From an uncultured Clostridia bacterium (GTDB taxonomy: Bacteria; Bacillota; Clostridia; Oscillospirales; Acutalibacteraceae): a DNA stretch of 64,000 nt. The notes below the pieces were generated by a model, which was given only the letters and a program-made list of their open reading frames with translations, was not told the DNA's origin and made no database searches. This document shows positions 1 to 64,000 of this stretch, one piece after another; position 1 is the first letter of the stretch; each line of letters starts with the position of its first letter. Location: NCBI GenBank assembly GCA_944384855.1, contig CALWUY010000065.1, forward strand, positions 23,267 to 87,266, in the 5' to 3' direction. Both the position numbers and the translations under genes were made by a program.

Positions 1-87
1 AACAGCTTCCTTTTTTCTCCTTTGCTCTGCAACATATTCTTCTCTGCGTTCAAACAGCGATTTTACCATTTCATCACAATTCTTCAT
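1..87 (-). CDS. N-terminus of a probable anti-sigma factor (partial)
   Basis: The gene runs off the left edge; 29 codons are visible, beginning MKNCDEMVKSLFERREEYV and rich in Arg, Glu and Lys. A GGAGGG ribosome site lies just upstream of the ATG. The start lies inside the 3' end of the ECF sigma gene (14-base overlap), so the two are translationally coupled. This placement and the charged cytoplasmic N-terminus fit a membrane anti-sigma factor that holds the sigma factor in the absence of a signal. The membrane segment would lie beyond the window, so the function is inferred mainly from context. Confidence 0.6.
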   Translation of the reverse strand, partial: MKNCDEMVKSLFERREEYVAEQRRKKEAV

Positions 88-631
88 AAATAAAGCCCTC
101 CTTTTCAAGTTCTGCTTTTAAAGCTTGTTTTGCGCGGTAAAGCAGGTTTTTTATCTGACGGTCATTTTTTCTCAGAATTACAGCTGCATCTTTGTTTGTA
201 AAATCCTCAAAATACACAAGCCAAAGAATATTTTTGTAATCTCTGTTCAACGCTGAGAACGCCTTATGAACTGCTATTTTTCTTTCATCCTTAATATACG
301 ATTTTTCAAGGCTTTCTTCTTCACTTAAATAATTTTCCATATCTTCAATAGGCGTATTGAGTTGTCTGGAATTTCGCCTTATGCTGTCTACCGCGGTATT
401 TCGCCCGATAGCATACAGCCAGGACTTAAATGTACTTTTACCCGAATATCTCGGCTTTTTAGTGATAAGTCTGAAAAAAGTATCTTCCGTCAGCTCCTCG
501 GCGACGTATAAATTGTTGACATAACCGTTCAAATAAAGAATCAGTCCATCCTTGTAATCATTTACTATTTCAATAATTCCCGTGTCATCACCTTCAAGGA
601 AACGGCGGTAGCTACTTGCACCGTTATCCAT
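74..631 (-). CDS. ECF-type RNA polymerase sigma factor
   Basis: A 185-residue sigma-70 family protein of the extracytoplasmic function type. Region 2 spans about residues 14-90, with the core-binding and -10 recognition helix around FKSWLYAIGRNTAVDSIRR. Region 4 spans about 120-172, with the HTH around NKDAAVILRKNDRQIKNLL that reads the -35 element. Region 3 is absent, as expected for this group. The ATG is preceded by a G-rich ribosome site. An ECF-style promoter 55 bases upstream suggests that the factor transcribes its own gene. A probable anti-sigma gene overlaps its 3' end. The signal and regulon cannot be read from the window. Confidence 0.9.
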   Translation of the reverse strand: MDNGASSYRRFLEGDDTGIIEIVNDYKDGLILYLNGYVNNLYVAEELTEDTFFRLITKKPRYSGKSTFKSWLYAIGRNTAVDSIRRNSRQLNTPIEDMENYLSEEESLEKSYIKDERKIAVHKAFSALNRDYKNILWLVYFEDFTNKDAAVILRKNDRQIKNLLYRAKQALKAELEKEGFIYEEL

Positions 632-685
632 TGACGCTCCCCCCCTTTTTGTGAAAGAGTATTTTTGTTCATCCCTTTCACTTAT

Positions 686-713
686 TAGTCGTATGAAAAC
701 GAAAAAAGTCTCA
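686..713 (-). promoter_or_regulatory. ECF-type autoregulatory promoter
   Basis: On the minus strand TGAGAC (713-708) and CGACTA (691-686) are separated by 16 bases. This resembles the TGAAAC-16-CGTCTA pattern of Firmicutes ECF sigma promoters rather than the housekeeping one. It lies 55 bases before the sigma factor ATG, so positive autoregulation is the natural reading. This is a motif match only. Confidence 0.55.
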
Positions 714-784
714 CAGACATTATAACTTTTTAAAAATAAAACAGCAATAAATCCCTTTAGTTAATCTGTGCGTAAATTTTTTAC

Positions 785-825
785 GCAAAAATCCCCGGCA
801 GAGTCTTTTATACACTGCCGGGGAT
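785..825 (-). terminator. Rho-independent terminator of the XRE gene
   Basis: A perfect 9-bp stem, CCCCGGCAG (793-801) with CTGCCGGGG (815-823), is followed on the minus strand by a run of T. It sits just after the stop of the membrane XRE regulator. Confidence 0.85.
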
Positions 826-844
826 CTATTACCAAACAAATATT

Positions 845-1354
845 TCATTTTTTCTCCCGTGTCAGGACGGCTCCTGCTATTGCTCCGATCAGGACAACCG
901 GCGCTGCCCTTACGAACAGCCACTCCAACGCGTGAAAGCCTACCCCCATAACCGCGGTTTCGGGTTTACTGTAATCCCACCCCAAATACGGACTGTTCAG
1001 CACAAATAAAACCGCAAAAATAATTACTATCAGCGCACACAACGAGATAAAACCCAAATGAAATATCTTTCTCCTCGTTGTTTTCCTTTTTGCGAGCTGC
1101 AGGTTTATAACCTCCAGCTTTTCGGAAATCACTTTTAAATCGTCCGGCTTTGGCTCATCAACCGTTTCTCCCAGCAAAACGCTTACGGAAGTTTCCAACA
1201 CTTCAGACAGGGAAATCAGCATATCGGAATCAGGGACAGACAAGCCTTTTTCCCATTTAGAAATTGTTTGCCGCACTACATTTAGTTTGATAGCGAGTTC
1301 CTCCTGCGAAAGTCCATTTGACTTTCTTAATGATTTAATATTTTCATTTAACAC
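845..1354 (-). CDS. Membrane-tethered XRE-family transcriptional regulator
   Basis: A 169-residue protein with an N-terminal Cro/C1-type HTH (about residues 5-60, including LSQEELAIKLNVVRQTISKW), a charged linker, and two hydrophobic segments near residues 96-118 and 138-160. Fusion of this HTH to a short membrane domain is common in Clostridia and suggests a DNA-binding protein held at the inner face of the membrane. The start is GTG at 1354, supported by AGGTGG nine to ten bases upstream. A palindrome overlapping its promoter suggests autoregulation. It is monocistronic, with its own terminator. Target genes are unknown. Confidence 0.85.
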   Translation of the reverse strand: MLNENIKSLRKSNGLSQEELAIKLNVVRQTISKWEKGLSVPDSDMLISLSEVLETSVSVLLGETVDEPKPDDLKVISEKLEVINLQLAKRKTTRRKIFHLGFISLCALIVIIFAVLFVLNSPYLGWDYSKPETAVMGVGFHALEWLFVRAAPVVLIGAIAGAVLTREKK

Positions 1355-1389
1355 TCTGGATAACCACCTTTCTTTCAGTCGTTATCATT

Positions 1390-1423
1390 ATCATATTCAA
1401 AACGAGCCGTTGCTTCAAGCAAC
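1390..1423 (-). promoter_or_regulatory. Promoter with palindromic operator for the XRE gene
   Basis: The minus strand carries TTGAAG (1418-1413), 17 bases, then TATGAT (1395-1390). A perfect 7-bp dyad, GTTGCTT-C-AAGCAAC (1409-1423), covers the -35 box and is a candidate operator for the adjacent HTH protein. The assignment is inferred from position. Confidence 0.5.
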
Positions 1424-1461
1424 GCATAATAACATTTTATCTGTTAGTCATAAGCTTGTTG

Positions 1462-1914
1462 CTATATATTTTTTCGCAAGTAAATCATATCTGTCAGCTT
1501 CACTCCGCCATCATAAATCGGGTGGTCATAATTATCAGTAAAGAAGTTCTTAATAATATGAGAGCGGATAAAACCGCACTTTTCATAAAATGGGATTGTT
1601 GATTTGCTGTCACCTGTTCCTACCTGCAATATTGAATAATCGCACTGATATTTTTTGATAATAAACTCAATCAATGCTTTACCGTAACCCCGCCCTTGAT
1701 ACTGTGGAACCACTGCAATATTTTTTATTTCCAGCACACCGTCGCCGACATCTAATACAACGCACTCCGCTTTGACACCGTTATCCTCCAAAATAAACAT
1801 TGTACCATTATTGAGATAGCGGTCTACCATATCTTCCTGCTCATCTGCCAACAGAAGCAAGTCAAGGTATTGCTTCTTATTTTTTGTTATTTCCCTTATA
1901 TTCATAATCTTCAT
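1462..1914 (-). CDS. GNAT-family N-acetyltransferase
   Basis: A 150-residue single-domain GNAT protein that would transfer an acetyl group from acetyl-CoA to an amine. The acetyl-CoA pyrophosphate-binding loop is visible as QGRGYGKA (about residue 75), after the beta-4 strand KNIAVVPQY. The C-terminal FYEKCGF motif is also typical of the fold. The acceptor cannot be told from sequence. The ATG at 1914 has only a weak ribosome site, and an ATG three codons in is an alternative. The gene stands alone among small accessory genes on the same strand. Confidence 0.85.
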   Translation of the reverse strand: MKIMNIREITKNKKQYLDLLLLADEQEDMVDRYLNNGTMFILEDNGVKAECVVLDVGDGVLEIKNIAVVPQYQGRGYGKALIEFIIKKYQCDYSILQVGTGDSKSTIPFYEKCGFIRSHIIKNFFTDNYDHPIYDGGVKLTDMIYLRKNI

Positions 1915-2011
1915 CCAATATTTTTGATTTTCAAAACATACAATCTAAATAAAATACCAACCTTTTGATATATTTACAACCGGCTGCTTTATATCCATTC
2001 CAGTCTTATTA

Positions 2012-2479
2012 TTACTCGGTTCTTCTTTTATAAATATTCTTTATACGTTTAATTTTTATAACGCCTGTCATTATAAGAGCAAAGAATATAAAAACAAAAG
2101 AACCGATTATACCTGCTATCAAATTTGAAATGTCCGTAGACAATACATTGGTATGCTCGTCAGGCGACTTAGGGTTATATTTTATTTCAAAAGTGCTTCC
2201 GACGTTTTTTGAATAATCAGCAGTTGCGTAAACAGTTCCCGTATAAACTTTTTCATCAACCGTATATTCGTAAACTAAATCATATACGGTCTTCCGCGTT
2301 TTTGTTTTTATCCCTTTTCTCTCGATGCGCTGCTGCACATCTATTACCGTTGCGGTTGCAGCCTGCCAATCTCTTTGATTACAGTTTTCGATAAAATTAC
2401 TTGTACTTTTAACAATAAAATATAAACCGACTAATGCAAAAATAATTCCTAATATTTTAAAAAACGGTATATCTTTCAT
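2012..2479 (-). CDS. DUF3592 membrane protein
   Basis: A 155-residue protein with a transmembrane segment near residues 8-24, a middle beta-rich region (about 35-105), and a second transmembrane segment near 115-138, followed by a basic tail. The middle part, with ATATVIDVQQR at its start and FEIKYNPKSPDEH near its end, matches the pattern of DUF3592 proteins, whose role is not established. The ATG at 2479 was chosen because AAGGGGA lies six to seven bases upstream; a TTG two codons earlier abuts that site. No neighbour points to a pathway. Confidence 0.7.
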   Translation of the reverse strand: MKDIPFFKILGIIFALVGLYFIVKSTSNFIENCNQRDWQAATATVIDVQQRIERKGIKTKTRKTVYDLVYEYTVDEKVYTGTVYATADYSKNVGSTFEIKYNPKSPDEHTNVLSTDISNLIAGIIGSFVFIFFALIMTGVIKIKRIKNIYKRRTE

Positions 2480-2621
2480 CCTCAATCCCCTTATAAATTA
2501 TGTTCTGTATTTTATAAAAAAACACAATTCCAAAAATCAAAATATTTACCTGAATAACAAAGTCATTAAGGTTAGATTTGTTTTTGTTCCGAAGTGTAAA
2601 TTTTTCAATTTGACATTGTTT

Positions 2622-3134
2622 TTATAAATCAATATCTATTTCATAGACATCATCAATAAATACTTTATTGACACCGTATTTTTCAGCAAGCTCCAAAATC
2701 CGCGCATTATCTTCTAAAACATTTTCTATCGTACACCAATCATCATTTAAACGATTTTCAACTGCATTGGCATATTTTTTAATATCGCTGAAATGGTTTA
2801 CAATATAACGTTCGCTCATAATAAGACAATAGTATCTGATATAATCAAGATATTCCTTTTCAAAATCCTTTTCCCAATCAAAAGGGATGTAATACCCCTC
2901 AACAATCAGATTTTGTCTGTTTTCTATAACAGTTTTAATGATTTCCCGAATGATCGGCCACATATAATTTGTAAGCTCACTGTCATTTTCCGGAGTAAGA
3001 TTAGTATAACCGCTGCGAATTAAGCCCATTTTCAAATGATCTATTGAAAAATACGGATAACCGTACTTTTCAAGCAACTGCTGTGCTAAATTCGTTTTTC
3101 CTGTATGAGATGCGCCGCAAATCAATATTACCAT
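2622..3134 (-). CDS. P-loop kinase-like protein
   Basis: A 170-residue nucleotide-binding protein. It begins MVILICGASHTGKTNLAQQL, where GASHTGKT is a Walker A loop, and continues with a DHLKMGLIR segment like the second strand and helix of small-molecule kinases. NLIVEGYYIP near residue 78 resembles the Walker B strand of adenylate/shikimate-kinase-like and zeta-toxin-like proteins. I cannot name the substrate. The ATG at 3134 is chosen because AAGGA lies about ten bases upstream and the P-loop follows at once. No antitoxin gene is adjacent, so a toxin role is not supported. Confidence 0.7.
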   Translation of the reverse strand: MVILICGASHTGKTNLAQQLLEKYGYPYFSIDHLKMGLIRSGYTNLTPENDSELTNYMWPIIREIIKTVIENRQNLIVEGYYIPFDWEKDFEKEYLDYIRYYCLIMSERYIVNHFSDIKKYANAVENRLNDDWCTIENVLEDNARILELAEKYGVNKVFIDDVYEIDIDL

Positions 3135-3156
3135 CGTATACACATCCTTGAAAACC

Positions 3157-3612
3157 TTAATCGTTTCGCTCTTTTTTCATTATATAATTAGTTAAAAAAA
3201 TACCGCCGCGTTCAACCTTTTGTTCTTTTATAACACCGTATCCCCGTTTTTCAAAAAAAGGTTTAGCGGTTATGGAAGCGTGGACAGTTATTGTTCCTGT
3301 CACAGCCTGTTCCAAGTCGTTGCATATAGCTGTTGCGATACCTTTCCCCTGAAAATCTTTATGGACATACAGTCTATTGAGATAACCGTTTTTCTCTATG
3401 TCTCCGAAACCGACAATAATTTCATTTTCAACCGCTACAATACCGTAATGTTCTGTAAACGACCGGTTCCATTCCTCCAAATCAAAACGCCCCGTTGCCC
3501 ACACATCAAGCTGTTCTTTCGTATAGTCCTTTGCATTAACCGTATGTACTGTGTTATAAAACAATTCTGTTATAGCCTTGCAATCTGATTGCCGGCATTT
3601 TCTGATTTCCAC
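3157..3612 (-). CDS. YafP-like GNAT acetyltransferase
   Basis: A 151-residue GNAT protein resembling Escherichia coli YafP along its length: an N-terminal IRKCRQSDCKAITELF segment, the acetyl-CoA loop QGKGIATAI, and the characteristic tail TVHASITAKPFFEKRGY with FLTNYIMKK. YafP-type enzymes acetylate small amine compounds; the physiological substrate here is unknown. The start is GTG at 3612 with GGAG nine bases upstream. It lies 22 bases before the P-loop kinase gene on the same strand, so the two may be co-transcribed. Confidence 0.85.
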   Translation of the reverse strand: MEIRKCRQSDCKAITELFYNTVHTVNAKDYTKEQLDVWATGRFDLEEWNRSFTEHYGIVAVENEIIVGFGDIEKNGYLNRLYVHKDFQGKGIATAICNDLEQAVTGTITVHASITAKPFFEKRGYGVIKEQKVERGGIFLTNYIMKKERND

Positions 3613-3666
3613 TTTTCATTACTCCGATATTATATTTCACAAAATTCAAATTTGCAACCTGTTTTT

Positions 3667-3699
3667 AAAAATGGGCAGTCTCAGATGAGATTGCCCATT
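3667..3699 (-). terminator. Probable terminator after lysS
   Basis: AATGGGCA (3670-3677) pairs with TGCCCATT (3692-3699), with a further TCTC/GAGA helix inside. On the minus strand the stem is followed by a short T run. It lies 128 bases after the lysS stop and just upstream of the GNAT gene. The 3700-3826 stretch between it and lysS contains nothing else I recognise. Confidence 0.5.
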
Positions 3700-3826
3700 G
3701 GCTTTGTTGATTATGCAATTTTTCAATCTGTGCACACTTTTTATGCGCCAAATGATGTAAAAGTGCGTTGCCGCAGCTTTTAAAACTATTAAGTACGTCC
3801 TGTTTTGTCACCCAAAACGGTACATC

Positions 3827-5779
3827 TTAATAGAGCTTTGCGCCTGCCGGAATATGATTGTCCACCATCAGAAGATGAAGCTTTTCTTCGCCTTCCTCAC
3901 TGTGTACCGCCGAAATCAGCATACCGCAGGAATCAATGCCCATCATCGCCCTCGGCGGAAGATTGGTAATAGCGATACAGGTCTTGCCAACCAGTTCTTC
4001 CGGTTCGTAATACTCATGAATACCGCTTAAAATCACTCGGTCAGTGCCTGTACCGTCATCCAAGACGAATCTGAGAAGCTTTTTGCTCTTAGGTACAGCT
4101 TCACATTCTTTTACCTTTACAGCTCTGAAATCGGACTTCGCGAAGGTTTCAAAGTCCACGAAATCCTTGAACAAAGGCTCGATTTCTACTTTGGTAAAAT
4201 CGATTTTTTCCGGCTCAGCCTTTACATCATTTGAGACGGTTTCAGGAGTATTATTTACTACATCATTTCCCGCATTTACATCTTTCAAGGGTTTCATCGT
4301 GGGGAACAATATTACCTCTCTGATGGTATCGGAATTTGTAAGCAGCATTACGGCCCTGTCAACACCTATTCCCATTCCACCGGTAGGAGGCATACCGTAT
4401 TCCATTGCCGTGAGAAAATCTTCATCAAGCATTTCTGCCTCATCGTCGCCGCGGTCACGAAGCTCCAGTTGTTTTTCAAAACGCTCTCTCTGAACAACAG
4501 GATCGTTAAGCTCCGAATAGGCATTCGCAAGCTCACTTCTGCAAATAAACAACTCAAATCTCTCAGTAAGTCTCGAATCTACAGGGGAAGCCTTGGTCAA
4601 AGGTGATACTTCAACAGGATACATTGTAATAAACGTCGGCTGTATGAGTTTCTCCTCAACCTTTTGGTCGAAACACGCATACAGCGCGTTCCCCCATGTC
4701 TTATCCGCCGTTTCAGCAAGTTCCACTCCTATACCCGACGCGGCTGCTACCGCTTCCATATCATCGGTTATAGCTCCGAAATCTATCCCGGCATACTCTT
4801 TTACCGCTTCGACCATCGTGAGCCGGCGCCAGCCCGGTGTAAGATCTATCTTTTCTCCCAACCATTCTACTTCATAGGTTCCTAAAATTTCTTTAGCCGC
4901 TCCGGATATTATGCCTTCCGCTATATCCATCATATCGTGGAAATCCGCGTACGCCTGGTATAACTCCACTGTTGTAAACTCAGGATTATGCTTAGGATCC
5001 ATACCTTCATTTCTGAATATCCTGCCTATTTCATAAACCCTGTCCATACCTCCGACAATAAGCCGTTTCAGCGGAAGCTCGGTTGCTATACGCATATACA
5101 TGGGTATGTCCAATGTGTTGTGGTGCGTAATAAACGGACGCGCCGCAGCGCCGCCTACAATCGTGTTAAGTACCGGCGTTTCAACCTCAATATAATTCAT
5201 ATTGTCAAGATACTTGCGCATAAATTTTATGAACTGCGAACGTATTATAAAATTACGCTTTACATTGTCATTCATGATCAGATCAACATAACGCTGTCTG
5301 AACCGTAAGTCATTATTCGTGAGACCGTGGAACTTCTCAGGCAGAGGCAGCAGCGACTTAGACAAAAGTTTGATTGACGTCACATGTACCGATATTTCGC
5401 CTGTCTGTGTTTTGAATACGGTACCTTCGACTCCTACTATATCTCCGACATCCCATTTTTTAAAACCGGCATAAACGTCTTCGCCCACATCTTCTCGTCT
5501 TACATACAGCTGAATTTTGCCGGTGGAATCCTTAATTCCCGCAAAGCTAGCCTTGCCCATTATGCGACGTGACATCATGCGGCCTGCTATACTGACACTT
5601 TTCCCTTCTGTATTTTCAAAGTCAGCCTTTATGCTCTCCGAATCATTTCGGACTTCATACTTTGTTATGATAAACGGATCATTCCCCGACTCTTTCAAAG
5701 CCGAAAGTTTGTCGCGCCTGACCTGTAATATTTCGTTCAAATCCTGCTGAGTGGCATTGTTTGTATTATTTTGATCCAT
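3827..5779 (-). CDS. lysS: Lysyl-tRNA synthetase (class II) with C-terminal tRNA-binding domain
   Basis: A 650-residue class II LysRS, which charges tRNA-Lys. After a short N-terminal helix comes the OB-fold anticodon domain (about 58-150), then the catalytic core with motif 1 (FIKFMRKYLDNMNYIEVETP), motif 2 (RNEGMDPKHNPEFTTVE) and motif 3 (GMGIGVDRAVML, near 475). Bacterial LysRS is usually close to 500 residues. Here about 110 extra residues from near 540 form a Trbp111/EMAP-II-type tRNA-binding OB domain (KSDFRAVKVKECEAVPKSKK and LPPRAMMGIDSCGMLISA), joined by an acidic Asn/Glu-rich linker. The gene follows greA by 33 bases and shares its promoter. The extension probably raises tRNA affinity. 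Confidence 0.96.
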   Translation of the reverse strand: MDQNNTNNATQQDLNEILQVRRDKLSALKESGNDPFIITKYEVRNDSESIKADFENTEGKSVSIAGRMMSRRIMGKASFAGIKDSTGKIQLYVRREDVGEDVYAGFKKWDVGDIVGVEGTVFKTQTGEISVHVTSIKLLSKSLLPLPEKFHGLTNNDLRFRQRYVDLIMNDNVKRNFIIRSQFIKFMRKYLDNMNYIEVETPVLNTIVGGAAARPFITHHNTLDIPMYMRIATELPLKRLIVGGMDRVYEIGRIFRNEGMDPKHNPEFTTVELYQAYADFHDMMDIAEGIISGAAKEILGTYEVEWLGEKIDLTPGWRRLTMVEAVKEYAGIDFGAITDDMEAVAAASGIGVELAETADKTWGNALYACFDQKVEEKLIQPTFITMYPVEVSPLTKASPVDSRLTERFELFICRSELANAYSELNDPVVQRERFEKQLELRDRGDDEAEMLDEDFLTAMEYGMPPTGGMGIGVDRAVMLLTNSDTIREVILFPTMKPLKDVNAGNDVVNNTPETVSNDVKAEPEKIDFTKVEIEPLFKDFVDFETFAKSDFRAVKVKECEAVPKSKKLLRFVLDDGTGTDRVILSGIHEYYEPEELVGKTCIAITNLPPRAMMGIDSCGMLISAVHSEEGEEKLHLLMVDNHIPAGAKLY

Positions 5780-5811
5780 ATTTACCTCATTCCTTAAGAT
5801 TTATTGATCTT

Positions 5812-6285
5812 CTATTTTGAAATATCAATAACTTTAAGTTTAAATTCGCCGCCCGGCGCTTCTACTATAACTTCGTCTCCTATTTTCTTTCCTAAAAGCG
5901 CTTTGCCTACAGGAGACTCATCCGATATAAGTCCCGCTCTCGGATCAGCTTCGGTAGATCCTACAACACGATATTCGCTTTCATCACCGTATTCGCAGTC
6001 GAGTACTTTAACCTTAACGCCGATTATTACGGATTTTGCTTTGCCTTTCACATCTTCAATAATTTCAACGTTTTTAAGCATTGCTTCTATCTCTACGATA
6101 CGGGCTTCGATTTTTGCCTGTTCGTTTTTCGCTTCATCATATTCGCTGTTTTCAGACAGATCTCCGTAACCGCGTGCAGTCTTGATTTTTTCTGCTATGT
6201 CGGCACGTCCCTGTGTTTTAAGAATCTCAAGTTCCTCCTGAAGTTTTTTCAGACCGTCATCGGTAATTTTGATAGTTTTAGCCAT
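5812..6285 (-). CDS. greA: Transcription elongation factor GreA
   Basis: At 157 residues it has the normal GreA length. Residues 1-75 form the antiparallel coiled coil that enters the RNA polymerase secondary channel, with the acidic tip in [16 protein letters not shown]. Residues 85-157 form the FKBP-like domain, including the conserved [16 protein letters not shown]. GreA stimulates cleavage of backtracked transcripts so that stalled polymerase can resume. It is the first gene of a greA-lysS operon under a consensus promoter. Confidence 0.97.
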
Positions 6286-6359
6286 TAAAAAAACCCACCC
6301 TTATCCGTTAATATGATTTTTTCTCATAAATATATCTATTGCAGAGTCATATAAAATAT

Positions 6360-6388
6360 ATTATATATTTTTATAATTAATATGTCAA
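6360..6388 (-). promoter_or_regulatory. Consensus sigma-70 promoter of greA-lysS
   Basis: TTGACA (6388-6383), 17 bases, TATAAT (6365-6360) on the minus strand, about 75 bases before the greA start. Both hexamers are perfect, fitting strong constitutive expression. Confidence 0.85.
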
Positions 6389-6492
6389 GGCTTAACTGCG
6401 GTATATTTTTGTACTTATTTTTTATAATTAATGTTGATATATTCCCGAAACTATTATATAATTATTTGGTAAAACTGCTTTTGAGGTTGATT

Positions 6493-7374
6493 ATGAAAAA
6501 TTTAATTGTTAATATTTTCAAAACCCTTTTCTTTTTTGATGCCGCAGTAATCGTGTTATCACTTCTGCCGGTAATTCAAAATTCCAATCCCGCATTGGCA
6601 AAGCTTATTTCAGAAGCATTAGTGCTGGCGGTAACAGTAATTTTCACTTTTGTCTTTTTAAGATTCGTTGAAAAAAACAAACTGAAATTTCCTTACGGCA
6701 AAAAGAAAGTAAAGCTTTTTTTTACGGGCTTTGGGGCCGGAGCTGTTATTCCGATAGCTTATATAGCCATTTTAGCCGCAACCAAAGATTTGAATTTTAT
6801 AGGATTCAATAAAATAGATCATGCTTATTATTGGATATTGGCATTGCTTTGCAACGCAATATCATCTGAGCTGCTTTTCAGAGGTTACCTGTTTTTATTA
6901 TATAAAAAATATTACGGGTTCACTTTCGCCGCCTTTGTGACAACCTTGCTTTTCTTATCTATGAATCTTAAACTATTTTCCATGGATACAAAATATATCA
7001 TCAATATTATACTTTTTAATATTCTGCTTTGTTTTCTTCTTGAGTTTTCAAACTCCGTTGTTGTTACAATAACCGCCCGCTTTGTTTACACCCTGCTCAG
7101 TACTTTCGTAATCGGAAGTCTTCCCTTGACCGAAGGATTTCCGGTATTGCTTAACCGAACATTTTCAGAAAATAAATATATGGTCGGTGAACCGTTTCCG
7201 ATAGAAAGCAGTACCCTTATTACACTGCTTATCATCTTTATTACCGTTTTATTTATTATTAAAAAATATCACCCGGTCAGACAGTTAAAAAAGCTTAATC
7301 AATATATTAAAAGCCGCCGCGGAAAAAAGCAGTATAAGCAAAATGTACGGTCACACAGGAAAATACGCAGTTAA
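6493..7374 (+). CDS. CPBP-type (Abi/CAAX) membrane protein with degenerate active site
   Basis: A 293-residue protein with about eight hydrophobic segments. The SSELLFRGYLFLLY segment (near residue 125) is recognisably the first motif of the CPBP intramembrane protease family, normally EExxxR. Here one Glu is replaced by Ser, the second-motif His appears to be Asn (LFLSMNL), and the third-motif His appears to be Arg (TITARFVYT). It may be a non-catalytic relative. The C-terminus is a very basic tail (about 35 residues). The ATG at 6493 has GAGG six bases upstream; longer reading frames lack a ribosome site. No immunity or bacteriocin genes are nearby. Confidence 0.65.
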   Translation: MKNLIVNIFKTLFFFDAAVIVLSLLPVIQNSNPALAKLISEALVLAVTVIFTFVFLRFVEKNKLKFPYGKKKVKLFFTGFGAGAVIPIAYIAILAATKDLNFIGFNKIDHAYYWILALLCNAISSELLFRGYLFLLYKKYYGFTFAAFVTTLLFLSMNLKLFSMDTKYIINIILFNILLCFLLEFSNSVVVTITARFVYTLLSTFVIGSLPLTEGFPVLLNRTFSENKYMVGEPFPIESSTLITLLIIFITVLFIIKKYHPVRQLKKLNQYIKSRRGKKQYKQNVRSHRKIRS

Positions 7375-7512
7375 ATAACCCTACGTAAAAACATTATTCA
7401 GGTATGCATTGATTTTTATCAGTATTGTAATTTCAAAATTTGTTGCTTATATGATTTCATCGGCATTCTGCAGTCAATCATAAAAAACATCAGATTACAG
7501 GAGTGTGATACT

Positions 7513-8613
7513 ATGACAAATACAGAATGGTTCGCAAGCAGAAAATGGGGGATTTTTACACACTGTTTTCACTTCGGAAATGATAATTTTATCAAATCCC
7601 GGGGAGGACCTGTCCCTGAGTACAACGAATTCATTAATAACTTTGATACAGAAAAATTTGCAAGAGCGCTTAATGAAACTAACTGCGGCTACCTGATTTT
7701 CACTATGGGACAATGTCAGAAACACTGGTGCGCGCCGAACGAAAATTTCAACCGCATTACCGGTTACCGTACCGGAGAAGCTTGTTCTGAAAGAGACCTG
7801 ATAAATGATTTGCTGGATTCGCTCGAAAAATATGGCATACCGTTATTTTTGTACTTTACCGGCGACGGTCCGTGCGCTGACACTCAGGCGGGAAAAGCAA
7901 TGGGATTTTGTCCTGACGGCACTATAGAAGGGCGGCAGTATATAACCGAAAAATTCATTAAAAACTGGGGATCGGTCCTCAAAGAATACAGCCTGCGTTA
8001 CGGAAACAGAGTAAAAGGCTGGTGGTTTGACGGATGCTATGATTTCTACGGATATACGGATGAGTTTTTAAACGAACTGAAAAAATGTGCCAGAGCGGGA
8101 AATCCGGACGCACTCTGCGCATTCAACAACGGAACTGAAAACAAGAACTATAATAACCCCAGATTTGCTCACTTAATCAATCAGAATGACCATTCGATAA
8201 CAAAAATGGAAAAGATAGAGCAGGCGTTTATTGACGGTATCATTGACGACAGCGGATATATGAACCGCGATATTGAAACCCAGTGGCGTGAAGCGGACGA
8301 TTTCACTGCCGGAGAGCGGACTGAATTTTCACAGCTGCCTGAAAGTGATAACCATAAACGCCTTTGGCATATCCTCTCTTTCCTGGGGCAGCTGCAATCT
8401 CAAAACAGCCCCAGACCTAAATATCTTCCTAACGGCAGCGGCTGGGCCGCCTGCGGTTCAAGATACAGCGGTGACTATATGCGCGATTATGTCAATGCCG
8501 TAAACGCTAAAAACGGCATTGTAACGATAGATATCGCCATATTTGATGACGCTACTTTTGATTTGGGACAAATTGAGGTTTTGAAAAAATTAAAAGACAT
8601 TCGCAATAAATAA
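7513..8613 (+). CDS. GH29-like alpha-L-fucosidase family protein (cytoplasmic)
   Basis: A 366-residue protein with the (beta/alpha)8 layout of GH29 fucosidases. It opens with WFASRKWGIFTHCFHF, like the GH29 start where substrate-binding Trp and His lie, and contains NRVKGWWFDGCYDF near residue 175, where the Asp matches the GH29 nucleophile position. No signal peptide is visible, so it would act in the cytoplasm on imported sugars. It lacks a clear C-terminal beta-sandwich and is shorter than classical GH29 enzymes. AGGAG precedes the ATG and a strong terminator follows, so it is monocistronic. Fold assignment is fairly secure; fucose specificity is not proven. Confidence 0.75.
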   Translation: MTNTEWFASRKWGIFTHCFHFGNDNFIKSRGGPVPEYNEFINNFDTEKFARALNETNCGYLIFTMGQCQKHWCAPNENFNRITGYRTGEACSERDLINDLLDSLEKYGIPLFLYFTGDGPCADTQAGKAMGFCPDGTIEGRQYITEKFIKNWGSVLKEYSLRYGNRVKGWWFDGCYDFYGYTDEFLNELKKCARAGNPDALCAFNNGTENKNYNNPRFAHLINQNDHSITKMEKIEQAFIDGIIDDSGYMNRDIETQWREADDFTAGERTEFSQLPESDNHKRLWHILSFLGQLQSQNSPRPKYLPNGSGWAACGSRYSGDYMRDYVNAVNAKNGIVTIDIAIFDDATFDLGQIEVLKKLKDIRNK

Positions 8614-8657
8614 TAACATTGCTTATAGATTTAAAGAATAAAAATATATCATAATAG

Positions 8658-8699
8658 AAGATGGCGGCATCACTTATATAAGTGATGCCGCCATCTTTT
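8658..8699 (+). terminator. Strong terminator of the GH29-like gene
   Basis: A perfect 20-bp inverted repeat (8658-8677 with 8678-8697) ends in TTTT on the plus strand, 45 bases after the stop codon. Confidence 0.9.
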
Positions 8700-8711
8700 G
8701 CATTATCAGTA

Positions 8712-8752
8712 AAATATCCGGAAACGCCTGTAAATCACGTTTCCGGATATTT
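8712..8752 (-). terminator. Terminator of pckG
   Basis: A 15-bp stem, AAATATCCGGAAACG (8712-8726) with its complement (8738-8752), ends in a T run on the minus strand, 25 bases after the pckG stop. With the plus-strand hairpin at 8658 it separates two convergent genes. Confidence 0.85.
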
Positions 8753-8776
8753 ATTAAATATTATTAATTAAGAAAA

Positions 8777-10561
8777 TTACATTTTCGCAAGATTAGCTTT
8801 GAGATTATTGAGCTGCTCTCTGAGCTCCTCAGGGAGCTTATCGCCAAACTTCTTATAGTGTTCCTCTATCTCTGCCGCTTCTTTGGTCCAGATATCCTTA
8901 TCAACCGCAAGGATGGATTTGAGTACATCAATATCCATATCAAGATCGGTAAGATCTATATCTTCAGGCTTCGGAACATATCCGATAGCGGTTTCAACGG
9001 CGTCTGCCTTGCCTTCACAACGGTCGATGATCCAGTTTAATACTCTCATATTGTCACCGAATCCCGGCCAGATAAAGTCTCCGTTATCATCGGTGCGGAA
9101 CCAGTTTACATTGAATATCTTCGGAGCTTTATCTCCAAGCTTTTTGCCCATATCAAGCCAATGACGGAAATAATCTCCCATATTGTATCCGCAGAACGGA
9201 AGCATTGCCATCGGGTCGCGGCGTACAACACCTACTGCACCGGCAGCAGCCGCTGTAGTTTCTGAAGCCATGGCAGAGCCTACGAATACACCGTTAACCC
9301 AATCCTTTGACTGATATACAAGCGGTGCGCATTTTGCGCGTCTTCCGCCGAATATAATCGCAGAAATCGGAACGCCTGTGCCCTTGTTAAATTCTTCTGA
9401 GATGCAGGGACAGTTTTCTGCAGGAGCGGTAAATCTTGAATTAGGATGAGCCGCACAGGTAGACTTATCGTTTTTATCAAACTTAGAAGCATCCCACGGT
9501 CTGCCCTTCCAGTCAAGCGCATTCTGAGGCAGGTTCTTGTTAAGACCCTCCCACCAAACCGTATTGTCATCAAGATCAAGTGCGACGTTTGTAAATATCG
9601 TATTCTTCTTTGTGCTTTCAAGCGCGTTGAAGTTTGATTTTTCATTGGTTCCGGGGGCTACACCGAAGAAACCGTTTTCGGGGTTGATAGCGTAAAGTCT
9701 GCCGTCAGCACCAATCTTCATCCAGGCGATATCATCGCCTACAGTCCATACCTTGTAACCCTTCTTGCGCAGATACTCAGGCGGAATGAGCATTGCTAAG
9801 TTGGTTTTTCCGCAGGCAGACGGGAATGCAGCAGCTATATATTTAACTTCACCCTGTGGGTTCTCAAGACCCAGTATAAGCATATGCTCAGCCATCCAGC
9901 CTTCTTTCCAGCCCTGATAAGAAGCTATACGCAATGCAAAGCACTTTTTGCCTAAAAGCACGTTTCCGCCGTAACCGGAATTTACCGAAATAATGGTATT
10001 ATCTTCGGGGAAATGACAGATATAACGGTTTTCGGGATCAATGTCACAGCGTGAGTGCAGACCCCTTACCCAGTCGTTGCTGTCGCCGAGTACATCCATA
10101 ACCTTAAGGCTTACGCGGGTCATAATAAGCATATTAAGTACAACATATATTGAATCGGTGACTTCTATTCCTATTTTTGCCAAAGGCGAACCGATAGGTC
10201 CCATAGAATACGGGATAATATACATTGTACGTCCTTTATAGCTTCCTCTCGCAATCTTATAAAGCTTTTCGTACATTTCGTCAGGATCGCACCAGTTGTT
10301 TGTAGGACCAGCGTTTTCCTTTGTTTTTGAGCAGATAAAGGTACGATCTTCCACGCGGGCAACATCATTAGGGTTAGTGCGGTGCAGATAGCAGCCCGGC
10401 AGTTTTTCCTGATTGAGTTTTATAAGTTCACCGGATTTAACCGCTTCTTCACGCAGAGCTTCTCTCTGTTCGTCGGTCCCGTCAATCCATACGATGTTAT
10501 CCGGCGTAAGAAGTTCTTTCATTTCTTCAAGCCATTTGTTAACTGTTACATTACCGGTCAT
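8777..10561 (-). CDS. pckG: Phosphoenolpyruvate carboxykinase (GTP)
   Basis: A 594-residue GTP-type PEPCK, which interconverts oxaloacetate and phosphoenolpyruvate with GTP/GDP. In anaerobes of this group it often runs in the CO2-fixing, GTP-forming direction. Visible motifs are the kinase-1a P-loop in FPSACGKTNLAML, the oxaloacetate/metal region FGGRRAKCAPLVYQ, and NWFRTD near the C-terminus. The ATG at 10561 follows AAAGGAGAACCC; a longer frame upstream has no ribosome site and runs through the promoter. It is monocistronic, and its promoter carries a perfect palindrome over the -35 box. It links with pyk (17.1 kb) at the PEP node. Confidence 0.97.
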   Translation of the reverse strand: MTGNVTVNKWLEEMKELLTPDNIVWIDGTDEQREALREEAVKSGELIKLNQEKLPGCYLHRTNPNDVARVEDRTFICSKTKENAGPTNNWCDPDEMYEKLYKIARGSYKGRTMYIIPYSMGPIGSPLAKIGIEVTDSIYVVLNMLIMTRVSLKVMDVLGDSNDWVRGLHSRCDIDPENRYICHFPEDNTIISVNSGYGGNVLLGKKCFALRIASYQGWKEGWMAEHMLILGLENPQGEVKYIAAAFPSACGKTNLAMLIPPEYLRKKGYKVWTVGDDIAWMKIGADGRLYAINPENGFFGVAPGTNEKSNFNALESTKKNTIFTNVALDLDDNTVWWEGLNKNLPQNALDWKGRPWDASKFDKNDKSTCAAHPNSRFTAPAENCPCISEEFNKGTGVPISAIIFGGRRAKCAPLVYQSKDWVNGVFVGSAMASETTAAAAGAVGVVRRDPMAMLPFCGYNMGDYFRHWLDMGKKLGDKAPKIFNVNWFRTDDNGDFIWPGFGDNMRVLNWIIDRCEGKADAVETAIGYVPKPEDIDLTDLDMDIDVLKSILAVDKDIWTKEAAEIEEHYKKFGDKLPEELREQLNNLKANLAKM

Positions 10562-10602
10562 TTTGGGTTCTCCTTTTACAAATTCAAATTTTTGCCTTAT
10601 AT

Positions 10603-10648
10603 AGTATACCCTATTATTTTCCAAATTGCAATAAGATAATTGCAATTT
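10603..10648 (-). promoter_or_regulatory. pckG promoter with palindromic operator
   Basis: TTGCAA (10631-10626), 17 bases, TATACT (10608-10603) on the minus strand. A perfect dyad, AAATTGCAAT-6-ATTGCAATTT (10623-10648), spans the -35 box and the DNA just upstream, where a repressor or activator would act. No regulator is identified. Confidence 0.6.
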
Positions 10649-10761
10649 AACACTTTATTTTCAATTTTTTCAAAAAGTATATATTTTTTTTGCGCATTAA
10701 GTCAAAAAGCTGTTTAAATTTGTATTTTCAGTTAATACTCGTACTGTAGGAGGCGACAATT

Positions 10762-12372
10762 TTGAACGAAAACAGTTTATTCTGGAAAATATATAATTTA
10801 AGAAGCACAATATGTTTTTTTATAATCATGTTTTTATTTCTCACCTGTATTTTACGTGTTGCCGCGATTTCCGCAATAGATTTCCAATCTGTATATTCGG
10901 GGCAAAACCGTATGAAAATAACCGTTTCGAAACAGCGCGGAACCATTTTTGACTGCAATATGGTGCCTATCACAAACTCACAGAAAAAAATAATCGCATG
11001 TGTGTCGCCCACTCCCCGTGCTGTTACTGCCATAAGCAAGGTGCTTGACGGAGAAGAGCTCGAATCGGTGCTTACAAGACTCAAAAGCGGAAAACCCACC
11101 CTTACAGAAGTTCCTGAAGCAATAAAATGCGACGGAATAATCTGTATGGAAGTATATGAACATTCTTCGAGCCAAACCCCTGCGGTGCATTTAATAGGTT
11201 ACACCGATGTGGATTTAAAAGGCGCATCGGGTCTCGAGCTGGCATATGACGATGTATTATTTTCAGACAGCGATGTAGCTGTTTATTATGAGTGCGACGG
11301 GAAAGGCAATATTTTGGAAGGTGCACCCCCGTCAATAGAAAATGATACCTCGGTTCAGTCCGACGGAATCGTAACAACACTCGACATAAATATACAATCG
11401 ATCGCCGAGAAAGCCGCGAATTATATTGAAACCGGCGCTATAGTTATTGCGGAATGCGATACCGGTAAAATACGGGCCAGTGTAAGCCGGCCTTATTTTG
11501 ACTGCACAAAGACCTCTGATTATCTTTCAAAAGCAGATTCTCCTCTTCTTAACCGTGCGATAAACGCTTACAATGTAGGTTCTGTTTTCAAGCCCTGCGT
11601 CGCAATTGCCGGAATCGAAAACAACAAAAGTTCGTTTTGCTATACTTGCACAGGAAGCTGTGAAATAATCGACCGTCATTTCAGATGCCATAAAGCAGAC
11701 GGACACGGTTATATGAGCCTTAAATCCGCCATAGCCAATTCCTGCAATACCTATTTTTATAATTTTGCATTCAATATAGGTGGTGACGAAATCTACGATA
11801 CCGCTACTACCCTGCGTTTCGGAAAACCGATTTCTTTATGCGACGGCATATCGACTTCTTCAGGCAGCCTGCCCGATAAATCATCACTGGAAAATATAGC
11901 ATACCTCGCAAACTTCAGTATAGGTCAGGGCGAACTTCTGCTGTCTCCGATATCCATTCTGACGCTTTACTGCTCAATTGCCTCTGACGGATCATACTAC
12001 GTTCCGTCGGTCATAGAAGGAAGCCTGAAAGACGGCAGTTTTTCAGAATACGATAAAGGTAAAGCCACACGTGTGATGAAACCTGAAACCGCAGCGATTT
12101 TAAGAGAATACCTGGGCGCCGTTTTAACCGAAGGCACCGGAGCATCCGCAAAACCGAAAACCGTTTCAGCTGCCGGCAAAACCGCTACAGCTCAAACCGG
12201 AAAATTCGTGGACGGCACTGAGATCTGTCAAGGCTGGTTCTGCGGTTTTTTCCCGGCGGATGCGCCTGAATATACCGTAACCGTTTTTTCGGAAAACACA
12301 TTAAGACAGACAAAGTCGTGCGGTGAAATTTTCAGTATGATTGCTGACGAAATCACCGCTCTTGACAATTAA
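10762..12372 (+). CDS. Class B penicillin-binding protein (transpeptidase)
   Basis: A 536-residue bitopic protein: a short cytoplasmic N-terminus, one membrane helix near residues 15-37, a dimerisation domain beginning KQRGTIFDCNMVPI, and a transpeptidase domain from about 205. The active-site SxxK is SVFK in NAYNVGSVFKPCVA, SxN is SCN in IANSCNTYF, and the KTG box reads KTA in AGKTATAQTGK, as in other FtsI/PBP2-like proteins. It would cross-link peptidoglycan at the outer face of the membrane. It lacks PASTA domains. Start is TTG with AGGAGG upstream. It is not next to divisome genes, so division versus elongation or sporulation is open. Confidence 0.88.
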   Translation: MNENSLFWKIYNLRSTICFFIIMFLFLTCILRVAAISAIDFQSVYSGQNRMKITVSKQRGTIFDCNMVPITNSQKKIIACVSPTPRAVTAISKVLDGEELESVLTRLKSGKPTLTEVPEAIKCDGIICMEVYEHSSSQTPAVHLIGYTDVDLKGASGLELAYDDVLFSDSDVAVYYECDGKGNILEGAPPSIENDTSVQSDGIVTTLDINIQSIAEKAANYIETGAIVIAECDTGKIRASVSRPYFDCTKTSDYLSKADSPLLNRAINAYNVGSVFKPCVAIAGIENNKSSFCYTCTGSCEIIDRHFRCHKADGHGYMSLKSAIANSCNTYFYNFAFNIGGDEIYDTATTLRFGKPISLCDGISTSSGSLPDKSSLENIAYLANFSIGQGELLLSPISILTLYCSIASDGSYYVPSVIEGSLKDGSFSEYDKGKATRVMKPETAAILREYLGAVLTEGTGASAKPKTVSAAGKTATAQTGKFVDGTEICQGWFCGFFPADAPEYTVTVFSENTLRQTKSCGEIFSMIADEITALDN

Positions 12373-12474
12373 ACAGCAAAATAGCAAATATATCTTGAAT
12401 TATATCAAAAAAAATTCATATTTTGGAATTTTGGAGAAAAATTATTAAAAGAAATCTATTGGAGGTAGTATGTT

Positions 12475-13815
12475 ATGAAACAAAAATTTACTTCACTTGC
12501 CATGGCTATAGTTACAATTTTGCTGACTTTTAGCTTTGCAGGATGCTCGTCAGATAAAAATTCTCAGGTTTATTTTCTTAACTTTAAGCCGGAATCAGCA
12601 TCTGTTTACGAGGAAATCGCAAAAAAATACGAAGAAGAGACCAATGTTAAAGTCAAAGTTGTAACAGCCGCGGCGAACAACTATGAGCAAACGCTCAAAT
12701 CTGAAATAGCCAAATCTGATGCACCCACGATATTTCAGGTCAACGGCCCTGTAGGATATGAAGCGTGGAAAACCTACTGTTTAGACCTTAAAGATTCAAA
12801 ACTCTATTCATTCCTTTCGGATAAGAACCTTGCAATCAAAGAAGACGGCGGAGTCTATGCCATTCCGTATGTTGTTGAAGGATACGGAATAATTTATAAT
12901 GACGCCATAATGAGAAAATACTTTGCTTTACCGAACAAAAAGACAGATCTCACCGACGCTTCGCAAATCGACAGCTTTGATAAGCTGAAAGCCGTAGTCG
13001 AGGACATGACTGCAAACCGTGAAAAGCTCGGAATAAAAGGAGTTTTTGCTTCAACTTCACTTTCTTCCGGCGAGGACTGGAGATGGCAGACCCATCTTTT
13101 GAATATTCCTCTTTATTATGAGTTTTCGGAAATGGGAGAGGATATCGACGTGTCCTTAACTATGCTTGACGCCGATGAGATAACCTACAAATATTCTGAT
13201 AATTTTGCCGCTATATTTGACCTTTATCTTAATAATTCAGTTACGGCAAAAACCCTCTTAGGCTCAAAGTCAGTAGCGGATTCTATGGCAGAGTTTGCTT
13301 TAGGTCAGGCAGCCATGGTACAGAACGGAAACTGGGCATGGTCACAGATATCAGGTGTCGAAGGCAATACAGTAAAAGAAGAAGATATTAAAATGCTTCC
13401 TATTTATACCGGAATAGAAGGAGAAAAGGGTCAGGGAATATGCATAGGTACCGAAAACTACCTGGCGATTAATAAAAACGCTACCGAAGAACAGCAGAAA
13501 GAATCCCTTAAATTTCTTGAGTGGCTCTTCTCAAGTGACACAGGTAAAAAATATGTTACCGAAAAACTGAATTTTATTACTCCTTTCAACACCTTCAGCG
13601 AAAGTGAACTTCCCAATGACCCGTTAGCAAAAGAAATTTCCCGTTATATGAAGGATGACTCTGTTAAAAATATTCCGTGGGCATTCAGTGCTTTCCCGAG
13701 TGACGCATTCAAGCGCGAAGTAGGCAGCGCTCTGCTTGACTACGCTCAGGGCGACAAAAAATGGGACGAAATAAAAGATATTATAATTAATAAATGGAAG
13801 AGTGAACGTGATTAA
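12475..13815 (+). CDS. Sugar ABC transporter substrate-binding lipoprotein
   Basis: A 446-residue family 1 extracellular solute-binding protein. The N-terminus is a lipoprotein signal with lipobox FAGC at residues 21-24, so the mature protein is anchored through Cys24. The following EEIAKKYEEETNVKVKVV and the C-terminal sugar-cleft regions are typical of maltose/oligosaccharide-binding proteins. It is first in an operon with two permeases and malQ, which argues for alpha-glucan oligosaccharides as ligand; this is inference from context. GGAGG precedes the ATG. The next gene overlaps the stop codon by one base. Confidence 0.92.
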   Translation: MKQKFTSLAMAIVTILLTFSFAGCSSDKNSQVYFLNFKPESASVYEEIAKKYEEETNVKVKVVTAAANNYEQTLKSEIAKSDAPTIFQVNGPVGYEAWKTYCLDLKDSKLYSFLSDKNLAIKEDGGVYAIPYVVEGYGIIYNDAIMRKYFALPNKKTDLTDASQIDSFDKLKAVVEDMTANREKLGIKGVFASTSLSSGEDWRWQTHLLNIPLYYEFSEMGEDIDVSLTMLDADEITYKYSDNFAAIFDLYLNNSVTAKTLLGSKSVADSMAEFALGQAAMVQNGNWAWSQISGVEGNTVKEEDIKMLPIYTGIEGEKGQGICIGTENYLAINKNATEEQQKESLKFLEWLFSSDTGKKYVTEKLNFITPFNTFSESELPNDPLAKEISRYMKDDSVKNIPWAFSAFPSDAFKREVGSALLDYAQGDKKWDEIKDIIINKWKSERD

Positions 13816-14660
13816 TGAAAAATCCCATGAATCGCTGGTTCCCTGTTTTTGTACTGCCCACACTGATTGCGTTTCTTATAGCGTTTGTAATACCGTTTTT
13901 ATTAGGACTGTTTCTTTCCTTTACCGAATTCCGCACGGTAAGCGACGCCCAATTTGTGGGGATTTCCAACTATATACGCGCTTTCAGCGAGGACAGCACA
14001 TTTTTGCCTTCTCTTATATTTACCGTAAAATTCGCGGTAACATCGGTTATAAGCATTAATGTAATAGCCTTTCTTCTGGCGCTCATGCTTACAAGGTCAG
14101 TCCCCGGAACCAAAATATTCCGCACCGTGTTTTTTATGCCTAACCTGATAGGCGGAATTGTTTTGGGTTATATCTGGCAGGTCATTATCAACGGTGTGTT
14201 GTATAAATTCGGATATTCAATAACATCAAATCCGAATTTCGGATTCTGGGGACTTGTTATTCTCATGAACTGGCAAATGATAGGCTATATGATGATTATT
14301 TATATAGCCGGTATACAGAACATTCCTTCTGAGATAACCGAAGCCGCCCGTGTTGACGGCGCGGGACCGTTTACCACCCTTTTCAAGATAATAATCCCGT
14401 CTGTTATGCCTTCTGTTACAATATGCCTTTTTTTAACCATTACAAATTCATTTAAACTATTTGACCAAAACCTTGCTCTCACCGCAGGTGCTCCCGCAAA
14501 CCGCACGCAGATGGTTGCGCTCGATATTTACAACACCTTTTACTCCCGTGTAGGATACGAGGGAGTAGGACAGGCAAAGGCGGTAATTTTTTTCATTATC
14601 GTAGCCGCTATCGCTTTGTTTCAGTTAAGGCTTACACGTTCTAAAGAGGAGGAAGCATAA
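13815..14660 (+). CDS. Sugar ABC transporter permease, MalF/UgpA type
   Basis: A 281-residue inner-membrane permease with six predicted transmembrane segments. The EAA loop that contacts the ATPase reads EAARVDGAGPFTTLFKIIIP near residue 177. It pairs with the following MalG-type subunit to form the channel and receives substrate from the upstream lipoprotein. Its ATG overlaps the stop of the binding-protein gene and it ends two bases before the next gene, so expression is coupled. Confidence 0.93.
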   Translation: MKNPMNRWFPVFVLPTLIAFLIAFVIPFLLGLFLSFTEFRTVSDAQFVGISNYIRAFSEDSTFLPSLIFTVKFAVTSVISINVIAFLLALMLTRSVPGTKIFRTVFFMPNLIGGIVLGYIWQVIINGVLYKFGYSITSNPNFGFWGLVILMNWQMIGYMMIIYIAGIQNIPSEITEAARVDGAGPFTTLFKIIIPSVMPSVTICLFLTITNSFKLFDQNLALTAGAPANRTQMVALDIYNTFYSRVGYEGVGQAKAVIFFIIVAAIALFQLRLTRSKEEEA

Positions 14661-14661
14661 A

Positions 14662-15492
14662 TTGAAAACTAAACTGGCTGACCGATTCTTTTTGGTTATT
14701 TTACTGTTACTCTCAGCGGTATTTATTTTTCCTGTCTTCATAGTCTTAATAAATTCATTCAAACTGAAATTTTCTATTTCTGCCACCCCGTTCGTGCTGC
14801 CTGACAAGGATACTTTCACCGGGCTTTCGAATTATATTGAAGGAATAGCCAATACAGGGTTTTGGTCAGCTTTTATGTGGTCGCTGTTTATAACGGTTTT
14901 TTCGGTTGCAGTAATAATAATTTTCACTTCTATGACCGCATGGTATATTACGAGAGTGAAAAGCCGGTTTAATTCTGTACTGTACTACACTTTGGTATTT
15001 TCAATGATTGTTCCCTTCCAGATGGTTATGTTTACAATGTCCAAAACGGCAAATGTTTTGGGACTTGATAACCCCGCAGGCATCATTTTGATATATTTAG
15101 GCTTCGGAGCCGGGCTTTCGGTATTTATGTTTTCAGGATTTATAAAAACCGTGCCGCTCGGCGTTGAGGAGGCTGCTAAAATTGACGGCTGCAATACCTT
15201 TCAGATATTCTGGAATGTGGTATTTCCCATTTTAAAGCCTACTGCAATTACAGTCGCCATTCTCAATACCATGTGGATATGGAACGACTACCTGCTGCCG
15301 TATCTTGTAATAGGAAACGACTATAAAACAATTCCTATAGCAGTGCAGTATTTAAAAGGCGGTTACGGCTCTGTAGATATGGGCGCGATGATGGCAATGC
15401 TCGTACTTTCCATTATACCGGTTATCATTTTTTATCTTTCAAGTCAGAAATATATAATCAAAGGAGTCGCTTCCGGTGCTGTTAAAGGGTAA
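14662..15492 (+). CDS. Sugar ABC transporter permease, MalG/UgpE type
   Basis: A 276-residue permease with six transmembrane segments and the EAA loop EEAAKIDGCNTFQIFWNVVF near residue 170. It starts with TTG at 14662, two bases after the upstream stop, using the GAGGAGG inside the end of that gene. No ATP-binding subunit is encoded in the operon; a shared MsmK/UgpC-type ATPase elsewhere on the chromosome is expected, as is usual for this family in Gram-positives. The last 17 bases overlap malQ. Confidence 0.93.
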   Translation: MKTKLADRFFLVILLLLSAVFIFPVFIVLINSFKLKFSISATPFVLPDKDTFTGLSNYIEGIANTGFWSAFMWSLFITVFSVAVIIIFTSMTAWYITRVKSRFNSVLYYTLVFSMIVPFQMVMFTMSKTANVLGLDNPAGIILIYLGFGAGLSVFMFSGFIKTVPLGVEEAAKIDGCNTFQIFWNVVFPILKPTAITVAILNTMWIWNDYLLPYLVIGNDYKTIPIAVQYLKGGYGSVDMGAMMAMLVLSIIPVIIFYLSSQKYIIKGVASGAVKG

Positions 15493-16963
15493 AGAAACAA
15501 AATATAAAAAGGAAAGCGGTATTCTGCTTCCGCTATCCGCTGTTCCTTCTGATTACGGTATAGGGTCTTTAGGAGAACAGGCATACAGATTTGCGGATTT
15601 TTTGAAACAAAGCCGTCAGTCCTACTGGCAGATGCTGCCGCTGTGTCCGGCGGGCAAAGGCAATTCCCCATACTCAGCGCTCAGCACTTTTGCCGGAGAA
15701 ATACTCTATATTGATCTGGATATTCTTGCGGCAAACAATCTGCTGGACAAATCGGATATTCCAAAAAAATCTTTTTCAAAAAATGTAGATTACAAAGCCG
15801 TAAGAAAGTTCAAGCTGCCGCTTTTAAAAAAAGCGGCAGATAATTTTAATACAAAAGATAAAAACTTTATCAGATTTAAAAATGAAAACAGTTACTGGCT
15901 TAAAGATCACTGCCTGTTTATGGCAATGCGGGACAATAACGGCGGTCTCCCGTTTCTGAAATGGGACGATATGTTAAAATACCGCATACCTGCCGCTGTG
16001 CGGGATTTTGAAAGCTGCTACGGCGACGAAATAGCTTTTTACGAAATCACGCAGTATTTTTTCTATTCGCAGTTTTATAACCTTAAAAATTACTGTCAGC
16101 AAAACGGCGTAAAGCTTATAGGGGATATACCTTTTTATGTTTCGCTTAACAGCGCGGATGTATGGAGCAATCCCGACTGCTTCCGTTTGGGGCGTGATAT
16201 GACTCCTGTTCTGGTCGCCGGAGTGCCTCCCGATATTTTTTCAAGCGACGGTCAGTTGTGGGGAAATCCGATATACGACTGGGAATTTCAAAAGAAAACC
16301 GATTTTCTCTGGTGGAAAAACCGTCTTATGCATTATGCAAAAATGTATGATGTAATCAGAATTGATCATTTCAGAGCATTTGCTGATTACTATGCAATAC
16401 CTTACGGAAGCAAAAACGCCAAAACAGGAACATGGGAAAAAGGTGTAGGAATGATGTTCTGGGACTCGGTTAAGCCGTGCATTGCGAATACTGAAATCAT
16501 CGCGGAAGACCTCGGGGGCGAAACGCCCGAAGTGGAAAATCTGGTTAAAATGAGCGGTTTTCCGAATATGAAGGTACTGCAATTTGCTTTTTCGGGTGAT
16601 CTTAAAAACCCTTTTCTCCCCAAAAATTATAACCGCAACTGTGTATGCTATACAGGAACCCATGACAATGATACGACGCTCGGCTGGTATGAAAAAGCCG
16701 GCAAAAAAGAAAAAATGATGTTTGACAGGCTTGTGTCTGAAGAAGAGTACAATTCCCCGGTGTTCTCACTTATAGCCTACGGTATGAAATCAAAAGCGCG
16801 CAATGTAATAATTCCTCTTCAGGATTATCTGCAGCTGCCTTCGTCCGCCAGAATAAATACTCCCGGCGTTGCGGACGGAAACTGGGAGTGGCGCTTTGAG
16901 CCGGATGATCTTACAGATGATCTCGCAAATACGGTTCTTAATCTCAGCCGGGGACGAAACTGA
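15476..16963 (+). CDS. malQ: 4-alpha-glucanotransferase (amylomaltase, GH77)
   Basis: A 495-residue GH77 enzyme that disproportionates malto-oligosaccharides, releasing glucose and longer glucans. The nucleophile Asp lies in VIRIDHFRAFADYY, the acid/base Glu in IIAEDLG, and the third Asp in GTHDNDTTLGWY. The N-terminal ESGILLPLSAVPSDYGIGSLG segment is characteristic. Start is GTG at 15476, with AAAGGAG eight to nine bases upstream inside the permease gene. Its position at the end of the transporter operon shows that the imported sugar is probably a maltodextrin. Confidence 0.96.
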   Translation: MLLKGKETKYKKESGILLPLSAVPSDYGIGSLGEQAYRFADFLKQSRQSYWQMLPLCPAGKGNSPYSALSTFAGEILYIDLDILAANNLLDKSDIPKKSFSKNVDYKAVRKFKLPLLKKAADNFNTKDKNFIRFKNENSYWLKDHCLFMAMRDNNGGLPFLKWDDMLKYRIPAAVRDFESCYGDEIAFYEITQYFFYSQFYNLKNYCQQNGVKLIGDIPFYVSLNSADVWSNPDCFRLGRDMTPVLVAGVPPDIFSSDGQLWGNPIYDWEFQKKTDFLWWKNRLMHYAKMYDVIRIDHFRAFADYYAIPYGSKNAKTGTWEKGVGMMFWDSVKPCIANTEIIAEDLGGETPEVENLVKMSGFPNMKVLQFAFSGDLKNPFLPKNYNRNCVCYTGTHDNDTTLGWYEKAGKKEKMMFDRLVSEEEYNSPVFSLIAYGMKSKARNVIIPLQDYLQLPSSARINTPGVADGNWEWRFEPDDLTDDLANTVLNLSRGRN

Positions 16964-17003
16964 TACTTTACCTAAAATTTACAATAAATATTAAGTGTTT
17001 GTA

Positions 17004-17032
17004 TTGTCATTTTCCCGCAATTATGTTAAACT
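17004..17032 (+). promoter_or_regulatory. Probable promoter of pyk and the flippase gene
   Basis: TTGTCA (17004-17009), 17 bases, TAAACT (17027-17032), about 65 bases before the pyk ATG. Reading through from malQ cannot be excluded, as no clear terminator is seen between 16964 and 17003. Confidence 0.45.
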
Positions 17033-17097
17033 GTATACTATGGTTAATTATGGCATATTACCATATCAGATTATTATTTTGAAATGCTGGTGTTATT

Positions 17098-18522
17098 ATG
17101 GATAAAAACTTAAGAAAAACTAAAATCGTATGTACTTTAGGACCTGCCTGCGAAAGTGAGGAAACAGTTACGCAAATGTGCCTTGCAGGCATGAACGTAG
17201 CACGTATGAATTTTTCGCATAACACTCATGAGGACCATGAGAAAAGGATAAATACCGTAAAACGCGTACGTGAAAAATTAGGCCTTCCAATAGCCGTATT
17301 GCTGGATACTAAAGGACCTGAATACCGCATAAAAACGTTTAAGGACGGTAAAATTTTTCTCAAAGACGGCGACAATTTTTCCTTCACTGTCGAAGATATC
17401 GAAGGTGATAATACCAGAGTCTCCGTAAACTACAAAGGCCTTCCCGGCGAACTGGAAAAAGGAGACAGAATACTGCTCAATAACGGTCTTCTGGCTTTTA
17501 CCGTAATGTCTACCACCGATACGGACGTTAACTGCAGAGTGGATATCGGGGGAGAACTTTCAAACAGAAAAAGTATGAGTTTCCCAAACAAGACTTTAAA
17601 GCAAGTATATTTAAGCGAACAGGATAAAGAGGATATTTTATTCGGCATTAAGCATGATGTCGATTTTATAGCATGCTCGTTTGTATCTTGCCGCCAGGAC
17701 CTGATTGACGTAAAGCGGTTTTTAGAGGCTAATAATGCCGGCCACATAGATATTATTGCAAAAATCGAAAACCGTTCGGGCGTCAACAACATTGAAGAAA
17801 TATGCGAAGAATGCGACGGCATAATGATTGCCAGAGGAGATATGGGAGTTGAAATCCCGTTTGAAGAGCTTCCGGCTATACAAAAGCAGCTTATAACCAA
17901 GTGCAGACTGCTCGGCAAAAGGGTAATTACAGCTACCGAAATGCTGGAGTCAATGATTTATAATCCGCGTCCTACGAGAGCGGAAATCTCCGATGTCGCA
18001 AATGCAGTATTCGACGGTACCAGCGCAATAATGCTGTCGGGTGAAACAGCCGCAGGCAAATATCCGGTACAAGCCGTAGAGGTTATGGCGAGAATAGCTT
18101 TTGACGCAGAACAGAATATTCACTACCGCAAGCGTTTTCTTAATTATTCGTTCAAAATAAAGAATACAGTCGACGCTATTTCACACGCCACCTGCGGAAT
18201 GGCTATTGATATTGATGCAAAAGTTATAACGGTATGTTCGCTTTCGGGCATGACCGCGAGAATGGTATCGCGTTTTCGTCCCGACGCTCCGCTCATAGGA
18301 CTTACCGCCGATGAGCGCACCTGGCGTGAACTTTCGCTTTCTTGGGGAGTAATCCCGGTTTTATGCGAAACATTTACTTCTACCGACGCTCTGTTTGAAA
18401 CAGCGGTAAAGCTCACAAAAGAAACTCTCGGTCTTAAAAGCGGTGACAAAATAGTTATAACGGGAGGAGAAACTTCCGGCAAATCAGGAAACACCAATAT
18501 TATAAAAGTAGAATATATTTAG
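17098..18522 (+). CDS. pyk: Pyruvate kinase
   Basis: A 474-residue pyruvate kinase, making pyruvate and ATP from PEP and ADP. Visible are the N-terminal KIVCTLGPACES, the catalytic segment GIMIARGDMGVEIPFEELP, and the signature ITATEMLESMI. A short C-terminal effector domain is present; the extra PEP-utiliser domain of Bacillus-type enzymes is absent. It lies 135 bases after malQ, so glucan breakdown and lower glycolysis are neighbours, and it is followed after 12 bases by a flippase gene whose ribosome site begins in its stop region. Confidence 0.96.
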   Translation: MDKNLRKTKIVCTLGPACESEETVTQMCLAGMNVARMNFSHNTHEDHEKRINTVKRVREKLGLPIAVLLDTKGPEYRIKTFKDGKIFLKDGDNFSFTVEDIEGDNTRVSVNYKGLPGELEKGDRILLNNGLLAFTVMSTTDTDVNCRVDIGGELSNRKSMSFPNKTLKQVYLSEQDKEDILFGIKHDVDFIACSFVSCRQDLIDVKRFLEANNAGHIDIIAKIENRSGVNNIEEICEECDGIMIARGDMGVEIPFEELPAIQKQLITKCRLLGKRVITATEMLESMIYNPRPTRAEISDVANAVFDGTSAIMLSGETAAGKYPVQAVEVMARIAFDAEQNIHYRKRFLNYSFKIKNTVDAISHATCGMAIDIDAKVITVCSLSGMTARMVSRFRPDAPLIGLTADERTWRELSLSWGVIPVLCETFTSTDALFETAVKLTKETLGLKSGDKIVITGGETSGKSGNTNIIKVEYI

Positions 18523-18534
18523 GAGGTTTGGTAT

Positions 18535-19950
18535 TTGAAAAACAAATATACCACCTTGATTTCCAATACGCTGCTTATAAGTATAGGAACTTTCGGGTCA
18601 AAACTGCTCGTATTCTTCATGGTAAGATTCTATACAGACTATCTTACCACATCGCAATACGGCACTGCCGACCTTATAACTCAGACCGCAAATCTTCTCT
18701 TCCCTATAATTTCTTTCGGTATTACAGAAGGGGTATTCCGTTTCGCCCTTGATGCCGAAAGAGACCGGAAAAGTATTTTTACCATAAGCTTTTCGGTAAT
18801 TACCGCAGGCTCTCTTTTGTTTACGGTTATCGCTCCGCTGCTAAATCTGATAAATGATTTTAAAAATTATGTATGGCTGATAATTGTATATACACTTGCT
18901 GCCTGTTACCATGCGCTCTGTTCTCAGTACATACGCGCAATAGGAAAGACTGCCTTTTTTGCGGTTCAGGGTATTATCAATACAATGCTCGTCATTATTC
19001 TTAACATCATCTTCCTGGCTTTTTGCAATATGGGAATATCAGGATATGTGCTTTCGGTAGTATTGGCCGATGCGTTTTGCGCCCTGCTTATTTTCATAAA
19101 AGAAAAGCTGTGGAAACTGTTGACCCGCAATATACAGAAATCAGACTTTACGGCAATGCTGAAATACAGCATTCCCCTGATACCCACAACGGTATTCTGG
19201 TGGATAACAAGCGTTTCGGACAGATACATGGTCAGAGGGTTTATAGGAAGTGAAGCTAACGGAATTTATGCGGTTTCATATAAGCTCCCTACTCTGCTTA
19301 CGCTGGCTTCAACTGTTTTTATGCAGGCATGGCAGTTTTCAGCCGTTACCGAATCGGACGGAGACCCTAAAGAACATGCTAAATTTTTCAGCACAGTCTG
19401 GGGATCGTTTCAGTCGGTAATGTTTCTTGTAGGTTCTGCGGTCATTGTATTCGCAAAGCCCGCTATGAAGATACTTACAACTCCGGATTTCTATGAAGCA
19501 TGGAAATATGTACCCCTGCTTTCGGTAGCCATGATATTTACCTCGTTTACTAATTTTGCAGGAACTGTTTATGTTGTCAATAAAAAAAGCAATATTTCCT
19601 TTCTTACCGCATTAGTCGGAGCTGTTACCAATATTATACTGAATTTTTTGCTAATCCCTTCTCCGCTCGGAGTTCAGGGCGCGGCACTGGCAACTGTTGC
19701 CGGTTATCTGCTGGCGTTCATCATAAGGGCGGCCATAGCCAGAAAATATATTCCGTTTGATCTGCACAGTATGCATATTACTGTCAATACTGTCATAATT
19801 TTTGTTCAGACAGCTATAATGATTTTTGAGATCAAATATTGGTTAGTTATTGAGATTCTGCTTCTTATATTACTGGCGGCAATCAATCTGAAATTTATTA
19901 TGGGATTCATTAACAAATTTTTGCACTCGGTTATCAAAAAAAGAACTTGA
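18535..19950 (+). CDS. Polysaccharide flippase, Wzx/MATE-like (MVF superfamily)
   Basis: A 471-residue membrane protein with about 12-14 transmembrane segments. The N-terminal SNTLLISIGTFGSKLLVFF and YGTADLITQTANLL are typical of the polysaccharide-synthesis (RfbX/Wzx) branch, which moves lipid-linked sugar units across the membrane. Start is TTG at 18535 after a strong AGGAGG. It is co-transcribed with pyk, which is odd for a flippase. No glycosyltransferases are adjacent, so the cargo cannot be inferred. The capsule regulators at 54-57 kb are a possible functional partner but are far away. Confidence 0.82.
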   Translation: MKNKYTTLISNTLLISIGTFGSKLLVFFMVRFYTDYLTTSQYGTADLITQTANLLFPIISFGITEGVFRFALDAERDRKSIFTISFSVITAGSLLFTVIAPLLNLINDFKNYVWLIIVYTLAACYHALCSQYIRAIGKTAFFAVQGIINTMLVIILNIIFLAFCNMGISGYVLSVVLADAFCALLIFIKEKLWKLLTRNIQKSDFTAMLKYSIPLIPTTVFWWITSVSDRYMVRGFIGSEANGIYAVSYKLPTLLTLASTVFMQAWQFSAVTESDGDPKEHAKFFSTVWGSFQSVMFLVGSAVIVFAKPAMKILTTPDFYEAWKYVPLLSVAMIFTSFTNFAGTVYVVNKKSNISFLTALVGAVTNIILNFLLIPSPLGVQGAALATVAGYLLAFIIRAAIARKYIPFDLHSMHITVNTVIIFVQTAIMIFEIKYWLVIEILLLILLAAINLKFIMGFINKFLHSVIKKRT

Positions 19951-20041
19951 CAATTATTTGCTGCGCTTTCTATGTAAATTTTAATTTGCTGTTTTTGGCT
20001 GTATTGAAATTATTTTAATAAAAACAAACGTAAATTCGTCC

Positions 20042-20113
20042 TTTTTTGCAACTTTTAGTTGCGAAAAACTCAAATTAAAGTTGGTGGATAGCAGCCTGAA
20101 CAATTGATATAAT
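20042..20113 (+). promoter_or_regulatory. Promoter and palindrome upstream of the HTH-GlmM fusion
   Basis: A TATAAT at 20108-20113 has a weak -35 (TGGATA, 20085-20090) 17 bases upstream. A near-perfect inverted repeat, TTTTTGCAACT-TTT-AGTTGCGAAAAA (about 20042-20067), lies just upstream of the -35 box. It is a candidate binding site for the HTH domain of the gene it precedes. Confidence 0.5.
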
Positions 20114-20156
20114 AATTATTGTCAAAAATACAGCAACGAAAGGATATTGTTTTATT

Positions 20157-21776
20157 ATGACGATCGGTGAAAAAATTGCAAAACTTCGCATAGCAGCAGA
20201 TATTTCTCAGGAACAGTTAGCCGAAAAAATTTCAGTTTCGCGCCAGTCAGTTTCAAAATGGGAAATGGATCAGGCGCTTCCTCAAATAGACAAAGTTCTT
20301 CAAATCTGCGAATTATTCGATATTACAACAGACGAACTTTTGCATGATAAAATCTCAATAGACCGTATTGAACCGGAATCAGACGGAAATAAATATTTCG
20401 GCACTGACGGTTTCAGAGGCGAAGCCAATATAACTCTGACATCTATGCAGGCCTACCGTGTAGGCAGATTTTTGGGATGGTATTTTTCTTCCGAACTTTC
20501 CGGATGCAATAAACCGGGATACCGCCCGCGCATAGTAATCGGCAAGGATACAAGGCGTTCAAGCTATATGCTGGAATATTCTATTGTGGCCGGTATAACC
20601 GCTTCAGGAGCAGACGCCTATATGCTTCACGTTACCACCACGCCCAGTGTTTCTTTCGTAACCCGCCAGGATGAGTTTGACTGCGGAATCATGATAACCG
20701 CATCTCACAATCCGTTTTATGATAACGGAATAAAGGTCATCAACCGTTACGGGGAAAAACTTGACGATAATACCACCGCGCTTATCGAAGCTTATATTGA
20801 CGGAAATCTCAAAGCCTTAGGGGTAAACGGCGCAGACCTTCCGCTTGCAGTACGGGACCGTATAGGCTGTATAGTGGACTATGTTGCGGGCAGAAACCGC
20901 TATGTGGGTTATTTGATTTCAGTAGCGTCAAATTCCTACAAAAATCTCAGAATAGGCCTTGACTGTGCAAACGGAGCGTCCTGGCAGATCGCAAAATCCG
21001 TTTTTGACGCATTGGGCGCTCAGACTACGATTATAGGAAACCAGCCTGACGGTCTTAATGTCAATCAGGACTGCGGGTCTACGCACATCGCAAAACTTTG
21101 CCAGCTGGTTAAAGATCAGCACCTCGATATAGGTTTTGCCTTTGACGGAGATACCGACCGCTGTATAGCCGTAGACGAAAACGGAAATGTGGTCGACGGC
21201 GACGCTATGATGTACATTCTAGCCAAACGGCTGAAATCACGCGGAATGCTTAATAAAGATACTGTGGTTGCCACAATTATGTCCAACAGCGGCTTTTTCA
21301 ATTCGCTCGCGGAAGCAGGAATCAAATGCGAGCAAACCACTGTCGGAGACCGCTTTGTTTACGAGTGTATGCAGAATAACGATTATTCGCTCGGCGGAGA
21401 ACAGTCAGGGCATATCATTCTTAAAAAATATGCCACCACCGGAGACGGTCTTCTGACGGCTATTATGATCACCGAAGAAATCTGCGACCGCAAGACCTCG
21501 CTTGCAAGCCTTGCGGAACCTGTTAAGCTTTATCCCCAGTACACCAAAAATATAAGGGTCAAAGATAAAGCGGCCGTGCTCTCAGACAAAGATGTTTTAA
21601 ATGCCAAAGACGAGGTTGAAAAACTCATCAATAAAAAGGGACGCGCACTGCTAAGGCAGAGCGGTACAGAACCGGTAATACGCATAATGATAGAAAGCGA
21701 AAGCGACGATTTATGCCGTAAGTACGCTGATATCATCGCAGATGCAGTTATAAAAAACGGTCACTGCGCAAATTAA
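20157..21776 (+). CDS. glmM: XRE-type HTH fused to phosphoglucosamine mutase
   Basis: A 539-residue fusion. Residues 5-60 are a Cro/C1-type HTH (DISQEQLAEKISVSRQSVSKW). From about 79 the rest is a complete alpha-D-phosphohexomutase of GlmM/ManB type: KYFGTDGFRGEA, catalytic Ser183 in TASHNP, Mg2+-binding DGDTDR (330-335), sugar-binding GGEQSGH (413-419) and phosphate-binding RQSGTEPVIR (500-509). All catalytic residues are intact. GlmM converts glucosamine-6-P to glucosamine-1-P for UDP-GlcNAc. The next gene is nagB, which consumes the same substrate in the opposite direction. The HTH could let the enzyme sense its substrate and control transcription. ManB activity is an alternative. One continuous frame with one ribosome site argues against an error. 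Confidence 0.9.
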   Translation: MTIGEKIAKLRIAADISQEQLAEKISVSRQSVSKWEMDQALPQIDKVLQICELFDITTDELLHDKISIDRIEPESDGNKYFGTDGFRGEANITLTSMQAYRVGRFLGWYFSSELSGCNKPGYRPRIVIGKDTRRSSYMLEYSIVAGITASGADAYMLHVTTTPSVSFVTRQDEFDCGIMITASHNPFYDNGIKVINRYGEKLDDNTTALIEAYIDGNLKALGVNGADLPLAVRDRIGCIVDYVAGRNRYVGYLISVASNSYKNLRIGLDCANGASWQIAKSVFDALGAQTTIIGNQPDGLNVNQDCGSTHIAKLCQLVKDQHLDIGFAFDGDTDRCIAVDENGNVVDGDAMMYILAKRLKSRGMLNKDTVVATIMSNSGFFNSLAEAGIKCEQTTVGDRFVYECMQNNDYSLGGEQSGHIILKKYATTGDGLLTAIMITEEICDRKTSLASLAEPVKLYPQYTKNIRVKDKAAVLSDKDVLNAKDEVEKLINKKGRALLRQSGTEPVIRIMIESESDDLCRKYADIIADAVIKNGHCAN

Positions 21777-21836
21777 GATTGCTAAAATAAATATCTTATG
21801 ATAAAATAGACGTAAAAAGTTTGAAAAGGTGATTTT

Positions 21837-22547
21837 ATGAATTTCATTAAAGTAGATTCTTATGAACGATTAAGCAAAATAGCAGCTGATATTATTGCCG
21901 CTCAGGTTATCCTTAAGCCTGACTGTGTATTAGGTTTGGCAACCGGATCATCTCCGCTCGGTACTTACGCCAACCTTGCGGAAAAATGTCAAAAAGGTGA
22001 ACTGGATTTTTCAAAAGTCACATCGGTAAACCTTGATGAATATGTGGGTCTTGACTCCGGCAACGATCAGAGCTACCGTTACTTTATGAATAAAAATCTT
22101 TTCACAAAAATAAACATTGATATTAATAACACCAATGTTCCCAACGGCTGCGCGGATGATATAGAAGCCGAATGCCTCCGTTACGATAAACTGATTGAAT
22201 CTCTGGGCGGTATTGATTTACAGCTTTTGGGCATAGGACTTGACGGTCATATAGGATTTAACGAACCCGGAGATAAATTTATCAAAGGCACAAACCTTGT
22301 TACTCTTGACCCATCTACAATTGAAGCCAACTCACGCTTTTTTGCTTCGGTTGACGATGTGCCCACCAAGGCGGTTACAATGGGTATGGGAGCAATTATG
22401 TCGGCTAAAAAGGTTTTGCTTATAGCGAATGGAAAAAACAAGAAAGAAATTGTTGAAAAGTCATTCTTCGGACCTATAACTCCTTATGTTCCGGCTTCAA
22501 TTCTCCAGCTTCATAATGATCTTACCGTAATTTACAGTGAAAATTAA
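21837..22547 (+). CDS. nagB: Glucosamine-6-phosphate deaminase
   Basis: A 236-residue NagB, shorter than the 266-residue E. coli enzyme and like the Bacillus forms. It converts glucosamine-6-P to fructose-6-P and ammonia. Motifs include the phosphate loop GLATGSSPLGTY, NLDEYVGL, and GIGLDGHIGFNEPG with the ring-opening His. It follows the HTH-GlmM gene by 60 bases with an AAAGGTG ribosome site, and no terminator separates them, so both ends of the glucosamine-6-P branch point appear co-transcribed. No nagA is present in the window. Confidence 0.96.
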   Translation: MNFIKVDSYERLSKIAADIIAAQVILKPDCVLGLATGSSPLGTYANLAEKCQKGELDFSKVTSVNLDEYVGLDSGNDQSYRYFMNKNLFTKINIDINNTNVPNGCADDIEAECLRYDKLIESLGGIDLQLLGIGLDGHIGFNEPGDKFIKGTNLVTLDPSTIEANSRFFASVDDVPTKAVTMGMGAIMSAKKVLLIANGKNKKEIVEKSFFGPITPYVPASILQLHNDLTVIYSEN

Positions 22548-22556
22548 CCAAAATTC

Positions 22557-22594
22557 AAAACCGCAGGGATAGTTTCCTGCGGTTTTATTTTTTT
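22557..22594 (+). terminator. Terminator of nagB
   Basis: An 11-bp stem, AAAACCGCAGG with CCTGCGGTTTT, ends in an ATTTTTTTG tract, ten bases after the stop. The reverse strand also gives a T run, so it may also stop the convergent DUF3810 gene. Confidence 0.9.
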
Positions 22595-22641
22595 GTCTGT
22601 TTAACCTTAATTCAAAATTCTGTTTCTGCGGCAAGTATATT

Positions 22642-23742
22642 TTATATGATATCAATATCATAATATCTCAGCAACAGCTCCACCATTAAATCATAACTTA
22701 ATATTCCGCTTTCTACGCGGTTGGCTTTGATAAATGAATCATTAAAGTTCTGGGAAGATTCCATAACTTCGCCCTTGAACGTATCCCAGTAAGCATTTTC
22801 GTTTGTTAAATCTCTCATCATCCCTTCGCTGCACATGTCCAGCGCTTTTGACCATAAATCCTTGTCTGTCCTGTAAAGCGTATTTATACAGTATCCGTAT
22901 GCCGACAAGTATCCTGAATACTCAAAATCTGCCATACCGCTTTTACTGCATGCAAGCCATGCCAAAAAATTGCATTCGTCTTCCTTTGCGATTCCCATTG
23001 TATGCGCTATCTCGTGCGCGGCGGTGTGAGGTATGCTATAAACCGGTACATCCGTATTAACGTTCGATTCGCCTGTCCACGGACAGTAAACTCCCGTCGT
23101 TCCCGTATACGACCATAAATGCGATAAAATCACAGGCTTTACACGCCATACCCCCGTTCTTAAAAACGGATAGTCTTCTTTTATATTGTCATAACAGTCG
23201 TTTGCAAGTCTTAATATCTCAGATTGCGTGACAGAAAGTACGGCACATCCGTTTTCATCCTCAGGCAGTTTTTCCCTCGCCTGCGAAGCCTTTACTGCAA
23301 TATCACAGGTCACATTATACAAATCCTCGGCGGTATACTCCCTGTCGGGCAGTTCGAGAAGTTCACTTACCGGAAGCCTGTAATAATTGGCGCCGTGCAT
23401 TACCATAAACACCAAAAACACCAGATTTAAAACCCAGGCGACAAATCGTATTCCCTTCTCCGCCGTTTTTGTCTTTTCGGTACTTCTTATGATTTTAATT
23501 ATCCAGACAACCGCAAGCGCTATTACCGACGGTATTATAAGAATAACGATTATTTCCGTGACCGAAAACGGTATCGCGGATACCGCCCACTGAACGGGGA
23601 AGCCTATCGCCCTGAAAATTCCGCGTGAGAAAACATACTCGGTAAAACGCGGAAATTTCGGCAGCATCAGATACATAAGCGCCGCTATCACAAGAGGTAT
23701 AAGACAAATTATCCATTTAATCCACAAAGGTTTCTGTTTCAA
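22642..23742 (-). CDS. DUF3810 membrane-anchored putative zinc metalloprotease
   Basis: A 366-residue protein with three N-terminal membrane segments (near residues 10-26, 60-84 and 100-118) and a large extracellular domain. The domain holds HTAAHEIAHTMGIAKEDECN (near residue 245), an HExxH zinc motif with a downstream Glu, as in DUF3810 proteins. No substrate is known. Start is TTG at 23742 with AAAGGATG upstream, under a TTGACA-17-TAAAAT promoter. It is divergent from the GH28 gene and convergent with nagB, so it stands alone. Confidence 0.82.
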   Translation of the reverse strand: MKQKPLWIKWIICLIPLVIAALMYLMLPKFPRFTEYVFSRGIFRAIGFPVQWAVSAIPFSVTEIIVILIIPSVIALAVVWIIKIIRSTEKTKTAEKGIRFVAWVLNLVFLVFMVMHGANYYRLPVSELLELPDREYTAEDLYNVTCDIAVKASQAREKLPEDENGCAVLSVTQSEILRLANDCYDNIKEDYPFLRTGVWRVKPVILSHLWSYTGTTGVYCPWTGESNVNTDVPVYSIPHTAAHEIAHTMGIAKEDECNFLAWLACSKSGMADFEYSGYLSAYGYCINTLYRTDKDLWSKALDMCSEGMMRDLTNENAYWDTFKGEVMESSQNFNDSFIKANRVESGILSYDLMVELLLRYYDIDII

Positions 23743-23763
23743 TATTTCACATCCTTTAAAAAT

Positions 23764-23792
23764 ATTTTATTTTACATTTTCAGATTTGTCAA
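23764..23792 (-). promoter_or_regulatory. Promoter of the DUF3810 gene
   Basis: TTGACA (23792-23787), 17 bases, TAAAAT (23769-23764) on the minus strand, 22 bases before the TTG start. Confidence 0.75.
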
Positions 23793-23820
23793 CAATATGT
23801 TATTTTACGCAAATTAGCTC

Positions 23821-23849
23821 TGGACATTTAATGAAATATATAATATACT
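23821..23849 (+). promoter_or_regulatory. Promoter of the GH28 gene
   Basis: TGGACA (23821-23826), 17 bases, TATACT (23844-23849). The short leader leaves room only for the ribosome site of the GH28 gene. Confidence 0.7.
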
Positions 23850-23880
23850 AACCTTGAAAAATCAGAAAGAAGGTATTCTT

Positions 23881-25353
23881 ATGCTTTTTATTCCAGATGA
23901 ACCGCAGATAAACGGAAAACGCCCTATAGGAGAGTATGAAATCATTCCTCCGGATTACTCCGTAACAATAAACGGCAAAGCATGTCCGGTCAGAGAGTGC
24001 AGAGTTTCGGCAATACCTTTCAACTGTATCTGGCCCGGACATCAAAGAGACAAATCTCAGTCAGAGAGAGCTTATTTCATCACATTTAATGCTGACGAGC
24101 CTGTAAACGTAGCGGTTAAATGCCTTCGGGAATTCAAAACCGCCGTTGTGCGCCCGCTGTCAAAAGAAATCCAGACAAAGCGCGAAAACAGCACCGTACA
24201 GTTTACGCTGACCCAAAACGGCAATTACGTTTTTGAGCTTGATGACTTTCATTTTGCGCTTCATATTTTTTACAATCCCATAAAAAAATATCCCGAAAAA
24301 GAAAACGCAACCTATTATTTCGGACCCGGAGTACATAAACCGCTGCTTTTAAAACTGAAAAGCAACGAAAGCGTGTATATAGACCCTGAGGCGATAGTTT
24401 TTACCACCGTTTACGCCGAAAACGCAGAGAATATCAGGATTTTCGGCGGCGGAATTCTTGATAACAGCTGTCAGGAAAGAATTGACGACACATGTCTGGG
24501 CGATTATCCCATAGGCAATATACGAATGTATAACTGCCGCAGTATAACAATCGAAGACGTAATCTTAAAAGACTCTGCAAACTGGGTATGCGCGCTTTTT
24601 AACTGCAAAGACGCGGTTATTGACAATATAAAAATAATAGGTCAGTGGAGATATAATACCGACGGTATTGACCTTACAAATTCCAGTAATGTAAAAATAA
24701 AAAACAGCTTTATACGTTCATTTGACGACAGTATCTGCGTAAAGGCGGCAAACGGTCATACCGTGTGTGAAGATTTTCAGATAGAAAACTGTGTGCTGTG
24801 GTGCGACTGGGGCAAAACGCTCGAAATAGGTCTTGAAACCGCGGCAGATGAATACCGCGATATTCATTATAAAAACTGTGACCTTATTCACAACAGCAAC
24901 GGTGCGCTGGCAATAAGCAACGGCAATTATGCAGAGATACATAATATTTTTTACGAAAATATAAATATAGAACTTCAGGACTATATAAGGGAACAGGTTT
25001 ATCAGGAGTATGATGCGATGGAATACAAAGACAACGGGAAAACCTTTGTGCCGTACGCAATTAAAATCAGTAACCTTAAAATGAGCCTCAGCTATAATGA
25101 GGTATTTGCGGATGAAAGAGACGCAAAACCCGGATACACTCATGATATACATTTTAAAAATATACTGATTTTCTGTGACAGCGGCATTATTCCCTCAATA
25201 TATCTGCATTCATATTCTCCCGACGCCGTTTTAGAAAACGTTTATATAGAAAATCTGGCTGTAAACGATGAAAAAGTAACTGCGCTCTCAAATCTTGACA
25301 TAACAAGCGAAAACACGCGTGATATTTTTCTGGATGCCCAAAAGCAGCTGTAA
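23881..25353 (+). CDS. GH28-family (polygalacturonase-like) glycoside hydrolase
   Basis: A 490-residue right-handed beta-helix protein. Residues 1-135 form an all-beta N-terminal region; repeats of the helix follow. The GH28 signature acids appear as WRYNTDGIDLTNS and FDDSICVKAA (near residues 255-290). A canonical catalytic His motif (GHG) is not obvious. No signal peptide is seen, so the enzyme should be cytoplasmic and act on imported oligosaccharides, perhaps galacturonides or related exo-substrates. The ATG at 23881 has AAAGAAGG upstream; a TTG nine codons earlier has no ribosome site. It is followed by a Dabb gene 19 bases later. Confidence 0.85.
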   Translation: MLFIPDEPQINGKRPIGEYEIIPPDYSVTINGKACPVRECRVSAIPFNCIWPGHQRDKSQSERAYFITFNADEPVNVAVKCLREFKTAVVRPLSKEIQTKRENSTVQFTLTQNGNYVFELDDFHFALHIFYNPIKKYPEKENATYYFGPGVHKPLLLKLKSNESVYIDPEAIVFTTVYAENAENIRIFGGGILDNSCQERIDDTCLGDYPIGNIRMYNCRSITIEDVILKDSANWVCALFNCKDAVIDNIKIIGQWRYNTDGIDLTNSSNVKIKNSFIRSFDDSICVKAANGHTVCEDFQIENCVLWCDWGKTLEIGLETAADEYRDIHYKNCDLIHNSNGALAISNGNYAEIHNIFYENINIELQDYIREQVYQEYDAMEYKDNGKTFVPYAIKISNLKMSLSYNEVFADERDAKPGYTHDIHFKNILIFCDSGIIPSIYLHSYSPDAVLENVYIENLAVNDEKVTALSNLDITSENTRDIFLDAQKQL

Positions 25354-25372
25354 GACTGAGAGGAGTCTAAAA

Positions 25373-25666
25373 ATGGTAAAACATATTATTCTTTGGAAAC
25401 TCAGACCCGAATATAACAATTCAAAAATCAAGAACGATGTAAAATCTAATCTTGAAGCGCTGAAAGGAATAATCCCGGGGCTTATTGAAATCAGCGTTCA
25501 GACCGATTGCCTTGAAAGTTCAAACGCTGATATAATGCTATATTCGGAATTTGAAAGTATTTCCGATTTAAACAGCTATGCCGTACACCCGGCGCATGTA
25601 AAAGCGGCAGATACATTTGTGCGTCCCTTTACCGAAACACGAATGTGCATGGATTTTGAAGTATAA
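25373..25666 (+). CDS. Dabb-family alpha/beta-barrel protein
   Basis: A 97-residue protein matching the stress-responsive dimeric A/B barrel family: the N-terminal VKHIILWKLRPEY and the middle LKGIIPGLIEISVQTDC followed by a His-containing HPAHVKAADTFV segment. These small ferredoxin-like dimers have varied and mostly unproven roles. AGGAG precedes the ATG at 25373. Its position directly after the GH28 gene on one transcript suggests a helper role in the same sugar pathway, which is inference only. Confidence 0.87.
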   Translation: MVKHIILWKLRPEYNNSKIKNDVKSNLEALKGIIPGLIEISVQTDCLESSNADIMLYSEFESISDLNSYAVHPAHVKAADTFVRPFTETRMCMDFEV

Positions 25667-25690
25667 TATTTTAGAGTATAACCGATCATA

Positions 25691-25733
25691 AAAAGCAGCG
25701 CAGTGTCTTAAAAGACACTGCGCTGCTTTTTAT
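25691..25733. terminator. Bidirectional terminator between Dabb gene and RNase P RNA
   Basis: A 19-bp perfect stem (25691-25709 with 25712-25730) gives a T run on both strands. It ends the GH28-Dabb transcript on the plus strand and the RNase P RNA transcript on the minus strand. Confidence 0.92.
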
Positions 25734-26065
25734 CTGCGAGTCGGTCTGTAAGCCGAGTTCTGTCGTGGACGGTTATCTATCTCGACGCGGGATTGCTCCC
25801 TGCGCTCAAGCCGCTCGTCGTAGCACATCGGGCAAATGTATAGCTACAGTCAGCGTTGCTCCGAATAGGGTTTACAGGGCCTTGACGTTCCCGTAAGGCC
25901 GGTGAGCTCTTACCTCGCCTTTCCACCCTTACCGTTTATACGGCGGTATATCTCTGTTGCACTTTCCCTAAGGTCACCCTCGGCGGCCGTTAGCCGCTAT
26001 CCTGCCCTGCGGGGCTCGGACTTTCCTCAGACATTTCTGTCCGCAACCGCCTGACCGGCTCGCTG
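25734..26065 (-). ncRNA. rnpB: RNase P RNA (bacterial class A type)
   Basis: About 330 nt. The catalytic core is clear on the minus strand: GAGGAAAGTCCGAGC near the 5' end (P4 and neighbours), AGGGTGGAAAGGCGAGG in the middle, and ACAGAACTCGGCTTACA near the 3' end. The ends pair (P1), 26053-26063 with 25736-25746, with one mismatch. It matures tRNA 5' ends with the RnpA protein. A perfect promoter lies immediately upstream and a strong hairpin immediately downstream, so it is its own transcript. Confidence 0.97.
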
Positions 26066-26067
26066 TT

Positions 26068-26096
26068 ATTTTATCACATTTTATATATTGTGTCAA
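26068..26096 (-). promoter_or_regulatory. Promoter of rnpB
   Basis: TTGACA (26096-26091), 17 bases, TAAAAT (26073-26068) on the minus strand. The -10 box ends three bases before the predicted RNA 5' end, so the true 5' end may lie a few bases inside the annotated one. Confidence 0.88.
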
Positions 26097-26165
26097 AAAA
26101 ATTTTTAAAGAATAAAATATAATGTTACAATTCCTTTTATATACTATAAAAACAGGGTGAATGTT

Positions 26166-27239
26166 ATGAAAATTTCAAATTTAAAATATTTCCTGGCCGC
26201 TAATTCATGCGAAGGCTTTGTATCTTACTTTACAGACAGGTACAGTGCGCAGGACGGCTGGAAGTGTTTCATAATAAAAGGCGGACCCGGAACGGGAAAG
26301 TCTTCATTTATGAAATATATTGCGGCAAAAGCCGCTGAAAACAACATAAAAGCCGAACTTTGCCCCTGCAGCAGCGATCCGCATTCCCTGGATGCTGTGG
26401 TATTGCCGGATAAGAAAATAATTGTATTGGACGGCACCGCTCCTCATACCGTAGATCCCGTTTATCCCGGGGTGTGCGAAGAAATACTTAATTTCGGTGA
26501 ATTTTGGAATACAAAAGTATTAAAGCCGGAAAAAAATAACATAATAAAACTGACTGATAAAAACAAAGCGCTTCATCGGGTTGCCTCAAGGTATATGCAC
26601 GCATTAGGACAAATCATATCTGATAACCTTAAAATCGCCGAAAATGCAACCGAAAAGGATAAAATAACTAAATTTGCTTCCAGGCTTGCAAAAAAATATA
26701 TTCCCAAAAAGCCGGGAACAGGTTCAGAAGAAATCCGCTTCCTGTGCGGAATAACGCCAAAGGGGATTATATCATTTTCAGACAGTGCGCTTTCCCTTGC
26801 TTCCAACCGTATAATAATTGAAGACCGTTTCGGTACCGTAGCAAGCGAAATAATGAAAAATATACGTAAATATGCCCTTTCAAACGGATATAATATAATA
26901 ACGGTAAAAAATGCTTTTATGCCGTCGTCTCTTACAGACCATATCATAATACCTGAACTGTCTCTCTGTTTCCTGAGAGAATATGAGTACCAGCATTTTA
27001 ATACCGACTGCAGACGAATACACGCAAGGCGGTTTATGAATAATGCAGTAATTGCTAAAAACCGCGAACGTCTGAAATTCAACAAAAAAATAATCCGCGA
27101 ACTCATGCTTTCTGCAATAGCTGTGCTAAGCGAGGCAAAAAAGGTTCATGATGAATTGGAAGAAAACTATATAAACTCTATGGATTTTGATGCTTTAACA
27201 ATGTTTGCTAACAGTTTTTGCGAAGATATTTTCAGATAA
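26166..27239 (+). CDS. P-loop ATPase of the PRK06851 type
   Basis: A 357-residue soluble protein with Walker A KGGPGTGKSSFM near residue 40 and a Walker B-like KIIVLDGTAPHTVDP near 85, in which DGTAPH is characteristic of a Firmicutes family of uncharacterised ATPases (PRK06851-like). The second half contains GTVASEIMKNIRKYALSNGY and may be a degenerate second nucleotide-binding unit. Function is unknown. The ATG at 26166 is preceded by AGGGTGA; a GTG three codons earlier is an alternative. It lies between rnpB (divergent) and thrS, with no clear functional link to either. Confidence 0.72.
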   Translation: MKISNLKYFLAANSCEGFVSYFTDRYSAQDGWKCFIIKGGPGTGKSSFMKYIAAKAAENNIKAELCPCSSDPHSLDAVVLPDKKIIVLDGTAPHTVDPVYPGVCEEILNFGEFWNTKVLKPEKNNIIKLTDKNKALHRVASRYMHALGQIISDNLKIAENATEKDKITKFASRLAKKYIPKKPGTGSEEIRFLCGITPKGIISFSDSALSLASNRIIIEDRFGTVASEIMKNIRKYALSNGYNIITVKNAFMPSSLTDHIIIPELSLCFLREYEYQHFNTDCRRIHARRFMNNAVIAKNRERLKFNKKIIRELMLSAIAVLSEAKKVHDELEENYINSMDFDALTMFANSFCEDIFR

Positions 27240-27244
27240 AAAGC

Positions 27245-27273
27245 TTGACATAGATACGTTTTAGTTGTATCAT
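27245..27273 (+). promoter_or_regulatory. Promoter of the thrS T-box transcript
   Basis: TTGACA (27245-27250), 17 bases, TATCAT (27268-27273). A start near 27280 would begin the T-box leader. The -35 box lies directly after the stop of the upstream ATPase gene. Confidence 0.8.
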
Positions 27274-27279
27274 TAATAT

Positions 27280-27535
27280 ACTAAAGCGATGATAAGAAGA
27301 GTAACTTAAATCAAGTTTTAAGAGAGAGCGGGCATTAGCTGAAAACCCGCTTAAACAGAGATTAAGCGAAGACCGACTTTGAGCGCTGTGGGTAGCAACA
27401 CAGACGTAAAGCCTGCGTTAAAGGCAAATAAGAGTTTGATTAAACTAGTATTAATCAAAAAACCGGGTGGAACCGCGGAGATTTTTACACTTCGTCCCGA
27501 AAGTTTATTCTTTCGTGGCGAAGTTTTATTTTTTT
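27280..27535 (+). promoter_or_regulatory. T-box riboswitch leader of thrS
   Basis: The T-box sequence AACCGGGTGGAACCGCGG (27461-27478) is nearly invariant in this class; its bulge pairs with the CCA end of uncharged tRNA. Upstream lies the stem I region, with a candidate specifier ACC (Thr) at 27372-27374 in the context GAAGACCGACTTTGAGC. A terminator hairpin follows. Uncharged tRNA-Thr should stabilise the antiterminator and allow thrS transcription. The specifier call is moderate; the T-box is secure. Confidence 0.88.
27489..27535 (+). terminator. T-box regulated terminator
   Basis: ACTTCG and CGAAAG pair with CTTTCG and CGAAGT (27489-27524), with small central mismatches, followed by TTTTATTTTTTT. 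It is mutually exclusive with the antiterminator formed by the T-box sequence just upstream. Confidence 0.85.
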
Positions 27536-27549
27536 CGGAGGTAAAATTT

Positions 27550-29496
27550 ATGATTAAGATAACTTTAAAAGACGGATCAGTAAAAGAATATCCCGAAGGT
27601 ATTACTGCCTTTGAGATAGCAAAAGATCTCAGTATGGGATTAGCCAAAAACGCCTGTGCTGCGAGAATCAACGGCAAAAATGCAGATTTGCGCACCGCAA
27701 TTACAGAAGACTGTAATTTAGAAATTCTTACATTCGACGATGAATACGGGAAGTGGACTTTCAGACATACTGCATCTCATATATTGGCGCAGGCGGTAAA
27801 GCGGATTTTTCCCGAGGCGAAGCTCGCTATAGGTCCTGCTGTGGATAACGGTTTCTATTATGACTTTGATGTAGAAACCAGCTTCACTCCCGAAGATTTA
27901 GAAAAAATTGAAGCCGAAATGAAAAAAATCGTTAAAGAAGATATAAAATTAGAGCGTTTTTCGATGTCAAGAGATGAGGCAGTCAAATATTTTGAAGACA
28001 AGAACGAGCCTTACAAGGTAGAGCTTGCAGAGGGAATTGATGACGGGGAAGAAATCTCTTTTTATAAACAGGGAGATTTCACGGATCTTTGTGCAGGAGC
28101 TCATTTAATGAGCACCTCACAGGTAAAGGCGTTCAAGCTTACCTCCGCTACCGGCGCTTACTGGCGCGGAGACTCCTCTAAAAAAATGCTCTGCCGTGTT
28201 TACGGAACGGCTTTTCCGAAAGCCAGCGAGCTTGAAGCGTATCTTAATATGCTTGAAGAAGCAAAGAAACGCGACCATAATAAGTTAGGAAGAGAGCTTG
28301 AATACTTTACAACAGTAGATATCATCGGTCAGGGACTGCCTATTTTGCTACCTAAAGGCGCCAAAGTTATCCAGATACTCCAGCGTTTTGTTGAGGACGA
28401 GGAATATAAGCGCGGCTGGCAGCTGACTAAGACCCCGTATATGGCGAAACGCGAGCTGTACAAGCTTTCGGGACACTGGGACCATTACCTTGACGGCATG
28501 TTTGTTTTAGGCGATCCGCAGGACGAAACCAAGGAATGCTTTGCCCTTCGTCCTATGACCTGCCCGTTCCAGTACCAGGCGTACCTGAACCGTGCGAGAT
28601 CATACCGTGACCTTCCTCTCAGATATAATGAGACCTCTACCCTGTTCAGAAATGAGGATTCGGGTGAAATGCACGGTCTTATAAGAGTTCGTCAGTTCAC
28701 TATTTCCGAAGGACATTTGATGTGTACGCCCGAACAGCTTGAACAGGAATTCAAATCGTGTCTTGAGCTTGCGATTTATATGCTCAAAACCTTAGGACTT
28801 TACGAAGACGTATCTTACCGTTTTTCTCAGTGGGATCCTGAGGACAGAGAAAAATATATAGGTACGGATGAACAGTGGAATGAAGCTCAGAATGTGATGT
28901 CTAAAATTCTTGATCACCTTGAAATTCCTTATAAGGTGGGAGTCGGCGAAGCGGCGTTCTACGGACCTAAGCTTGATATCCAGATAAAAAATGTTTACGG
29001 TAAAGAAGATACGCTGATAACCATACAAATAGACCAGCTTCTTGCTGAGAAATTCGGTATGGAATATGTCGACCGCGACGGCCAGAAGAAAAATCCATAC
29101 ATTATTCATCGTACTTCTATCGGATGCTACGAACGCACGCTCGCCCTGCTTATAGAAAAGTATGCCGGCGCATTCCCTCTCTGGCTGGCTCCGGTTCAGA
29201 TAAAAATTCTGCCTATCGCAGACAGGCATCTTGACTATGCTTATGAGGTCAAGTCGGCTCTTGAAGCAAAAGGCATGAGAATAGAAATCGATGACCGCAA
29301 CGAGAAAATCGGTTATAAGATCCGTGAAGCCCGGCTTCAGAAGGTTCCGTATATGCTTATTATAGGCGACAGCGAAGTAGAAAAGCGTGAAGTATCTGTC
29401 CGCAGGCGCGGAGAAGACGGAGATCTCGGCGCTATGAGCATTGACGATTTCATCTCAAGGGCGTCAGATGAAATAAACAGCAAAACCATAAATTAA
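27550..29496 (+). CDS. thrS: Threonyl-tRNA synthetase
   Basis: A 648-residue ThrRS with the usual order: TGS domain (1-62), editing domain with the HxxxH motif in RHTASHILAQAVKRIFP, a class II catalytic core with motif 2 (FRNEDSGEMHGLIRVRQFT) and motif 3 (SIGCYERTLALLIEKY), and the anticodon-binding domain from about 545 (LAPVQIKILPI). The ATG at 27550 follows CGGAGG directly after the T-box terminator; a longer frame through the leader is not real. Expression should respond to Thr charging. Confidence 0.97.
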   Translation: MIKITLKDGSVKEYPEGITAFEIAKDLSMGLAKNACAARINGKNADLRTAITEDCNLEILTFDDEYGKWTFRHTASHILAQAVKRIFPEAKLAIGPAVDNGFYYDFDVETSFTPEDLEKIEAEMKKIVKEDIKLERFSMSRDEAVKYFEDKNEPYKVELAEGIDDGEEISFYKQGDFTDLCAGAHLMSTSQVKAFKLTSATGAYWRGDSSKKMLCRVYGTAFPKASELEAYLNMLEEAKKRDHNKLGRELEYFTTVDIIGQGLPILLPKGAKVIQILQRFVEDEEYKRGWQLTKTPYMAKRELYKLSGHWDHYLDGMFVLGDPQDETKECFALRPMTCPFQYQAYLNRARSYRDLPLRYNETSTLFRNEDSGEMHGLIRVRQFTISEGHLMCTPEQLEQEFKSCLELAIYMLKTLGLYEDVSYRFSQWDPEDREKYIGTDEQWNEAQNVMSKILDHLEIPYKVGVGEAAFYGPKLDIQIKNVYGKEDTLITIQIDQLLAEKFGMEYVDRDGQKKNPYIIHRTSIGCYERTLALLIEKYAGAFPLWLAPVQIKILPIADRHLDYAYEVKSALEAKGMRIEIDDRNEKIGYKIREARLQKVPYMLIIGDSEVEKREVSVRRRGEDGDLGAMSIDDFISRASDEINSKTIN

Positions 29497-29513
29497 TATA
29501 ATATCTAATTAAC

Positions 29514-29550
29514 AAGCAGAGACAGCAAAAACTGTCTCTGCTTTTGTTAT
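29514..29550 (+). terminator. Terminator of thrS
   Basis: A 12-bp stem, AAGCAGAGACAG (29514-29525) with CTGTCTCTGCTT (29532-29543), then TTTGTTATTTT. Confidence 0.9.
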
Positions 29551-29646
29551 TTTATAATTTATATAATTTTTTTGATTTCCGTTATGCTCAGGAAAGCCTT
29601 TGAATAATTTTTATCCGATATGCAACTATATTTACTGCCGCCTTTT

Positions 29647-30045
29647 TTATTTTTTTACAAACTCAGGAAATTTCGCGAATATATTTTTCAGATCGGAGTC
29701 TGTAATTACATCATACCGATAAAGTCTCTCCACCGAAACTTCACCCCATCCGTAGCAATCCTGGTTATTATATTTATTAAATACAAAAATACCTTGATCT
29801 TCCTTATGAATATAATCATATTCACCCACTTTTTCAACAATTGTTTCTCTGTCTGAACCCCCATTATAACTTAAAGATACTATTACTTTACCGTTGTACA
29901 TTTTACCGTAGTATTTTTCAATGAATATATCCGATAACTTTTTAATTCTGTTTTAATGCCGCTCTCTTCAAATGATTTTGACAAATATATTGAATATTAA
30001 TTTTTAATATTATATACATTCGCCTTATCTAAATCACCGTAATTA
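29647..30045 (-). pseudogene. Decayed second copy of the BlaR1 C-terminal domain
   Basis: Directly after the blaR1 stop and in the same frame, the sequence reads DNYGDLDKANVYNIKN and then a TAA. This parallels DNFGNLDIKIVKDIKD in BlaR1. It continues SKSFEESGIKTEL, shifts frame, and resumes KLSDIFIEKYYGKMYNGKV, matching EDIYIEKYYGTYSDGSV of BlaR1. It ends in a readable 84-residue tail (DSDLKNIFAKFPEFV against AKSIDELFNNNPDVI). So a tandem repeat of the sensor domain has been lost by a stop and a frameshift. An independent small gene starting at 29901 is less likely because no ribosome site is seen. Confidence 0.7.
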
Positions 30046-30050
30046 TCCTT

Positions 30051-31574
30051 TTAATTATATATCTCGCCATTATAGGTAATAACATCAGGATTATTATTGA
30101 AAAGTTCATCTATTGATTTTGCTGATATTAAGCCTTCCTGAAAAGCTGTATCCAACAGTTCTACCCGTCCTTTATAATAAACATACGGACGAAAATTGGA
30201 ATTGACCACATATCCGCTCACCTCATACACAGCAGGATATAAAATAGCTACGTCAGGACGTTGATAAGCCTCACCACGTTTATCTACAAAACCCACACTG
30301 ATTACAACGCTGCCATCGGAATACGTACCGTAATACTTCTCTATATAAATATCCTCTACACTGTACTCACCGAATCTTAAATCAAGAATATCCTTGATAT
30401 CCTTAACGATTTTTATATCCAGATTTCCGAAGTTGTCGCGCTCATTTATATATTCGTCAGATTCGTCGGATTTTGCAGGCGATGAGCCTGAAACCGGTGT
30501 TTCTGCTTTGCTTGAAGTAATAGTGCTGACTGTTATCTCAGATTCGGCAGAAGTGTCTTCACTCGAAAGTTTTTCTTTTTCATCATCAGACGGTACGACA
30601 GCTTCCGTGGAATCAGGCTTATTCTCAGACTTTTTACTATCCACAGGATCGGTCAAAAAAGCCACCAGTAAACATCCGCACAAAATTATAGACGCCGATA
30701 TGATCCACAAAGAAGGTTTTTTATAATTTAAGATATTTTTTATTCTGTCCTTTACACTGATCTCGCCAAATGCCAGCGGATTGATATTTAACGTTTTTTT
30801 CTTTATACTGCAATTAAGCAGCGCTTCGGAATACGGCGCTTTATATTCTTCACCGTGCCGTTTTATTACTCTTTCATCACAGGCAAATTCAATGTCACGG
30901 CAAAATGCAATATATGCCGCCCAAACAAGCGGATTAAACCAATAAACCGTAAGAAATGCAAATGCCAAAGGTTTCCACAAATAATCGCGTCTTTCAATGT
31001 GCGCCGTTTCATGTGCCGTTACATATTCCTTATATTCCCTGTCCATATTTGAGGGAATATATATCTTCGGTTTTATGATTCCCATTATAAAAGGCGTTTC
31101 TATTCTGTCGCACAAAACTGTATTATCAGCATCGGGCATACCTTCCCTTATACGTAAATATATCTTTCTGTAACTTACTGCTGTATAAATAAGCATTGAA
31201 ATGATGCCGGTTATCCATACCGCCGTAATAATATACACTATCACGTTTATGGGACTTATACTATTCTCCACACTCGGAGCCAAGACTTCGGAAATAACAG
31301 GGTTAACCGTATTATTTACCGTTTCAAATCCGCTGTTTATAGCGGGAGCTTTGCTTTCGGCTATATCCTGCGGTATCGTGCTTGTGCTCGGTATAAGGCT
31401 TAATATGCTTTTAATTGAAAAAGGCAATACAAGACGTATCCCGACTAAGCTCCAGAGCGCGGCGTTTATCCATTTTGGTATTTTCTTAAACAAAATTCTT
31501 ATCAGAAGTATGGCAAGCACTATCCAGCCTGCTGATATGCTCATATTAACCAGTTTCAGGAATATATCACTCAT
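30051..31574 (-). CDS. blaR1: BlaR1/MecR1-type M56 peptidase sensor
   Basis: A 507-residue membrane metallopeptidase. Transmembrane segments lie near residues 10-28, 35-52, 110-132 and 205-222. The M56 zinc site is HETAH at 188-192, with the downstream FACDERVI at 230-237. A further membrane segment (about 272-292) leads to a Ser/Glu-rich linker and a C-terminal extracellular domain (about 380-507). That domain is not the penicillin-binding sensor of classical BlaR1 and I do not recognise it. On signal, such proteins cleave the partner BlaI repressor. It lies 11 bases after blaI. The remains of a second sensor repeat follow its stop codon. Confidence 0.88.
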   Translation of the reverse strand: MSDIFLKLVNMSISAGWIVLAILLIRILFKKIPKWINAALWSLVGIRLVLPFSIKSILSLIPSTSTIPQDIAESKAPAINSGFETVNNTVNPVISEVLAPSVENSISPINVIVYIITAVWITGIISMLIYTAVSYRKIYLRIREGMPDADNTVLCDRIETPFIMGIIKPKIYIPSNMDREYKEYVTAHETAHIERRDYLWKPLAFAFLTVYWFNPLVWAAYIAFCRDIEFACDERVIKRHGEEYKAPYSEALLNCSIKKKTLNINPLAFGEISVKDRIKNILNYKKPSLWIISASIILCGCLLVAFLTDPVDSKKSENKPDSTEAVVPSDDEKEKLSSEDTSAESEITVSTITSSKAETPVSGSSPAKSDESDEYINERDNFGNLDIKIVKDIKDILDLRFGEYSVEDIYIEKYYGTYSDGSVVISVGFVDKRGEAYQRPDVAILYPAVYEVSGYVVNSNFRPYVYYKGRVELLDTAFQEGLISAKSIDELFNNNPDVITYNGEIYN

Positions 31575-31585
31575 AATACAGCCTC

Positions 31586-31945
31586 CTATTTTCTGTATTG
31601 CTCTATAAGCTCACGCAAATATTTTAACTCGCTCTCCCCTAACTGTTTTTTTGATGTAAAAGCGGTCAGAAATGCCGGCAAAGAACCGTCAAACACTTCT
31701 TCTACAAATCTTTCGCTTTGCAATGAATAGAATTCTTCTCTCGAAAGCCTGGAACTTACAACAGCATTCTCATTCTTGAAAATCCCTTTTTCACAAAGCC
31801 TTTTGAGTACCGTATAAGTTGTAGATTTTTTCCAATTAAGCTCTTTTGCGGCTATTTTCACAAGCTCGGGCGACGCTACCGGCTCCATTTTCCATATAAT
31901 ATCCGCAAACCGTGATTCTACTGCTCCCAAATTTATATCTGACAC
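31586..31945 (-). CDS. blaI: BlaI/MecI-family transcriptional repressor
   Basis: A 119-residue winged-helix repressor. The N-terminal AVESRFADIIWKMEPVASPE and KKSTTYTVLKRLCEKGIF (recognition helix and wing) are typical, and the C-terminal half is the dimerisation region. BlaR1 would inactivate it by proteolysis. The GTG at 31945 was chosen because GGAG lies nine bases upstream; an ATG three codons earlier abuts that site. Two TACA-n-TGTA operators lie in its promoter. No beta-lactamase gene is adjacent, so the regulated target is unknown beyond the operon itself. Confidence 0.92.
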   Translation of the reverse strand: MSDINLGAVESRFADIIWKMEPVASPELVKIAAKELNWKKSTTYTVLKRLCEKGIFKNENAVVSSRLSREEFYSLQSERFVEEVFDGSLPAFLTAFTSKKQLGESELKYLRELIEQYRK

Positions 31946-31965
31946 ATTAATCATCTCCTTTGGAT

Positions 31966-32015
31966 TACACCTTGTAGTCTATAATTAGTTTACACCGTGT
32001 AGTTCTATTTGTCAA
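31966..32015 (-). promoter_or_regulatory. blaI-blaR1 promoter with two BlaI-type operators
   Basis: TTGACA (32015-32010), 17 bases, TAAACT (31992-31987) on the minus strand. Two dyads of the TACAnnnTGTA kind lie at 31991-32001 (TACACCGTGTA, in the spacer next to the -10) and 31966-31976 (TACACCTTGTA, downstream), centres 25 bases apart. The layout fits repression by BlaI dimers on one face of the DNA. Confidence 0.8.
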
Positions 32016-32027
32016 GCATTTTCAGAT

Positions 32028-32084
32028 AAAAAAATTCTGCAATGAACATATAGTTAGTGTGAAAACACGAACTGTTTGTTCATT
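32028..32084 (-). terminator. Probable terminator of the rubredoxin-ZIP transcript
   Basis: AATGAACA (32041-32048) pairs with TGTTCATT near 32077, with a second helix (AGTT-AGTGT with ACAC-GAACT) inside. Seven T follow on the minus strand after a five-base gap. Confidence 0.6.
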
Positions 32085-32098
32085 ACAGAACCTATTCA

Positions 32099-32848
32099 TC
32101 AAAATATTGCGTCTGTTATAAGCATAATACTGAAACCGGCAAGCAGCGCGTAAGTAGCTCCTCTCTCGCTTCCGTGGGAATGTGTCTCAGGGATCATTTC
32201 ATCACTTATTACATAAAGCATTGTTCCGCCCGCGAAGCTGAGCGCAAACGGAAGAATGGCAGATGCCACACTTACGGCAAAATGCCCTAACAGCGTTCCG
32301 ATTACCTCTATTGCGCCCGTGAATACGGCACAAATGAATGTTTTCCGAGGCGATACACCGGCAGAAAGCATAGGACCTATTATTACCATTCCCTCCGGGA
32401 TATTTTGAAGCGCAATACCTCCCGCAATTATCAATGCCTGAGTATTATCTCCTGAACCAAACCCCACTCCTGCCGCTATACCCTCCGGTAAATTGTGTAT
32501 AGCGACAGCCGAAACAAATAATAATACCTTGTTTAAGTCAGCATTGTTTCCGTTTTCTATATCACTGTCTACGATTTTGTGCAGATGCGGTACAATTTTA
32601 TCAATTAAATTTAAACACGCCGCTCCCACAAAAATACCGATAACCGCATATACAATTCCGTATTTGCCTCCATAATCGATCGAAGGCAGTATGAGCCCTA
32701 AAATTGATGCCGCCAGCATTATCCCGGCAGCAAATGAAAGCACTATGTCGGAAAACTTATGTGATATTTCCTTGAATATAAATCCTATTAATGCGCCTAT
32801 TACCGTAGCTCCGCCGACTCCGACAGCTGTTAATATAACTAATTCCAT
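32099..32848 (-). CDS. ZIP-family metal transporter
   Basis: A 249-residue membrane protein with about eight transmembrane segments. The metal-binding TM4 and TM5 motifs are AVAIHNLPEGIAAGVGFG and ALQNIPEGMVI, as in ZupT/GufA-like ZIP proteins that import Zn2+, Fe2+ or Mn2+. AGGAG lies nine bases upstream of the ATG. It follows the rubredoxin gene on the same strand, but a hairpin at 32866-32899 lies between them, so linkage is uncertain. Iron supply for the neighbouring diiron protein is an attractive but unproven idea. Confidence 0.9.
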   Translation of the reverse strand: MELVILTAVGVGGATVIGALIGFIFKEISHKFSDIVLSFAAGIMLAASILGLILPSIDYGGKYGIVYAVIGIFVGAACLNLIDKIVPHLHKIVDSDIENGNNADLNKVLLFVSAVAIHNLPEGIAAGVGFGSGDNTQALIIAGGIALQNIPEGMVIIGPMLSAGVSPRKTFICAVFTGAIEVIGTLLGHFAVSVASAILPFALSFAGGTMLYVISDEMIPETHSHGSERGATYALLAGFSIMLITDAIF

Positions 32849-32865
32849 ATACAGTAACTCCTGAA

Positions 32866-32899
32866 AATAATCCGCATTATAAGCAGCTATAATGCGGAT
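32866..32899 (-). terminator. Hairpin after the rubredoxin gene
   Basis: A perfect 12-bp stem, ATCCGCATTATA (32870-32881) with its complement (32888-32899), then TTATTTTC on the minus strand. It may partly attenuate read-through to the ZIP gene. Confidence 0.7.
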
Positions 32900-32911
32900 C
32901 GTTTACGCTGT

Positions 32912-33070
32912 TTATTCCTTGGTGAAGCTGTCTTTTCCGACTCCGCAAAGAGGACAGACAAAATCTTCAGGCAAATCTTCAAATTTTGTGCCGGCCGCTA
33001 TTTTGAGATCGCTGTCACCCAGTTCCTCGTCATATACCCAGCCGCATACATCACATACATATTTACTCAT
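32912..33070 (-). CDS. Rubredoxin
   Basis: A 52-residue rubredoxin beginning [19 protein letters not shown], with Fe ligands in CDVCG (6 and 9) and CPLCG (39 and 42 approximately). It carries one electron at a time and is the usual donor to flavodiiron proteins. It starts 17 bases after the flavodiiron gene and has AGGAGGT upstream, so the two are co-transcribed. This is a second rubredoxin, as the flavodiiron protein already carries one at its C-terminus. Confidence 0.95.
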
Positions 33071-33087
33071 TTTTTTACCTCCTGAAA

Positions 33088-34878
33088 TTATTCTATTTTT
33101 TCAAAATCAGACGCTCCGTGCTTGCACAGCGGACAAATGAAATCATCCGGAAGCGTTTCACCCTCATAAATATATCCGCATATCTTGCATACATAACCTT
33201 TTTTGCCTTCGGTCTGAGGCTTTGGCTTTACATTGCTGTGATAATACGAATATGTCATTGTTTCCTTATCCGAAAGAACCCTTGATTCGGTTACGGAACA
33301 GATAAACATACCGTGGGTATCAAGATCAATATACTTCTCAACCTTAAGCGACATAAACGAATTTATATATCTCGGTAAAAATACCAGTCCGTTATCCGAA
33401 CGCAGTATCTGCGTATCTGCAAACTTATCGGTATTTCTTCCGCTTGCGAATCCGAATTTTTCAAATATTGAAAACGGCGCGTCCTGCGACAGACAGTTTA
33501 TATTCATAATTCCGCTTTGTTTGATTATATGGTGTGAATAATTCGCCTTATTAATTGTAACGGCTATACGGTTAGGTGTATCGGTAACCTGCGTAACCGT
33601 ATTTACAATAAGACCGTTATCCTTTTTGCCGTCATTGGAAGTTACTACATACAATCCGTATCCGATGTTGAACAACGCCGTTAAATCATTTTTATTTGCC
33701 GTAGAATCCTGCTGAGATAAATAATCACGGCACAGCTCATCGGCCAGCAAATTAATCTGATTTGAACTTTCTTCATTAAGCGATGAAAGAATTCTGACAG
33801 AATTTTCCGCAAATGTCAGATTTTTGCAGCCCTCCAGCATACCCTTCATTATCTTCGCCGCTAAAGGAGCCCAGCTTCCGTTTTCTATAAACGCAACCGT
33901 GCGATTACTGAAATTGCGTTCGGTCAAATTGATTATAAACTCACGCATAAACGGAAAAATCTCTGCATTATAAGTAGTCGTTGCGAGAACCAATTTGCTG
34001 TACCTGAACGCGTCCTCTACCGCCTCTGCCATATCACACCGTGCAAGATCGTTCACAACTACCTTAGGGCACCCGTTTGCCTCCAGCTTTTCGGCAAGCT
34101 GAATAACCGCTTTCTTGGTATGTCCGTAAACCGATGTATACGCGATTACTATTCCCTCTTCTTCGGGCTGATAGCTTGACCATATATCATATAATTTAAT
34201 ATAATATCCGATATTTTCAGAAAGTACCGGACCGTGAAGCGGACATATCTTTTCTATTTCCAGTCCTGCCGCTTTCTTGAGCAGATTCTGTACCTGCGTA
34301 CCGTACTTTCCTACAATACCTATATAATATCTTCTGGCTTCGCATGCCCAGTCCTCTTCTACATCCAATGCTCCGAATTTTCCGAAACCGTCAGCTGAAA
34401 ACAGTACTTTTTCTTTCGCGTCATAGGTTACCATAACCTCAGGCCAATGAACCATAGGAGCGGCAACAAATGTAAGCAGGTGACTTCCTAAATCAAGTGT
34501 ATCGCCCTCTCCTACCACTATCTGCCTGTCCGCAAAATCGGTACCGAAGAAGTTTTTCATCATCCCGAATGCCTTTGCAGAGGATACTATTTTAGTGTCG
34601 GGATAATTTTTAGTGAAATTAAGTATGTTGGCCGAATGATCCGGCTCCATGTGCTGAATAATTAAGTAATCCGGCTTTCTTCCCGACAATGCATTTTCAA
34701 TATTGTCCAGCCATTCATGCGTAAAAGCAGCGTCAACCGTATCTATGACCGCCGTCTTGCTGTCGATTACCGCATAGGAATTATAGCTCATACCGTTAGG
34801 AACGCTGTACTGCCCTTCAAATAAGTCTATATTATGATCATTTACACCTATATATTTTATATCTTCTGTGATAAACAT
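33088..34878 (-). CDS. Flavodiiron protein with flavin-reductase and rubredoxin domains
   Basis: A 596-residue four-domain protein. Residues 1-250 are the metallo-beta-lactamase-like diiron domain (HMEPDHSAN supplies ligands), 255-395 a flavodoxin domain ([12 protein letters not shown] binds FMN), 400-545 a flavin-reductase-like domain ([20 protein letters not shown]), and 555-596 a rubredoxin with CKICG and CPLCK. Flavodiiron proteins reduce O2 to water or NO to N2O in anaerobes. Having reductase and rubredoxin fused suggests electrons reach the diiron site within one polypeptide. It has its own promoter and heads an operon with a separate rubredoxin. Confidence 0.94.
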
Positions 34879-34907
34879 TTTTACACCTCTACATATCTAA
34901 TAAATAT

Positions 34908-34935
34908 AGTATAACATATTTCACCGAATATTCAA
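34908..34935 (-). promoter_or_regulatory. Promoter of the flavodiiron operon
   Basis: TTGAAT (34935-34930), 16 bases, TATACT (34913-34908) on the minus strand, about 30 bases before the ATG. No PerR or Rex box is evident to me. Confidence 0.65.
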
Positions 34936-35003
34936 TACGAATTTTCGTTTTTCCGTAATTTACAATTTATTCTGCAGGCTGCTGTTTTCGGCGACTTTAA
35001 GAT

Positions 35004-35028
35004 AAAAAAATGCGGCGTTCCCGCCGCA
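35004..35028 (-). terminator. Terminator of the dCMP deaminase gene
   Basis: TGCGGCG (35011-35017) pairs with CGCCGCA (35022-35028), followed by seven T on the minus strand. Confidence 0.88.
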
Positions 35029-35090
35029 AAATATATATTTTTCTGTCATTACGAAACAACTCTGATCAACTGTTTTTATCTTGTCTTGAA

Positions 35091-35570
35091 TTATAGTTGT
35101 ATCGTTACTTCTTTGTCGCTTTTTTTATACATGCGATACTTGACCGAAGCTGTATCAAACATCCTTTTTGCCGCTATAACACTGTCTGAGTCGGAATATT
35201 TGTCCGACATATACACTACCTCCGATATACCGGACTGTATTATTGCCTTGGCGCACTCATTGCATGGAAACAGAGTAGTGTATACCGTGCAGTCCTTAAC
35301 GCTTCCTACGGCACAGTTCAAAATCGCGTTGAATTCAGCATGACAAACATAAAGATACTTTGAGTCGAGTGCGCTGTCATTCTTGTCCCACGGGTACTCG
35401 TCATCGCTGCAGCAGCGTGGCATACCGTTATATCCCATGGAAAGTATCCGTTTATCGCTGTTTACGATACAGGCTCCTACCTGAGTGGACGGGTCTTTGC
35501 TTCGCATCGCCGACAGCACAGCTATTCCCATGAAGTATTCATCCCAGCTTAAATAATCCTCTCTTTTCAC
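35091..35570 (-). CDS. dCMP deaminase (ComEB-like)
   Basis: A 159-residue zinc deaminase. The catalytic HAE is in YVCHAEFNAIL and the other two Zn ligands in FPCNECAKAII. An additional His/Cys-containing insert (PRCCSDDEYPW) is typical of dCMP deaminases of the ComEB type, which make dUMP for thymidylate synthesis. The GTG at 35570 was chosen because GAGGTGA lies about five bases upstream; a GTG three codons earlier overlaps that site. The HAD phosphatase gene lies upstream on the same strand. Confidence 0.92.
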   Translation of the reverse strand: MKREDYLSWDEYFMGIAVLSAMRSKDPSTQVGACIVNSDKRILSMGYNGMPRCCSDDEYPWDKNDSALDSKYLYVCHAEFNAILNCAVGSVKDCTVYTTLFPCNECAKAIIQSGISEVVYMSDKYSDSDSVIAAKRMFDTASVKYRMYKKSDKEVTIQL

Positions 35571-35682
35571 TTCCGTCACCTCATATTAGATTTTATACTT
35601 TTTCCCTTGATTTTTCAACACTTCTTTTAATTTTATACTTAAATCTGCCGCCCGCATAATAATCCGCAACCGCAAACATAAT

Positions 35683-36351
35683 TCAGCCGCGTCTGTTAAG
35701 CCGCATTATAATTTCCGTTATTTTTTCAGGAGAATCTACTATGTATGAAGCTCCGTTATTTTTCAGTTCATCTTCTGTTCTGAATCCCCACAGCACTCCT
35801 ATACCGATTATTCCGGCATTCTTAGCCGCTGCCATATCCATTCCCGAATCCCCCGCCAGAACGCATTCTCCGGTATGTACTCCCAGTTCCGATACCACTT
35901 TAAGCGTCAGCGCCGGATCCGGCTTTGCCGGATAATCTTCTCTTTTTCCGCAGATTATATCAAAACACTCCGTACCGAACAGTTTTCCCACTACCGCCTC
36001 TGCCGGCTTCTGCGATTTGTTGGATATTACCGCCGTTTTCAGTTTCAGTTTCTTTATATCTTTAAGCAGCCTTTCAATTCCCGGATATACCCGGGTATGA
36101 TCTGCGAAATGCTCCCCGTAGTGATCCATAAACACTTTCAGAACCGTGTTCAAGGTATCTTTATCACGTTTGTCCTCAGGTAAAACCCTTTCTATCAGCT
36201 TAGGCATACCGTCTCCCACAAAGTATTTGTATTTATACGTTTCAAACGTAGGAAATCCAAAACGCGTCAGCGCATAATTCGTACTTACCGCCAAATCCTC
36301 AAGCGAATTCACAAGTGTACCGTCTAAATCAAATAAAACAGCCTTAATCAT
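35683..36351 (-). CDS. HAD-family phosphatase, phosphoglycolate phosphatase-like
   Basis: A 222-residue HAD hydrolase with a cap domain inserted after motif I. Motif I is FDLDGTLVNS with the nucleophilic Asp, motif II VISNKSQKP, and motifs III/IV KREDYPAKPDP and LAGDSGMDMAAAKNAG. It resembles Gph/PpaX-type enzymes that remove phosphate from phosphoglycolate or similar small molecules; the exact substrate is not determined. GAGG precedes the ATG. It follows rpmB and its terminator, and precedes dCMP deaminase by about 110 bases. Confidence 0.88.
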   Translation of the reverse strand: MIKAVLFDLDGTLVNSLEDLAVSTNYALTRFGFPTFETYKYKYFVGDGMPKLIERVLPEDKRDKDTLNTVLKVFMDHYGEHFADHTRVYPGIERLLKDIKKLKLKTAVISNKSQKPAEAVVGKLFGTECFDIICGKREDYPAKPDPALTLKVVSELGVHTGECVLAGDSGMDMAAAKNAGIIGIGVLWGFRTEDELKNNGASYIVDSPEKITEIIMRLNRRG

Positions 36352-36372
36352 AATAATCCTCTAACCTATATA

Positions 36373-36400
36373 CAAAAATCCCCTCAGCAAAGCTGAGGGT
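36373..36400 (-). terminator. Terminator of rpmB
   Basis: CCCTCAGC (36381-36388) pairs with GCTGAGGG (36392-36399), loop AAA; GATTTTTG follows on the minus strand. Confidence 0.88.
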
Positions 36401-36419
36401 TATTTGCAAGAAATTTAAC

Positions 36420-36608
36420 TTAAATAGCTCTGGTAACCTTGCCTGAACGCAGGCAGCGGGTGCAAACATTGATACGGCGCGGCGAACCGTTTACGATTGC
36501 CTTAACCTTCTTAACGTTGGGCTTCCAGGTTCTGTTGGTACGTCTGTGTGAGTGAGAAACCTTAATACCGAAAGCAATTTCTTTGTTGCAGATATCACAT
36601 TTAGCCAT
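36420..36608 (-). CDS. rpmB: 50S ribosomal protein L28
   Basis: A 62-residue L28 with the signature KVSHSHRRTNRTWKPNVKKV. It has two CxxC pairs (CDIC at residues 4-7 and CTRC near 50), so it is the zinc-binding form rather than the Cys-less one. The ATG at 36608 follows AAGGAGG. It has its own promoter and terminator and is monocistronic. Confidence 0.97.
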   Translation of the reverse strand: MAKCDICNKEIAFGIKVSHSHRRTNRTWKPNVKKVKAIVNGSPRRINVCTRCLRSGKVTRAI

Positions 36609-36664
36609 GGTCTGCACCTCCTTACTGTTATTGGAACGGATAAATTATCCGCATAGCAAAAATT

Positions 36665-36693
36665 ATAATACCACACTATGCGACAAAAATCAA
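36665..36693 (-). promoter_or_regulatory. Promoter of rpmB
   Basis: TTGATT (36693-36688), 17 bases, TATTAT (36670-36665) on the minus strand, about 57 bases before the ATG. Confidence 0.75.
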
Positions 36694-36721
36694 GTGTTTT
36701 TTAAATAATAATTTGAGATCG

Positions 36722-37705
36722 TTAATTTTCACTTCTTCCCGGACGGCTCATGAGATCGTAAAGCGCCGTCCTTACATCCTTGTTTTCATAGAGAATCGCG
36801 TAACACTCTCTGATTATAGGCATCTCTATATTGTACTGCTGAGACAGCTTATATGCCATTTCGGAAGCATAATATCCTTCAACAGTGCCTACCTCTCTTA
36901 ACGCCGTTTCAACCGATTCCCCGCTTCCGACCTTGTGCCCGAAACGGTTGTTGCGGCTGTGCCGGGATGTACAGGTAACAATTAAATCTCCCAGACCCGT
37001 AAGTCCCGCAAATGTAGTTTCCCTGCCTCCCATGCAAACTCCCAGTCTGCACATTTCGGCAAGTCCCCTTGTAATTAAAGCGGCTCGAGTATTGTCGCCG
37101 AGTTCAAGACCCTCGCATATACCTGCCGCTATCGCAATAATATTCTTAAGCGCTCCTCCAAGCTCCACACCTATAACATCGACCGAAGTGTAAACCCTGA
37201 GGTATTCTGAAGCCAGTATATTCTGTACCGCCTGCGCGGCAGGCAGAGAATTTGACGCCGCTACAATTGACGTGGGAACGTTTCTCGCTACTTCCTCCGC
37301 ATGCGACGGACCTGAAAGTATAACTAACGGACTGTCAGGCAATTCTTCGCTTATAACCTGTGAAAGCCTTTTGAGCGTTCCTTTTTCCAGACCTTTGGCT
37401 ACATTGATAACTATTCCCTGTCCGGAATATGCCTTAAGCTTTCGGGCGACCTTCCTGACCGCCGTAGACGGAGTGGCGATTATGGTAAGCGTATCTCCCT
37501 CCACGACAGACATGTCGTCTGTAATTTTTATCTCTTCCGGCAGAAAAATACCTTTCAAAAGTTTTTCATTAGTACGCTTATCGCTTAAAAGCTCAACCTC
37601 TTCTCTGAACGGCGACCAGAGTGTAACATCGCATCCGTTTCTAAAGGCGCACAGCGCCAATGCCATACCCCATCCGCCTGATCCTAAAATAGTAACTTTA
37701 ACCAA
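36722..37705 (-). CDS. gpsA: Glycerol-3-phosphate dehydrogenase [NAD(P)+]
   Basis: A 327-residue GpsA, which reduces dihydroxyacetone phosphate to sn-glycerol-3-phosphate for phospholipids. The NAD(P) loop is GSGGWGMALA near the N-terminus, the catalytic Lys lies in ELGGALKNIIAIAAG, and the signature GLGDLIVTCTSRHSRN follows. Start is TTG at 37705 with AGGAAG upstream, two bases after plsY, whose product uses glycerol-3-phosphate. It is the last gene of the DUF512-FakA-like-der-plsY-gpsA operon. Confidence 0.97.
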   Translation of the reverse strand: MVKVTILGSGGWGMALALCAFRNGCDVTLWSPFREEVELLSDKRTNEKLLKGIFLPEEIKITDDMSVVEGDTLTIIATPSTAVRKVARKLKAYSGQGIVINVAKGLEKGTLKRLSQVISEELPDSPLVILSGPSHAEEVARNVPTSIVAASNSLPAAQAVQNILASEYLRVYTSVDVIGVELGGALKNIIAIAAGICEGLELGDNTRAALITRGLAEMCRLGVCMGGRETTFAGLTGLGDLIVTCTSRHSRNNRFGHKVGSGESVETALREVGTVEGYYASEMAYKLSQQYNIEMPIIRECYAILYENKDVRTALYDLMSRPGRSEN

Positions 37706-37707
37706 TA

Positions 37708-38355
37708 TTACTTCCTGCCTTTCCCGATTTTTGATTCGGTGCCCGAAAGCAAACGCTTGATATTTTCCTTATGTTTCAATACAACTATTACGCCCATCAA
37801 AACCGATAAAATAACCTGCGGTAAAAGCGAAGCCGATTCGTCGCTGAAAATAACAGAACATACCACTACCGTAACTGTCGCAATAAGTGAGCTTAATGAC
37901 ACTATCTTTGAGATTATCAAAATAACGGCAAAAACCGTAAGCCCTATTATTATAGCCCACGGAGAACATACTGCAAATATTCCGACGCTGGTAGCTACAC
38001 CTTTTCCGCCTTTAAACTGGAAAAACACCGGAAAAACATGACCGAGCATACAGGCAAGCCCGCAAATATATGCTCCGTATATTCCTTCTGCCCATATATC
38101 CCCCGAAGTCTCTGCAATATAATTAAATATCAGTTTTCCCATATACGTCGCCGCAAAGCCTTTTAATGCATCACACACAAAGGTCAGCGCCCCGGGAAGA
38201 AAACCCGCATTGCGCATTACATTTGTAGTTCCGGCATTTCCGCTTCCTAATTCTCTGACATCCTTTTTTAAAAATGCCTTTGCAAATATTACCGCAAAGT
38301 TTATACTTCCTATCAAATAAGCAGCTATAACTGTAATTAACGCAGTCATTACCAT
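37708..38355 (-). CDS. plsY: Glycerol-3-phosphate acyltransferase PlsY
   Basis: A 215-residue membrane enzyme with five to six transmembrane segments that transfers the acyl group from acyl-phosphate to glycerol-3-phosphate. Conserved motifs are GSGNAGTTNVMRN, the glycine-rich FKGGKGVATSVG, and a C-terminal HKENIKRLLSGTE. Its ATG overlaps the der stop codon (TAATG), and it precedes gpsA, which makes its substrate. Start could also be the ATG two codons in. Confidence 0.97.
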   Translation of the reverse strand: MVMTALITVIAAYLIGSINFAVIFAKAFLKKDVRELGSGNAGTTNVMRNAGFLPGALTFVCDALKGFAATYMGKLIFNYIAETSGDIWAEGIYGAYICGLACMLGHVFPVFFQFKGGKGVATSVGIFAVCSPWAIIIGLTVFAVILIISKIVSLSSLIATVTVVVCSVIFSDESASLLPQVILSVLMGVIVVLKHKENIKRLLSGTESKIGKGRK

Positions 38356-39677
38356 TACTTGTCGCCCCTTTCCCGGATAACAAACCTTACGGGCGTGCCT
38401 TCCAGTCCGAAAGTCGCGCGTATCTGGTTTTCAAGATATCTCTGATATGAAAAATGAAAAAGCTCCGCCTTATTGCAGAAACAGACAAATGTAGGAGGCT
38501 TTGTAGACGCCTGTGTCATATAGTATATTTTAAGTCTTTTCCCCTTGTCTGTAGGAGGCTGCACCCTCGCGGTAGCGTCAGCCAAAATATCGTTGAGCAT
38601 ACCTGTCGAGATACGCATCGTATTCTGTTCGTTGACATATTTAATCAGCTCAAAAAGCCTGTCAACCCTCTGACCTGTCTTTGCAGATATGAATACTATC
38701 GGCGCATAGGGCATAAATGAAAAATCTACCATAAGCTTTTTGCGGTATGAGTCCATCGTGGTGCCGTCTTTTTCCACCGCATCCCATTTATTTACCGCTA
38801 TTATGCAGGCCTTTCCGGCCTCCAGAGCGAGCCCCGCGACCTTTGAGTCCTGCTCGGTAAAACCGTCTGTGCCGTCTATCATAATTACACAAACGTCGGC
38901 GCGGTCTATTGCCATATTTGCCCTTAAAACGCTGTATTTTTCAATTTTATCTTCAACCTTTGATTTTCGCCTGAGTCCCGCGGTATCGATAAAATTATAC
39001 TTTACTCCGTTTCTTTCAACCGCCGTATCAATAGCGTCGCGCGTGGTCCCGGCAATATCAGATACTATCGAACGTTCCTCACCCGATATATTATTTATAA
39101 GCGAAGATTTTCCCGCATTCGGTTTGCCTATTACCGCAACGTTTATAACATTTTCATCTTCATCCGTAAAATCTTCCTTAGGTATATATGACAGCACCTT
39201 ATCAAGCAGATCGCCGGTGCCGTGTCCGTGAACCGATGAAACCGGAATAGGATCTCCCAGTCCCAGATTATAAAACTCGTAAAACTCCGCCGGAGTATCA
39301 CCGATGTTGTCACATTTGTTCACGCAGAGCACTATGGGTTTCCCGCTTTTTCTCAGCATCGCCGCAACCTCTTCGTCTGCGGCGGTGACCCCTGACTTTA
39401 TATCGGTAACAAAAATTATAACGCTCGCCGTATCGACAGCAAGCTGAGCCTGCGACCTCATACTACTTAAAATTATATCATCGGTCTTGGGCTCTATTCC
39501 TCCGGTATCTATAAGCATAAGTTTTCTGCCCGCCCATTCCGCATCGCCGTAAATACGGTCGCGCGTAACACCGGGAGTATCGTCGACAATAGACAGCCTC
39601 CTGCCGATTATTTTATTGAAAAGCGTGGACTTGCCCACATTCGGTCTGCCCACAACAGCAACAACAGGTTTAGCCAT
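38355..39677 (-). CDS. der: Ribosome-assembly GTPase Der (EngA)
   Basis: A 440-residue protein with two tandem GTPase domains and a C-terminal KH-like domain. G1 motifs are GRPNVGKST (near residue 9) and GKPNAGKSS (near 185); DTPG and DTAG supply the G3 motifs, and NKCD and NKWD the G4 motifs. Der is needed for 50S subunit maturation. The ATG at 39677 follows AAGGAGC; a longer frame upstream is not supported. It lies 11 bases after the FakA-like gene and overlaps plsY by one base beyond the stop. Confidence 0.97.
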   Translation of the reverse strand: MAKPVVAVVGRPNVGKSTLFNKIIGRRLSIVDDTPGVTRDRIYGDAEWAGRKLMLIDTGGIEPKTDDIILSSMRSQAQLAVDTASVIIFVTDIKSGVTAADEEVAAMLRKSGKPIVLCVNKCDNIGDTPAEFYEFYNLGLGDPIPVSSVHGHGTGDLLDKVLSYIPKEDFTDEDENVINVAVIGKPNAGKSSLINNISGEERSIVSDIAGTTRDAIDTAVERNGVKYNFIDTAGLRRKSKVEDKIEKYSVLRANMAIDRADVCVIMIDGTDGFTEQDSKVAGLALEAGKACIIAVNKWDAVEKDGTTMDSYRKKLMVDFSFMPYAPIVFISAKTGQRVDRLFELIKYVNEQNTMRISTGMLNDILADATARVQPPTDKGKRLKIYYMTQASTKPPTFVCFCNKAELFHFSYQRYLENQIRATFGLEGTPVRFVIRERGDK

Positions 39678-39688
39678 TTTTAGCTCCT

Positions 39689-39940
39689 TTACCCTTTCAG
39701 TCCTCTTGACTGTCTGTCCATATCCTCTACCACAATATCGAAAATTTCGCCAAGTGTTGCGCAGTATTCCAGAACAAGCCACGGCTCATTCGTATGAAAA
39801 TGGATTTTTATCAGATTTTCGTCACCTACTGCCAAAAGACAGTCTCCCTTGAAATGCGAAACGAAATACTCGTTTATAGCATCCTCATCAAGACCGGTTC
39901 CTTCTATCAGCAGCTGTGTGTCATATTTGAATTCATTCAT
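39689..39940 (-). CDS. Small FakA/YloV middle-domain-like protein
   Basis: An 83-residue protein resembling the middle portion of FakA/YloV fatty-acid kinase subunits: FKYDTQLLIEGTGLDEDAIN corresponds to the YCTEFIIEG region, and VGDENLIKIHFHTNEPWLVL with TLGEIFDIVVEDM to the VGDDDLVKVHVHTNDP and LGELSDIKIENM regions. The kinase domain and the C-terminal DegV-like partner-binding domain are absent. It overlaps the DUF512 stop by eight bases, and the surrounding genes make phospholipid precursors (plsY, gpsA). Whether it is a functional regulator or a remnant is unknown; tight packing and an intact frame favour function. Confidence 0.65.
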   Translation of the reverse strand: MNEFKYDTQLLIEGTGLDEDAINEYFVSHFKGDCLLAVGDENLIKIHFHTNEPWLVLEYCATLGEIFDIVVEDMDRQSRGLKG

Positions 39941-41252
39941 AGCATATATCCTTTCCGAGAACTTTGTCTAAAAACTGATATCCGTCGTTATCGACAGGCG
40001 TTATTTTAACGCCCAGCTTTTCCGACAGTTCTGTAAGCGTCACGCTGTCAAGAAACATATCTCCGCCGTCTCTCAGCATAACCGACGGTATCAGCAGTTC
40101 TTCTCCTATATTTCTGTCTTTAAGCTGATCCTCAATATCAGTCGCCGTGACCAGACCCGCTACAGTAATGTGCCCTCCGAAAAAGTTGTTTTTAACCGCT
40201 ATAACCTTACATTCCAAATTATCCCACTTTTTCTTGATATTGTCAACCATTTCGCAAATAAATGGATATGCGGCCTCTCCGGTGGCTATTGTAATTATGC
40301 GCTTATTTTCAAGTTTATAATCAGTCCTGCTGACAGCGTCAAACACTTCTTTTTTCAGAAGCGCTACCAGCCCTACCCCGTTTTCAAGCTGATGAAACTC
40401 CTCGTAATAATCAGCCTGCGGAATTTCAAGTCCCGCTGTTATATAAAACTCGTCTGCCGCAAAAACACGCCTTTCACCAAACTTTTTTATACATTCATTC
40501 CCGATATTTTCTATTATTTCAAGCGTATCAGCGGCAGTCCTGCGGTTAAAAGGCTCTATATCCGCAAGACCCTCCCTGTAACGCGTAAGTCCCACCGGAA
40601 CAGCCGCTATACATTCCACATTTTCCAGCTTTGTAAGATCGTTCAGCGTCTGTTTGAGCTCGTCCCCATCATTGTACCCCGGCACCAGAACCAGCTGGCA
40701 GTTTATCTTAATGCCGGCGCTGTTGAACCGCTCTATTACCGAAAGCACTTCTCCGGCATTTTTATTATTCATCATTTTTACCCTCAGCTGAGGATTTGTG
40801 GTATGCACCGAGATATTAATCGGACTTATATGCATTTTTATAATCCGCTCTATCTCGTGTTCGGTAATGTTTGTAAGGGTTATATAATTCCCGAACAGAA
40901 AAGAAAGCCGAGAATCATCATCCTTGAAATACAATGACTCCCTTAAACCTTTCGGAAGCTGGTCTATAAAACAAAAAATACATTTATTGCGGCAGGAATG
41001 TTTCTTATCCATCAGATAGGTTTCAAACCCCAGACCCAATTCCTCGTATTCACCCTTGCGGATAACCGCCTTCTTAAGCTTACCCTTTGAATTTATATAT
41101 TCAAGGCTGACACTGCTGTTATTCTGATAAAAGCGGTAGTCGAGTACATCCATTATCTCGTTTTTGTCAATGGAAACCAATATATCCCCCGGCTTGATGC
41201 CTTTTTTATCCGCAGCGCTTCCTTTTTCAACCGAATTTATCGTTACAGACAA
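39933..41252 (-). CDS. DUF512 protein with PDZ-like and radical-SAM-like regions
   Basis: A 439-residue protein. Residues 5-60 form a PDZ-like domain (KGSAADKKGIKPGDILVSI). A CxxxCxxC cluster follows in HSCRNKCIFCFIDQLPKGLR (near 86-95), as in radical SAM enzymes. Then comes the family-specific C-terminal half containing FAADEFYITAGLEIP and a TGEAAYPF segment. DUF512 proteins are widespread in Clostridia and commonly sit next to der; their reaction is unknown. Start is TTG at 41252 with AAGGAGC upstream. The rpmF terminator lies just upstream, so some expression must come from read-through or an unseen promoter. Confidence 0.9.
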   Translation of the reverse strand: MSVTINSVEKGSAADKKGIKPGDILVSIDKNEIMDVLDYRFYQNNSSVSLEYINSKGKLKKAVIRKGEYEELGLGFETYLMDKKHSCRNKCIFCFIDQLPKGLRESLYFKDDDSRLSFLFGNYITLTNITEHEIERIIKMHISPINISVHTTNPQLRVKMMNNKNAGEVLSVIERFNSAGIKINCQLVLVPGYNDGDELKQTLNDLTKLENVECIAAVPVGLTRYREGLADIEPFNRRTAADTLEIIENIGNECIKKFGERRVFAADEFYITAGLEIPQADYYEEFHQLENGVGLVALLKKEVFDAVSRTDYKLENKRIITIATGEAAYPFICEMVDNIKKKWDNLECKVIAVKNNFFGGHITVAGLVTATDIEDQLKDRNIGEELLIPSVMLRDGGDMFLDSVTLTELSEKLGVKITPVDNDGYQFLDKVLGKDICYE

Positions 41253-41271
41253 TTAAGTTCGCTCCTTGTGT

Positions 41272-41303
41272 AAAAAATAAGAGGAGGAATTGCTCCTCCT
41301 CTT
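41272..41303 (-). terminator. Terminator of DUF177-rpmF
   Basis: AAGAGGAGGA (41279-41288) pairs with TCCTCCTCTT (41294-41303), then ATTTTTTA on the minus strand. Confidence 0.88.
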
Positions 41304-41314
41304 CGGGTTACAGA

Positions 41315-41494
41315 TTATTCGCCGACCTTTATTACCTCACGGCCGTTGTATCTGCCGCAAGCAGGGCAGAGTCTGTGGGGTCGCTTATAAGCTCCGCATG
41401 AGCACTTAACCAAAGTAGGCGCATCTAATTTCCACAAATTGTTTCTTCTCTTATCACGTCTTGCTTTAGAAGTTTTTCTCTTAGGTACTGCCAT
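41315..41494 (-). CDS. rpmF: 50S ribosomal protein L32
   Basis: A 59-residue L32 beginning [17 protein letters not shown], with zinc ligands CSCG and CPACG and the tail YNGREVIKV. The ATG at 41494 follows AAGGAGG by nine bases. It is 20 bases after the DUF177 gene, the conserved pairing seen across Firmicutes. Confidence 0.97.
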
Positions 41495-41514
41495 CTTCAA
41501 AGACCTCCTTCAAG

Positions 41515-42027
41515 TCAATTATCATCACTGTTATCATTTAATAATTCAGCAAGCGCCGAAAGCCGCGGGTCTATTTCTTTAACACAGCAGCCGCATTCGC
41601 CTTCGTTAAGGTTTTTTCCGCACTTAAAGCAGATACCCTTGCATTCCTCGCTGCACAGATGCTTCATCGGAAGACTCACCACCGTTTCGGAATACAAAAG
41701 CTCGTCCAAGTCAAGCTTCATATCGGGAGTTATGAGTATCGTGTCGCTTTCCTCGCCCTCTATTGATACGGCGAGTGACTTATCAATTGTCAAAGTGTGC
41801 TTCCGCGCGGTATCCTTGCCGCAGCGGTCGCAGGGCGCCTCAAAAGTATACACAATTGAAGCTTCCAACCTTACCAAGCTTGCTTTGTTGGATATGATTC
41901 CCTTGATTGTTACAGGCTTTTTGAGCGGATATTGGCCCATAAACTCAAAGCTGCTCATATCCAGCTTATACTCAATCGGCAGAACTGAATTATCATTTAC
42001 AAAAATGTGTTTTAAATCGATAATCAT
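41515..42027 (-). CDS. DUF177 (YceD) family protein
   Basis: A 170-residue YceD/DUF177 protein. It has CDRCGKDTARK near residue 70 and a Cys-rich C-terminal part, CSEECKGICFKCGKNLNEGE followed by CGCC, ending in DPRLSALAELL. The role is linked to 23S rRNA or large-subunit assembly in some bacteria, mostly by its linkage to rpmF. The Cys residues suggest zinc binding. It is first in the operon under a perfect promoter. Confidence 0.93.
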   Translation of the reverse strand: MIIDLKHIFVNDNSVLPIEYKLDMSSFEFMGQYPLKKPVTIKGIISNKASLVRLEASIVYTFEAPCDRCGKDTARKHTLTIDKSLAVSIEGEESDTILITPDMKLDLDELLYSETVVSLPMKHLCSEECKGICFKCGKNLNEGECGCCVKEIDPRLSALAELLNDNSDDN

Positions 42028-42054
42028 ACTTCCACCTCTATCGTCGCAAAGATT

Positions 42055-42083
42055 ATTATATCGTTCCGGCGCCTGTTTGTCAA
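42055..42083 (-). promoter_or_regulatory. Consensus promoter of DUF177-rpmF
   Basis: TTGACA (42083-42078), 17 bases, TATAAT (42060-42055) on the minus strand; both boxes are perfect. Confidence 0.9.
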
Positions 42084-42099
42084 GATTTTTATTGCATTT

Positions 42100-43134
42100 T
42101 TATATAAAATAGTAGTTAGTATCCCAAGCCGGAAGACTTCGAAAATGCCGCATATACAATCTGTAATCTTTTTTTATATCATTTACTGCCTTCGGAATTG
42201 CCGTAATATCTTCTGTTCTGTGATAGCAGGAAATAAGCATTTTAGGCGAATGACGCCTTATCGTGTCTGCCGCTCCCGCAACCGCATTAAGTTCCTCTCC
42301 CTCAATATCCATCTTTATATATGTCACACCGTCGCTGCCTGCAAGCGCGTCCACCGTTGTGAACCGCACCGGAGTGCCACCTCCGAGCGCCGACGAATTC
42401 CTGCCGTGCTTCATGCTGAATGTCCCTTCCCCGCAGAAAGAAGATATAACTGCATTTATACATTCGGTATTTTTCAAATTCCCGGTATTGCGCACTAACT
42501 TTTTAAAGGTTTTAAAATCCGGTTCCACCGCTGTGATTTTGCGGTATCCGTTCGTCCGGTTTACAAAATCCGTCACTGTATCTCCGTTATAGGCTCCCAG
42601 ATCAAGAAAGCTCTCTTTATCCGAAAGCTTTAAAAAACTTTCATACGGCTCTTCAGGGTCAGTTTCACAGTCCATCAGATAATCTATCTTTCCGCTAAGC
42701 TTGTATTTTATCGTGTTTTCAAACGTCCTGCGCGACAAATCATCCGCCAACAGTCCGTATACCCATTCAAGCTCTTTTGAATGTTCCCTTACATACTCCT
42801 CTGTAAACAGTTCTCCGCCTATCACCGGCACGTCAGGAGCGTAAAACTCATTTTCCGATGAAATTTTAAGTATATTGTCTATTACTTCTGCCCTGCTGCT
42901 GCCAAAACAGAGCAGCACGATCATTTCTCCCAACTGCTCCTTCAGATAAGAATAAGATGAAATTTTAAATCCGTGAAAAATTTTATCCCGTACAAAACCG
43001 TCGCTCGCAAAAACTCCGCTGTATTTGATACCGTAATCTTCAAGTACCTTTATTATTTTGTCGGCTCCGTTTCCCATACCGTAAAGCACAATAGGTTTTT
43101 TTGAGTCTTTAAGATGCTTCCAAAGTTCTTTCAC
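42100..43134 (-). CDS. FkbM-family SAM-dependent methyltransferase
   Basis: A 344-residue protein. The N-terminal part (about 1-110, KKPIVLYGMGNGADKIIKVL) looks like a Rossmann-type sugar- or nucleotide-binding domain found before some FkbM domains. The C-terminal half is an FkbM methyltransferase with the SAM-binding FLDLGAYNGDTVTDF, ITAVEPDFKTF and TYIKMDIEGEELNAV. Such proteins often O-methylate sugars of surface glycans. The GTG at 43134 follows AAAGGAG; a TTG seven codons earlier puts that ribosome site inside the gene. It stands alone, divergent from hppA, so no partner defines the acceptor. Confidence 0.85.
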   Translation of the reverse strand: MKELWKHLKDSKKPIVLYGMGNGADKIIKVLEDYGIKYSGVFASDGFVRDKIFHGFKISSYSYLKEQLGEMIVLLCFGSSRAEVIDNILKISSENEFYAPDVPVIGGELFTEEYVREHSKELEWVYGLLADDLSRRTFENTIKYKLSGKIDYLMDCETDPEEPYESFLKLSDKESFLDLGAYNGDTVTDFVNRTNGYRKITAVEPDFKTFKKLVRNTGNLKNTECINAVISSFCGEGTFSMKHGRNSSALGGGTPVRFTTVDALAGSDGVTYIKMDIEGEELNAVAGAADTIRRHSPKMLISCYHRTEDITAIPKAVNDIKKDYRLYMRHFRSLPAWDTNYYFI

Positions 43135-43330
43135 AGTCAGCCGCTCCTTTATCAATCTGATAAAATTATATACCTAAACAGTTGTTTTTTCAATAATATT
43201 GAATATCGATCATATTTTTATTACATTCGTACAATCAAACGGCACTGCTTTTATACCAAATATTTCGAACCTTACAGCCTTATGTAAAATAACGGATAAC
43301 ACGGCAAAAAAATTTTAATTTTTGTATTAA

Positions 43331-43359
43331 TTGACAACAATTAGCTTTTATGGTAAAAT
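43331..43359 (+). promoter_or_regulatory. Promoter of hppA
   Basis: TTGACA (43331-43336), 17 bases, TAAAAT (43354-43359). The remaining 170 bases upstream, to the divergent FkbM gene, show nothing I recognise. Confidence 0.85.
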
Positions 43360-43438
43360 TATCTACAATATGATAGACTTTAGTAGACAGTAACCCGTAT
43401 TCGTATACTGAATATTGAAGTTAAACGGAGGGAATTTT

Positions 43439-45523
43439 ATGGAAAAAACGCTTGTGATTTTGACATTTGCCTGTTCGGTCATTGCATTACTTTTTGCATT
43501 CATTACCGCCCGGCGTGTCACTAAATCACCCGAAGGAACAGATTTAATGAAAAAAATTTCATTATCAATCCGTAAGGGCGCCAACGCATATTTAAAACGT
43601 CAGTATAAAATAGTTTCCATATTCTTTTTAATAATGTTTGTAATTCTCGGCATTATGGCAATACTTAATTTACTGACACCGTATGTTCCGTTCGCGTTTA
43701 TCACAGGCGGTTTTTTCTCGGCGCTTTCCGGATTTATAGGTATGAAAATTGCCACTCTGTCAAATGCCAGAACCGCTAATGCCTGCCGCGAGGGGCTTAA
43801 CAAAGGACTCAGGGTAGCCTTTTCGGCCGGAAGCGTTATGGGATTTACTGTTGTAGGTTTAGGTCTTCTTGATATTTCAATATGGTTTTTCCTGCTGAAA
43901 TTCATTTTCAAACTTGAAAACGAAGCGATTACCAGTGCGATACTTACCTTTGGAATGGGTGCTTCCTCAATGGCTCTGTTTGCGCGCGTCGGCGGAGGTA
44001 TTTTCACAAAAGCAGCGGATGTAGGCGCAGATCTTGTAGGTAAAGTTGAGGCAGGCATACCGGAGGACGATCCTCGCAATCCTGCCGTTATAGCCGACAA
44101 TGTAGGCGACAATGTAGGGGATGTTGCCGGCATGGGAGCTGATCTTTACGAATCGTATGTAGGTTCGATTATATCGGCATGCGCTTTAGGGGTAGCGGCT
44201 TTTCACGATATCAAAGCCATGGCGCTGCCTTTGATGATATCAGCCATAGGCGTTATATGCTCAATATTAGGCACTTTTTTTGTAAGGACAAGGGAAGGCG
44301 CCACACAAAAGCAGTTGTTGCGTGCGCTTTCTTACGGAACGAATTTCTCAGCGATTCTGATAGCGATAGTTTCTTTCCCTCTGGTATACTATATTCTCGG
44401 CAGTGATAACTGGGCTGTTTACTTTGCTATATTGGCAGGTCTTATATCCGGCGTGCTAATCGGGCAGTCTACCGAATATTTCACTTCTGACAGCTACAAA
44501 CCCACCAAAAACCTTGCCGCCACTTCCGAAACCGGAACTGCTACAATAATCATAGGCGGATTATCGGTCGGTATGCTTTCTACCCTTGTTCCGATTATCA
44601 TTATTTCAGTTTGCGTACTGGTTGCCTATTTTGTTTCAGGAGGCGCTTCAAGTGCTTCAATGGGCCTTTACGGAATTGCGCTGGCGGCAGTCGGAATGCT
44701 CTCGACATTAGGAATAACCCTCTCCACAGACGCATACGGTCCGGTTGCCGATAATGCGGGAGGAATTGCCGAAATGTCAGGTCTTGAACCTGAGGTAAGA
44801 CAGCGTACGGACGCTCTTGATTCATTAGGCAATACCACCGCAGCTACCGGAAAAGGTTTTGCCATAGGTTCGGCTGCGCTTACCGCGCTGGCTCTTATGG
44901 CCTCATATATTGATAAAATCAAATCCATTGAAGGCGGAGCGGAAAAAGTTGCGGATCTCAGCATTAACAACCCAACGGTTTTAACAGGACTCTTTATAGG
45001 GGCGTGTCTGCCGTTTGTTTTTGCGGCGCTCACTATGAATTCGGTAGGACGCGCGGCGCAAAGTGTCGTAAAGGAAGTCCGCCGCCAGTTCAGAGAAATC
45101 AAAGGCCTTATGGACGGCAAAGCCGAGGCAGATTACGCGAGCTGCGTGGATCTGTGCACAAAATCAAGTCTGCGTGAAATGATACTTCCGACTATAATAG
45201 CTATTGTTGTTCCGGTGATTGTCGGTCTTGTATTAGGATGTACCGGCGTTGTGGGAATGCTTGCCGGAGCTACGGTATCAGGCTTCCTTTTGGCTGTATT
45301 CATGTCGAATTCCGGTGGTGCGTGGGATAACGCCAAAAAGTATATTGAAAGCGGTGTACACGGAGGAAAAGGATCTGAAAATCATAAAGCCGCCGTTGTC
45401 GGCGACACAGTCGGCGATCCTTTCAAAGACACCTCCGGTCCGTCAATAAACATTCTGATAAAACTTTTATCAATGGTATCAATAGTCTTTGCCGCGCTGG
45501 TTGTAAGCGTTTCAATACTGTAA
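43439..45523 (+). CDS. hppA: Membrane pyrophosphatase (ion-pumping)
   Basis: A 694-residue membrane-bound pyrophosphatase with about 16 transmembrane segments. The substrate-binding DVGADLVGKVEAGIPEDDPR and DNVGDNVGDVAGMGADLYES are intact, as is the C-terminal VVGDTVGDPFKDTSGPS. The GNTTAATGKG segment has Ala where K+-independent enzymes have Lys, so this is likely a K+-dependent type. Whether it pumps Na+ or H+ cannot be settled by eye. It saves energy from PPi made by biosynthesis. The ATG at 43439 follows CGGAGGG. Monocistronic, with consensus promoter and terminator. Confidence 0.97.
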   Translation: MEKTLVILTFACSVIALLFAFITARRVTKSPEGTDLMKKISLSIRKGANAYLKRQYKIVSIFFLIMFVILGIMAILNLLTPYVPFAFITGGFFSALSGFIGMKIATLSNARTANACREGLNKGLRVAFSAGSVMGFTVVGLGLLDISIWFFLLKFIFKLENEAITSAILTFGMGASSMALFARVGGGIFTKAADVGADLVGKVEAGIPEDDPRNPAVIADNVGDNVGDVAGMGADLYESYVGSIISACALGVAAFHDIKAMALPLMISAIGVICSILGTFFVRTREGATQKQLLRALSYGTNFSAILIAIVSFPLVYYILGSDNWAVYFAILAGLISGVLIGQSTEYFTSDSYKPTKNLAATSETGTATIIIGGLSVGMLSTLVPIIIISVCVLVAYFVSGGASSASMGLYGIALAAVGMLSTLGITLSTDAYGPVADNAGGIAEMSGLEPEVRQRTDALDSLGNTTAATGKGFAIGSAALTALALMASYIDKIKSIEGGAEKVADLSINNPTVLTGLFIGACLPFVFAALTMNSVGRAAQSVVKEVRRQFREIKGLMDGKAEADYASCVDLCTKSSLREMILPTIIAIVVPVIVGLVLGCTGVVGMLAGATVSGFLLAVFMSNSGGAWDNAKKYIESGVHGGKGSENHKAAVVGDTVGDPFKDTSGPSINILIKLLSMVSIVFAALVVSVSIL

Positions 45524-45526
45524 ATC

Positions 45527-45560
45527 AAAAACGTCCGGATGTTTCCGGACGTTTTTATTT
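45527..45560. terminator. Bidirectional terminator between hppA and the alarmone synthetase
   Basis: AAAAACGTCCGGA (45527-45539) pairs with TCCGGACGTTTTT (45544-45556), giving a T run on both strands between convergent genes. Confidence 0.92.
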
Positions 45561-45564
45561 TATT

Positions 45565-46224
45565 TCAGTTTTTATAAATTTTATTCCTTATTTCCTGCAT
45601 TCTGATATCCAGACGGCTTATTTCCTCAGCGCAGGCTTTCAGTTCCTCATAAATCTCATCATCGTGCTCCGAATTTTCTTTTTTATACCTCACTTTATGC
45701 TCAAGGCTTGCCCAAAAATCCATGGCAATAGTGCGGAACTGTACTTCTACACGCATATATTTCTTTTCGTCTATTAAAAAAATCGGAATTTCGATAATAA
45801 GATGAAGACTTCTGTATCCGTTTTTTTTGGGATTTTTGATATAATCCTTTACTTCTATAACATTTATGTCATCCTGCGAAGAAAGCCTGTGAGCAAGCAT
45901 GTATATATCTTCGGGGAAAGAACATATAACCCTGACTCCCGCCACATCATTAAGATTCTTTTCTATGCTTTCAACTGTCAGCGGAAAATTTTTTCTTTTA
46001 AGCTTTTCAATAATGCTTTTAGGTGACTTAATACGGCAATTTATTGATTCAAAAGGATTTCTGTCATTTACAAGGCTAAGCTGATTGTTAAGTACGTCCA
46101 GCTTAGTCTTCACTTCAAGCATAGCGCAATTATATCTCATTATCAGCTCTACGTACGGACGGGTCTTATCAAATACGTCATTGGGAATACTTTCCAATAT
46201 ATCCAACGGGTTTTTATTTTCCAT
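45565..46224 (-). CDS. Small alarmone synthetase, RelQ/YjbM-like
   Basis: A 219-residue protein consisting of a (p)ppGpp synthetase domain without the hydrolase, TGS or ACT domains of Rel. Motifs are LNDVAGVRVICSFPEDIY, KKNGYRSLHLIIEIP, and VEVQFRTIAMDFWASLEHKV, followed by a C-terminal helix that in RelQ forms tetramers. It would make (p)ppGpp from GTP/GDP and ATP. The ATG at 46224 follows CAGGAG by nine bases; a longer frame lacks support. Monocistronic. Confidence 0.93.
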   Translation of the reverse strand: MENKNPLDILESIPNDVFDKTRPYVELIMRYNCAMLEVKTKLDVLNNQLSLVNDRNPFESINCRIKSPKSIIEKLKRKNFPLTVESIEKNLNDVAGVRVICSFPEDIYMLAHRLSSQDDINVIEVKDYIKNPKKNGYRSLHLIIEIPIFLIDEKKYMRVEVQFRTIAMDFWASLEHKVRYKKENSEHDDEIYEELKACAEEISRLDIRMQEIRNKIYKN

Positions 46225-46332
46225 TATTTTTATACTCCTGCTTTTGTTTTTTCTGACATAATTATATCTCATATATTATAAACCATCTTTAATAATATGA
46301 AAACATTTTTTTAACTTGCCGGTATTTAAAAT

Positions 46333-46366
46333 AAAAAAGCCTTTGACCTTGGTCAAAGGCTTTTTT
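46333..46366 (-). terminator. Terminator of the P-type ATPase gene
   Basis: AAAAAAGCCTTTGACC (46333-46348) pairs perfectly with 46351-46366; the hairpin begins one base after the ATPase stop and gives six T on the minus strand. Confidence 0.9.
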
Positions 46367-46367
46367 A

Positions 46368-48983
46368 TTAATGCGCGGACTTTATAAGCCCTATCGCTTT
46401 TGAAATTTCCATTAATATGAGCGGAACAAGTATTAATCCCAATCCTATCAGGTACAGTTCGGCAGGCAGAATAACGAGTCCGAATGCTTTTCTCAGAGGC
46501 GTAAAAAGTACCAGCAAAATCATAACAGCCGAAACAAAAGCTGCCGTATTCAGTTTTTTATTCCCGAAAAATCCGGTTTTAAAGAGGGATTTTTCACTTC
46601 GCATATTAAACGCCTGTACGATCTGAGACATTGCCAGTACCATAAATGCCGCGGTCTGTCCTCCCTCAAGACTTGAGGTAATGCTTTCTCCCAGTCTGAA
46701 GGCAATAAGCGCCAGCGCCGCAAACATAACGCCCTGCAGCACTATACGCACTCCGAAGCCTCGGGCAAAAATCCCCTCATCCTTAGGCTTGGGGTTTCTT
46801 TCCATTACATCTTTTTCTACTGTCTCCATTCCGAGCGCTATGGCAGGCAGTGAATCGGTCACTAAATTTATCCATAAAAGCTGCATTGAAAGGAACGGTG
46901 ACTTATGCCATAAAATCATAGCTAAAAACACCGTTATAACCTCGCCTATATTGGTGCCGAGCAGAAATCCCACAACTTTTTTAATGTTTGCGTAAATTCC
47001 CCTGCCTTCTCTTACAGCGTCAACTATTGTAGCAAAGTTATCGTCTGTAAGCGTCATATCTGCCGCCCCCTTCGCGACATCCGTACCCGTGATTCCCATC
47101 GCGCACCCTATGTCTGCCGCCTTAAGAGCGGGGGCGTCATTCACACCGTCTCCGGTCATTGATACTACCTGACCTTTTCTCTGCCATGCCTTGACTATCC
47201 TGATTTTATTTTCAGGCGACACTCTCGCGTAAACGCTCACATTCTCTACTTTTTCGTCAAGCTGCTCATCAGTCATAGCGTCCAGCTCTGATCCTGTTAC
47301 AGCTGTATCCCCCTGTTTCATTATTCCGAGTTCCTTAGCTATTGCAGACGCGGTAACTATATGATCTCCCGTGATCATAACCGGTTTTATACAAGCCCTG
47401 CGGCAGATTTTTACGGCCTCTGCCGCTTCTGGACGCGGCGGATCTATCATACCTACCAATCCCATAAAGGTAAGTCCGTTTTCAAGTTCTTCCGAAACAG
47501 CCTGCTGTGGTACATTATCTATTTCCTTATATGCTATTGCAAGTACCCTGAGAGCATTTTCACTCATCTGATCCGAGATAATTCCTGCCTTTTCAAGATT
47601 CCCGCTTATACATCTTTCAGCCAGTACGTCAAAAGCGCCTTTTACTATAACGGTATTTTTTCCGTCTATGCGGTTAACCGTTGTCATAAGTTTGCGGTCA
47701 GAGTCAAATGGTATGCCCCCTATACGCGGATATTCTCTGTTAAGTTCATCTTTCTGCATGCCGTTTTTATAGGCTGCAAGAACAATAGAGGTTTCAGTGG
47801 GGTCGCCTATGTGTTTTTCTTCACCCTTTTCAAATACCACCGACCCGTCACAGCAGAGCGTGCCGTACATCAATAGCTTCCGCACCGACGGCGAATTGTT
47901 CTCTGATACCGTCTCGCTTTCCTCCATACCGTCACAGTAAGCTTTAGTTAAGGTCATTCGGTTTTGAGTCAATGTACCCGTTTTATCCGAGCATATAACC
48001 GAAGCGCTTCCTAAAGTCTCGACTGCCGGAAGTCTTCTTATCAGCGCGTTTTTCTTTACCATGCGCTGGACGCCTATTGAAAGCACAACGGTGACTATAG
48101 CCGGCAGGCCTTCGGGAATTGCCGATACCGCAAGCGATACCGAAGTCATAAAGATTTCAAGCACCGGTATTTTGTTTAACAGTCCCACAACAAATATCAC
48201 CGCGCATGCAACAAGCGCCGCGAAACCCAGATATTTTCCGAGTTTGGCAAGCTTTTGCTGAAGCGGAGTCTGGGTTTCGGCTTCACCTTCAAGCAAATTC
48301 GCGATTTTTCCCATTTCGGTATTCATACCGGTCGCCGTGACCGCCGCAGCAGCAGTACCGTAGGTTATACTGCAACCAGAAAACACCATATTGGAGCGAT
48401 CTCCTATAGGCGCGTTTTCTTCCGTTATTACCTCCGAGTCTTTTTCGCTCGGAACGGATTCTCCGGTAAGAGCTGATTCCTCGGATTTAAGCGCCGTGCT
48501 CTTTATCAGGCGCGCGTCCGCAGGAACATAATCCCCTGCCTCCAGGTGTATGATATCCCCCGGAACAAGCTCAGAAGCGTCGATTATCGTTTCATGTCCG
48601 TCCCGTATTACTCTGGCGTGCGGCGCCGACATATTCTTAAGTGCATCCAAGGCCTTCTCCGCCTTGCCCTCCTGATAAACGCCCATTACGGCGTTAAGTA
48701 TGACTATTATCAGTATCAGCGCGGGTTCAAACAATTCTCCCCAATTTTTTTCCACGCAAACCACTATGAAAGATATTACAGCCGCCGCTATAAGAATCAG
48801 AATCATAGCATCCTTAAACTGTTCGAAAAAGCGTCTCAGTAATGTCTTTTTATTCTTCTCACTGAGCTTATTCGCTCCGTATTTTTGTTTTCTGTCTGCC
48901 GCTTCAACGCTGCTCAGACCTTTTTGCCCATCTGTTTCCAGCAAATTCAAAACTTCAAATTTAGATTGGTTATGCGGTGCCAA
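46368..48983 (-). CDS. P-type cation ATPase (Ca2+/Mn2+ type), riboswitch controlled
   Basis: An 871-residue type II P-type ATPase. TGES is at 173-176, the phosphorylated Asp333 in SDKTGTLTQN, GDGVNDAP in the hinge, and ten transmembrane segments are expected. Ion ligands appear as IPEGLPA in TM4 (289-295) and INLVTDSLPA in TM6. By sequence it would be called a calcium ATPase of the SERCA/PMR1 group. The Mn2+-sensing yybP-ykoY riboswitch upstream points instead to Mn2+ export, as for related ATPases under the same element. Start is TTG with GGAGG eight bases upstream. Confidence 0.93.
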   Translation of the reverse strand: MAPHNQSKFEVLNLLETDGQKGLSSVEAADRKQKYGANKLSEKNKKTLLRRFFEQFKDAMILILIAAAVISFIVVCVEKNWGELFEPALILIIVILNAVMGVYQEGKAEKALDALKNMSAPHARVIRDGHETIIDASELVPGDIIHLEAGDYVPADARLIKSTALKSEESALTGESVPSEKDSEVITEENAPIGDRSNMVFSGCSITYGTAAAAVTATGMNTEMGKIANLLEGEAETQTPLQQKLAKLGKYLGFAALVACAVIFVVGLLNKIPVLEIFMTSVSLAVSAIPEGLPAIVTVVLSIGVQRMVKKNALIRRLPAVETLGSASVICSDKTGTLTQNRMTLTKAYCDGMEESETVSENNSPSVRKLLMYGTLCCDGSVVFEKGEEKHIGDPTETSIVLAAYKNGMQKDELNREYPRIGGIPFDSDRKLMTTVNRIDGKNTVIVKGAFDVLAERCISGNLEKAGIISDQMSENALRVLAIAYKEIDNVPQQAVSEELENGLTFMGLVGMIDPPRPEAAEAVKICRRACIKPVMITGDHIVTASAIAKELGIMKQGDTAVTGSELDAMTDEQLDEKVENVSVYARVSPENKIRIVKAWQRKGQVVSMTGDGVNDAPALKAADIGCAMGITGTDVAKGAADMTLTDDNFATIVDAVREGRGIYANIKKVVGFLLGTNIGEVITVFLAMILWHKSPFLSMQLLWINLVTDSLPAIALGMETVEKDVMERNPKPKDEGIFARGFGVRIVLQGVMFAALALIAFRLGESITSSLEGGQTAAFMVLAMSQIVQAFNMRSEKSLFKTGFFGNKKLNTAAFVSAVMILLVLFTPLRKAFGLVILPAELYLIGLGLILVPLILMEISKAIGLIKSAH

Positions 48984-49064
48984 TTCTTATTCCTCCAAAA
49001 ATATATATTTTAATCAAATGTAATTATATTTATTATTCCTTAATTACAATAATTAATTTAACCG

Positions 49065-49182
49065 AAAAAGACTCATGCAAAGCTTTAAGCTTCGCATGAG
49101 TCTTGCAAATTAAAACAAGCCAGACCTTCCGGCCATGTATGTTGACTTGCTGCACATAATGTGTTCGCTACTCCCTCATCGC
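49065..49182 (-). promoter_or_regulatory. yybP-ykoY manganese riboswitch with terminator
   Basis: On the minus strand GATGAGGGAGTAGC (49180-49167), GTCAACAT (near 49146) and GCAAGACTCATGC (49106-49094) match the conserved core of yybP-ykoY aptamers in order and spacing. The 3' P1 strand (ACTCATGC) can instead pair with the next segment to form a long hairpin (49104-49068) ending in TTTTT. The two folds are exclusive, so Mn2+ binding should prevent termination and switch on the ATPase gene that follows. Confidence 0.85.
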
Positions 49183-49188
49183 TAATGT

Positions 49189-49217
49189 ATTTTAACACAG
49201 CATTATTAAACTGTCAA
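49189..49217 (-). promoter_or_regulatory. Promoter of the manganese riboswitch transcript
   Basis: TTGACA (49217-49212), 17 bases, TAAAAT (49194-49189) on the minus strand. The predicted start, near 49182, coincides with the 5' end of the aptamer. Confidence 0.88.
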
Positions 49218-49261
49218 TACCGAAATCGTCTCCCAGTATACATACCGCTATACATTATCAG

Positions 49262-50443
49262 CTATCCTGCATAATTCGTATCGAATGTTATTACACACAT
49301 AAACGTGGGATTTATCTGTTTCGCGATCTCGGATATCCGCTTTCTTAATTCCTCTTTCGTGATTTTCAGGCTGTCCGGCACTACAACATCAAAAATCAGA
49401 TTAGTCCTGTTATTGCCAACCGGAGTCATTCTGAAATCGTGCAGCGTCAGCAACGGATCAATATCTTTAATCTTTTCAGACAAAATATTCCGCGTGTTGT
49501 GCACCACCTCATTATCTGTATCAATAGGATCCATGTGAATAACAAGCAAAACATCGAGTTTTTCGGAAACCAGTTTTTCACATAAATCTATCTGCTCGTG
49601 ACATTTCACGATATCAGTGTTCTGCGGCACTTCTACATGCAAAGAAGCAAACTGTCTTCCCGGACCGTAATTATGAACTATTAAGTCATGAATGCCCACA
49701 AACTCCTTGAAAGAAAGCACCGTATTTTCGATTTCCTCTATAAGCTCTTTTTCCGGAGGCGTGCCGAGTATCTGGTCAAGCGTGGTTTTGGCCGATCTTA
49801 TTCCGGAATAAATAATAAATAAAGCGACAAATATGCCCATGACCGCATCAAGATTAAACGGGACTTTCGTAAGCATGGATATTCCCACAGAAATCAATAT
49901 CACTCCTGTGGTTATACAGTCATTAACCGAATCCTGAGCTGTGGCGACAAGCGCCTCCGAATCTATTTTCCTGCCTATTTTTCTGTTGAATAAAAACATA
50001 TAGAATTTTATCAATATAGATACTGTAAGTATAATCAAAGCCGTCACCGAATATTCCGGCGCAGGATCACCGCTCACCAATGTCTGAACCGAACCTTTCA
50101 AAAGTTCGAAGCCTACAAGCAATATAAGCGTAGATACTATAAACGCGCTTATATACTCCATTCTTCCATGTCCGAAAGGATGGTCGGAATCAGCCGGCTT
50201 ATTCGCCATCTTGAAACCTATGCCTGTAATAACCGAAGATCCCATATCCGAAAGATTGTTAAGTCCGTCCGCAACTATAGAAATACTGCCGGTAAGAGAA
50301 CCGGCAGTAATCTTAATTGCAGAAAGCAGCAAATTACAGATAATACCGAAAGCGCTGCCTAAAGTACCGTAAGCGGCACGAACCTTATTGTCCTTAACAT
50401 CTTCATAGTTTTTTATAAAAAGACGTATAAGAAATGTCGACAT
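49262..50443 (-). CDS. Cation diffusion facilitator, MntE-like
   Basis: A 393-residue CDF transporter with six transmembrane segments and a C-terminal cytoplasmic ferredoxin-like domain (from about 215). The TM2 metal motif is VADGLNNLSD and the TM5 motif AQDSVND. These match the DGFNNVSD and KDNLSD pattern of the pneumococcal Mn2+ exporter MntE rather than the His-containing motif of zinc CDFs. Its ATG overlaps the stop of the ddl-like gene (TAATG), so it is translated with murF and ddl. It lies directly before the manganese riboswitch. Mn2+ efflux is the best inference; Zn2+ or Fe2+ is possible. Confidence 0.88.
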   Translation of the reverse strand: MSTFLIRLFIKNYEDVKDNKVRAAYGTLGSAFGIICNLLLSAIKITAGSLTGSISIVADGLNNLSDMGSSVITGIGFKMANKPADSDHPFGHGRMEYISAFIVSTLILLVGFELLKGSVQTLVSGDPAPEYSVTALIILTVSILIKFYMFLFNRKIGRKIDSEALVATAQDSVNDCITTGVILISVGISMLTKVPFNLDAVMGIFVALFIIYSGIRSAKTTLDQILGTPPEKELIEEIENTVLSFKEFVGIHDLIVHNYGPGRQFASLHVEVPQNTDIVKCHEQIDLCEKLVSEKLDVLLVIHMDPIDTDNEVVHNTRNILSEKIKDIDPLLTLHDFRMTPVGNNRTNLIFDVVVPDSLKITKEELRKRISEIAKQINPTFMCVITFDTNYAG

Positions 50444-51636
50444 TAATTTTTAGCTCCTTTAGAACCCTTCGTTCCGAATGATACACCCGAAAGAATATTT
50501 GTATCAATAGTATAAGAAATATTTTCACGGTTTCTCTGGCGTTTGAATGCCAGCTCAATAAGCCTGTCGCAAAGTTCCCTGTATTTTATTCCGGTGGCAT
50601 CCCAGAGGTAAAACGCAAGCGATCCCGGTATAGTGTTGATTTCATTGGCATAAACCGTATTGTTGTCGGTATCTATTATAAAATCTATTCTGGCTACTCC
50701 CTCAGCGCCGATAGCCTTAAAAATTCCGCAGGCAAGACGCCTTATCTCCTCTGTTTTTTCCTCATCTATGTCGGCAGGTATTTTTCTGCCCAAAGATGCC
50801 ATTCCCTTACTCTGTCCGCCGGTTTTGGAATTGCCCATATATTTGTCATTGTAAGAAAGTATTTCATCGTTCATAAACGGTTCCTCACAAACGCTGGCTA
50901 TACACGAATCCGCATTCCCAAGAACAGAACAGTTGATTTCTCTTAAATGCTCTACTGCCCTTTCCACCAGTATTTTGTCCGAAAAGGAATACGCCAGCAT
51001 TAACGCGCTGTCAAGTTCCTCCTCTGAGCTTACTTTGCTGATACCTATACTCGATCCCGTATTTACCGGTTTTACAATCAGCGGAAATCCGATTTTATTT
51101 TTGATTTTTTCGGTGACAACCGATTTATCCGCCGTATATTCCCTTGCCCTGAAACATATACAATCAAGTACCGGAAGTCCGGCGTTTTTAAGTACATCTT
51201 TGAAAACGGACTTATCCATTCCGACAGCTGATGACATCACGTCACAGCCTACATACGGCAAATTAAGATACTCTAAAAATCCCTGTATGGTTCCGTCCTC
51301 ACAGTTGGTCCCGTGGACTATTGGGAAAGCAACATCTATTACTGTCGGCTTCTCTCTTTTGAAAAAAGAAACCGTCTCGCTCTTCATTAAAACCTTGCCG
51401 TCTTCACGCACAAAGTACACCTTTCTGCTTTTTTTCAGAAGTTCAGCCAAATTCCTGTATTCCTCTATTGTGAACATAGACTCTCCGGTATACATCTCAC
51501 CGTCTTTTGTAACATATACAGGAGTTACATCATATTTCTCGCGGTCAATCGCATTCATAGCCTGAACGGCTGAAATAATCGATACCTCATGCTCTACAGA
51601 GCGGCAGCCGTAAAAAACCGCAACATTTGTTTTCAT
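50443..51636 (-). CDS. ddl: D-alanine-D-alanine ligase family protein
   Basis: A 397-residue ATP-grasp ligase. The N-terminal FYGCRSVEHEVSIISAVQAM carries the Glu that binds the first D-Ala; KPVNTGSSIGISKV and ARIDFIIDTDNNTVYANEIN carry ATP and Mg2+ ligands. The omega-loop region ILSYNDKYMGNSKTGG continues with SKGMASLGRKIPA and is longer than in E. coli DdlB. It joins two D-alanines for the peptidoglycan stem; the loop difference means that D-Ala-D-Ser activity cannot be excluded, but no VanT/VanXY genes are near. It follows murF by 12 bases and overlaps the CDF gene by one base. Confidence 0.93.
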   Translation of the reverse strand: MKTNVAVFYGCRSVEHEVSIISAVQAMNAIDREKYDVTPVYVTKDGEMYTGESMFTIEEYRNLAELLKKSRKVYFVREDGKVLMKSETVSFFKREKPTVIDVAFPIVHGTNCEDGTIQGFLEYLNLPYVGCDVMSSAVGMDKSVFKDVLKNAGLPVLDCICFRAREYTADKSVVTEKIKNKIGFPLIVKPVNTGSSIGISKVSSEEELDSALMLAYSFSDKILVERAVEHLREINCSVLGNADSCIASVCEEPFMNDEILSYNDKYMGNSKTGGQSKGMASLGRKIPADIDEEKTEEIRRLACGIFKAIGAEGVARIDFIIDTDNNTVYANEINTIPGSLAFYLWDATGIKYRELCDRLIELAFKRQRNRENISYTIDTNILSGVSFGTKGSKGAKN

Positions 51637-51648
51637 ATATTTATCACC

Positions 51649-53214
51649 TTAATATAAATAATTGTCCGGTAAATCGTTTTCTATCAAAAGCACCGTATTG
51701 CTGTCGGCAAAGCGGGAATATATATCCATAGCTTCCCTGAAACTCGCCGCCACAAACATATTTTTTTTGTCAAAATCAGTAGTATTTACCGCATCGGTCA
51801 TAGGCTTAGACCTTTTTTCGCCCACGAATATTATTATATCACACTCGCGTGCGGTTTCAAGTCCCAAATCGAAATTGCATTCATACTCCCTGTCCCCCAG
51901 CTCAACGAGTCCCGGTGTTATTATTACCTTTTTCATCCCGTCAAAAGACCCTAAAACCCTTACGGCTTCCAATGAGCCTTCCGGATTCGCATTGTACGCG
52001 TCGTCTATAAGCAGTGAACCGTTATAAGACTTCTTTATCTCGAGCCTGTGTTCTGTAGGTTTAAGGGATGCTACGGCAAATCTGATCTCCTCTGCCGAAA
52101 CACCTAAAGAATACGCCAAAGCCGCCGCGCCGGTTATATTTATTATACTGTGACGTCCCAGAAGTTTAGATGTCAGATGCAGCTTTTCTTCCCCTATCCT
52201 AAGATCAAACTCACACCCATACCTCGTGTATGATATGTTTTCTGCAGCAGCAGCTGCCGCCGGATCTGTACCATATACAAAAAAATCTTTTCCCTGTATC
52301 CTGTTTTTTATCTCTGTGCTGTCACCGTTTACAAATACTTTTCCTTTGTCCTTTACGGCGTCTGCCAGCTCAAACTTGGTTTTAAATATATTATCCACGG
52401 TTTTGAACGTCTCTAAATGCTGAGGGCCGACAGATGTTATAATTGCATAATCCGGACTCACAATATCGCATATTTCTTTTATATCACCTGTGTTCTTTGC
52501 GCCCATCTCACAGACAAACACCTGAGTCTGAGGTTTAAGGTTTTCTCTTACGGTGCGCACAATACCCATAGGAGTATTAAAGCTCTGCGGAGTGCATACC
52601 GTATTGTACTTTTCACTTAAAATTCTTGTAAGTATAAACTTCGTTGTAGTTTTTCCGTAGCTTCCGGTTATTCCTATTACTTTAAGATTACTATACGATT
52701 TAAGTATACGCTTTGCGTCATTAATAAAGTACGCCGCAAACATTTTTTCCACAGGAAGTGTTACGGCATAGCAAATATATACCGTTATCGGAGTCACTGT
52801 GCAGACCAGTATCAGCGCCGCCGCGCAAATTTTACCCCATAACGCATCCCCGGCAGCAATATAAAGAATAAACAATATAATATATACTGCCGCCGCTGCC
52901 GCAAACTGACGTTTCACCCTGCCTGTAAACACAAGTTTTTTTATAGACTCTTTCTGATTTTTGAAGCAGTAATAAACACTCAGTATCAACGCTGCCGAAC
53001 AAACTGCCGCCTGCAGTGTATAAAGTCCGGCGCACCAAAGAACCGAAACAGTAAAATATAAAAGAAACTGAAAAAAAGGTATATTGGTCTTCAGCCATTT
53101 TGTATAACGCGAAGGAAAATATGAATTTTGCTGAAGCATTTGCAGCTGCCTGGTAATATTAAAAACACCGCAAAGCATTAACAGTATAAGTGAGACCGTA
53201 AAAAAATGGTTCAA
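51649..53214 (-). CDS. murF: MurF-type Mur ligase with N-terminal membrane domain
   Basis: A 521-residue protein. Residues 1-160 carry four to five hydrophobic segments (for example FFTVSLILLMLCGVF, and ICAAALILVCTVTPITVYI). From about 175 it is a Mur ligase: ATP-binding GITGSYGKTTTKF, the middle HSIINITGAAALAYSLG, and the C-terminal DDAYNANPEGSLEAV motif typical of MurF. It would add D-Ala-D-Ala to UDP-MurNAc-tripeptide or a relative. Normal MurF is soluble and about 450 residues. Start is TTG with AAAGGAGAG upstream, 22 bases after the alpha/beta hydrolase gene. It directly precedes ddl, which makes its dipeptide substrate. Confidence 0.9.
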   Translation of the reverse strand: MNHFFTVSLILLMLCGVFNITRQLQMLQQNSYFPSRYTKWLKTNIPFFQFLLYFTVSVLWCAGLYTLQAAVCSAALILSVYYCFKNQKESIKKLVFTGRVKRQFAAAAAVYIILFILYIAAGDALWGKICAAALILVCTVTPITVYICYAVTLPVEKMFAAYFINDAKRILKSYSNLKVIGITGSYGKTTTKFILTRILSEKYNTVCTPQSFNTPMGIVRTVRENLKPQTQVFVCEMGAKNTGDIKEICDIVSPDYAIITSVGPQHLETFKTVDNIFKTKFELADAVKDKGKVFVNGDSTEIKNRIQGKDFFVYGTDPAAAAAAENISYTRYGCEFDLRIGEEKLHLTSKLLGRHSIINITGAAALAYSLGVSAEEIRFAVASLKPTEHRLEIKKSYNGSLLIDDAYNANPEGSLEAVRVLGSFDGMKKVIITPGLVELGDREYECNFDLGLETARECDIIIFVGEKRSKPMTDAVNTTDFDKKNMFVAASFREAMDIYSRFADSNTVLLIENDLPDNYLY

Positions 53215-53236
53215 ATTTAACTCTCCTTTAATCCGG

Positions 53237-53995
53237 CTATTTTATGAAACTTCTGAGTATTGCGTGAGCCTCGTAAGGTTTTTCGCAGAAAGAATAATGT
53301 CCCGTGCCCTTTAAAACGCATAATCCCGAATCTTTTATAAGACTTTCTATAAGTTTTCCGTCTGACAGCGGGGTAGCAGTATCCTTATCTCCCCATATAA
53401 GCAAAGTGGGGCATTTTATTTTATGAATTATGTCCCTCAGATCTGTATTGACTAAGGATACCATGGTTTTCCTCAATACCTCGGGCGCCGCATTGTAGTC
53501 GGCAGAACCGTAGTGCCTTCTTGCCCTTTCAAGCAGCTTCTCACTGTGCTTTTTTATACCCGGTCTTGTAAGCGCCCATTTAACTGCCTTAAAACTCGAT
53601 GCCCTCAATTTCTGTTTTGCGGTTTTCTTAGGGATGATACCGGCAGAATCAAGTAATACTATTTTCGGGGGATTTACCATGCCGTCTGCCGCCATTTTCA
53701 GAATTGTCCTTCCGCCGTGAGAATGACCTATAAGTATCGGATTTTCAAGATTTACCTTTTTCATAAACTTTATTACAAAATTACAGTAATCATCAAGCGT
53801 CCACGGATTCTTCATTGTATCCGATCCGCCGCAGCCCGGAAAATTAACCGCAACCAAACGGCATCTGTCGCAGAGCGCCGACATAATTCCGCGGTATACT
53901 TCGTATGATGAATTCCATCCGTGCAAAAGCAGTACAGGAATACCTTCGCCGATTTCAGTATATTCTATATTAAGTCCGTCAATAACCGTATTCAT
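53237..53995 (-). CDS. Alpha/beta hydrolase
   Basis: A 252-residue alpha/beta-hydrolase. The oxyanion region is LLLHGWNSS, the nucleophile Ser lies in IGHSHGGRT, the acid Asp probably in LLIWGDKDTATPL, and the His in KGTGHYSFCEKP. The substrate is unknown; no signal peptide is present, so it is cytoplasmic. The ATG at 53995 follows GGGAGG by about six bases. It heads a likely operon with murF, ddl and the CDF transporter, which hints at a cell-envelope role. Confidence 0.9.
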   Translation of the reverse strand: MNTVIDGLNIEYTEIGEGIPVLLLHGWNSSYEVYRGIMSALCDRCRLVAVNFPGCGGSDTMKNPWTLDDYCNFVIKFMKKVNLENPILIGHSHGGRTILKMAADGMVNPPKIVLLDSAGIIPKKTAKQKLRASSFKAVKWALTRPGIKKHSEKLLERARRHYGSADYNAAPEVLRKTMVSLVNTDLRDIIHKIKCPTLLIWGDKDTATPLSDGKLIESLIKDSGLCVLKGTGHYSFCEKPYEAHAILRSFIK

Positions 53996-54104
53996 GTGAT
54001 TTCCTCCCAGAAACATGTACTGCCCGCAGATATTTATATTATAACAAATTTAATACCGAAAAAGAAGTTTTTTTTATTAAATATAATATTCTTCTTTATA
54101 AAGC

Positions 54105-54142
54105 TAAAAGCCCTGACATACTCTATGTATATTCAGGGACTT
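54105..54142 (-). terminator. Probable terminator of the cps-pgeF transcript
   Basis: An imperfect hairpin, CCCTGA-ATAC with GTAT-TCAGGG (about 54112-54138), flanked by AAAAG/CTTTT, begins three bases after the pgeF stop and gives TTTT on the minus strand. Confidence 0.65.
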
Positions 54143-54145
54143 TTA

Positions 54146-54970
54146 TTATATTAATTCAATTACAGCAGCAAGATTACCGCGTTTTCCGCCCGTCGCTCTG
54201 TGCGAATGCAGCTCCTCATGACTGCAGCAGGTACAGATATCGGTAATATCAATATGCTCGGGTAAAATTCCGGACTCAAGCAATATCAGACGGTTTGCTT
54301 CAGCCAAATTCAGCATATATCTGCCGTTTTGCTTATATGTGAAGATTTTTTTCATATCCATAAACGGTATTTTCTCGAATTCATTGTAAACCGGCTCATC
54401 CACCTCATAACAGCAGTCCAGTATGCACGGACCTATACCCGCAATTATATCCTTCGCGTCACAGCCGAATTCGCTCTGCATTTTTTCCACCGTCACCTTT
54501 CCTATAAGCTGCACCGTACCTCTCCATCCAGCATGAGACGTAGCTATTACCTTATTGACCGGGTCACAGAACAGCAAAGGCGTGCAGTCAGCATACTGGG
54601 TGACAAGCGCCACACCCGGCTCGTTTGTAATAAGTCCGTCTACATCATTGAAGGACTGTTTTGTTATACCCACACCGCAGTGCTCTTTAGTTACGGTTAA
54701 AACATTATTGGTATGCGTCTGACGGCTCAGTACCAGATTATTTACATCAATACCCACGGCACTGCAAAGAATTCGATAATTTTCAAGTACATTTTCTCTG
54801 CTGTCACCACGATTGAAACTTAAATTCATTGACGAAAACTCGCCTTTGCTTACCCCACCGTGACGAGTGGAAAAAATATGCCTTACGCATCCGCATTCAC
54901 AAAGCTTAGGAAAACAGATATACTGCAGATTTCCGTGATTGACTACTGTAAGATTTTCGGATTTGATCAC
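54146..54970 (-). CDS. pgeF: Laccase-domain purine nucleosidase/phosphorylase (PgeF, YlmD-like)
   Basis: A 274-residue protein of the former DUF152/polyphenol oxidase family, now known as purine nucleoside phosphorylases with a peptidoglycan-editing phenotype in E. coli. The signature ATSHAGWRGTVQLIGK carries a catalytic His, with Cys in YADCTPLLF and a second His in LSRQTHTNNV. The C-terminal CTCCSHEELHSHRATGGKRG is also characteristic. It follows cpsB by three bases and is the last gene of that operon. Confidence 0.93.
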   Translation of the reverse strand: MIKSENLTVVNHGNLQYICFPKLCECGCVRHIFSTRHGGVSKGEFSSMNLSFNRGDSRENVLENYRILCSAVGIDVNNLVLSRQTHTNNVLTVTKEHCGVGITKQSFNDVDGLITNEPGVALVTQYADCTPLLFCDPVNKVIATSHAGWRGTVQLIGKVTVEKMQSEFGCDAKDIIAGIGPCILDCCYEVDEPVYNEFEKIPFMDMKKIFTYKQNGRYMLNLAEANRLILLESGILPEHIDITDICTCCSHEELHSHRATGGKRGNLAAVIELI

Positions 54971-54973
54971 CTT

Positions 54974-55687
54974 TTACACCGCCGTTATCTCTTTATATAA
55001 ATACTCCGAATCAGCAAGTAACTTTGAACAGCATTCCTCACCGTAAGTTTCGGAAACTGTATCAAGCGCCTGTTTCATGCGCGGAGGTCTCGTAACGGTT
55101 GAATGAGCATCCGACGCTATCACGCATGTAAGTGATAAACTCAGTAATTTTTTTACTGTTTTCTTCATCCGATCCGACAGCACTGAATCAGCGTTTATCT
55201 GGACTGCAATTTTATTCTGTTTCAAAAATTTAAGAAATTTCCTGTACTTTAAAGCTCTGAAATAGCGTTCTACATGAGCTATCACAGGTTCTATTCCGAA
55301 ATTCTCCCGCATTTCGACTATTTCCTTAAACAAAGTTTCATCTATACAATAATCGGTAAGCTCAAGCAGCAGATACTTTGAACCGTTCATACAAAACTGC
55401 GGCAAAGAGTCAACCTTGCTCAACCCCCTGAAATATAAAAGTTCGCATCCTAAATATATGTTAGGCAGATCACTTTTAGCCGTGAATTCTTTCACTTTCT
55501 GAAATGCCTCTGTTGAATTTTTCCTGAATTCCTCAAGATTATCAAATTCGGGATAAAAATGAGGAGTTGCCATTACATCGGTTATTCCTTGCTGCTGCAT
55601 CATTTTTAAAATTCTTAATGACTCATTGAGATCCTCCGCACCGTCGTCTATGGCCGGCAATATATGAGAATGCATATCAAATAACAA
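54974..55687 (-). CDS. cpsB: CpsB/CapC-type tyrosine-protein phosphatase (PHP domain)
   Basis: A 237-residue PHP-family metal-dependent phosphatase. Metal ligands are visible in FDMHSHILPAIDDGA, MATPHFYPEF, EPVIAHVERYF and VIASDAHSTVTRPP. It would remove phosphate from the Tyr-rich tail of the CpsD kinase and so control capsule or exopolysaccharide assembly. Start is TTG at 55687 after GAGGAGG; longer frames run through the hairpin upstream. It is third in cpsC-cpsD-cpsB. Confidence 0.93.
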   Translation of the reverse strand: MLFDMHSHILPAIDDGAEDLNESLRILKMMQQQGITDVMATPHFYPEFDNLEEFRKNSTEAFQKVKEFTAKSDLPNIYLGCELLYFRGLSKVDSLPQFCMNGSKYLLLELTDYCIDETLFKEIVEMRENFGIEPVIAHVERYFRALKYRKFLKFLKQNKIAVQINADSVLSDRMKKTVKKLLSLSLTCVIASDAHSTVTRPPRMKQALDTVSETYGEECCSKLLADSEYLYKEITAV

Positions 55688-55703
55688 TATAACAACCTCC
55701 TCT

Positions 55704-55738
55704 TTAAAAATACAGTGTGACAGAAATACTGCCACACT
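55704..55738 (-). terminator. Terminator-like hairpin between cpsD and cpsB
   Basis: AGTGTGACAG (55714-55723) pairs with CTGCCACACT (55729-55738, one wobble), followed on the minus strand by GTATTTTT. It may lower transcription of cpsB-pgeF relative to cpsCD. Confidence 0.5.
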
Positions 55739-55755
55739 TCATTTTAATCTGTTTT

Positions 55756-56562
55756 TCAGTAACTTTTGTAATGTCTGTATTTATTATAATATCCGCCTTT
55801 GCCGTATTTATAGCCGGACTTATTGGAATCCACAGCGTTAATTATAACACCCAAAAGATTTACGTTAAGTTTTTCTGTACAGCTTACCGCATCTTTTATG
55901 GCTTCATATGTAGTTACCTTTGACCGTATAACATAAATCAGTCCATCGCACTTCTTAGAAATTACCAGAGCGTCCGACACAAGATTTACCGGAGGAGTAT
56001 CAATCAATATATAATCATATTCTTTATTAAGCTGATTGAGTAAATCATCAAATTCCTTTGAGTCGAAAAGTTCAGAATTATTGCTGTAATTTTGCCCTGC
56101 TGTAATTATGTCTAAATACGTATTATAATGCTTTACCGCCTGTTCCAAAGGCGCAATGCCTGCCAAAATATCGGTACATCCGATTTCATTGTCAATCTTC
56201 AATCTTCTGTGAATTGTACCTCTCCGAATGTCTGTATCGATAAGTACAACCTTTTTATTAAGCTGAGAAAGTGTTATAGCTATATTTATTGAGGTTGTTG
56301 ACTTGCCTTCCGATGCGTTCGGACTCGATATTGCTATCGCTTTGCCACCGCATTTTTCAAGAATATTGGTAAGCTGAACACGTATGTTTTTATATGCCTC
56401 CACAACTGAAAACGGAACCGAATTAGGATTTTCAAAATTTATAAACTTTTCCTGTCTTTTTTGCATATCTGCTGACAGTCCCCGCCGGCTATTAGAGATA
56501 TTGCTGTCGGAAGTCAGTGCTTTTTTTCCGCCGGATTTTTTGTCGGATAATTTAATTGGCAT
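55756..56562 (-). CDS. cpsD: CpsD/CapB-type bacterial tyrosine kinase
   Basis: A 268-residue BY-kinase catalytic protein. Walker A is SPNASEGKSTTS, Walker A' VVLIDTDIRRG, and Walker B YILIDTPP. The C-terminus is a Tyr cluster (GYKYGKGGYYNKYRHYKSY), the autophosphorylation site. It works with the membrane protein CpsC, whose cytoplasmic tail activates it, in setting polysaccharide length and export. The ATG at 56562 overlaps the cpsC 3' end by 11 bases, with GGTGAG upstream. Confidence 0.95.
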   Translation of the reverse strand: MPIKLSDKKSGGKKALTSDSNISNSRRGLSADMQKRQEKFINFENPNSVPFSVVEAYKNIRVQLTNILEKCGGKAIAISSPNASEGKSTTSINIAITLSQLNKKVVLIDTDIRRGTIHRRLKIDNEIGCTDILAGIAPLEQAVKHYNTYLDIITAGQNYSNNSELFDSKEFDDLLNQLNKEYDYILIDTPPVNLVSDALVISKKCDGLIYVIRSKVTTYEAIKDAVSCTEKLNVNLLGVIINAVDSNKSGYKYGKGGYYNKYRHYKSY

Positions 56563-57346
56563 CTTTCTCACCGTTCCTTGAGTAATTTCCGGAATTCCCG
56601 TAACCGTAATATCCGTATTTTCTATAATTCTTTCCGTATTTTTGAGACCTCGCAGAAGCAAAATCCGGAATCACTCCTATGACGGGAATATCAAAACGCT
56701 CCTTAAAATCATCTTCTCCTTCTATCGTAGTATTCATAAGGAAAATAATCAGAAATACAATATAAATCAAACCCGCCCCGAATATAGCCGCAGTAGCCAC
56801 ATAAGCAGCAGTTCGGGGATAAACTTTCACAGCACTGTCAACATTAAAGTAAGAAGCCTTTACACCGTTTACCTGTTCCTCGAAATATCCCGGAATAATT
56901 GACATATACTCATTTACAAGACTTATGGCCTCTTCCTGCGTATCAGCTGTAAACGTAATTTTCAGATACAGTGACCTTTCGGAATTTCTCTCGACATTAG
57001 ACATAGACATAAGCTGGTTATAAGAATACGAGTTTCCCATTCTGTCAGCCAGAGTTTTGTATATGTCATTTTGTTTCAGCATATCTACAGCCGTATCCAT
57101 AAAATTCAATGACGCACTTATATCGGTACTCTGAAGTTTATCGTAATCTCCGTTTAATACTTCTTCATCGCCCACATTCATTCCGCCGTTTGTAATTAAC
57201 ACAGATCCTGTCGCAGAATAACGTTCGTCTGCCACATATTCACAATAAGCGAACGCGCCTCCGCCGAAAATGACCGCGGCGATCATCAATGGCAATATAT
57301 TTTTAATGGCTAAATTTAAAAGAGCAAGCATTGTAATTCCTCTCAA
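56552..57346 (-). CDS. cpsC: CpsC/CapA-type chain-length determinant and kinase activator (Wzz)
   Basis: A 264-residue Wzz-family membrane protein: a transmembrane segment near residues 15-35, an extracellular loop, and a second transmembrane segment near 205-228 followed by a cytoplasmic tail with FDIPVIGVIPDF. The tail is rich in Tyr, Gly and Lys (KYGYYGYGNSGNYSRNG), unusual for CpsC and reminiscent of the kinase's own Tyr cluster. It activates CpsD and controls polymer length. Start is TTG at 57346 after AAAGGGGG; an ATG five codons later (57331, AGAGGA upstream) is almost as good. Confidence 0.9.
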   Translation of the reverse strand: MRGITMLALLNLAIKNILPLMIAAVIFGGGAFAYCEYVADERYSATGSVLITNGGMNVGDEEVLNGDYDKLQSTDISASLNFMDTAVDMLKQNDIYKTLADRMGNSYSYNQLMSMSNVERNSERSLYLKITFTADTQEEAISLVNEYMSIIPGYFEEQVNGVKASYFNVDSAVKVYPRTAAYVATAAIFGAGLIYIVFLIIFLMNTTIEGEDDFKERFDIPVIGVIPDFASARSQKYGKNYRKYGYYGYGNSGNYSRNGEKDAN

Positions 57347-57404
57347 AATAATTCCCCCTTTATGCTCTTTTATTACAAACATCCTAAAATACAATATATT
57401 ATGT

Positions 57405-57433
57405 ATTTTATCACAACTTCTGAAATAATGCAA
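57405..57433 (-). promoter_or_regulatory. Promoter of cpsC-cpsD-cpsB-pgeF
   Basis: TTGCAT (57433-57428), 17 bases, TAAAAT (57410-57405) on the minus strand, about 60 bases before the cpsC start. Confidence 0.7.
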
Positions 57434-57461
57434 TATTTTAATTTGATTAAATTGAATAAAA

Positions 57462-58247
57462 TTAAAGGCTCCGCAGTAATTTTACCGTTTCTGAATAAGA
57501 GGCCGTTAATTCTTCGTAGGTTTTATACGCATTATTATACACTTCTATAATACAGCTTCCGTTATATCCCCTGTTTTTGATAAAAGAAAAAAATTCTCTG
57601 AAATCAAATCCGCCTTTAAACGGCAGCTGACAGTCACTGGCTATCGAATGATCACTGATATGAAAATGTCTTATATTACCGAAAAACTCATCTGTCATCT
57701 CAAAAGGATCATATCCGCACCTGATGGCCTGTTTTATATCGAAACAAAACTCGGCTTCTTCTCCAAGTATGTTTCTCATTGACCTTAAAAACTCTATGTC
57801 TCCAGATCTGTAATTTGCCACATTTTCGTGCAAAACAGTAACACCGTTTTTTAATACGGCGCGCTTTAAAATCATATATCTTTCACAGTATTCCTCGTCG
57901 CTTAAAATACCGTTTGGTTTGCCTCCGTGCATTATTATGTATTTTGCTCCCAGCTTTGCCGCCGTTTCAGAATACTCGGTATATTGTTCTATGGCCTCGT
58001 AAAACCTGCGCTCGTAAGCGGAAAAAATCATAAAAGAATCCGCAAACGGCACAGCTGAATGTATAGAATTTATTTTTATGCCGTAATTCTGCTTTATATC
58101 AAGAAGCATGTCGGTAAAAGCCGGCTTGAGTTCTGAAAGCGCGTTAAAAAATACTTCCGTATTTTTTATTCCCGCCTTTCCTACCTCTTCAAGCGCCAGC
58201 TCAGTCTCAAGCGGATAATAGCATGAGGTGGAAACTCCTATTTCCAT
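57462..58247 (-). CDS. Sugar phosphate isomerase/epimerase-like TIM-barrel protein
   Basis: A 261-residue xylose-isomerase-like/AP-endonuclease-2-type barrel. Metal-binding residues are suggested by KYIIMHGGKPNG, TVLHENVANYRSG, EFCFDIKQAIRCGYDPF, IRHFHISDHS, and the C-terminal SCIIEVYNN. Members isomerise or epimerise sugars or process inositols; the substrate is not predictable. AAAGGTGA precedes the ATG. It follows rqcH by 17 bases, at the end of the YhaM-to-RqcH gene group. Confidence 0.82.
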   Translation of the reverse strand: MEIGVSTSCYYPLETELALEEVGKAGIKNTEVFFNALSELKPAFTDMLLDIKQNYGIKINSIHSAVPFADSFMIFSAYERRFYEAIEQYTEYSETAAKLGAKYIIMHGGKPNGILSDEEYCERYMILKRAVLKNGVTVLHENVANYRSGDIEFLRSMRNILGEEAEFCFDIKQAIRCGYDPFEMTDEFFGNIRHFHISDHSIASDCQLPFKGGFDFREFFSFIKNRGYNGSCIIEVYNNAYKTYEELTASYSETVKLLRSL

Positions 58248-58264
58248 TTATGTCACCTTTCATT

Positions 58265-59983
58265 TTAATATTTCGGCTGACAGTCAGCCGGATTTACAAA
58301 TACCGTTTTATTGGTCGTATATATTACCATTCCGGGTTTGGCGCCCGAAGGTTTTTTTACATTTTTTATTTTAGTATAATCCACAGGTACCTGTGAAGAA
58401 TTTGCCGCTTTTGAATTGACTGCTGCAAGCTCTGCCGCCTGAAGTATCGTTTTATCACTCACTTCAGATCCGTCACAGAAAACCACTACATGCGATCCGG
58501 GAATATTCTTTACATGAAACCATAAGTCATTTTTAGACGCAAGCCTTAATGTGATATAGTCGTTTTGAATATTGTTTTTGCCTACAATTATCCTGTACCC
58601 CTCCGAAGAAGTGTACTCTTTGAATGAAAACTGTTCCTTTCTCTCCCTTTTGGAAACCTGCGTATTCTTGATATACCCTGCTTCTGTAAGTTCCCGTCGT
58701 ATTTCCCCGAGATCCGCTAAAGTGGTACACCTTGATATACTGTCAAGTACTGAATCAAGATATACTATTTCCTCACGGTCCTTTTCTGTAAGCTTTGTAA
58801 GAGTTTGCTCGGCAGTATATGTCTTCCTGTACTCCTTAAAATATTTTTCGGCGTTTCTTGCAGGCGACAGCGCACTGTCAAGCGGAATCCTGATAAACGA
58901 CAGGTTTTCGTCATAATAGTTCTGCACCTCGGCAAAAGAGGCGCCGTGTTCTATATTATAAAGATTTGCTTTAAGCAGTTCTCCGTATATTCTGAATTTT
59001 TCCCGGTTTTCGCAGGATTTAAGTTCCTCTAGTCTTAAATTCAGTTTTTTCTCTATACGCGCCTTCATATTAGTAACGGCTTTTACTATATCGTGCGCCG
59101 CGGACTGTATTCTTGCCGCTGTATCCTTTTTACTGTAAAAATCATCCAAGAGCTGAGAAAAACTGTCGGGATAATGTCTGGGATAATCTTTTCCGTACTG
59201 TCTTATATCTATGTATGAAAACTCAAACGGAGTTCCGTCCGGACGGCATACGATACATGCCCTTCCCGTACTCTTCAGAGACGCCAAAACCTCAGTAAGC
59301 GCTTTGGTGATTGCGCCTTCACGAGTTTCTCCGGCAGATATCAAGTTTTCTGAAATAAACTGTATCTCCCGGCAGACAAGCGGTGAAAATCCCTCAAAAA
59401 AACCAAGCAGTGTTTTGAAAAGCTCTCCGTGCGACTCAAGTATTCCTCCCAAATCCGAATCATTAAATAATAACGGATTATGCTTTTCGGCAGAAGCAGG
59501 ATATTCATAGACCGCCCCCGGAAGAATGAAACGTTTCGCCGATTCAACATCGCTGTGTTTTATCGAATCAATGATTTTTCCGTCTTCATTAACCAGAATC
59601 ACGTTGGTCTGGTTTCCTATAAATTCACATATCAGTTTTAATGTTCTGCTGTCACCCATCTCATTTACAGCGGAAAACCAAAGCTCTGCCACGCGTTCAA
59701 AGCCGTTCTGTGTAATATCCGTAAGTTTTGCCGACGACAGATATTTTCTCAGAAGCATGCAAAAATTAGGCGGCGATGCCGGATTTTCGTACTTGTTTTC
59801 GGTAAAATGCATTCTCGCGCATCCGGGTTTTGCCGTTATAAGAAGTCTTTTGGCAAAACCTTTCTTACGCAGCAAAAATACCAGCTCATCACGGGACGGC
59901 TGGTAAATTTTGTCAATATGACTGTCGCAAGCAGTTTTAAGCTCGTTAACGGTTTTGTATAAAAAAGCTCCGTCGAATGCCAT
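58265..59983 (-). CDS. rqcH: Ribosome quality control protein RqcH (NFACT family)
   Basis: A 572-residue NEMF/FbpA-family protein. NFACT-N and helix-hairpin regions occupy the first 260 residues, then a long coiled coil (about 290-420), then the NFACT-R domain with SKNDLWFHVKNIPGSHVVV. It binds stalled 50S-peptidyl-tRNA complexes and recruits tRNA-Ala to add C-terminal alanine tails that mark the product for degradation. It directly abuts trmK with no gap. Confidence 0.94.
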   Translation of the reverse strand: MAFDGAFLYKTVNELKTACDSHIDKIYQPSRDELVFLLRKKGFAKRLLITAKPGCARMHFTENKYENPASPPNFCMLLRKYLSSAKLTDITQNGFERVAELWFSAVNEMGDSRTLKLICEFIGNQTNVILVNEDGKIIDSIKHSDVESAKRFILPGAVYEYPASAEKHNPLLFNDSDLGGILESHGELFKTLLGFFEGFSPLVCREIQFISENLISAGETREGAITKALTEVLASLKSTGRACIVCRPDGTPFEFSYIDIRQYGKDYPRHYPDSFSQLLDDFYSKKDTAARIQSAAHDIVKAVTNMKARIEKKLNLRLEELKSCENREKFRIYGELLKANLYNIEHGASFAEVQNYYDENLSFIRIPLDSALSPARNAEKYFKEYRKTYTAEQTLTKLTEKDREEIVYLDSVLDSISRCTTLADLGEIRRELTEAGYIKNTQVSKRERKEQFSFKEYTSSEGYRIIVGKNNIQNDYITLRLASKNDLWFHVKNIPGSHVVVFCDGSEVSDKTILQAAELAAVNSKAANSSQVPVDYTKIKNVKKPSGAKPGMVIYTTNKTVFVNPADCQPKY

Positions 59984-60679
59984 TTATTTTTCTCCGTCTG
60001 ATTCTTCCAAAATTTTTTCAATACCGCGGCAAACAGATTTGTAATATAAATATTCTTCCCTTTTCTGCGGTATGCTTTCAAGACTCGCCATACATCCGGC
60101 ACAGCGTCGGTACTGTTTCTTTATATACATAGACCCGTTGCAGTCACAGCAATCTATCCTGCCTGTGTAATAGAAATAATCGGGCATTTTCTGCGGTATG
60201 TCAGAATATGTCACAAGCATTACGGAATATATTTTTCCGTTTTCTGTAACCGCCGTCTCTTTTTGTATTTCAAAACCGACATCATATAAAAACCGGCGTA
60301 AAACTTCGGGAGACGTGGTAGGCTGCAGTATCAGCCGGATATCCTTGTCTTTTGCAATATCCGCTCCCCTGTTAATGATACCCGCGATAACCTCTCCGCC
60401 CATGCCGGCTATTATAAACGTATCCGCCTCATTCTTTTCTATGCCTGAAAACCCGTCGCAGCACCGCAGCTCAATTCCGTGTACTTTGAATTTCTCAATA
60501 TTGCGTCTTGCGTTTTCAAGCGGTTTTTCATTTATATCAACCGCTATCACTCGGCTTGCCTTGCAGTTTTCGATTAGGTGTATAGCAAGATAGCCGTGGT
60601 CTGTACCTATATCACAAACCGCGGCCTCATCCTCAACAAAATCAGCTATTGCTGAAAGTCTTTTACTTAAAAGACGCAT
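59984..60679 (-). CDS. trmK: tRNA (adenine-22-N1)-methyltransferase TrmK
   Basis: A 231-residue class I methyltransferase. SAM-binding motif I is VCDIGTDHGYLAIHLI, motif II VIAVDINEKPLENA, and motif IV FIIAGMGGEVIAGII, all typical of TrmK, which methylates A22 in tRNA. After about residue 175 a Cys-rich stretch, RIDCCDCNGSMYIKKQYRRC followed by AGC, replaces the usual plain helix and looks like a small zinc site. The ATG overlaps the DUF1858 stop codon. Confidence 0.93.
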   Translation of the reverse strand: MRLLSKRLSAIADFVEDEAAVCDIGTDHGYLAIHLIENCKASRVIAVDINEKPLENARRNIEKFKVHGIELRCCDGFSGIEKNEADTFIIAGMGGEVIAGIINRGADIAKDKDIRLILQPTTSPEVLRRFLYDVGFEIQKETAVTENGKIYSVMLVTYSDIPQKMPDYFYYTGRIDCCDCNGSMYIKKQYRRCAGCMASLESIPQKREEYLYYKSVCRGIEKILEESDGEK

Positions 60680-60879
60680 TACTTATCTTCAAAATATTTA
60701 TTTAACTTTTCAACAAGCGCGTCACAGTCTGTTCCGTGAACCGCACAGGCCTGCTCAATGCTTTCCCCTCTTGAAGCAGGACATCCCAGGCAGTGCATAC
60801 CTATTTCAAAAAAATATTCCGCACATCCCGTGTCAATATCCAGTACCTCTCCTATAAGCATGTCCTTAGTAATTTTCAT
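60679..60879 (-). CDS. DUF1858 small redox/disulfide-type protein
   Basis: A 66-residue protein of the DUF1858 type: KITKDMLIGEVLDIDTGCAE, then GMHCLGCPASRGESIEQACA. The HCLGCPAS motif holds a CxxC pair like a hybrid-cluster-associated domain. Its function is not established. It overlaps the trmK start by one base, and its ATG follows GAGAGGA. Confidence 0.9.
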   Translation of the reverse strand: MKITKDMLIGEVLDIDTGCAEYFFEIGMHCLGCPASRGESIEQACAVHGTDCDALVEKLNKYFEDK

Positions 60880-60969
60880 AATTGTCTTCCTCTCTGTCAG
60901 ATTATCTGTTTCAATAATGTAAAAATCCGCCGCTGACGCAGCAAGTAATATATTGCCTCAATTATATTT

Positions 60970-61941
60970 TTAAAATAATTTTGTGTCTGTATTCAAATCT
61001 TTTCGTCCGTGGTTAAAAAGCTTTCGGTTGTCCATTGACCAAATTCTCGATGAAAAATCATCGGTGCTTATTCCGGATACTGCTTCGCGCATCGCAAATA
61101 CACGTGAATCCATAAGATCCAATTCGCTTAAAATTTCTGCTTCTATAAACATCGGCCTTACCGCCGCTCCGAATTCAGGTTCCCCGTGATGAGACAGACA
61201 CATGTGTTCAAGCAGCATAGCCGTTTTATCGCTTATACCCAATTTTCTTACATATCTGTCTATGACCATTGCTCCCATCGCAACATGTCCTAACAAATTG
61301 CCTTCGTTTGAGTAACCCACTGCTATACCGGTATCTGCCACGTTGAATTCGTCAAGCTTTGCTATATCGTGAAGAATGGCTCCGGAAATCAGCAGTTCTT
61401 TGTCCACAAAAGGATACACTTCACATACCTTCTGCGCTAAACGCACTATTGACAAGGTATGAAAAAGCAGTCCTCCCCTAACCGCGTGATGCAATTTGAA
61501 GGCCGCAGGCCAGTAAAGAAGACACATTCTGTTATCCTTCAATACCTCCGAAACAATTGCTTTCAGCTCTTCATCAGCAAATCCCCCGACAATTTGAATA
61601 AGCTCGTTGTACATATCTTCTCCAGATACACCGGCCGTTTTTACAAAATCTTCCGGATTTACTTCATCCTCAGCGGTAACATGCCGGATTCTGTCAATTT
61701 TAAGCTGATCAGCTCCGTTGTACTGAGAAATTATACCACGAACCTTTACAAGTTCGTTTATATTATATTCCCCGTGAAGTTCCTTTGAATAACGCCACAG
61801 CTTTGCGTTTATCTCCCCGTCGGAATCTCCCAGCATCATATCAAGATATGTATCACCTTTAGATGAAGTTTTCCGGTCAATGCTTTTGATAATACAAAAA
61901 CCGTCTACCAGACCGTTATTATCGATAGGAGTAAATTTCAT
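60970..61941 (-). CDS. YhaM-like 3'-5' exoribonuclease (OB fold plus HD domain)
   Basis: A 323-residue protein with an N-terminal OB-fold nucleic-acid-binding region (about 15-90, DRKTSSKGDTYLDMMLGDSD) and an HD-type metal hydrolase domain from about 150, including LHHAVRGGLLFHTLSIV, SGAILHDIAKLDEF and LEHMCLSHHGEPEFGA. This is the architecture of YhaM/CBF1, a 3'-5' exoribonuclease and DNase of Gram-positives. It has a consensus promoter and is the first gene of the group running to the isomerase gene. Confidence 0.93.
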   Translation of the reverse strand: MKFTPIDNNGLVDGFCIIKSIDRKTSSKGDTYLDMMLGDSDGEINAKLWRYSKELHGEYNINELVKVRGIISQYNGADQLKIDRIRHVTAEDEVNPEDFVKTAGVSGEDMYNELIQIVGGFADEELKAIVSEVLKDNRMCLLYWPAAFKLHHAVRGGLLFHTLSIVRLAQKVCEVYPFVDKELLISGAILHDIAKLDEFNVADTGIAVGYSNEGNLLGHVAMGAMVIDRYVRKLGISDKTAMLLEHMCLSHHGEPEFGAAVRPMFIEAEILSELDLMDSRVFAMREAVSGISTDDFSSRIWSMDNRKLFNHGRKDLNTDTKLF

Positions 61942-61980
61942 AATACAAATTCTCCGAAAACATATAATATAATTTTTTTA

Positions 61981-62009
61981 ATTATACAATATTATACAAA
62001 TTAATTCAA
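61981..62009 (-). promoter_or_regulatory. Promoter of the YhaM-like gene group
   Basis: TTGAAT (62009-62004), 17 bases, TATAAT (61986-61981) on the minus strand. Confidence 0.85.
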
Positions 62010-62029
62010 GTTTTTTTATTTGGTAACTA

Positions 62030-62058
62030 TTGACTCAGACGACTGTTTTTTATAAAAT
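62030..62058 (+). promoter_or_regulatory. Promoter of thiN
   Basis: TTGACT (62030-62035), 17 bases, TAAAAT (62053-62058), divergent from the YhaM promoter. No thiamine-pyrophosphate riboswitch is present in the 29-base leader. Confidence 0.7.
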
Positions 62059-62086
62059 AAAATAAAAAAATAAAGAGGGAAATATT

Positions 62087-62725
62087 TTGAAAACCTGCTA
62101 CATATTCTCGGCCGGTGAGGGATTGCCGGAAAATTTCCGCAAATCTGCCGGAGATTTAGTCATAGCCGCCGACGCCGGATATAACCATCTCAAAAAGTTG
62201 GGTATAGCGCCCGACATAATTTTAGGGGATTTTGATTCCTTAAACTATATCCCGAATATATGCGAAATAATAAAGCATCCGAAAAGAAAAGACGATACAG
62301 ATACCGTTCTTGCCGTAAAAACCGGTTTTGAACGGGGATACTCAAGATTTATAATATACGGCGGATTGGGCGGAAGACTTGATCATACTTTAGCAAACAT
62401 ACAAACGCTTAACTTTATAGCAAAAAATTCCGGCACAGGATTTATTTGCGGCGGCGGGTTATGTATAACCTCAATAAAAAACAGAAAAATTAAATTTAAA
62501 GCCAAAGAAAGCGGCAATATTTCGGTATTCTCTGCCGGAAGCAAAGCGGTAGGCGTCGGCATAAAAGGATTGCTGTATGAATTGGAGGATGCCGAAATAA
62601 CCTGTGACTTTCCTCTTGGCGTAAGCAATGAATTTATAGGCAAAGAATCTGTTATAAGTGTATCGGTCGGTACACTTAATATAATTTTCGGCGGCACTCC
62701 GGACGATATAATAAATTTATCATAA
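62087..62725 (+). CDS. thiN: Thiamine pyrophosphokinase
   Basis: A 212-residue ThiN, which makes thiamine diphosphate from thiamine and ATP. Motifs are VIAADAGYNHLKKLGIAPD, ILGDFDSL, KDDTDTVLAVKTGFERGY, and GGLGGRLDHTLANIQ; the C-terminal beta-sandwich carries PLGVSNEFIG. Start is TTG with AGAGGGA upstream. Monocistronic with a strong terminator. Confidence 0.96.
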   Translation: MKTCYIFSAGEGLPENFRKSAGDLVIAADAGYNHLKKLGIAPDIILGDFDSLNYIPNICEIIKHPKRKDDTDTVLAVKTGFERGYSRFIIYGGLGGRLDHTLANIQTLNFIAKNSGTGFICGGGLCITSIKNRKIKFKAKESGNISVFSAGSKAVGVGIKGLLYELEDAEITCDFPLGVSNEFIGKESVISVSVGTLNIIFGGTPDDIINLS

Positions 62726-62742
62726 GAGAAAACATCATGTCT

Positions 62743-62777
62743 CAGCAGACTTCGTTATAAGAAGTCTGCTGTTTTTT
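62743..62777 (+). terminator. Terminator of thiN
   Basis: CAGCAGACTTC (62743-62753) pairs with GAAGTCTGCTG (62761-62771), then TTTTTT. Confidence 0.92.
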
Positions 62778-63189
62778 AAAGATTTATTAACCGTTTCCCT
62801 TGTTTTTCTGAAAGCGCTTTAAAATCTTTTGCATTGCCTGTGTGTCTTACATAAGTAATAACATAATCCGCCTTTTTAAGCATTATTTTATTTCTTTCAA
62901 TTATTCTGAATTTATACGGTACAGTATTTAATTCATCAAAGTATATTGTATCCGTATAATCGCTGTATTCATCTTTTTTAGGTATGTAGGCAAGTACGAC
63001 ATAATAGTTTATGTTGTATTTATTTTTTACCTCTTTTAAAATTTCTCTTACCATTCTGTCAAAGGCGCCGTTATTTCCTACATAAAACATATTCACATTT
63101 TTCTTTGCGATTAACTATATTATAATTTCCTTTAGTTTTTCCTTAACCTCTTTTGGCACATTTCTATGCCCAAAAAATGTACAATCCAT
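62776..63189 (-). pseudogene. SLOG/DUF1273-like protein gene interrupted by an amber codon
   Basis: From an ATG at 63189 with GGGAG upstream, the frame reads MDCTFFGHRNVPKEVKEK and on to codon 24, then TAG (63117-63115). It resumes in the same frame KKNVNMFYVGNNGAFDRMV and ends RLINL. FFGHR at the start, FYVGNNGAFD in the middle and KADYVITYVRHTG near the end fit one intact ~137-residue member of a Rossmann-like family common on Firmicutes phages and mobile DNA. The single stop means the gene is broken, unless suppressed or restarted at the internal ATG (63096), which would lose the FGHR motif. Confidence 0.75.
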
Positions 63190-63213
63190 CAAACCACTCC
63201 CATATATGCCCAA

Positions 63214-63253
63214 TATACGAGCATTTTATATGACCGTTATATCGAGCATAATA
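63214..63253. repeat. Two 25-bp-spaced direct repeats between divergent genes
   Basis: TATACGAGCATTTTATA (from 63214) and TATATCGAGCATAATAAA (from 63238) share CGAGCAT (63218-63224 and 63243-63249), one every 25 bases. They lie in the shared promoter region of the SLOG gene and the small HTH gene and are candidate binding sites for that HTH protein. Confidence 0.5.
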
Positions 63254-63284
63254 AAAATATGCAAGATATATTTGGAGGTATATT

Positions 63285-63488
63285 ATGATTGTCTATACAC
63301 CATTATGGGAGACCCTGAAGAAAAAAAGAATGTCAACTTATACCTTGCGCGTTAAAATGAATATCAGCGGCAGCACGGTTCAGCGATTGCGTAAAAATAT
63401 GTCAGTATCAACCAATACGTTAGATGACCTTTGTGAATTACTTGACTGTTCTGTTTCCGAAATAATTGAACATATACCCAATAAATAA
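63285..63488 (+). CDS. Small XRE/Cro-type HTH protein
   Basis: A 67-residue protein that is almost entirely an HTH domain of the Cro/C1 (HTH_26) type: TPLWETLKKKRMSTYTLRVK, the recognition helix near NISGSTVQRLRKN, then STNTLDDLCELLDCSVSEII. Such minimal regulators often accompany mobile elements. GGAGG precedes the ATG. It is divergent from the broken SLOG gene and 260 bases from the IS66 left end. Direct repeats in the shared promoter may be its operators. Confidence 0.88.
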   Translation: MIVYTPLWETLKKKRMSTYTLRVKMNISGSTVQRLRKNMSVSTNTLDDLCELLDCSVSEIIEHIPNK

Positions 63489-63748
63489 ACGGGCAAATTT
63501 TGCAAAATTCTTTAGTTTTATTTGTCTTACGGCAATTTTGACGGTAAATAAAACCAAAGCTTTCTTCTCTGTTTTGTGGGTTTGGTTAGCCGCCCGACAA
63601 TATTTTTGTATAAAAAATGCGACCGGTTTTTTCTGTGAACAGAAAAACCTCATAATTAAAGCCCGATGAATACCATCGGGCTTTAATATATCATCATAAG
63701 AATTACCTTTTATAATGCTTTTTACTTTTAGATTTAAGTATTTACAGT
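63489..63748. other. Non-coding stretch before the IS66 element
   Basis: No convincing gene. It holds a hairpin GGTTTTTTCTGT-GA-ACAGAAAAACC (about 63625-63649) and then a terminator, TTAAAGCCCGATG (63656-63668) with CATCGGGCTTTAA (63674-63686), which probably ends the HTH transcript on the plus strand. A 67-codon frame at 63466 has no ribosome site. Confidence 0.6.
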
Positions 63749-64000
63749 GTAACCGTCAAATAAGTGGGTATATAGACACCCGTGAGATAATGAAAGTAGC
63801 GGAACATAACAGAAAGTTCTGCAACATACCGAAAACACGGGAGGAAAAGAAAATGACATCAAATGAGCTGAAGCACAAAGCCAAATTACAGGAATGGGCG
63901 CTTACGGTACAAGAATGCCGAAGCTCCGGCAAGCCGGTTAAACAATGGTGTACAGAGAATAAAATTAAGGTGACAACATATTACCGCTGGGAACGGGAAA
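63749..64000 (+). mobile_element. Left end of an IS66-family insertion sequence
   Basis: GTAACCGTCAAATAAGTG at 63749 resembles IS66-family terminal inverted repeats, which begin GTAAnCGnC. The first gene inside encodes the TnpA accessory protein. The preceding 8 bases (63741-63748, TTTACAGT) would be one copy of the 8-bp target duplication. The rest of the element lies beyond the window. Confidence 0.8.
63853..64000 (+). CDS. tnpA: IS66 accessory protein TnpA (partial)
   Basis: The first 49 codons of the IS66 TnpA-like protein, beginning MTSNELKHKAKLQEWALTV and including VKQWCTENKIKVTTYYRWE, an HTH motif typical of the family. GGGAGG lies upstream. The gene runs off the right edge; tnpB and the transposase tnpC are expected next. 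TnpA is needed for transposition, although it is not the catalytic protein. Confidence 0.9.
   Translation, partial: MTSNELKHKAKLQEWALTVQECRSSGKPVKQWCTENKIKVTTYYRWERE

Follow-up and report, generated by a model that had tools for sequence, protein, structure and literature searches.

A phosphoglucosamine mutase fused to a helix-turn-helix domain and a conserved candidate operator upstream of its operon in a genus of the Acutalibacteraceae

The window, that is, the whole stretch of 64,000 nucleotides analysed from the genome of an uncultured Clostridia bacterium, contains on its forward strand, at positions 20157 to 21776, a single uninterrupted open reading frame encoding a protein of 539 amino acids in which a helix-turn-helix (HTH) domain of the Cro/C1 type is joined to a phosphoglucosamine mutase (GlmM). 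The HTH domain spans residues 1-63 (20157-20345, forward strand; Pfam HTH_3 at residues 7-61, 51.7 bits against a cut-off of 23) and is followed by a short linker (residues 64-78; 20346-20390), with a pLDDT below 50 at residues 71-76 of the predicted structure, and by the catalytic domains I-IV (residues 79-531; 20391-21749). All four PGM_PMM domains of Pfam scored above their gathering thresholds, and the NCBIfam glmM equivalog TIGR01455 matched residues 81-531 with 486.4 bits (cut-off 447.55). The motifs TASHNP with Ser183, FAFDGDTDR and LLRQSGTEP are present; we take their roles to be those of the active-site serine, the metal-binding DGD and the phosphate-binding SGTEP loop of GlmM enzymes, and S183, D330-G-D332, D334-R335 and S502-G-T-E-P506 were invariant across 50 fused proteins. 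The first-pass annotation of this DNA had read a Cro/C1-type HTH and a complete GlmM in one frame, with which the reading frame, the domain scores and the motifs agree. The predicted structure (mean pLDDT 87.1) contains five helices in the HTH (residues 3-13, 18-24, 29-36, 44-53 and 58-62), and the five best Foldseek matches were the GlmM proteins of Staphylococcus aureus, Bacillus subtilis and Bacillus anthracis (target TM 0.89-0.95). As no other GlmM was detected in the genome, this protein is predicted to retain mutase activity on glucosamine-6-phosphate (GlcN-6-P).

The HTH residues R29, Q30, S33, W35 and E36 were invariant in the 50 fused sequences, and residues 29-36 (RQSVSKWE) are the likely recognition helix. 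The dN/dS of the HTH was 0.02-0.30 in 13 of 20 pairs (finite dS; the pairs are not independent), indicating that this domain is under purifying selection; in most pairs it was less constrained than the catalytic part, for which the values of L092/L095, L019/L020 and L023/L030 are invalid owing to indels.

Downstream of the fusion, and separated from it by 60 nt, lies nagB (21837-22547, forward strand), encoding a glucosamine-6-phosphate deaminase/isomerase of 236 amino acids (TIGR00502, 276.4 bits against a cut-off of 236.9), followed by a strong intrinsic terminator (22557-22586, forward strand) with a stem of 13 pairs and a T run. The intergenic gap showed no terminator-like site and two weak promoter-like matches (9/12); glmM and nagB are likely co-transcribed. 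A count of how often nagB is adjacent had been proposed; in a sample drawing on the best 80 of 580 scan matches, nagB is the neighbouring gene or the next but one at 36 of the 72 fused loci. While the operon here is glmM-nagB, in relatives it is often glmM-acetyltransferase-nagB and in a few cases (L023, L029 and L089) glmM-glmS. The intervening gene product was best matched in NCBIfam by the curated GlmU-type model TIGR03992; three proteins scored 137-160 bits, below the whole-protein cut-off of 292.1, and aligned with roughly the C-terminal half of the model only. Both proteins scanned with Pfam contained the Hexapep repeat above its cut-off. Since the TIGR03992 match is below the cut-off, the name GlmU-C-like acetyltransferase is one that we infer.

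The fusion was present in 34 of 70 genomes of the same genus, in one of them split over two contigs (G061) and in another ending at a contig edge (G078), and also in a branch of the Bacilli. The locus sample, on which all counts of loci given here rest, is capped, as it draws on a scan of which the best 80 of 580 matches were kept; once five duplicates had been removed it held 72 distinct fused loci, overlapping with the 70 genus genomes. Homologues with the same architecture, for which a search had been suggested, are thus many, and their recurrence in the genus and at 72 loci rules out an assembly accident or a local fusion. An origin in a mobile element was likewise discarded, as the five plasmid matches listed, of 69, were all unfused. 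For the sampled loci, a tree obtained by a quick search, with support by SH-aLRT only, placed one gain and two losses of the HTH, and the branch holding all 72 fused and eight nested unfused rows had an SH-aLRT of 82.

Upstream of the fused gene we identified a palindrome, P1 (GCAACTTTTAGTTGC, 20048-20062), which is the main candidate operator and is conserved before fused glmM genes with the consensus GCAACYnnnRGTTGC, the arms GCAAC...GTTGC reaching 1.75-2.0 bits per position. For the operator counts, two fused (L064, L093) and two unfused (L027, L106) loci were excluded because their upstream regions were too short. Allowing up to two mismatches, P1 was found in 54 of 56 fused loci outside the Bacilli, in 5 of 14 scorable loci of the Bacilli branch and in 0 of 27 scorable unfused loci (best 80 of 580 matches). 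The exact motif stood before 51 of the 70 fused orthologues, with no exact copy in Markov shuffles, and before none of the 27 unfused ones, the best there being one with two mismatches. In the two nested lineages that lost the HTH, P1 stood at four to five mismatches in all seven scorable loci. An exact search with GCAACN5GTTGC returned a single site in the 2.69-Mb genome, namely that before the fused gene; because this is the only exact site of the genome and the exact motif precedes 51 of 70 fused and none of 27 unfused loci, P1 is not due to chance. Nine of the 14 scorable loci of the Bacilli branch lack P1 in this sample (best 80 of 580), therefore it is not universal.

Across the genus there were 42 exact P1 sites in 38 of 70 genomes (the reversed pattern gave 4), 23 of them before HTH-glmM, five before other HTH genes, such as L140, encoding an HTH joined to an ADP-ribosylglycohydrolase, and 12 elsewhere or outside the examined set (three without retrieved sequence). 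In the genome of the window 10 of the 11 sites with one mismatch fell inside open frames, and the remaining one is found some 85 bp upstream of a further gene encoding an HTH with the motif VSRQAVSKWE. These data suggest that P1 tracks not only the enzyme but also the HTH, some other genes of the same HTH subfamily carrying it too. An excess indicative of a wider regulon was not seen in this genome, where at up to one mismatch there were 12 sites, including the exact one, against 14 of the reversed pattern. Nor was P1 found before the genome's own glmS, and only 1 of 11 glmS genes examined in fused genomes had a close P1 nearby (G060, one mismatch).

P1 precedes a promoter (20085-20113, forward strand; TGGATA-17-TATAAT with an extended -10, 10 of 12 positions matching the consensus), in line with the initial description of a palindrome just upstream of the promoter. 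In 36 of 56 relatives (best 80 of 580) the best -10 begins 60-62 bp from the start of P1. Between both elements lies a second, weaker copy, O2 (TCAAATTAAAGTTGG, 20070-20084), 22 bp after P1 and with its end adjoining the -35 box. Among the best 80 of 580 matches, the pattern CAAN6GTTG was exact in 21 of 56 loci and within one mismatch in 37 (shuffles, 0.05 and 0.76), and the offset was 22 in 35 of the 49 loci having O2 with up to two mismatches.

A distal palindrome, P2 (GTAAATTTTAATTTGC, 19974-19989), starts 74 bp before P1. In the same sample (best 80 of 580) GYAAAYN4RTTTRC was exact in 12 of 60 fused loci and within one mismatch in 22 (shuffles, 0 and 0.48); in these 22, P2 began 73-75 bp before P1 in 17, 84-86 bp in four and 120 bp in one, spacings which appear mostly helix-phased. 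A spacing of 64-65 bp was also seen, in near-identical loci with weaker sites. The layout of P2 is of 16 bp and not 15 bp, and it could conceivably be the site of another protein. The possibility that it is the site of a global regulator was rejected: the genome contains eight matches against two for the control, and five of the seven others lie within genes.

Comparison of related loci bears out the fusion, the candidate operator, the link between HTH and operator and the operon content, and it strongly supports a predicted autoregulation by HTH-GlmM, in keeping with the early proposal that the enzyme controls its own operon, which the conserved operator following the HTH favours. An exact P1 before glmS in G029 and before nagA in G066 likewise speaks for this reading. 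We therefore regard HTH-GlmM as very probably bifunctional, acting as the cell's GlmM and as a transcription factor devoted to the operon that encodes it. The protein would convert GlcN-6-P to GlcN-1-P, feeding peptidoglycan synthesis, and its dimer, presumably formed as in known GlmMs, would present two HTHs of the Cro/C1 type to P1. A second dimer would occupy the weaker O2, 22 bp further on the same face of the DNA and beside the -35 box, and P2, mostly whole helical turns away, may be joined by looping. Binding would set the output of an operon for UDP-GlcNAc supply, probably as autorepression rather than activation, and might be tuned by whichever amino-sugar phosphate occupies the active site.

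That HTH-GlmM instead activates its own promoter from P1 and O2, raising GlmM when substrate is present, seems to us rather unlikely, although the geometry offers it some ground: the centres of P1 and O2 lie at about -65 and -43 from the putative start site, positions which we take to match those of OR1 and OR2 relative to lambda PRM, where CI is an activator, and the spacing to the -10 is fairly rigid. However, the -35 and -10 boxes are fair unaided, in L080-L083 P1 comes directly after the -10, a blocking position, and the phased distant P2 suits a repression loop.

The ligand of HTH-GlmM would most likely be GlcN-6-P, the metabolite sensed by the glmS ribozyme, since this ribozyme is missing from most of these genomes. 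The ribozyme (RF00234) was detected in only 1 of 34 fused genomes versus 11 of 12 with an ordinary GlmM, a contrast that may represent one evolutionary switch. It occurred in 13 of the 70 genus genomes and in 2 of 14 control genomes, B. subtilis among them; there were no matches in the genome of the window and none in 16 near relatives with an unfused GlmM.

The first-pass annotation viewed nagB as the competing catabolic branch, so that HTH-GlmM would be a sensor at the junction of biosynthesis and a deaminating NagB. This is probably wrong, and we give it about the same low credence as activation, or slightly less. In its favor, 30 of 34 fused genomes encode NagA, among them that of the window, which also possesses GlmS and a second full NagB; moreover, Akkermansia is reported to lack GlmS and yet to have a NagB judged incapable, at physiological levels, of forming GlcN-6-P or substituting for GlmS, and the same report describes NagB-like enzymes as mainly deaminating (PMC5902328). 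On the other hand, the usual operon partner is the GlmU-C-like acetyltransferase lying between both genes, glmS takes that place at the three loci named above and can stand where nagB would be, and GlmS was not detectable in 18 of 34 fused genomes, 17 of these 18 having NagB; nagB may therefore feed GlcN-6-P into this same pathway. Furthermore, neither GlmS nor NagA was found in G001 and G006 (96-97% complete) or in G015 (83%). In relatives without GlmS, NagB probably works in the supply direction, from Fru-6-P and NH3 to GlcN-6-P.

It is improbable that P1 and P2 are the operators of a separate regulator, the fused HTH acting elsewhere or in oligomerisation only. The exact P1 upstream of glmS in G029 and of nagA in G066 is what a pathway regulator would produce, but glmM has no such operator in the two lineages from which the HTH disappeared, the operator also stands before some other genes encoding this HTH subfamily, and the genome holds a single exact P1. 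To read the palindrome as a hairpin in RNA, or as the terminator of the flippase-like gene upstream, is hardly credible: T- and A-tracts flank P1, which starts 98 bp past the last base of that gene, yet its bases themselves are kept (GCAAC...GTTGC) with no compensating pair changes, O2 and the -10 lie at fairly rigid distances from it, the upstream genes vary among 14 loci inspected, and other HTH genes are also preceded by P1.

Going beyond autoregulation by HTH-GlmM, and as a tentative idea that we consider possible rather than probable, this protein could have replaced the glmS ribozyme: feedback would have moved to a GlmM with an acquired HTH, sensing the sugar-phosphate in its active site and acting on its own UDP-GlcNAc operon via phased operators, and in parts of the lineage GlmS would have been lost, with NagB making GlcN-6-P in ammonia-rich guts. 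Both systems would exert feedback at neighbouring metabolic steps, one being an RNA and the other a protein, and they coexist in just one of the 34 fused genomes of the genus. Autoregulation by HTH-GlmM would in itself couple a key enzyme of the cell wall directly, through the protein, to the transcription of its own gene, in bacteria where ribozyme control is mostly absent, and the data point to gut and rumen bacteria that may form glucosamine-6-phosphate without GlmS. The HTH appears to have been gained once and lost twice, with the operator absent each time, therefore the prediction is a sharp one.

Trigger enzymes such as BirA, NadR and PutA include a domain that binds DNA. HTH-GlmM resembles them in combining a DNA-binding domain and an intact enzyme in one polypeptide, and differs from them in fold, substrate and pathway, and in being the one GlmM detected in its genome; its DNA binding and ligand control are predicted. 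The operators of lambda CI are tandem and about two helical turns apart; repressors of this Cro/C1 type share with HTH-GlmM the kind of HTH and the tandem palindromes next to a promoter, but the partner of the HTH in CI is a dimerisation/protease domain and here it is an enzyme. In the part of the literature on trigger enzymes that we draw on, the term denotes a metabolic enzyme with a DNA-binding domain that controls genes (PMC8249747). Among the entries of one open-access library, as judged from its listings, nothing resembling a description of an HTH-GlmM was found. The solved GlmM structures of S. aureus (6gyz), B. subtilis (7ojr) and B. anthracis (3pdk) share 43-44% identity, the fold and the motifs with this protein, and their chains lack the HTH, since the match starts only at query residue ~75; a known side role of GlmM, according to the titles of structures 7olh and 9g69, is the binding of CdaA.

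The gene at 20157-21776 of the window encodes, in a single reading frame, a protein of 539 residues (HTH-GlmM) in which a Cro/C1-type HTH (Pfam HTH_3, residues 7-61) precedes all four phosphohexomutase domains (residues 79-529). As the product also exceeded the curated GlmM equivalog cut-off, the first-pass annotation of an intact HTH joined in frame to a complete GlmM was borne out. An AlphaFold2 model built on a 50-sequence alignment (mean pLDDT 87.1) folded the HTH into five helices (the one at 29-36 probably being the recognition helix), followed by a linker (pLDDT <50 at residues 71-76) and the mutase domains; its closest structural matches were GlmM of S. aureus, B. subtilis and B. anthracis. 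Residues R29, Q30, S33, W35 and E36 of the HTH were invariant across 50 proteins, and its dN/dS of 0.02-0.30 (13 of 20 pairs, those with finite dS) indicated purifying selection, the catalytic part being more constrained in most pairs. A second GlmM was not found at E 1e-60 or better in the same genome (97% complete), where the next mutase-domain matches had 27-28% identity. Enzymes carrying their own DNA-binding domain are already known, among them BirA, NadR and PutA (excerpt of PMC8249747). HTH-GlmM, which tested as a member of both the GlmM and the Cro/C1-HTH families, is placed among them as a putative trigger enzyme; in one open-access library, nothing listed appeared to report an HTH-GlmM.

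A search of relatives for the same fusion, proposed with the original annotation, found it in 34 of 70 same-genus genomes; in one of these the gene is divided between two contigs, in another it is truncated by the contig end, and a third has an additional unfused copy. A near relative without HTH (53-75% identity) occurred in 16 and an ordinary GlmM (39-42% identity) in 12, while no GlmM was found at E 1e-60 in 8. Contig C61 of G026 carries fused and unfused copies (6214-7824 and 28248-29627) about 20 kb apart, both with 78% identity to the window protein. In a sample of 398 genomes of the phylum, matches at E 1e-130 turned up in 11, of which that of the window was the sole fused one; five of the other ten were examined directly, and all five were unfused. 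The loci compared (best 80 of 580 from a species-genome scan, plus further loci and the window, minus 5 duplicates) comprised at least 72 distinct fused and at least 29 unfused ones, the former from Clostridia and from a branch (L077-L097, the Bacilli branch) labelled Erysipelotrichaceae, Bacillales, Bacilli, Acholeplasmatales and one Clostridia. In the tree built from 105 catalytic domains, three label changes were needed; we interpret them as a single acquisition of the HTH (support 82) plus its loss in two lineages, L021 and the group of L022, L024-L028 and L087 (SH-aLRT 100). The fusion is old and conserved. Of the 12 genomes with an ordinary GlmM, 11 had the glmS ribozyme, versus 1 of 34 fused ones (G072, carrying two glmS genes), none of the 16 near-unfused and 1 of 8 without detected GlmM; this contrast may reflect one historical event, and the distribution alone does not establish replacement of the ribozyme by HTH-GlmM.

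The palindrome P1 (20048-20062, core GCAACN5GTTGC) is the candidate operator. Within 300 nt upstream (two fused and two unfused loci with too short a flank were dropped), the exact core occurred in 51 of 70 fused versus 0 of 27 unfused loci, and never in shuffled upstream sequences. With up to 2 mismatches, GCAACYNNNRGTTGC was present in 54 of 56 non-Bacilli fused loci, L076 and L101 lacking it. In the HTH-loss lineages the best match had 4-5 mismatches (7 of 8 loci scorable), so absence of the HTH and of the putative operator coincide in two separate lineages; elsewhere, 0 of 20 scorable unfused loci had fewer than 3. The Bacilli branch had P1 in 5 of 14 scorable loci and missed it in 9; its ten loci without a P1 match carried, within 2 mismatches (three only at 2, hence weak), a palindrome like P2, the distal palindrome of the window (19974-19989), and the operator may there have shifted together with the HTH. 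These palindromes lie mostly 65-104 bp upstream of the start codon (150 in L088). In line with the earlier proposal of an enzyme that controls its own operon, P1 is predicted from this comparison to behave as the operator of HTH-glmM. At L043, about 200 bp before glmM, a 35-nt palindrome (16-bp arms) holds an extra exact P1 core besides the regular P1.

A weaker copy, O2 (20070-20084, CAAN6GTTG), begins 22 bp after P1, and ends adjoining the -35 box of the promoter (20085-20113). It matched exactly at 21 of the 56 loci (expectation 0.05); the offset was 22 in 35 of 49 loci with up to 2 mismatches. At 36 of the 56 loci, P1 and the start of the best -10 were 60-62 bp apart. P2 (GYAAAYN4RTTTRC), related to P1 and upstream of it, was exact in 12 of 60 loci (0 expected) and within one mismatch in 22 (0.48 expected), starting before P1 by 73-75 bp in 17, 84-86 bp in 4 and 120 bp in 1; with 2 mismatches, the near-identical L080, L081 and L083 add a spacing of 64-65 bp, and the spacings step by about one helical turn. 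The inferred geometry would place P1 near -65 and O2 near -43, positions resembling those of OR1 and OR2 at lambda PRM, and by this analogy HTH-GlmM may activate its own promoter. In L080-L083, however, P1 directly follows the -10, which suggests repression, and on balance we favour autorepression as roughly twice as probable. That P1 acts as an RNA hairpin is disfavoured, since what is conserved is the sequence itself.

The window's genome has a single exact P1, the one before HTH-glmM, and the 70 genus genomes hold 42 in 38 genomes, against 4 for the reversed pattern. Twenty-three precede HTH-glmM, five precede other HTH genes (G011, G075, G032 and twice G023, the last three sites assigned by coordinates alone), one precedes glmS (G029; L119/L198) and one nagA (G066; L129); the other 12 lie elsewhere or, for 3, in surroundings not retrieved. 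The operator thus appears to follow the HTH subfamily. L140 (G075) encodes an HTH with an ADP-ribosylglycohydrolase (Pfam) behind an exact P1, with an additional half-site, GCAACTT, some 22 bp beyond it, and L128 (G011) likewise has a half-site about 22 bp on. L128 looks like the same fusion with a shared P1, Pfam having been run on L140 alone, and both genomes have their own GlmM without HTH. The window's genome also has 11 sites with one mismatch: ten fall within open frames, and the remaining one lies about 85 bp upstream of a gene on contig C91 (L003/L215) for a 329-aa protein of the same HTH subfamily, making cross-talk with HTH-GlmM possible. When 11 glmS genes from fused genomes were examined, just one, that of G060 (L203), had P1 within 1 mismatch; a one-mismatch P1 also precedes glmS in G014 (L187). 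Some relatives (G029, G066, G060, G014) may perhaps have a small amino-sugar regulon.

In the window, nagB starts 60 nt after the HTH-GlmM gene and is directly followed by a strong terminator. The adjacency stressed originally held directly in 7 of 72 fused loci, window included, and at one gene's distance in 29, where a putative GlmU C-terminal-like acetyltransferase (named from partial matches under curated cut-offs and a hexapeptide repeat) intervenes; another 29 had the acetyltransferase without nagB found within 2.5 kb or the available flank, 3 had glmS and 4 none of these. GlmS (E 1e-100; 14 of 14 control genomes matched) was not detected in 18 of 34 fused genomes, or in 10 of the 21 at least 90% complete, and 17 of the 18 have NagB (exception G068). 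In G001 (96% complete), G006 (97%) and G015 (83%), all with the three-gene operon HTH-glmM, acetyltransferase and nagB, NagA was not found either. GlmS-independent glucosamine-6-phosphate synthesis, or auxotrophy, is possible in these 18. Operon content and the retention of NagB where GlmS is missing make nagB of the fused clade look like part of a UDP-GlcNAc supply operon, in which NagB may supply GlcN-6-P, instead of the catabolic branch first assumed. Akkermansia counsels caution: it too lacks GlmS, but its NagB was judged unlikely to run physiologically in the GlcN-6-P-making direction (excerpt of PMC5902328). The window's own genome has GlmS, NagA and further NagB-like genes, so NagB could there run either way. 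Upstream of HTH-glmM, 17098-19950 holds what we take, from the sequence, to be pyruvate kinase-like and polysaccharide flippase-like genes, and a similar pair precedes HTH-glmM at L039.
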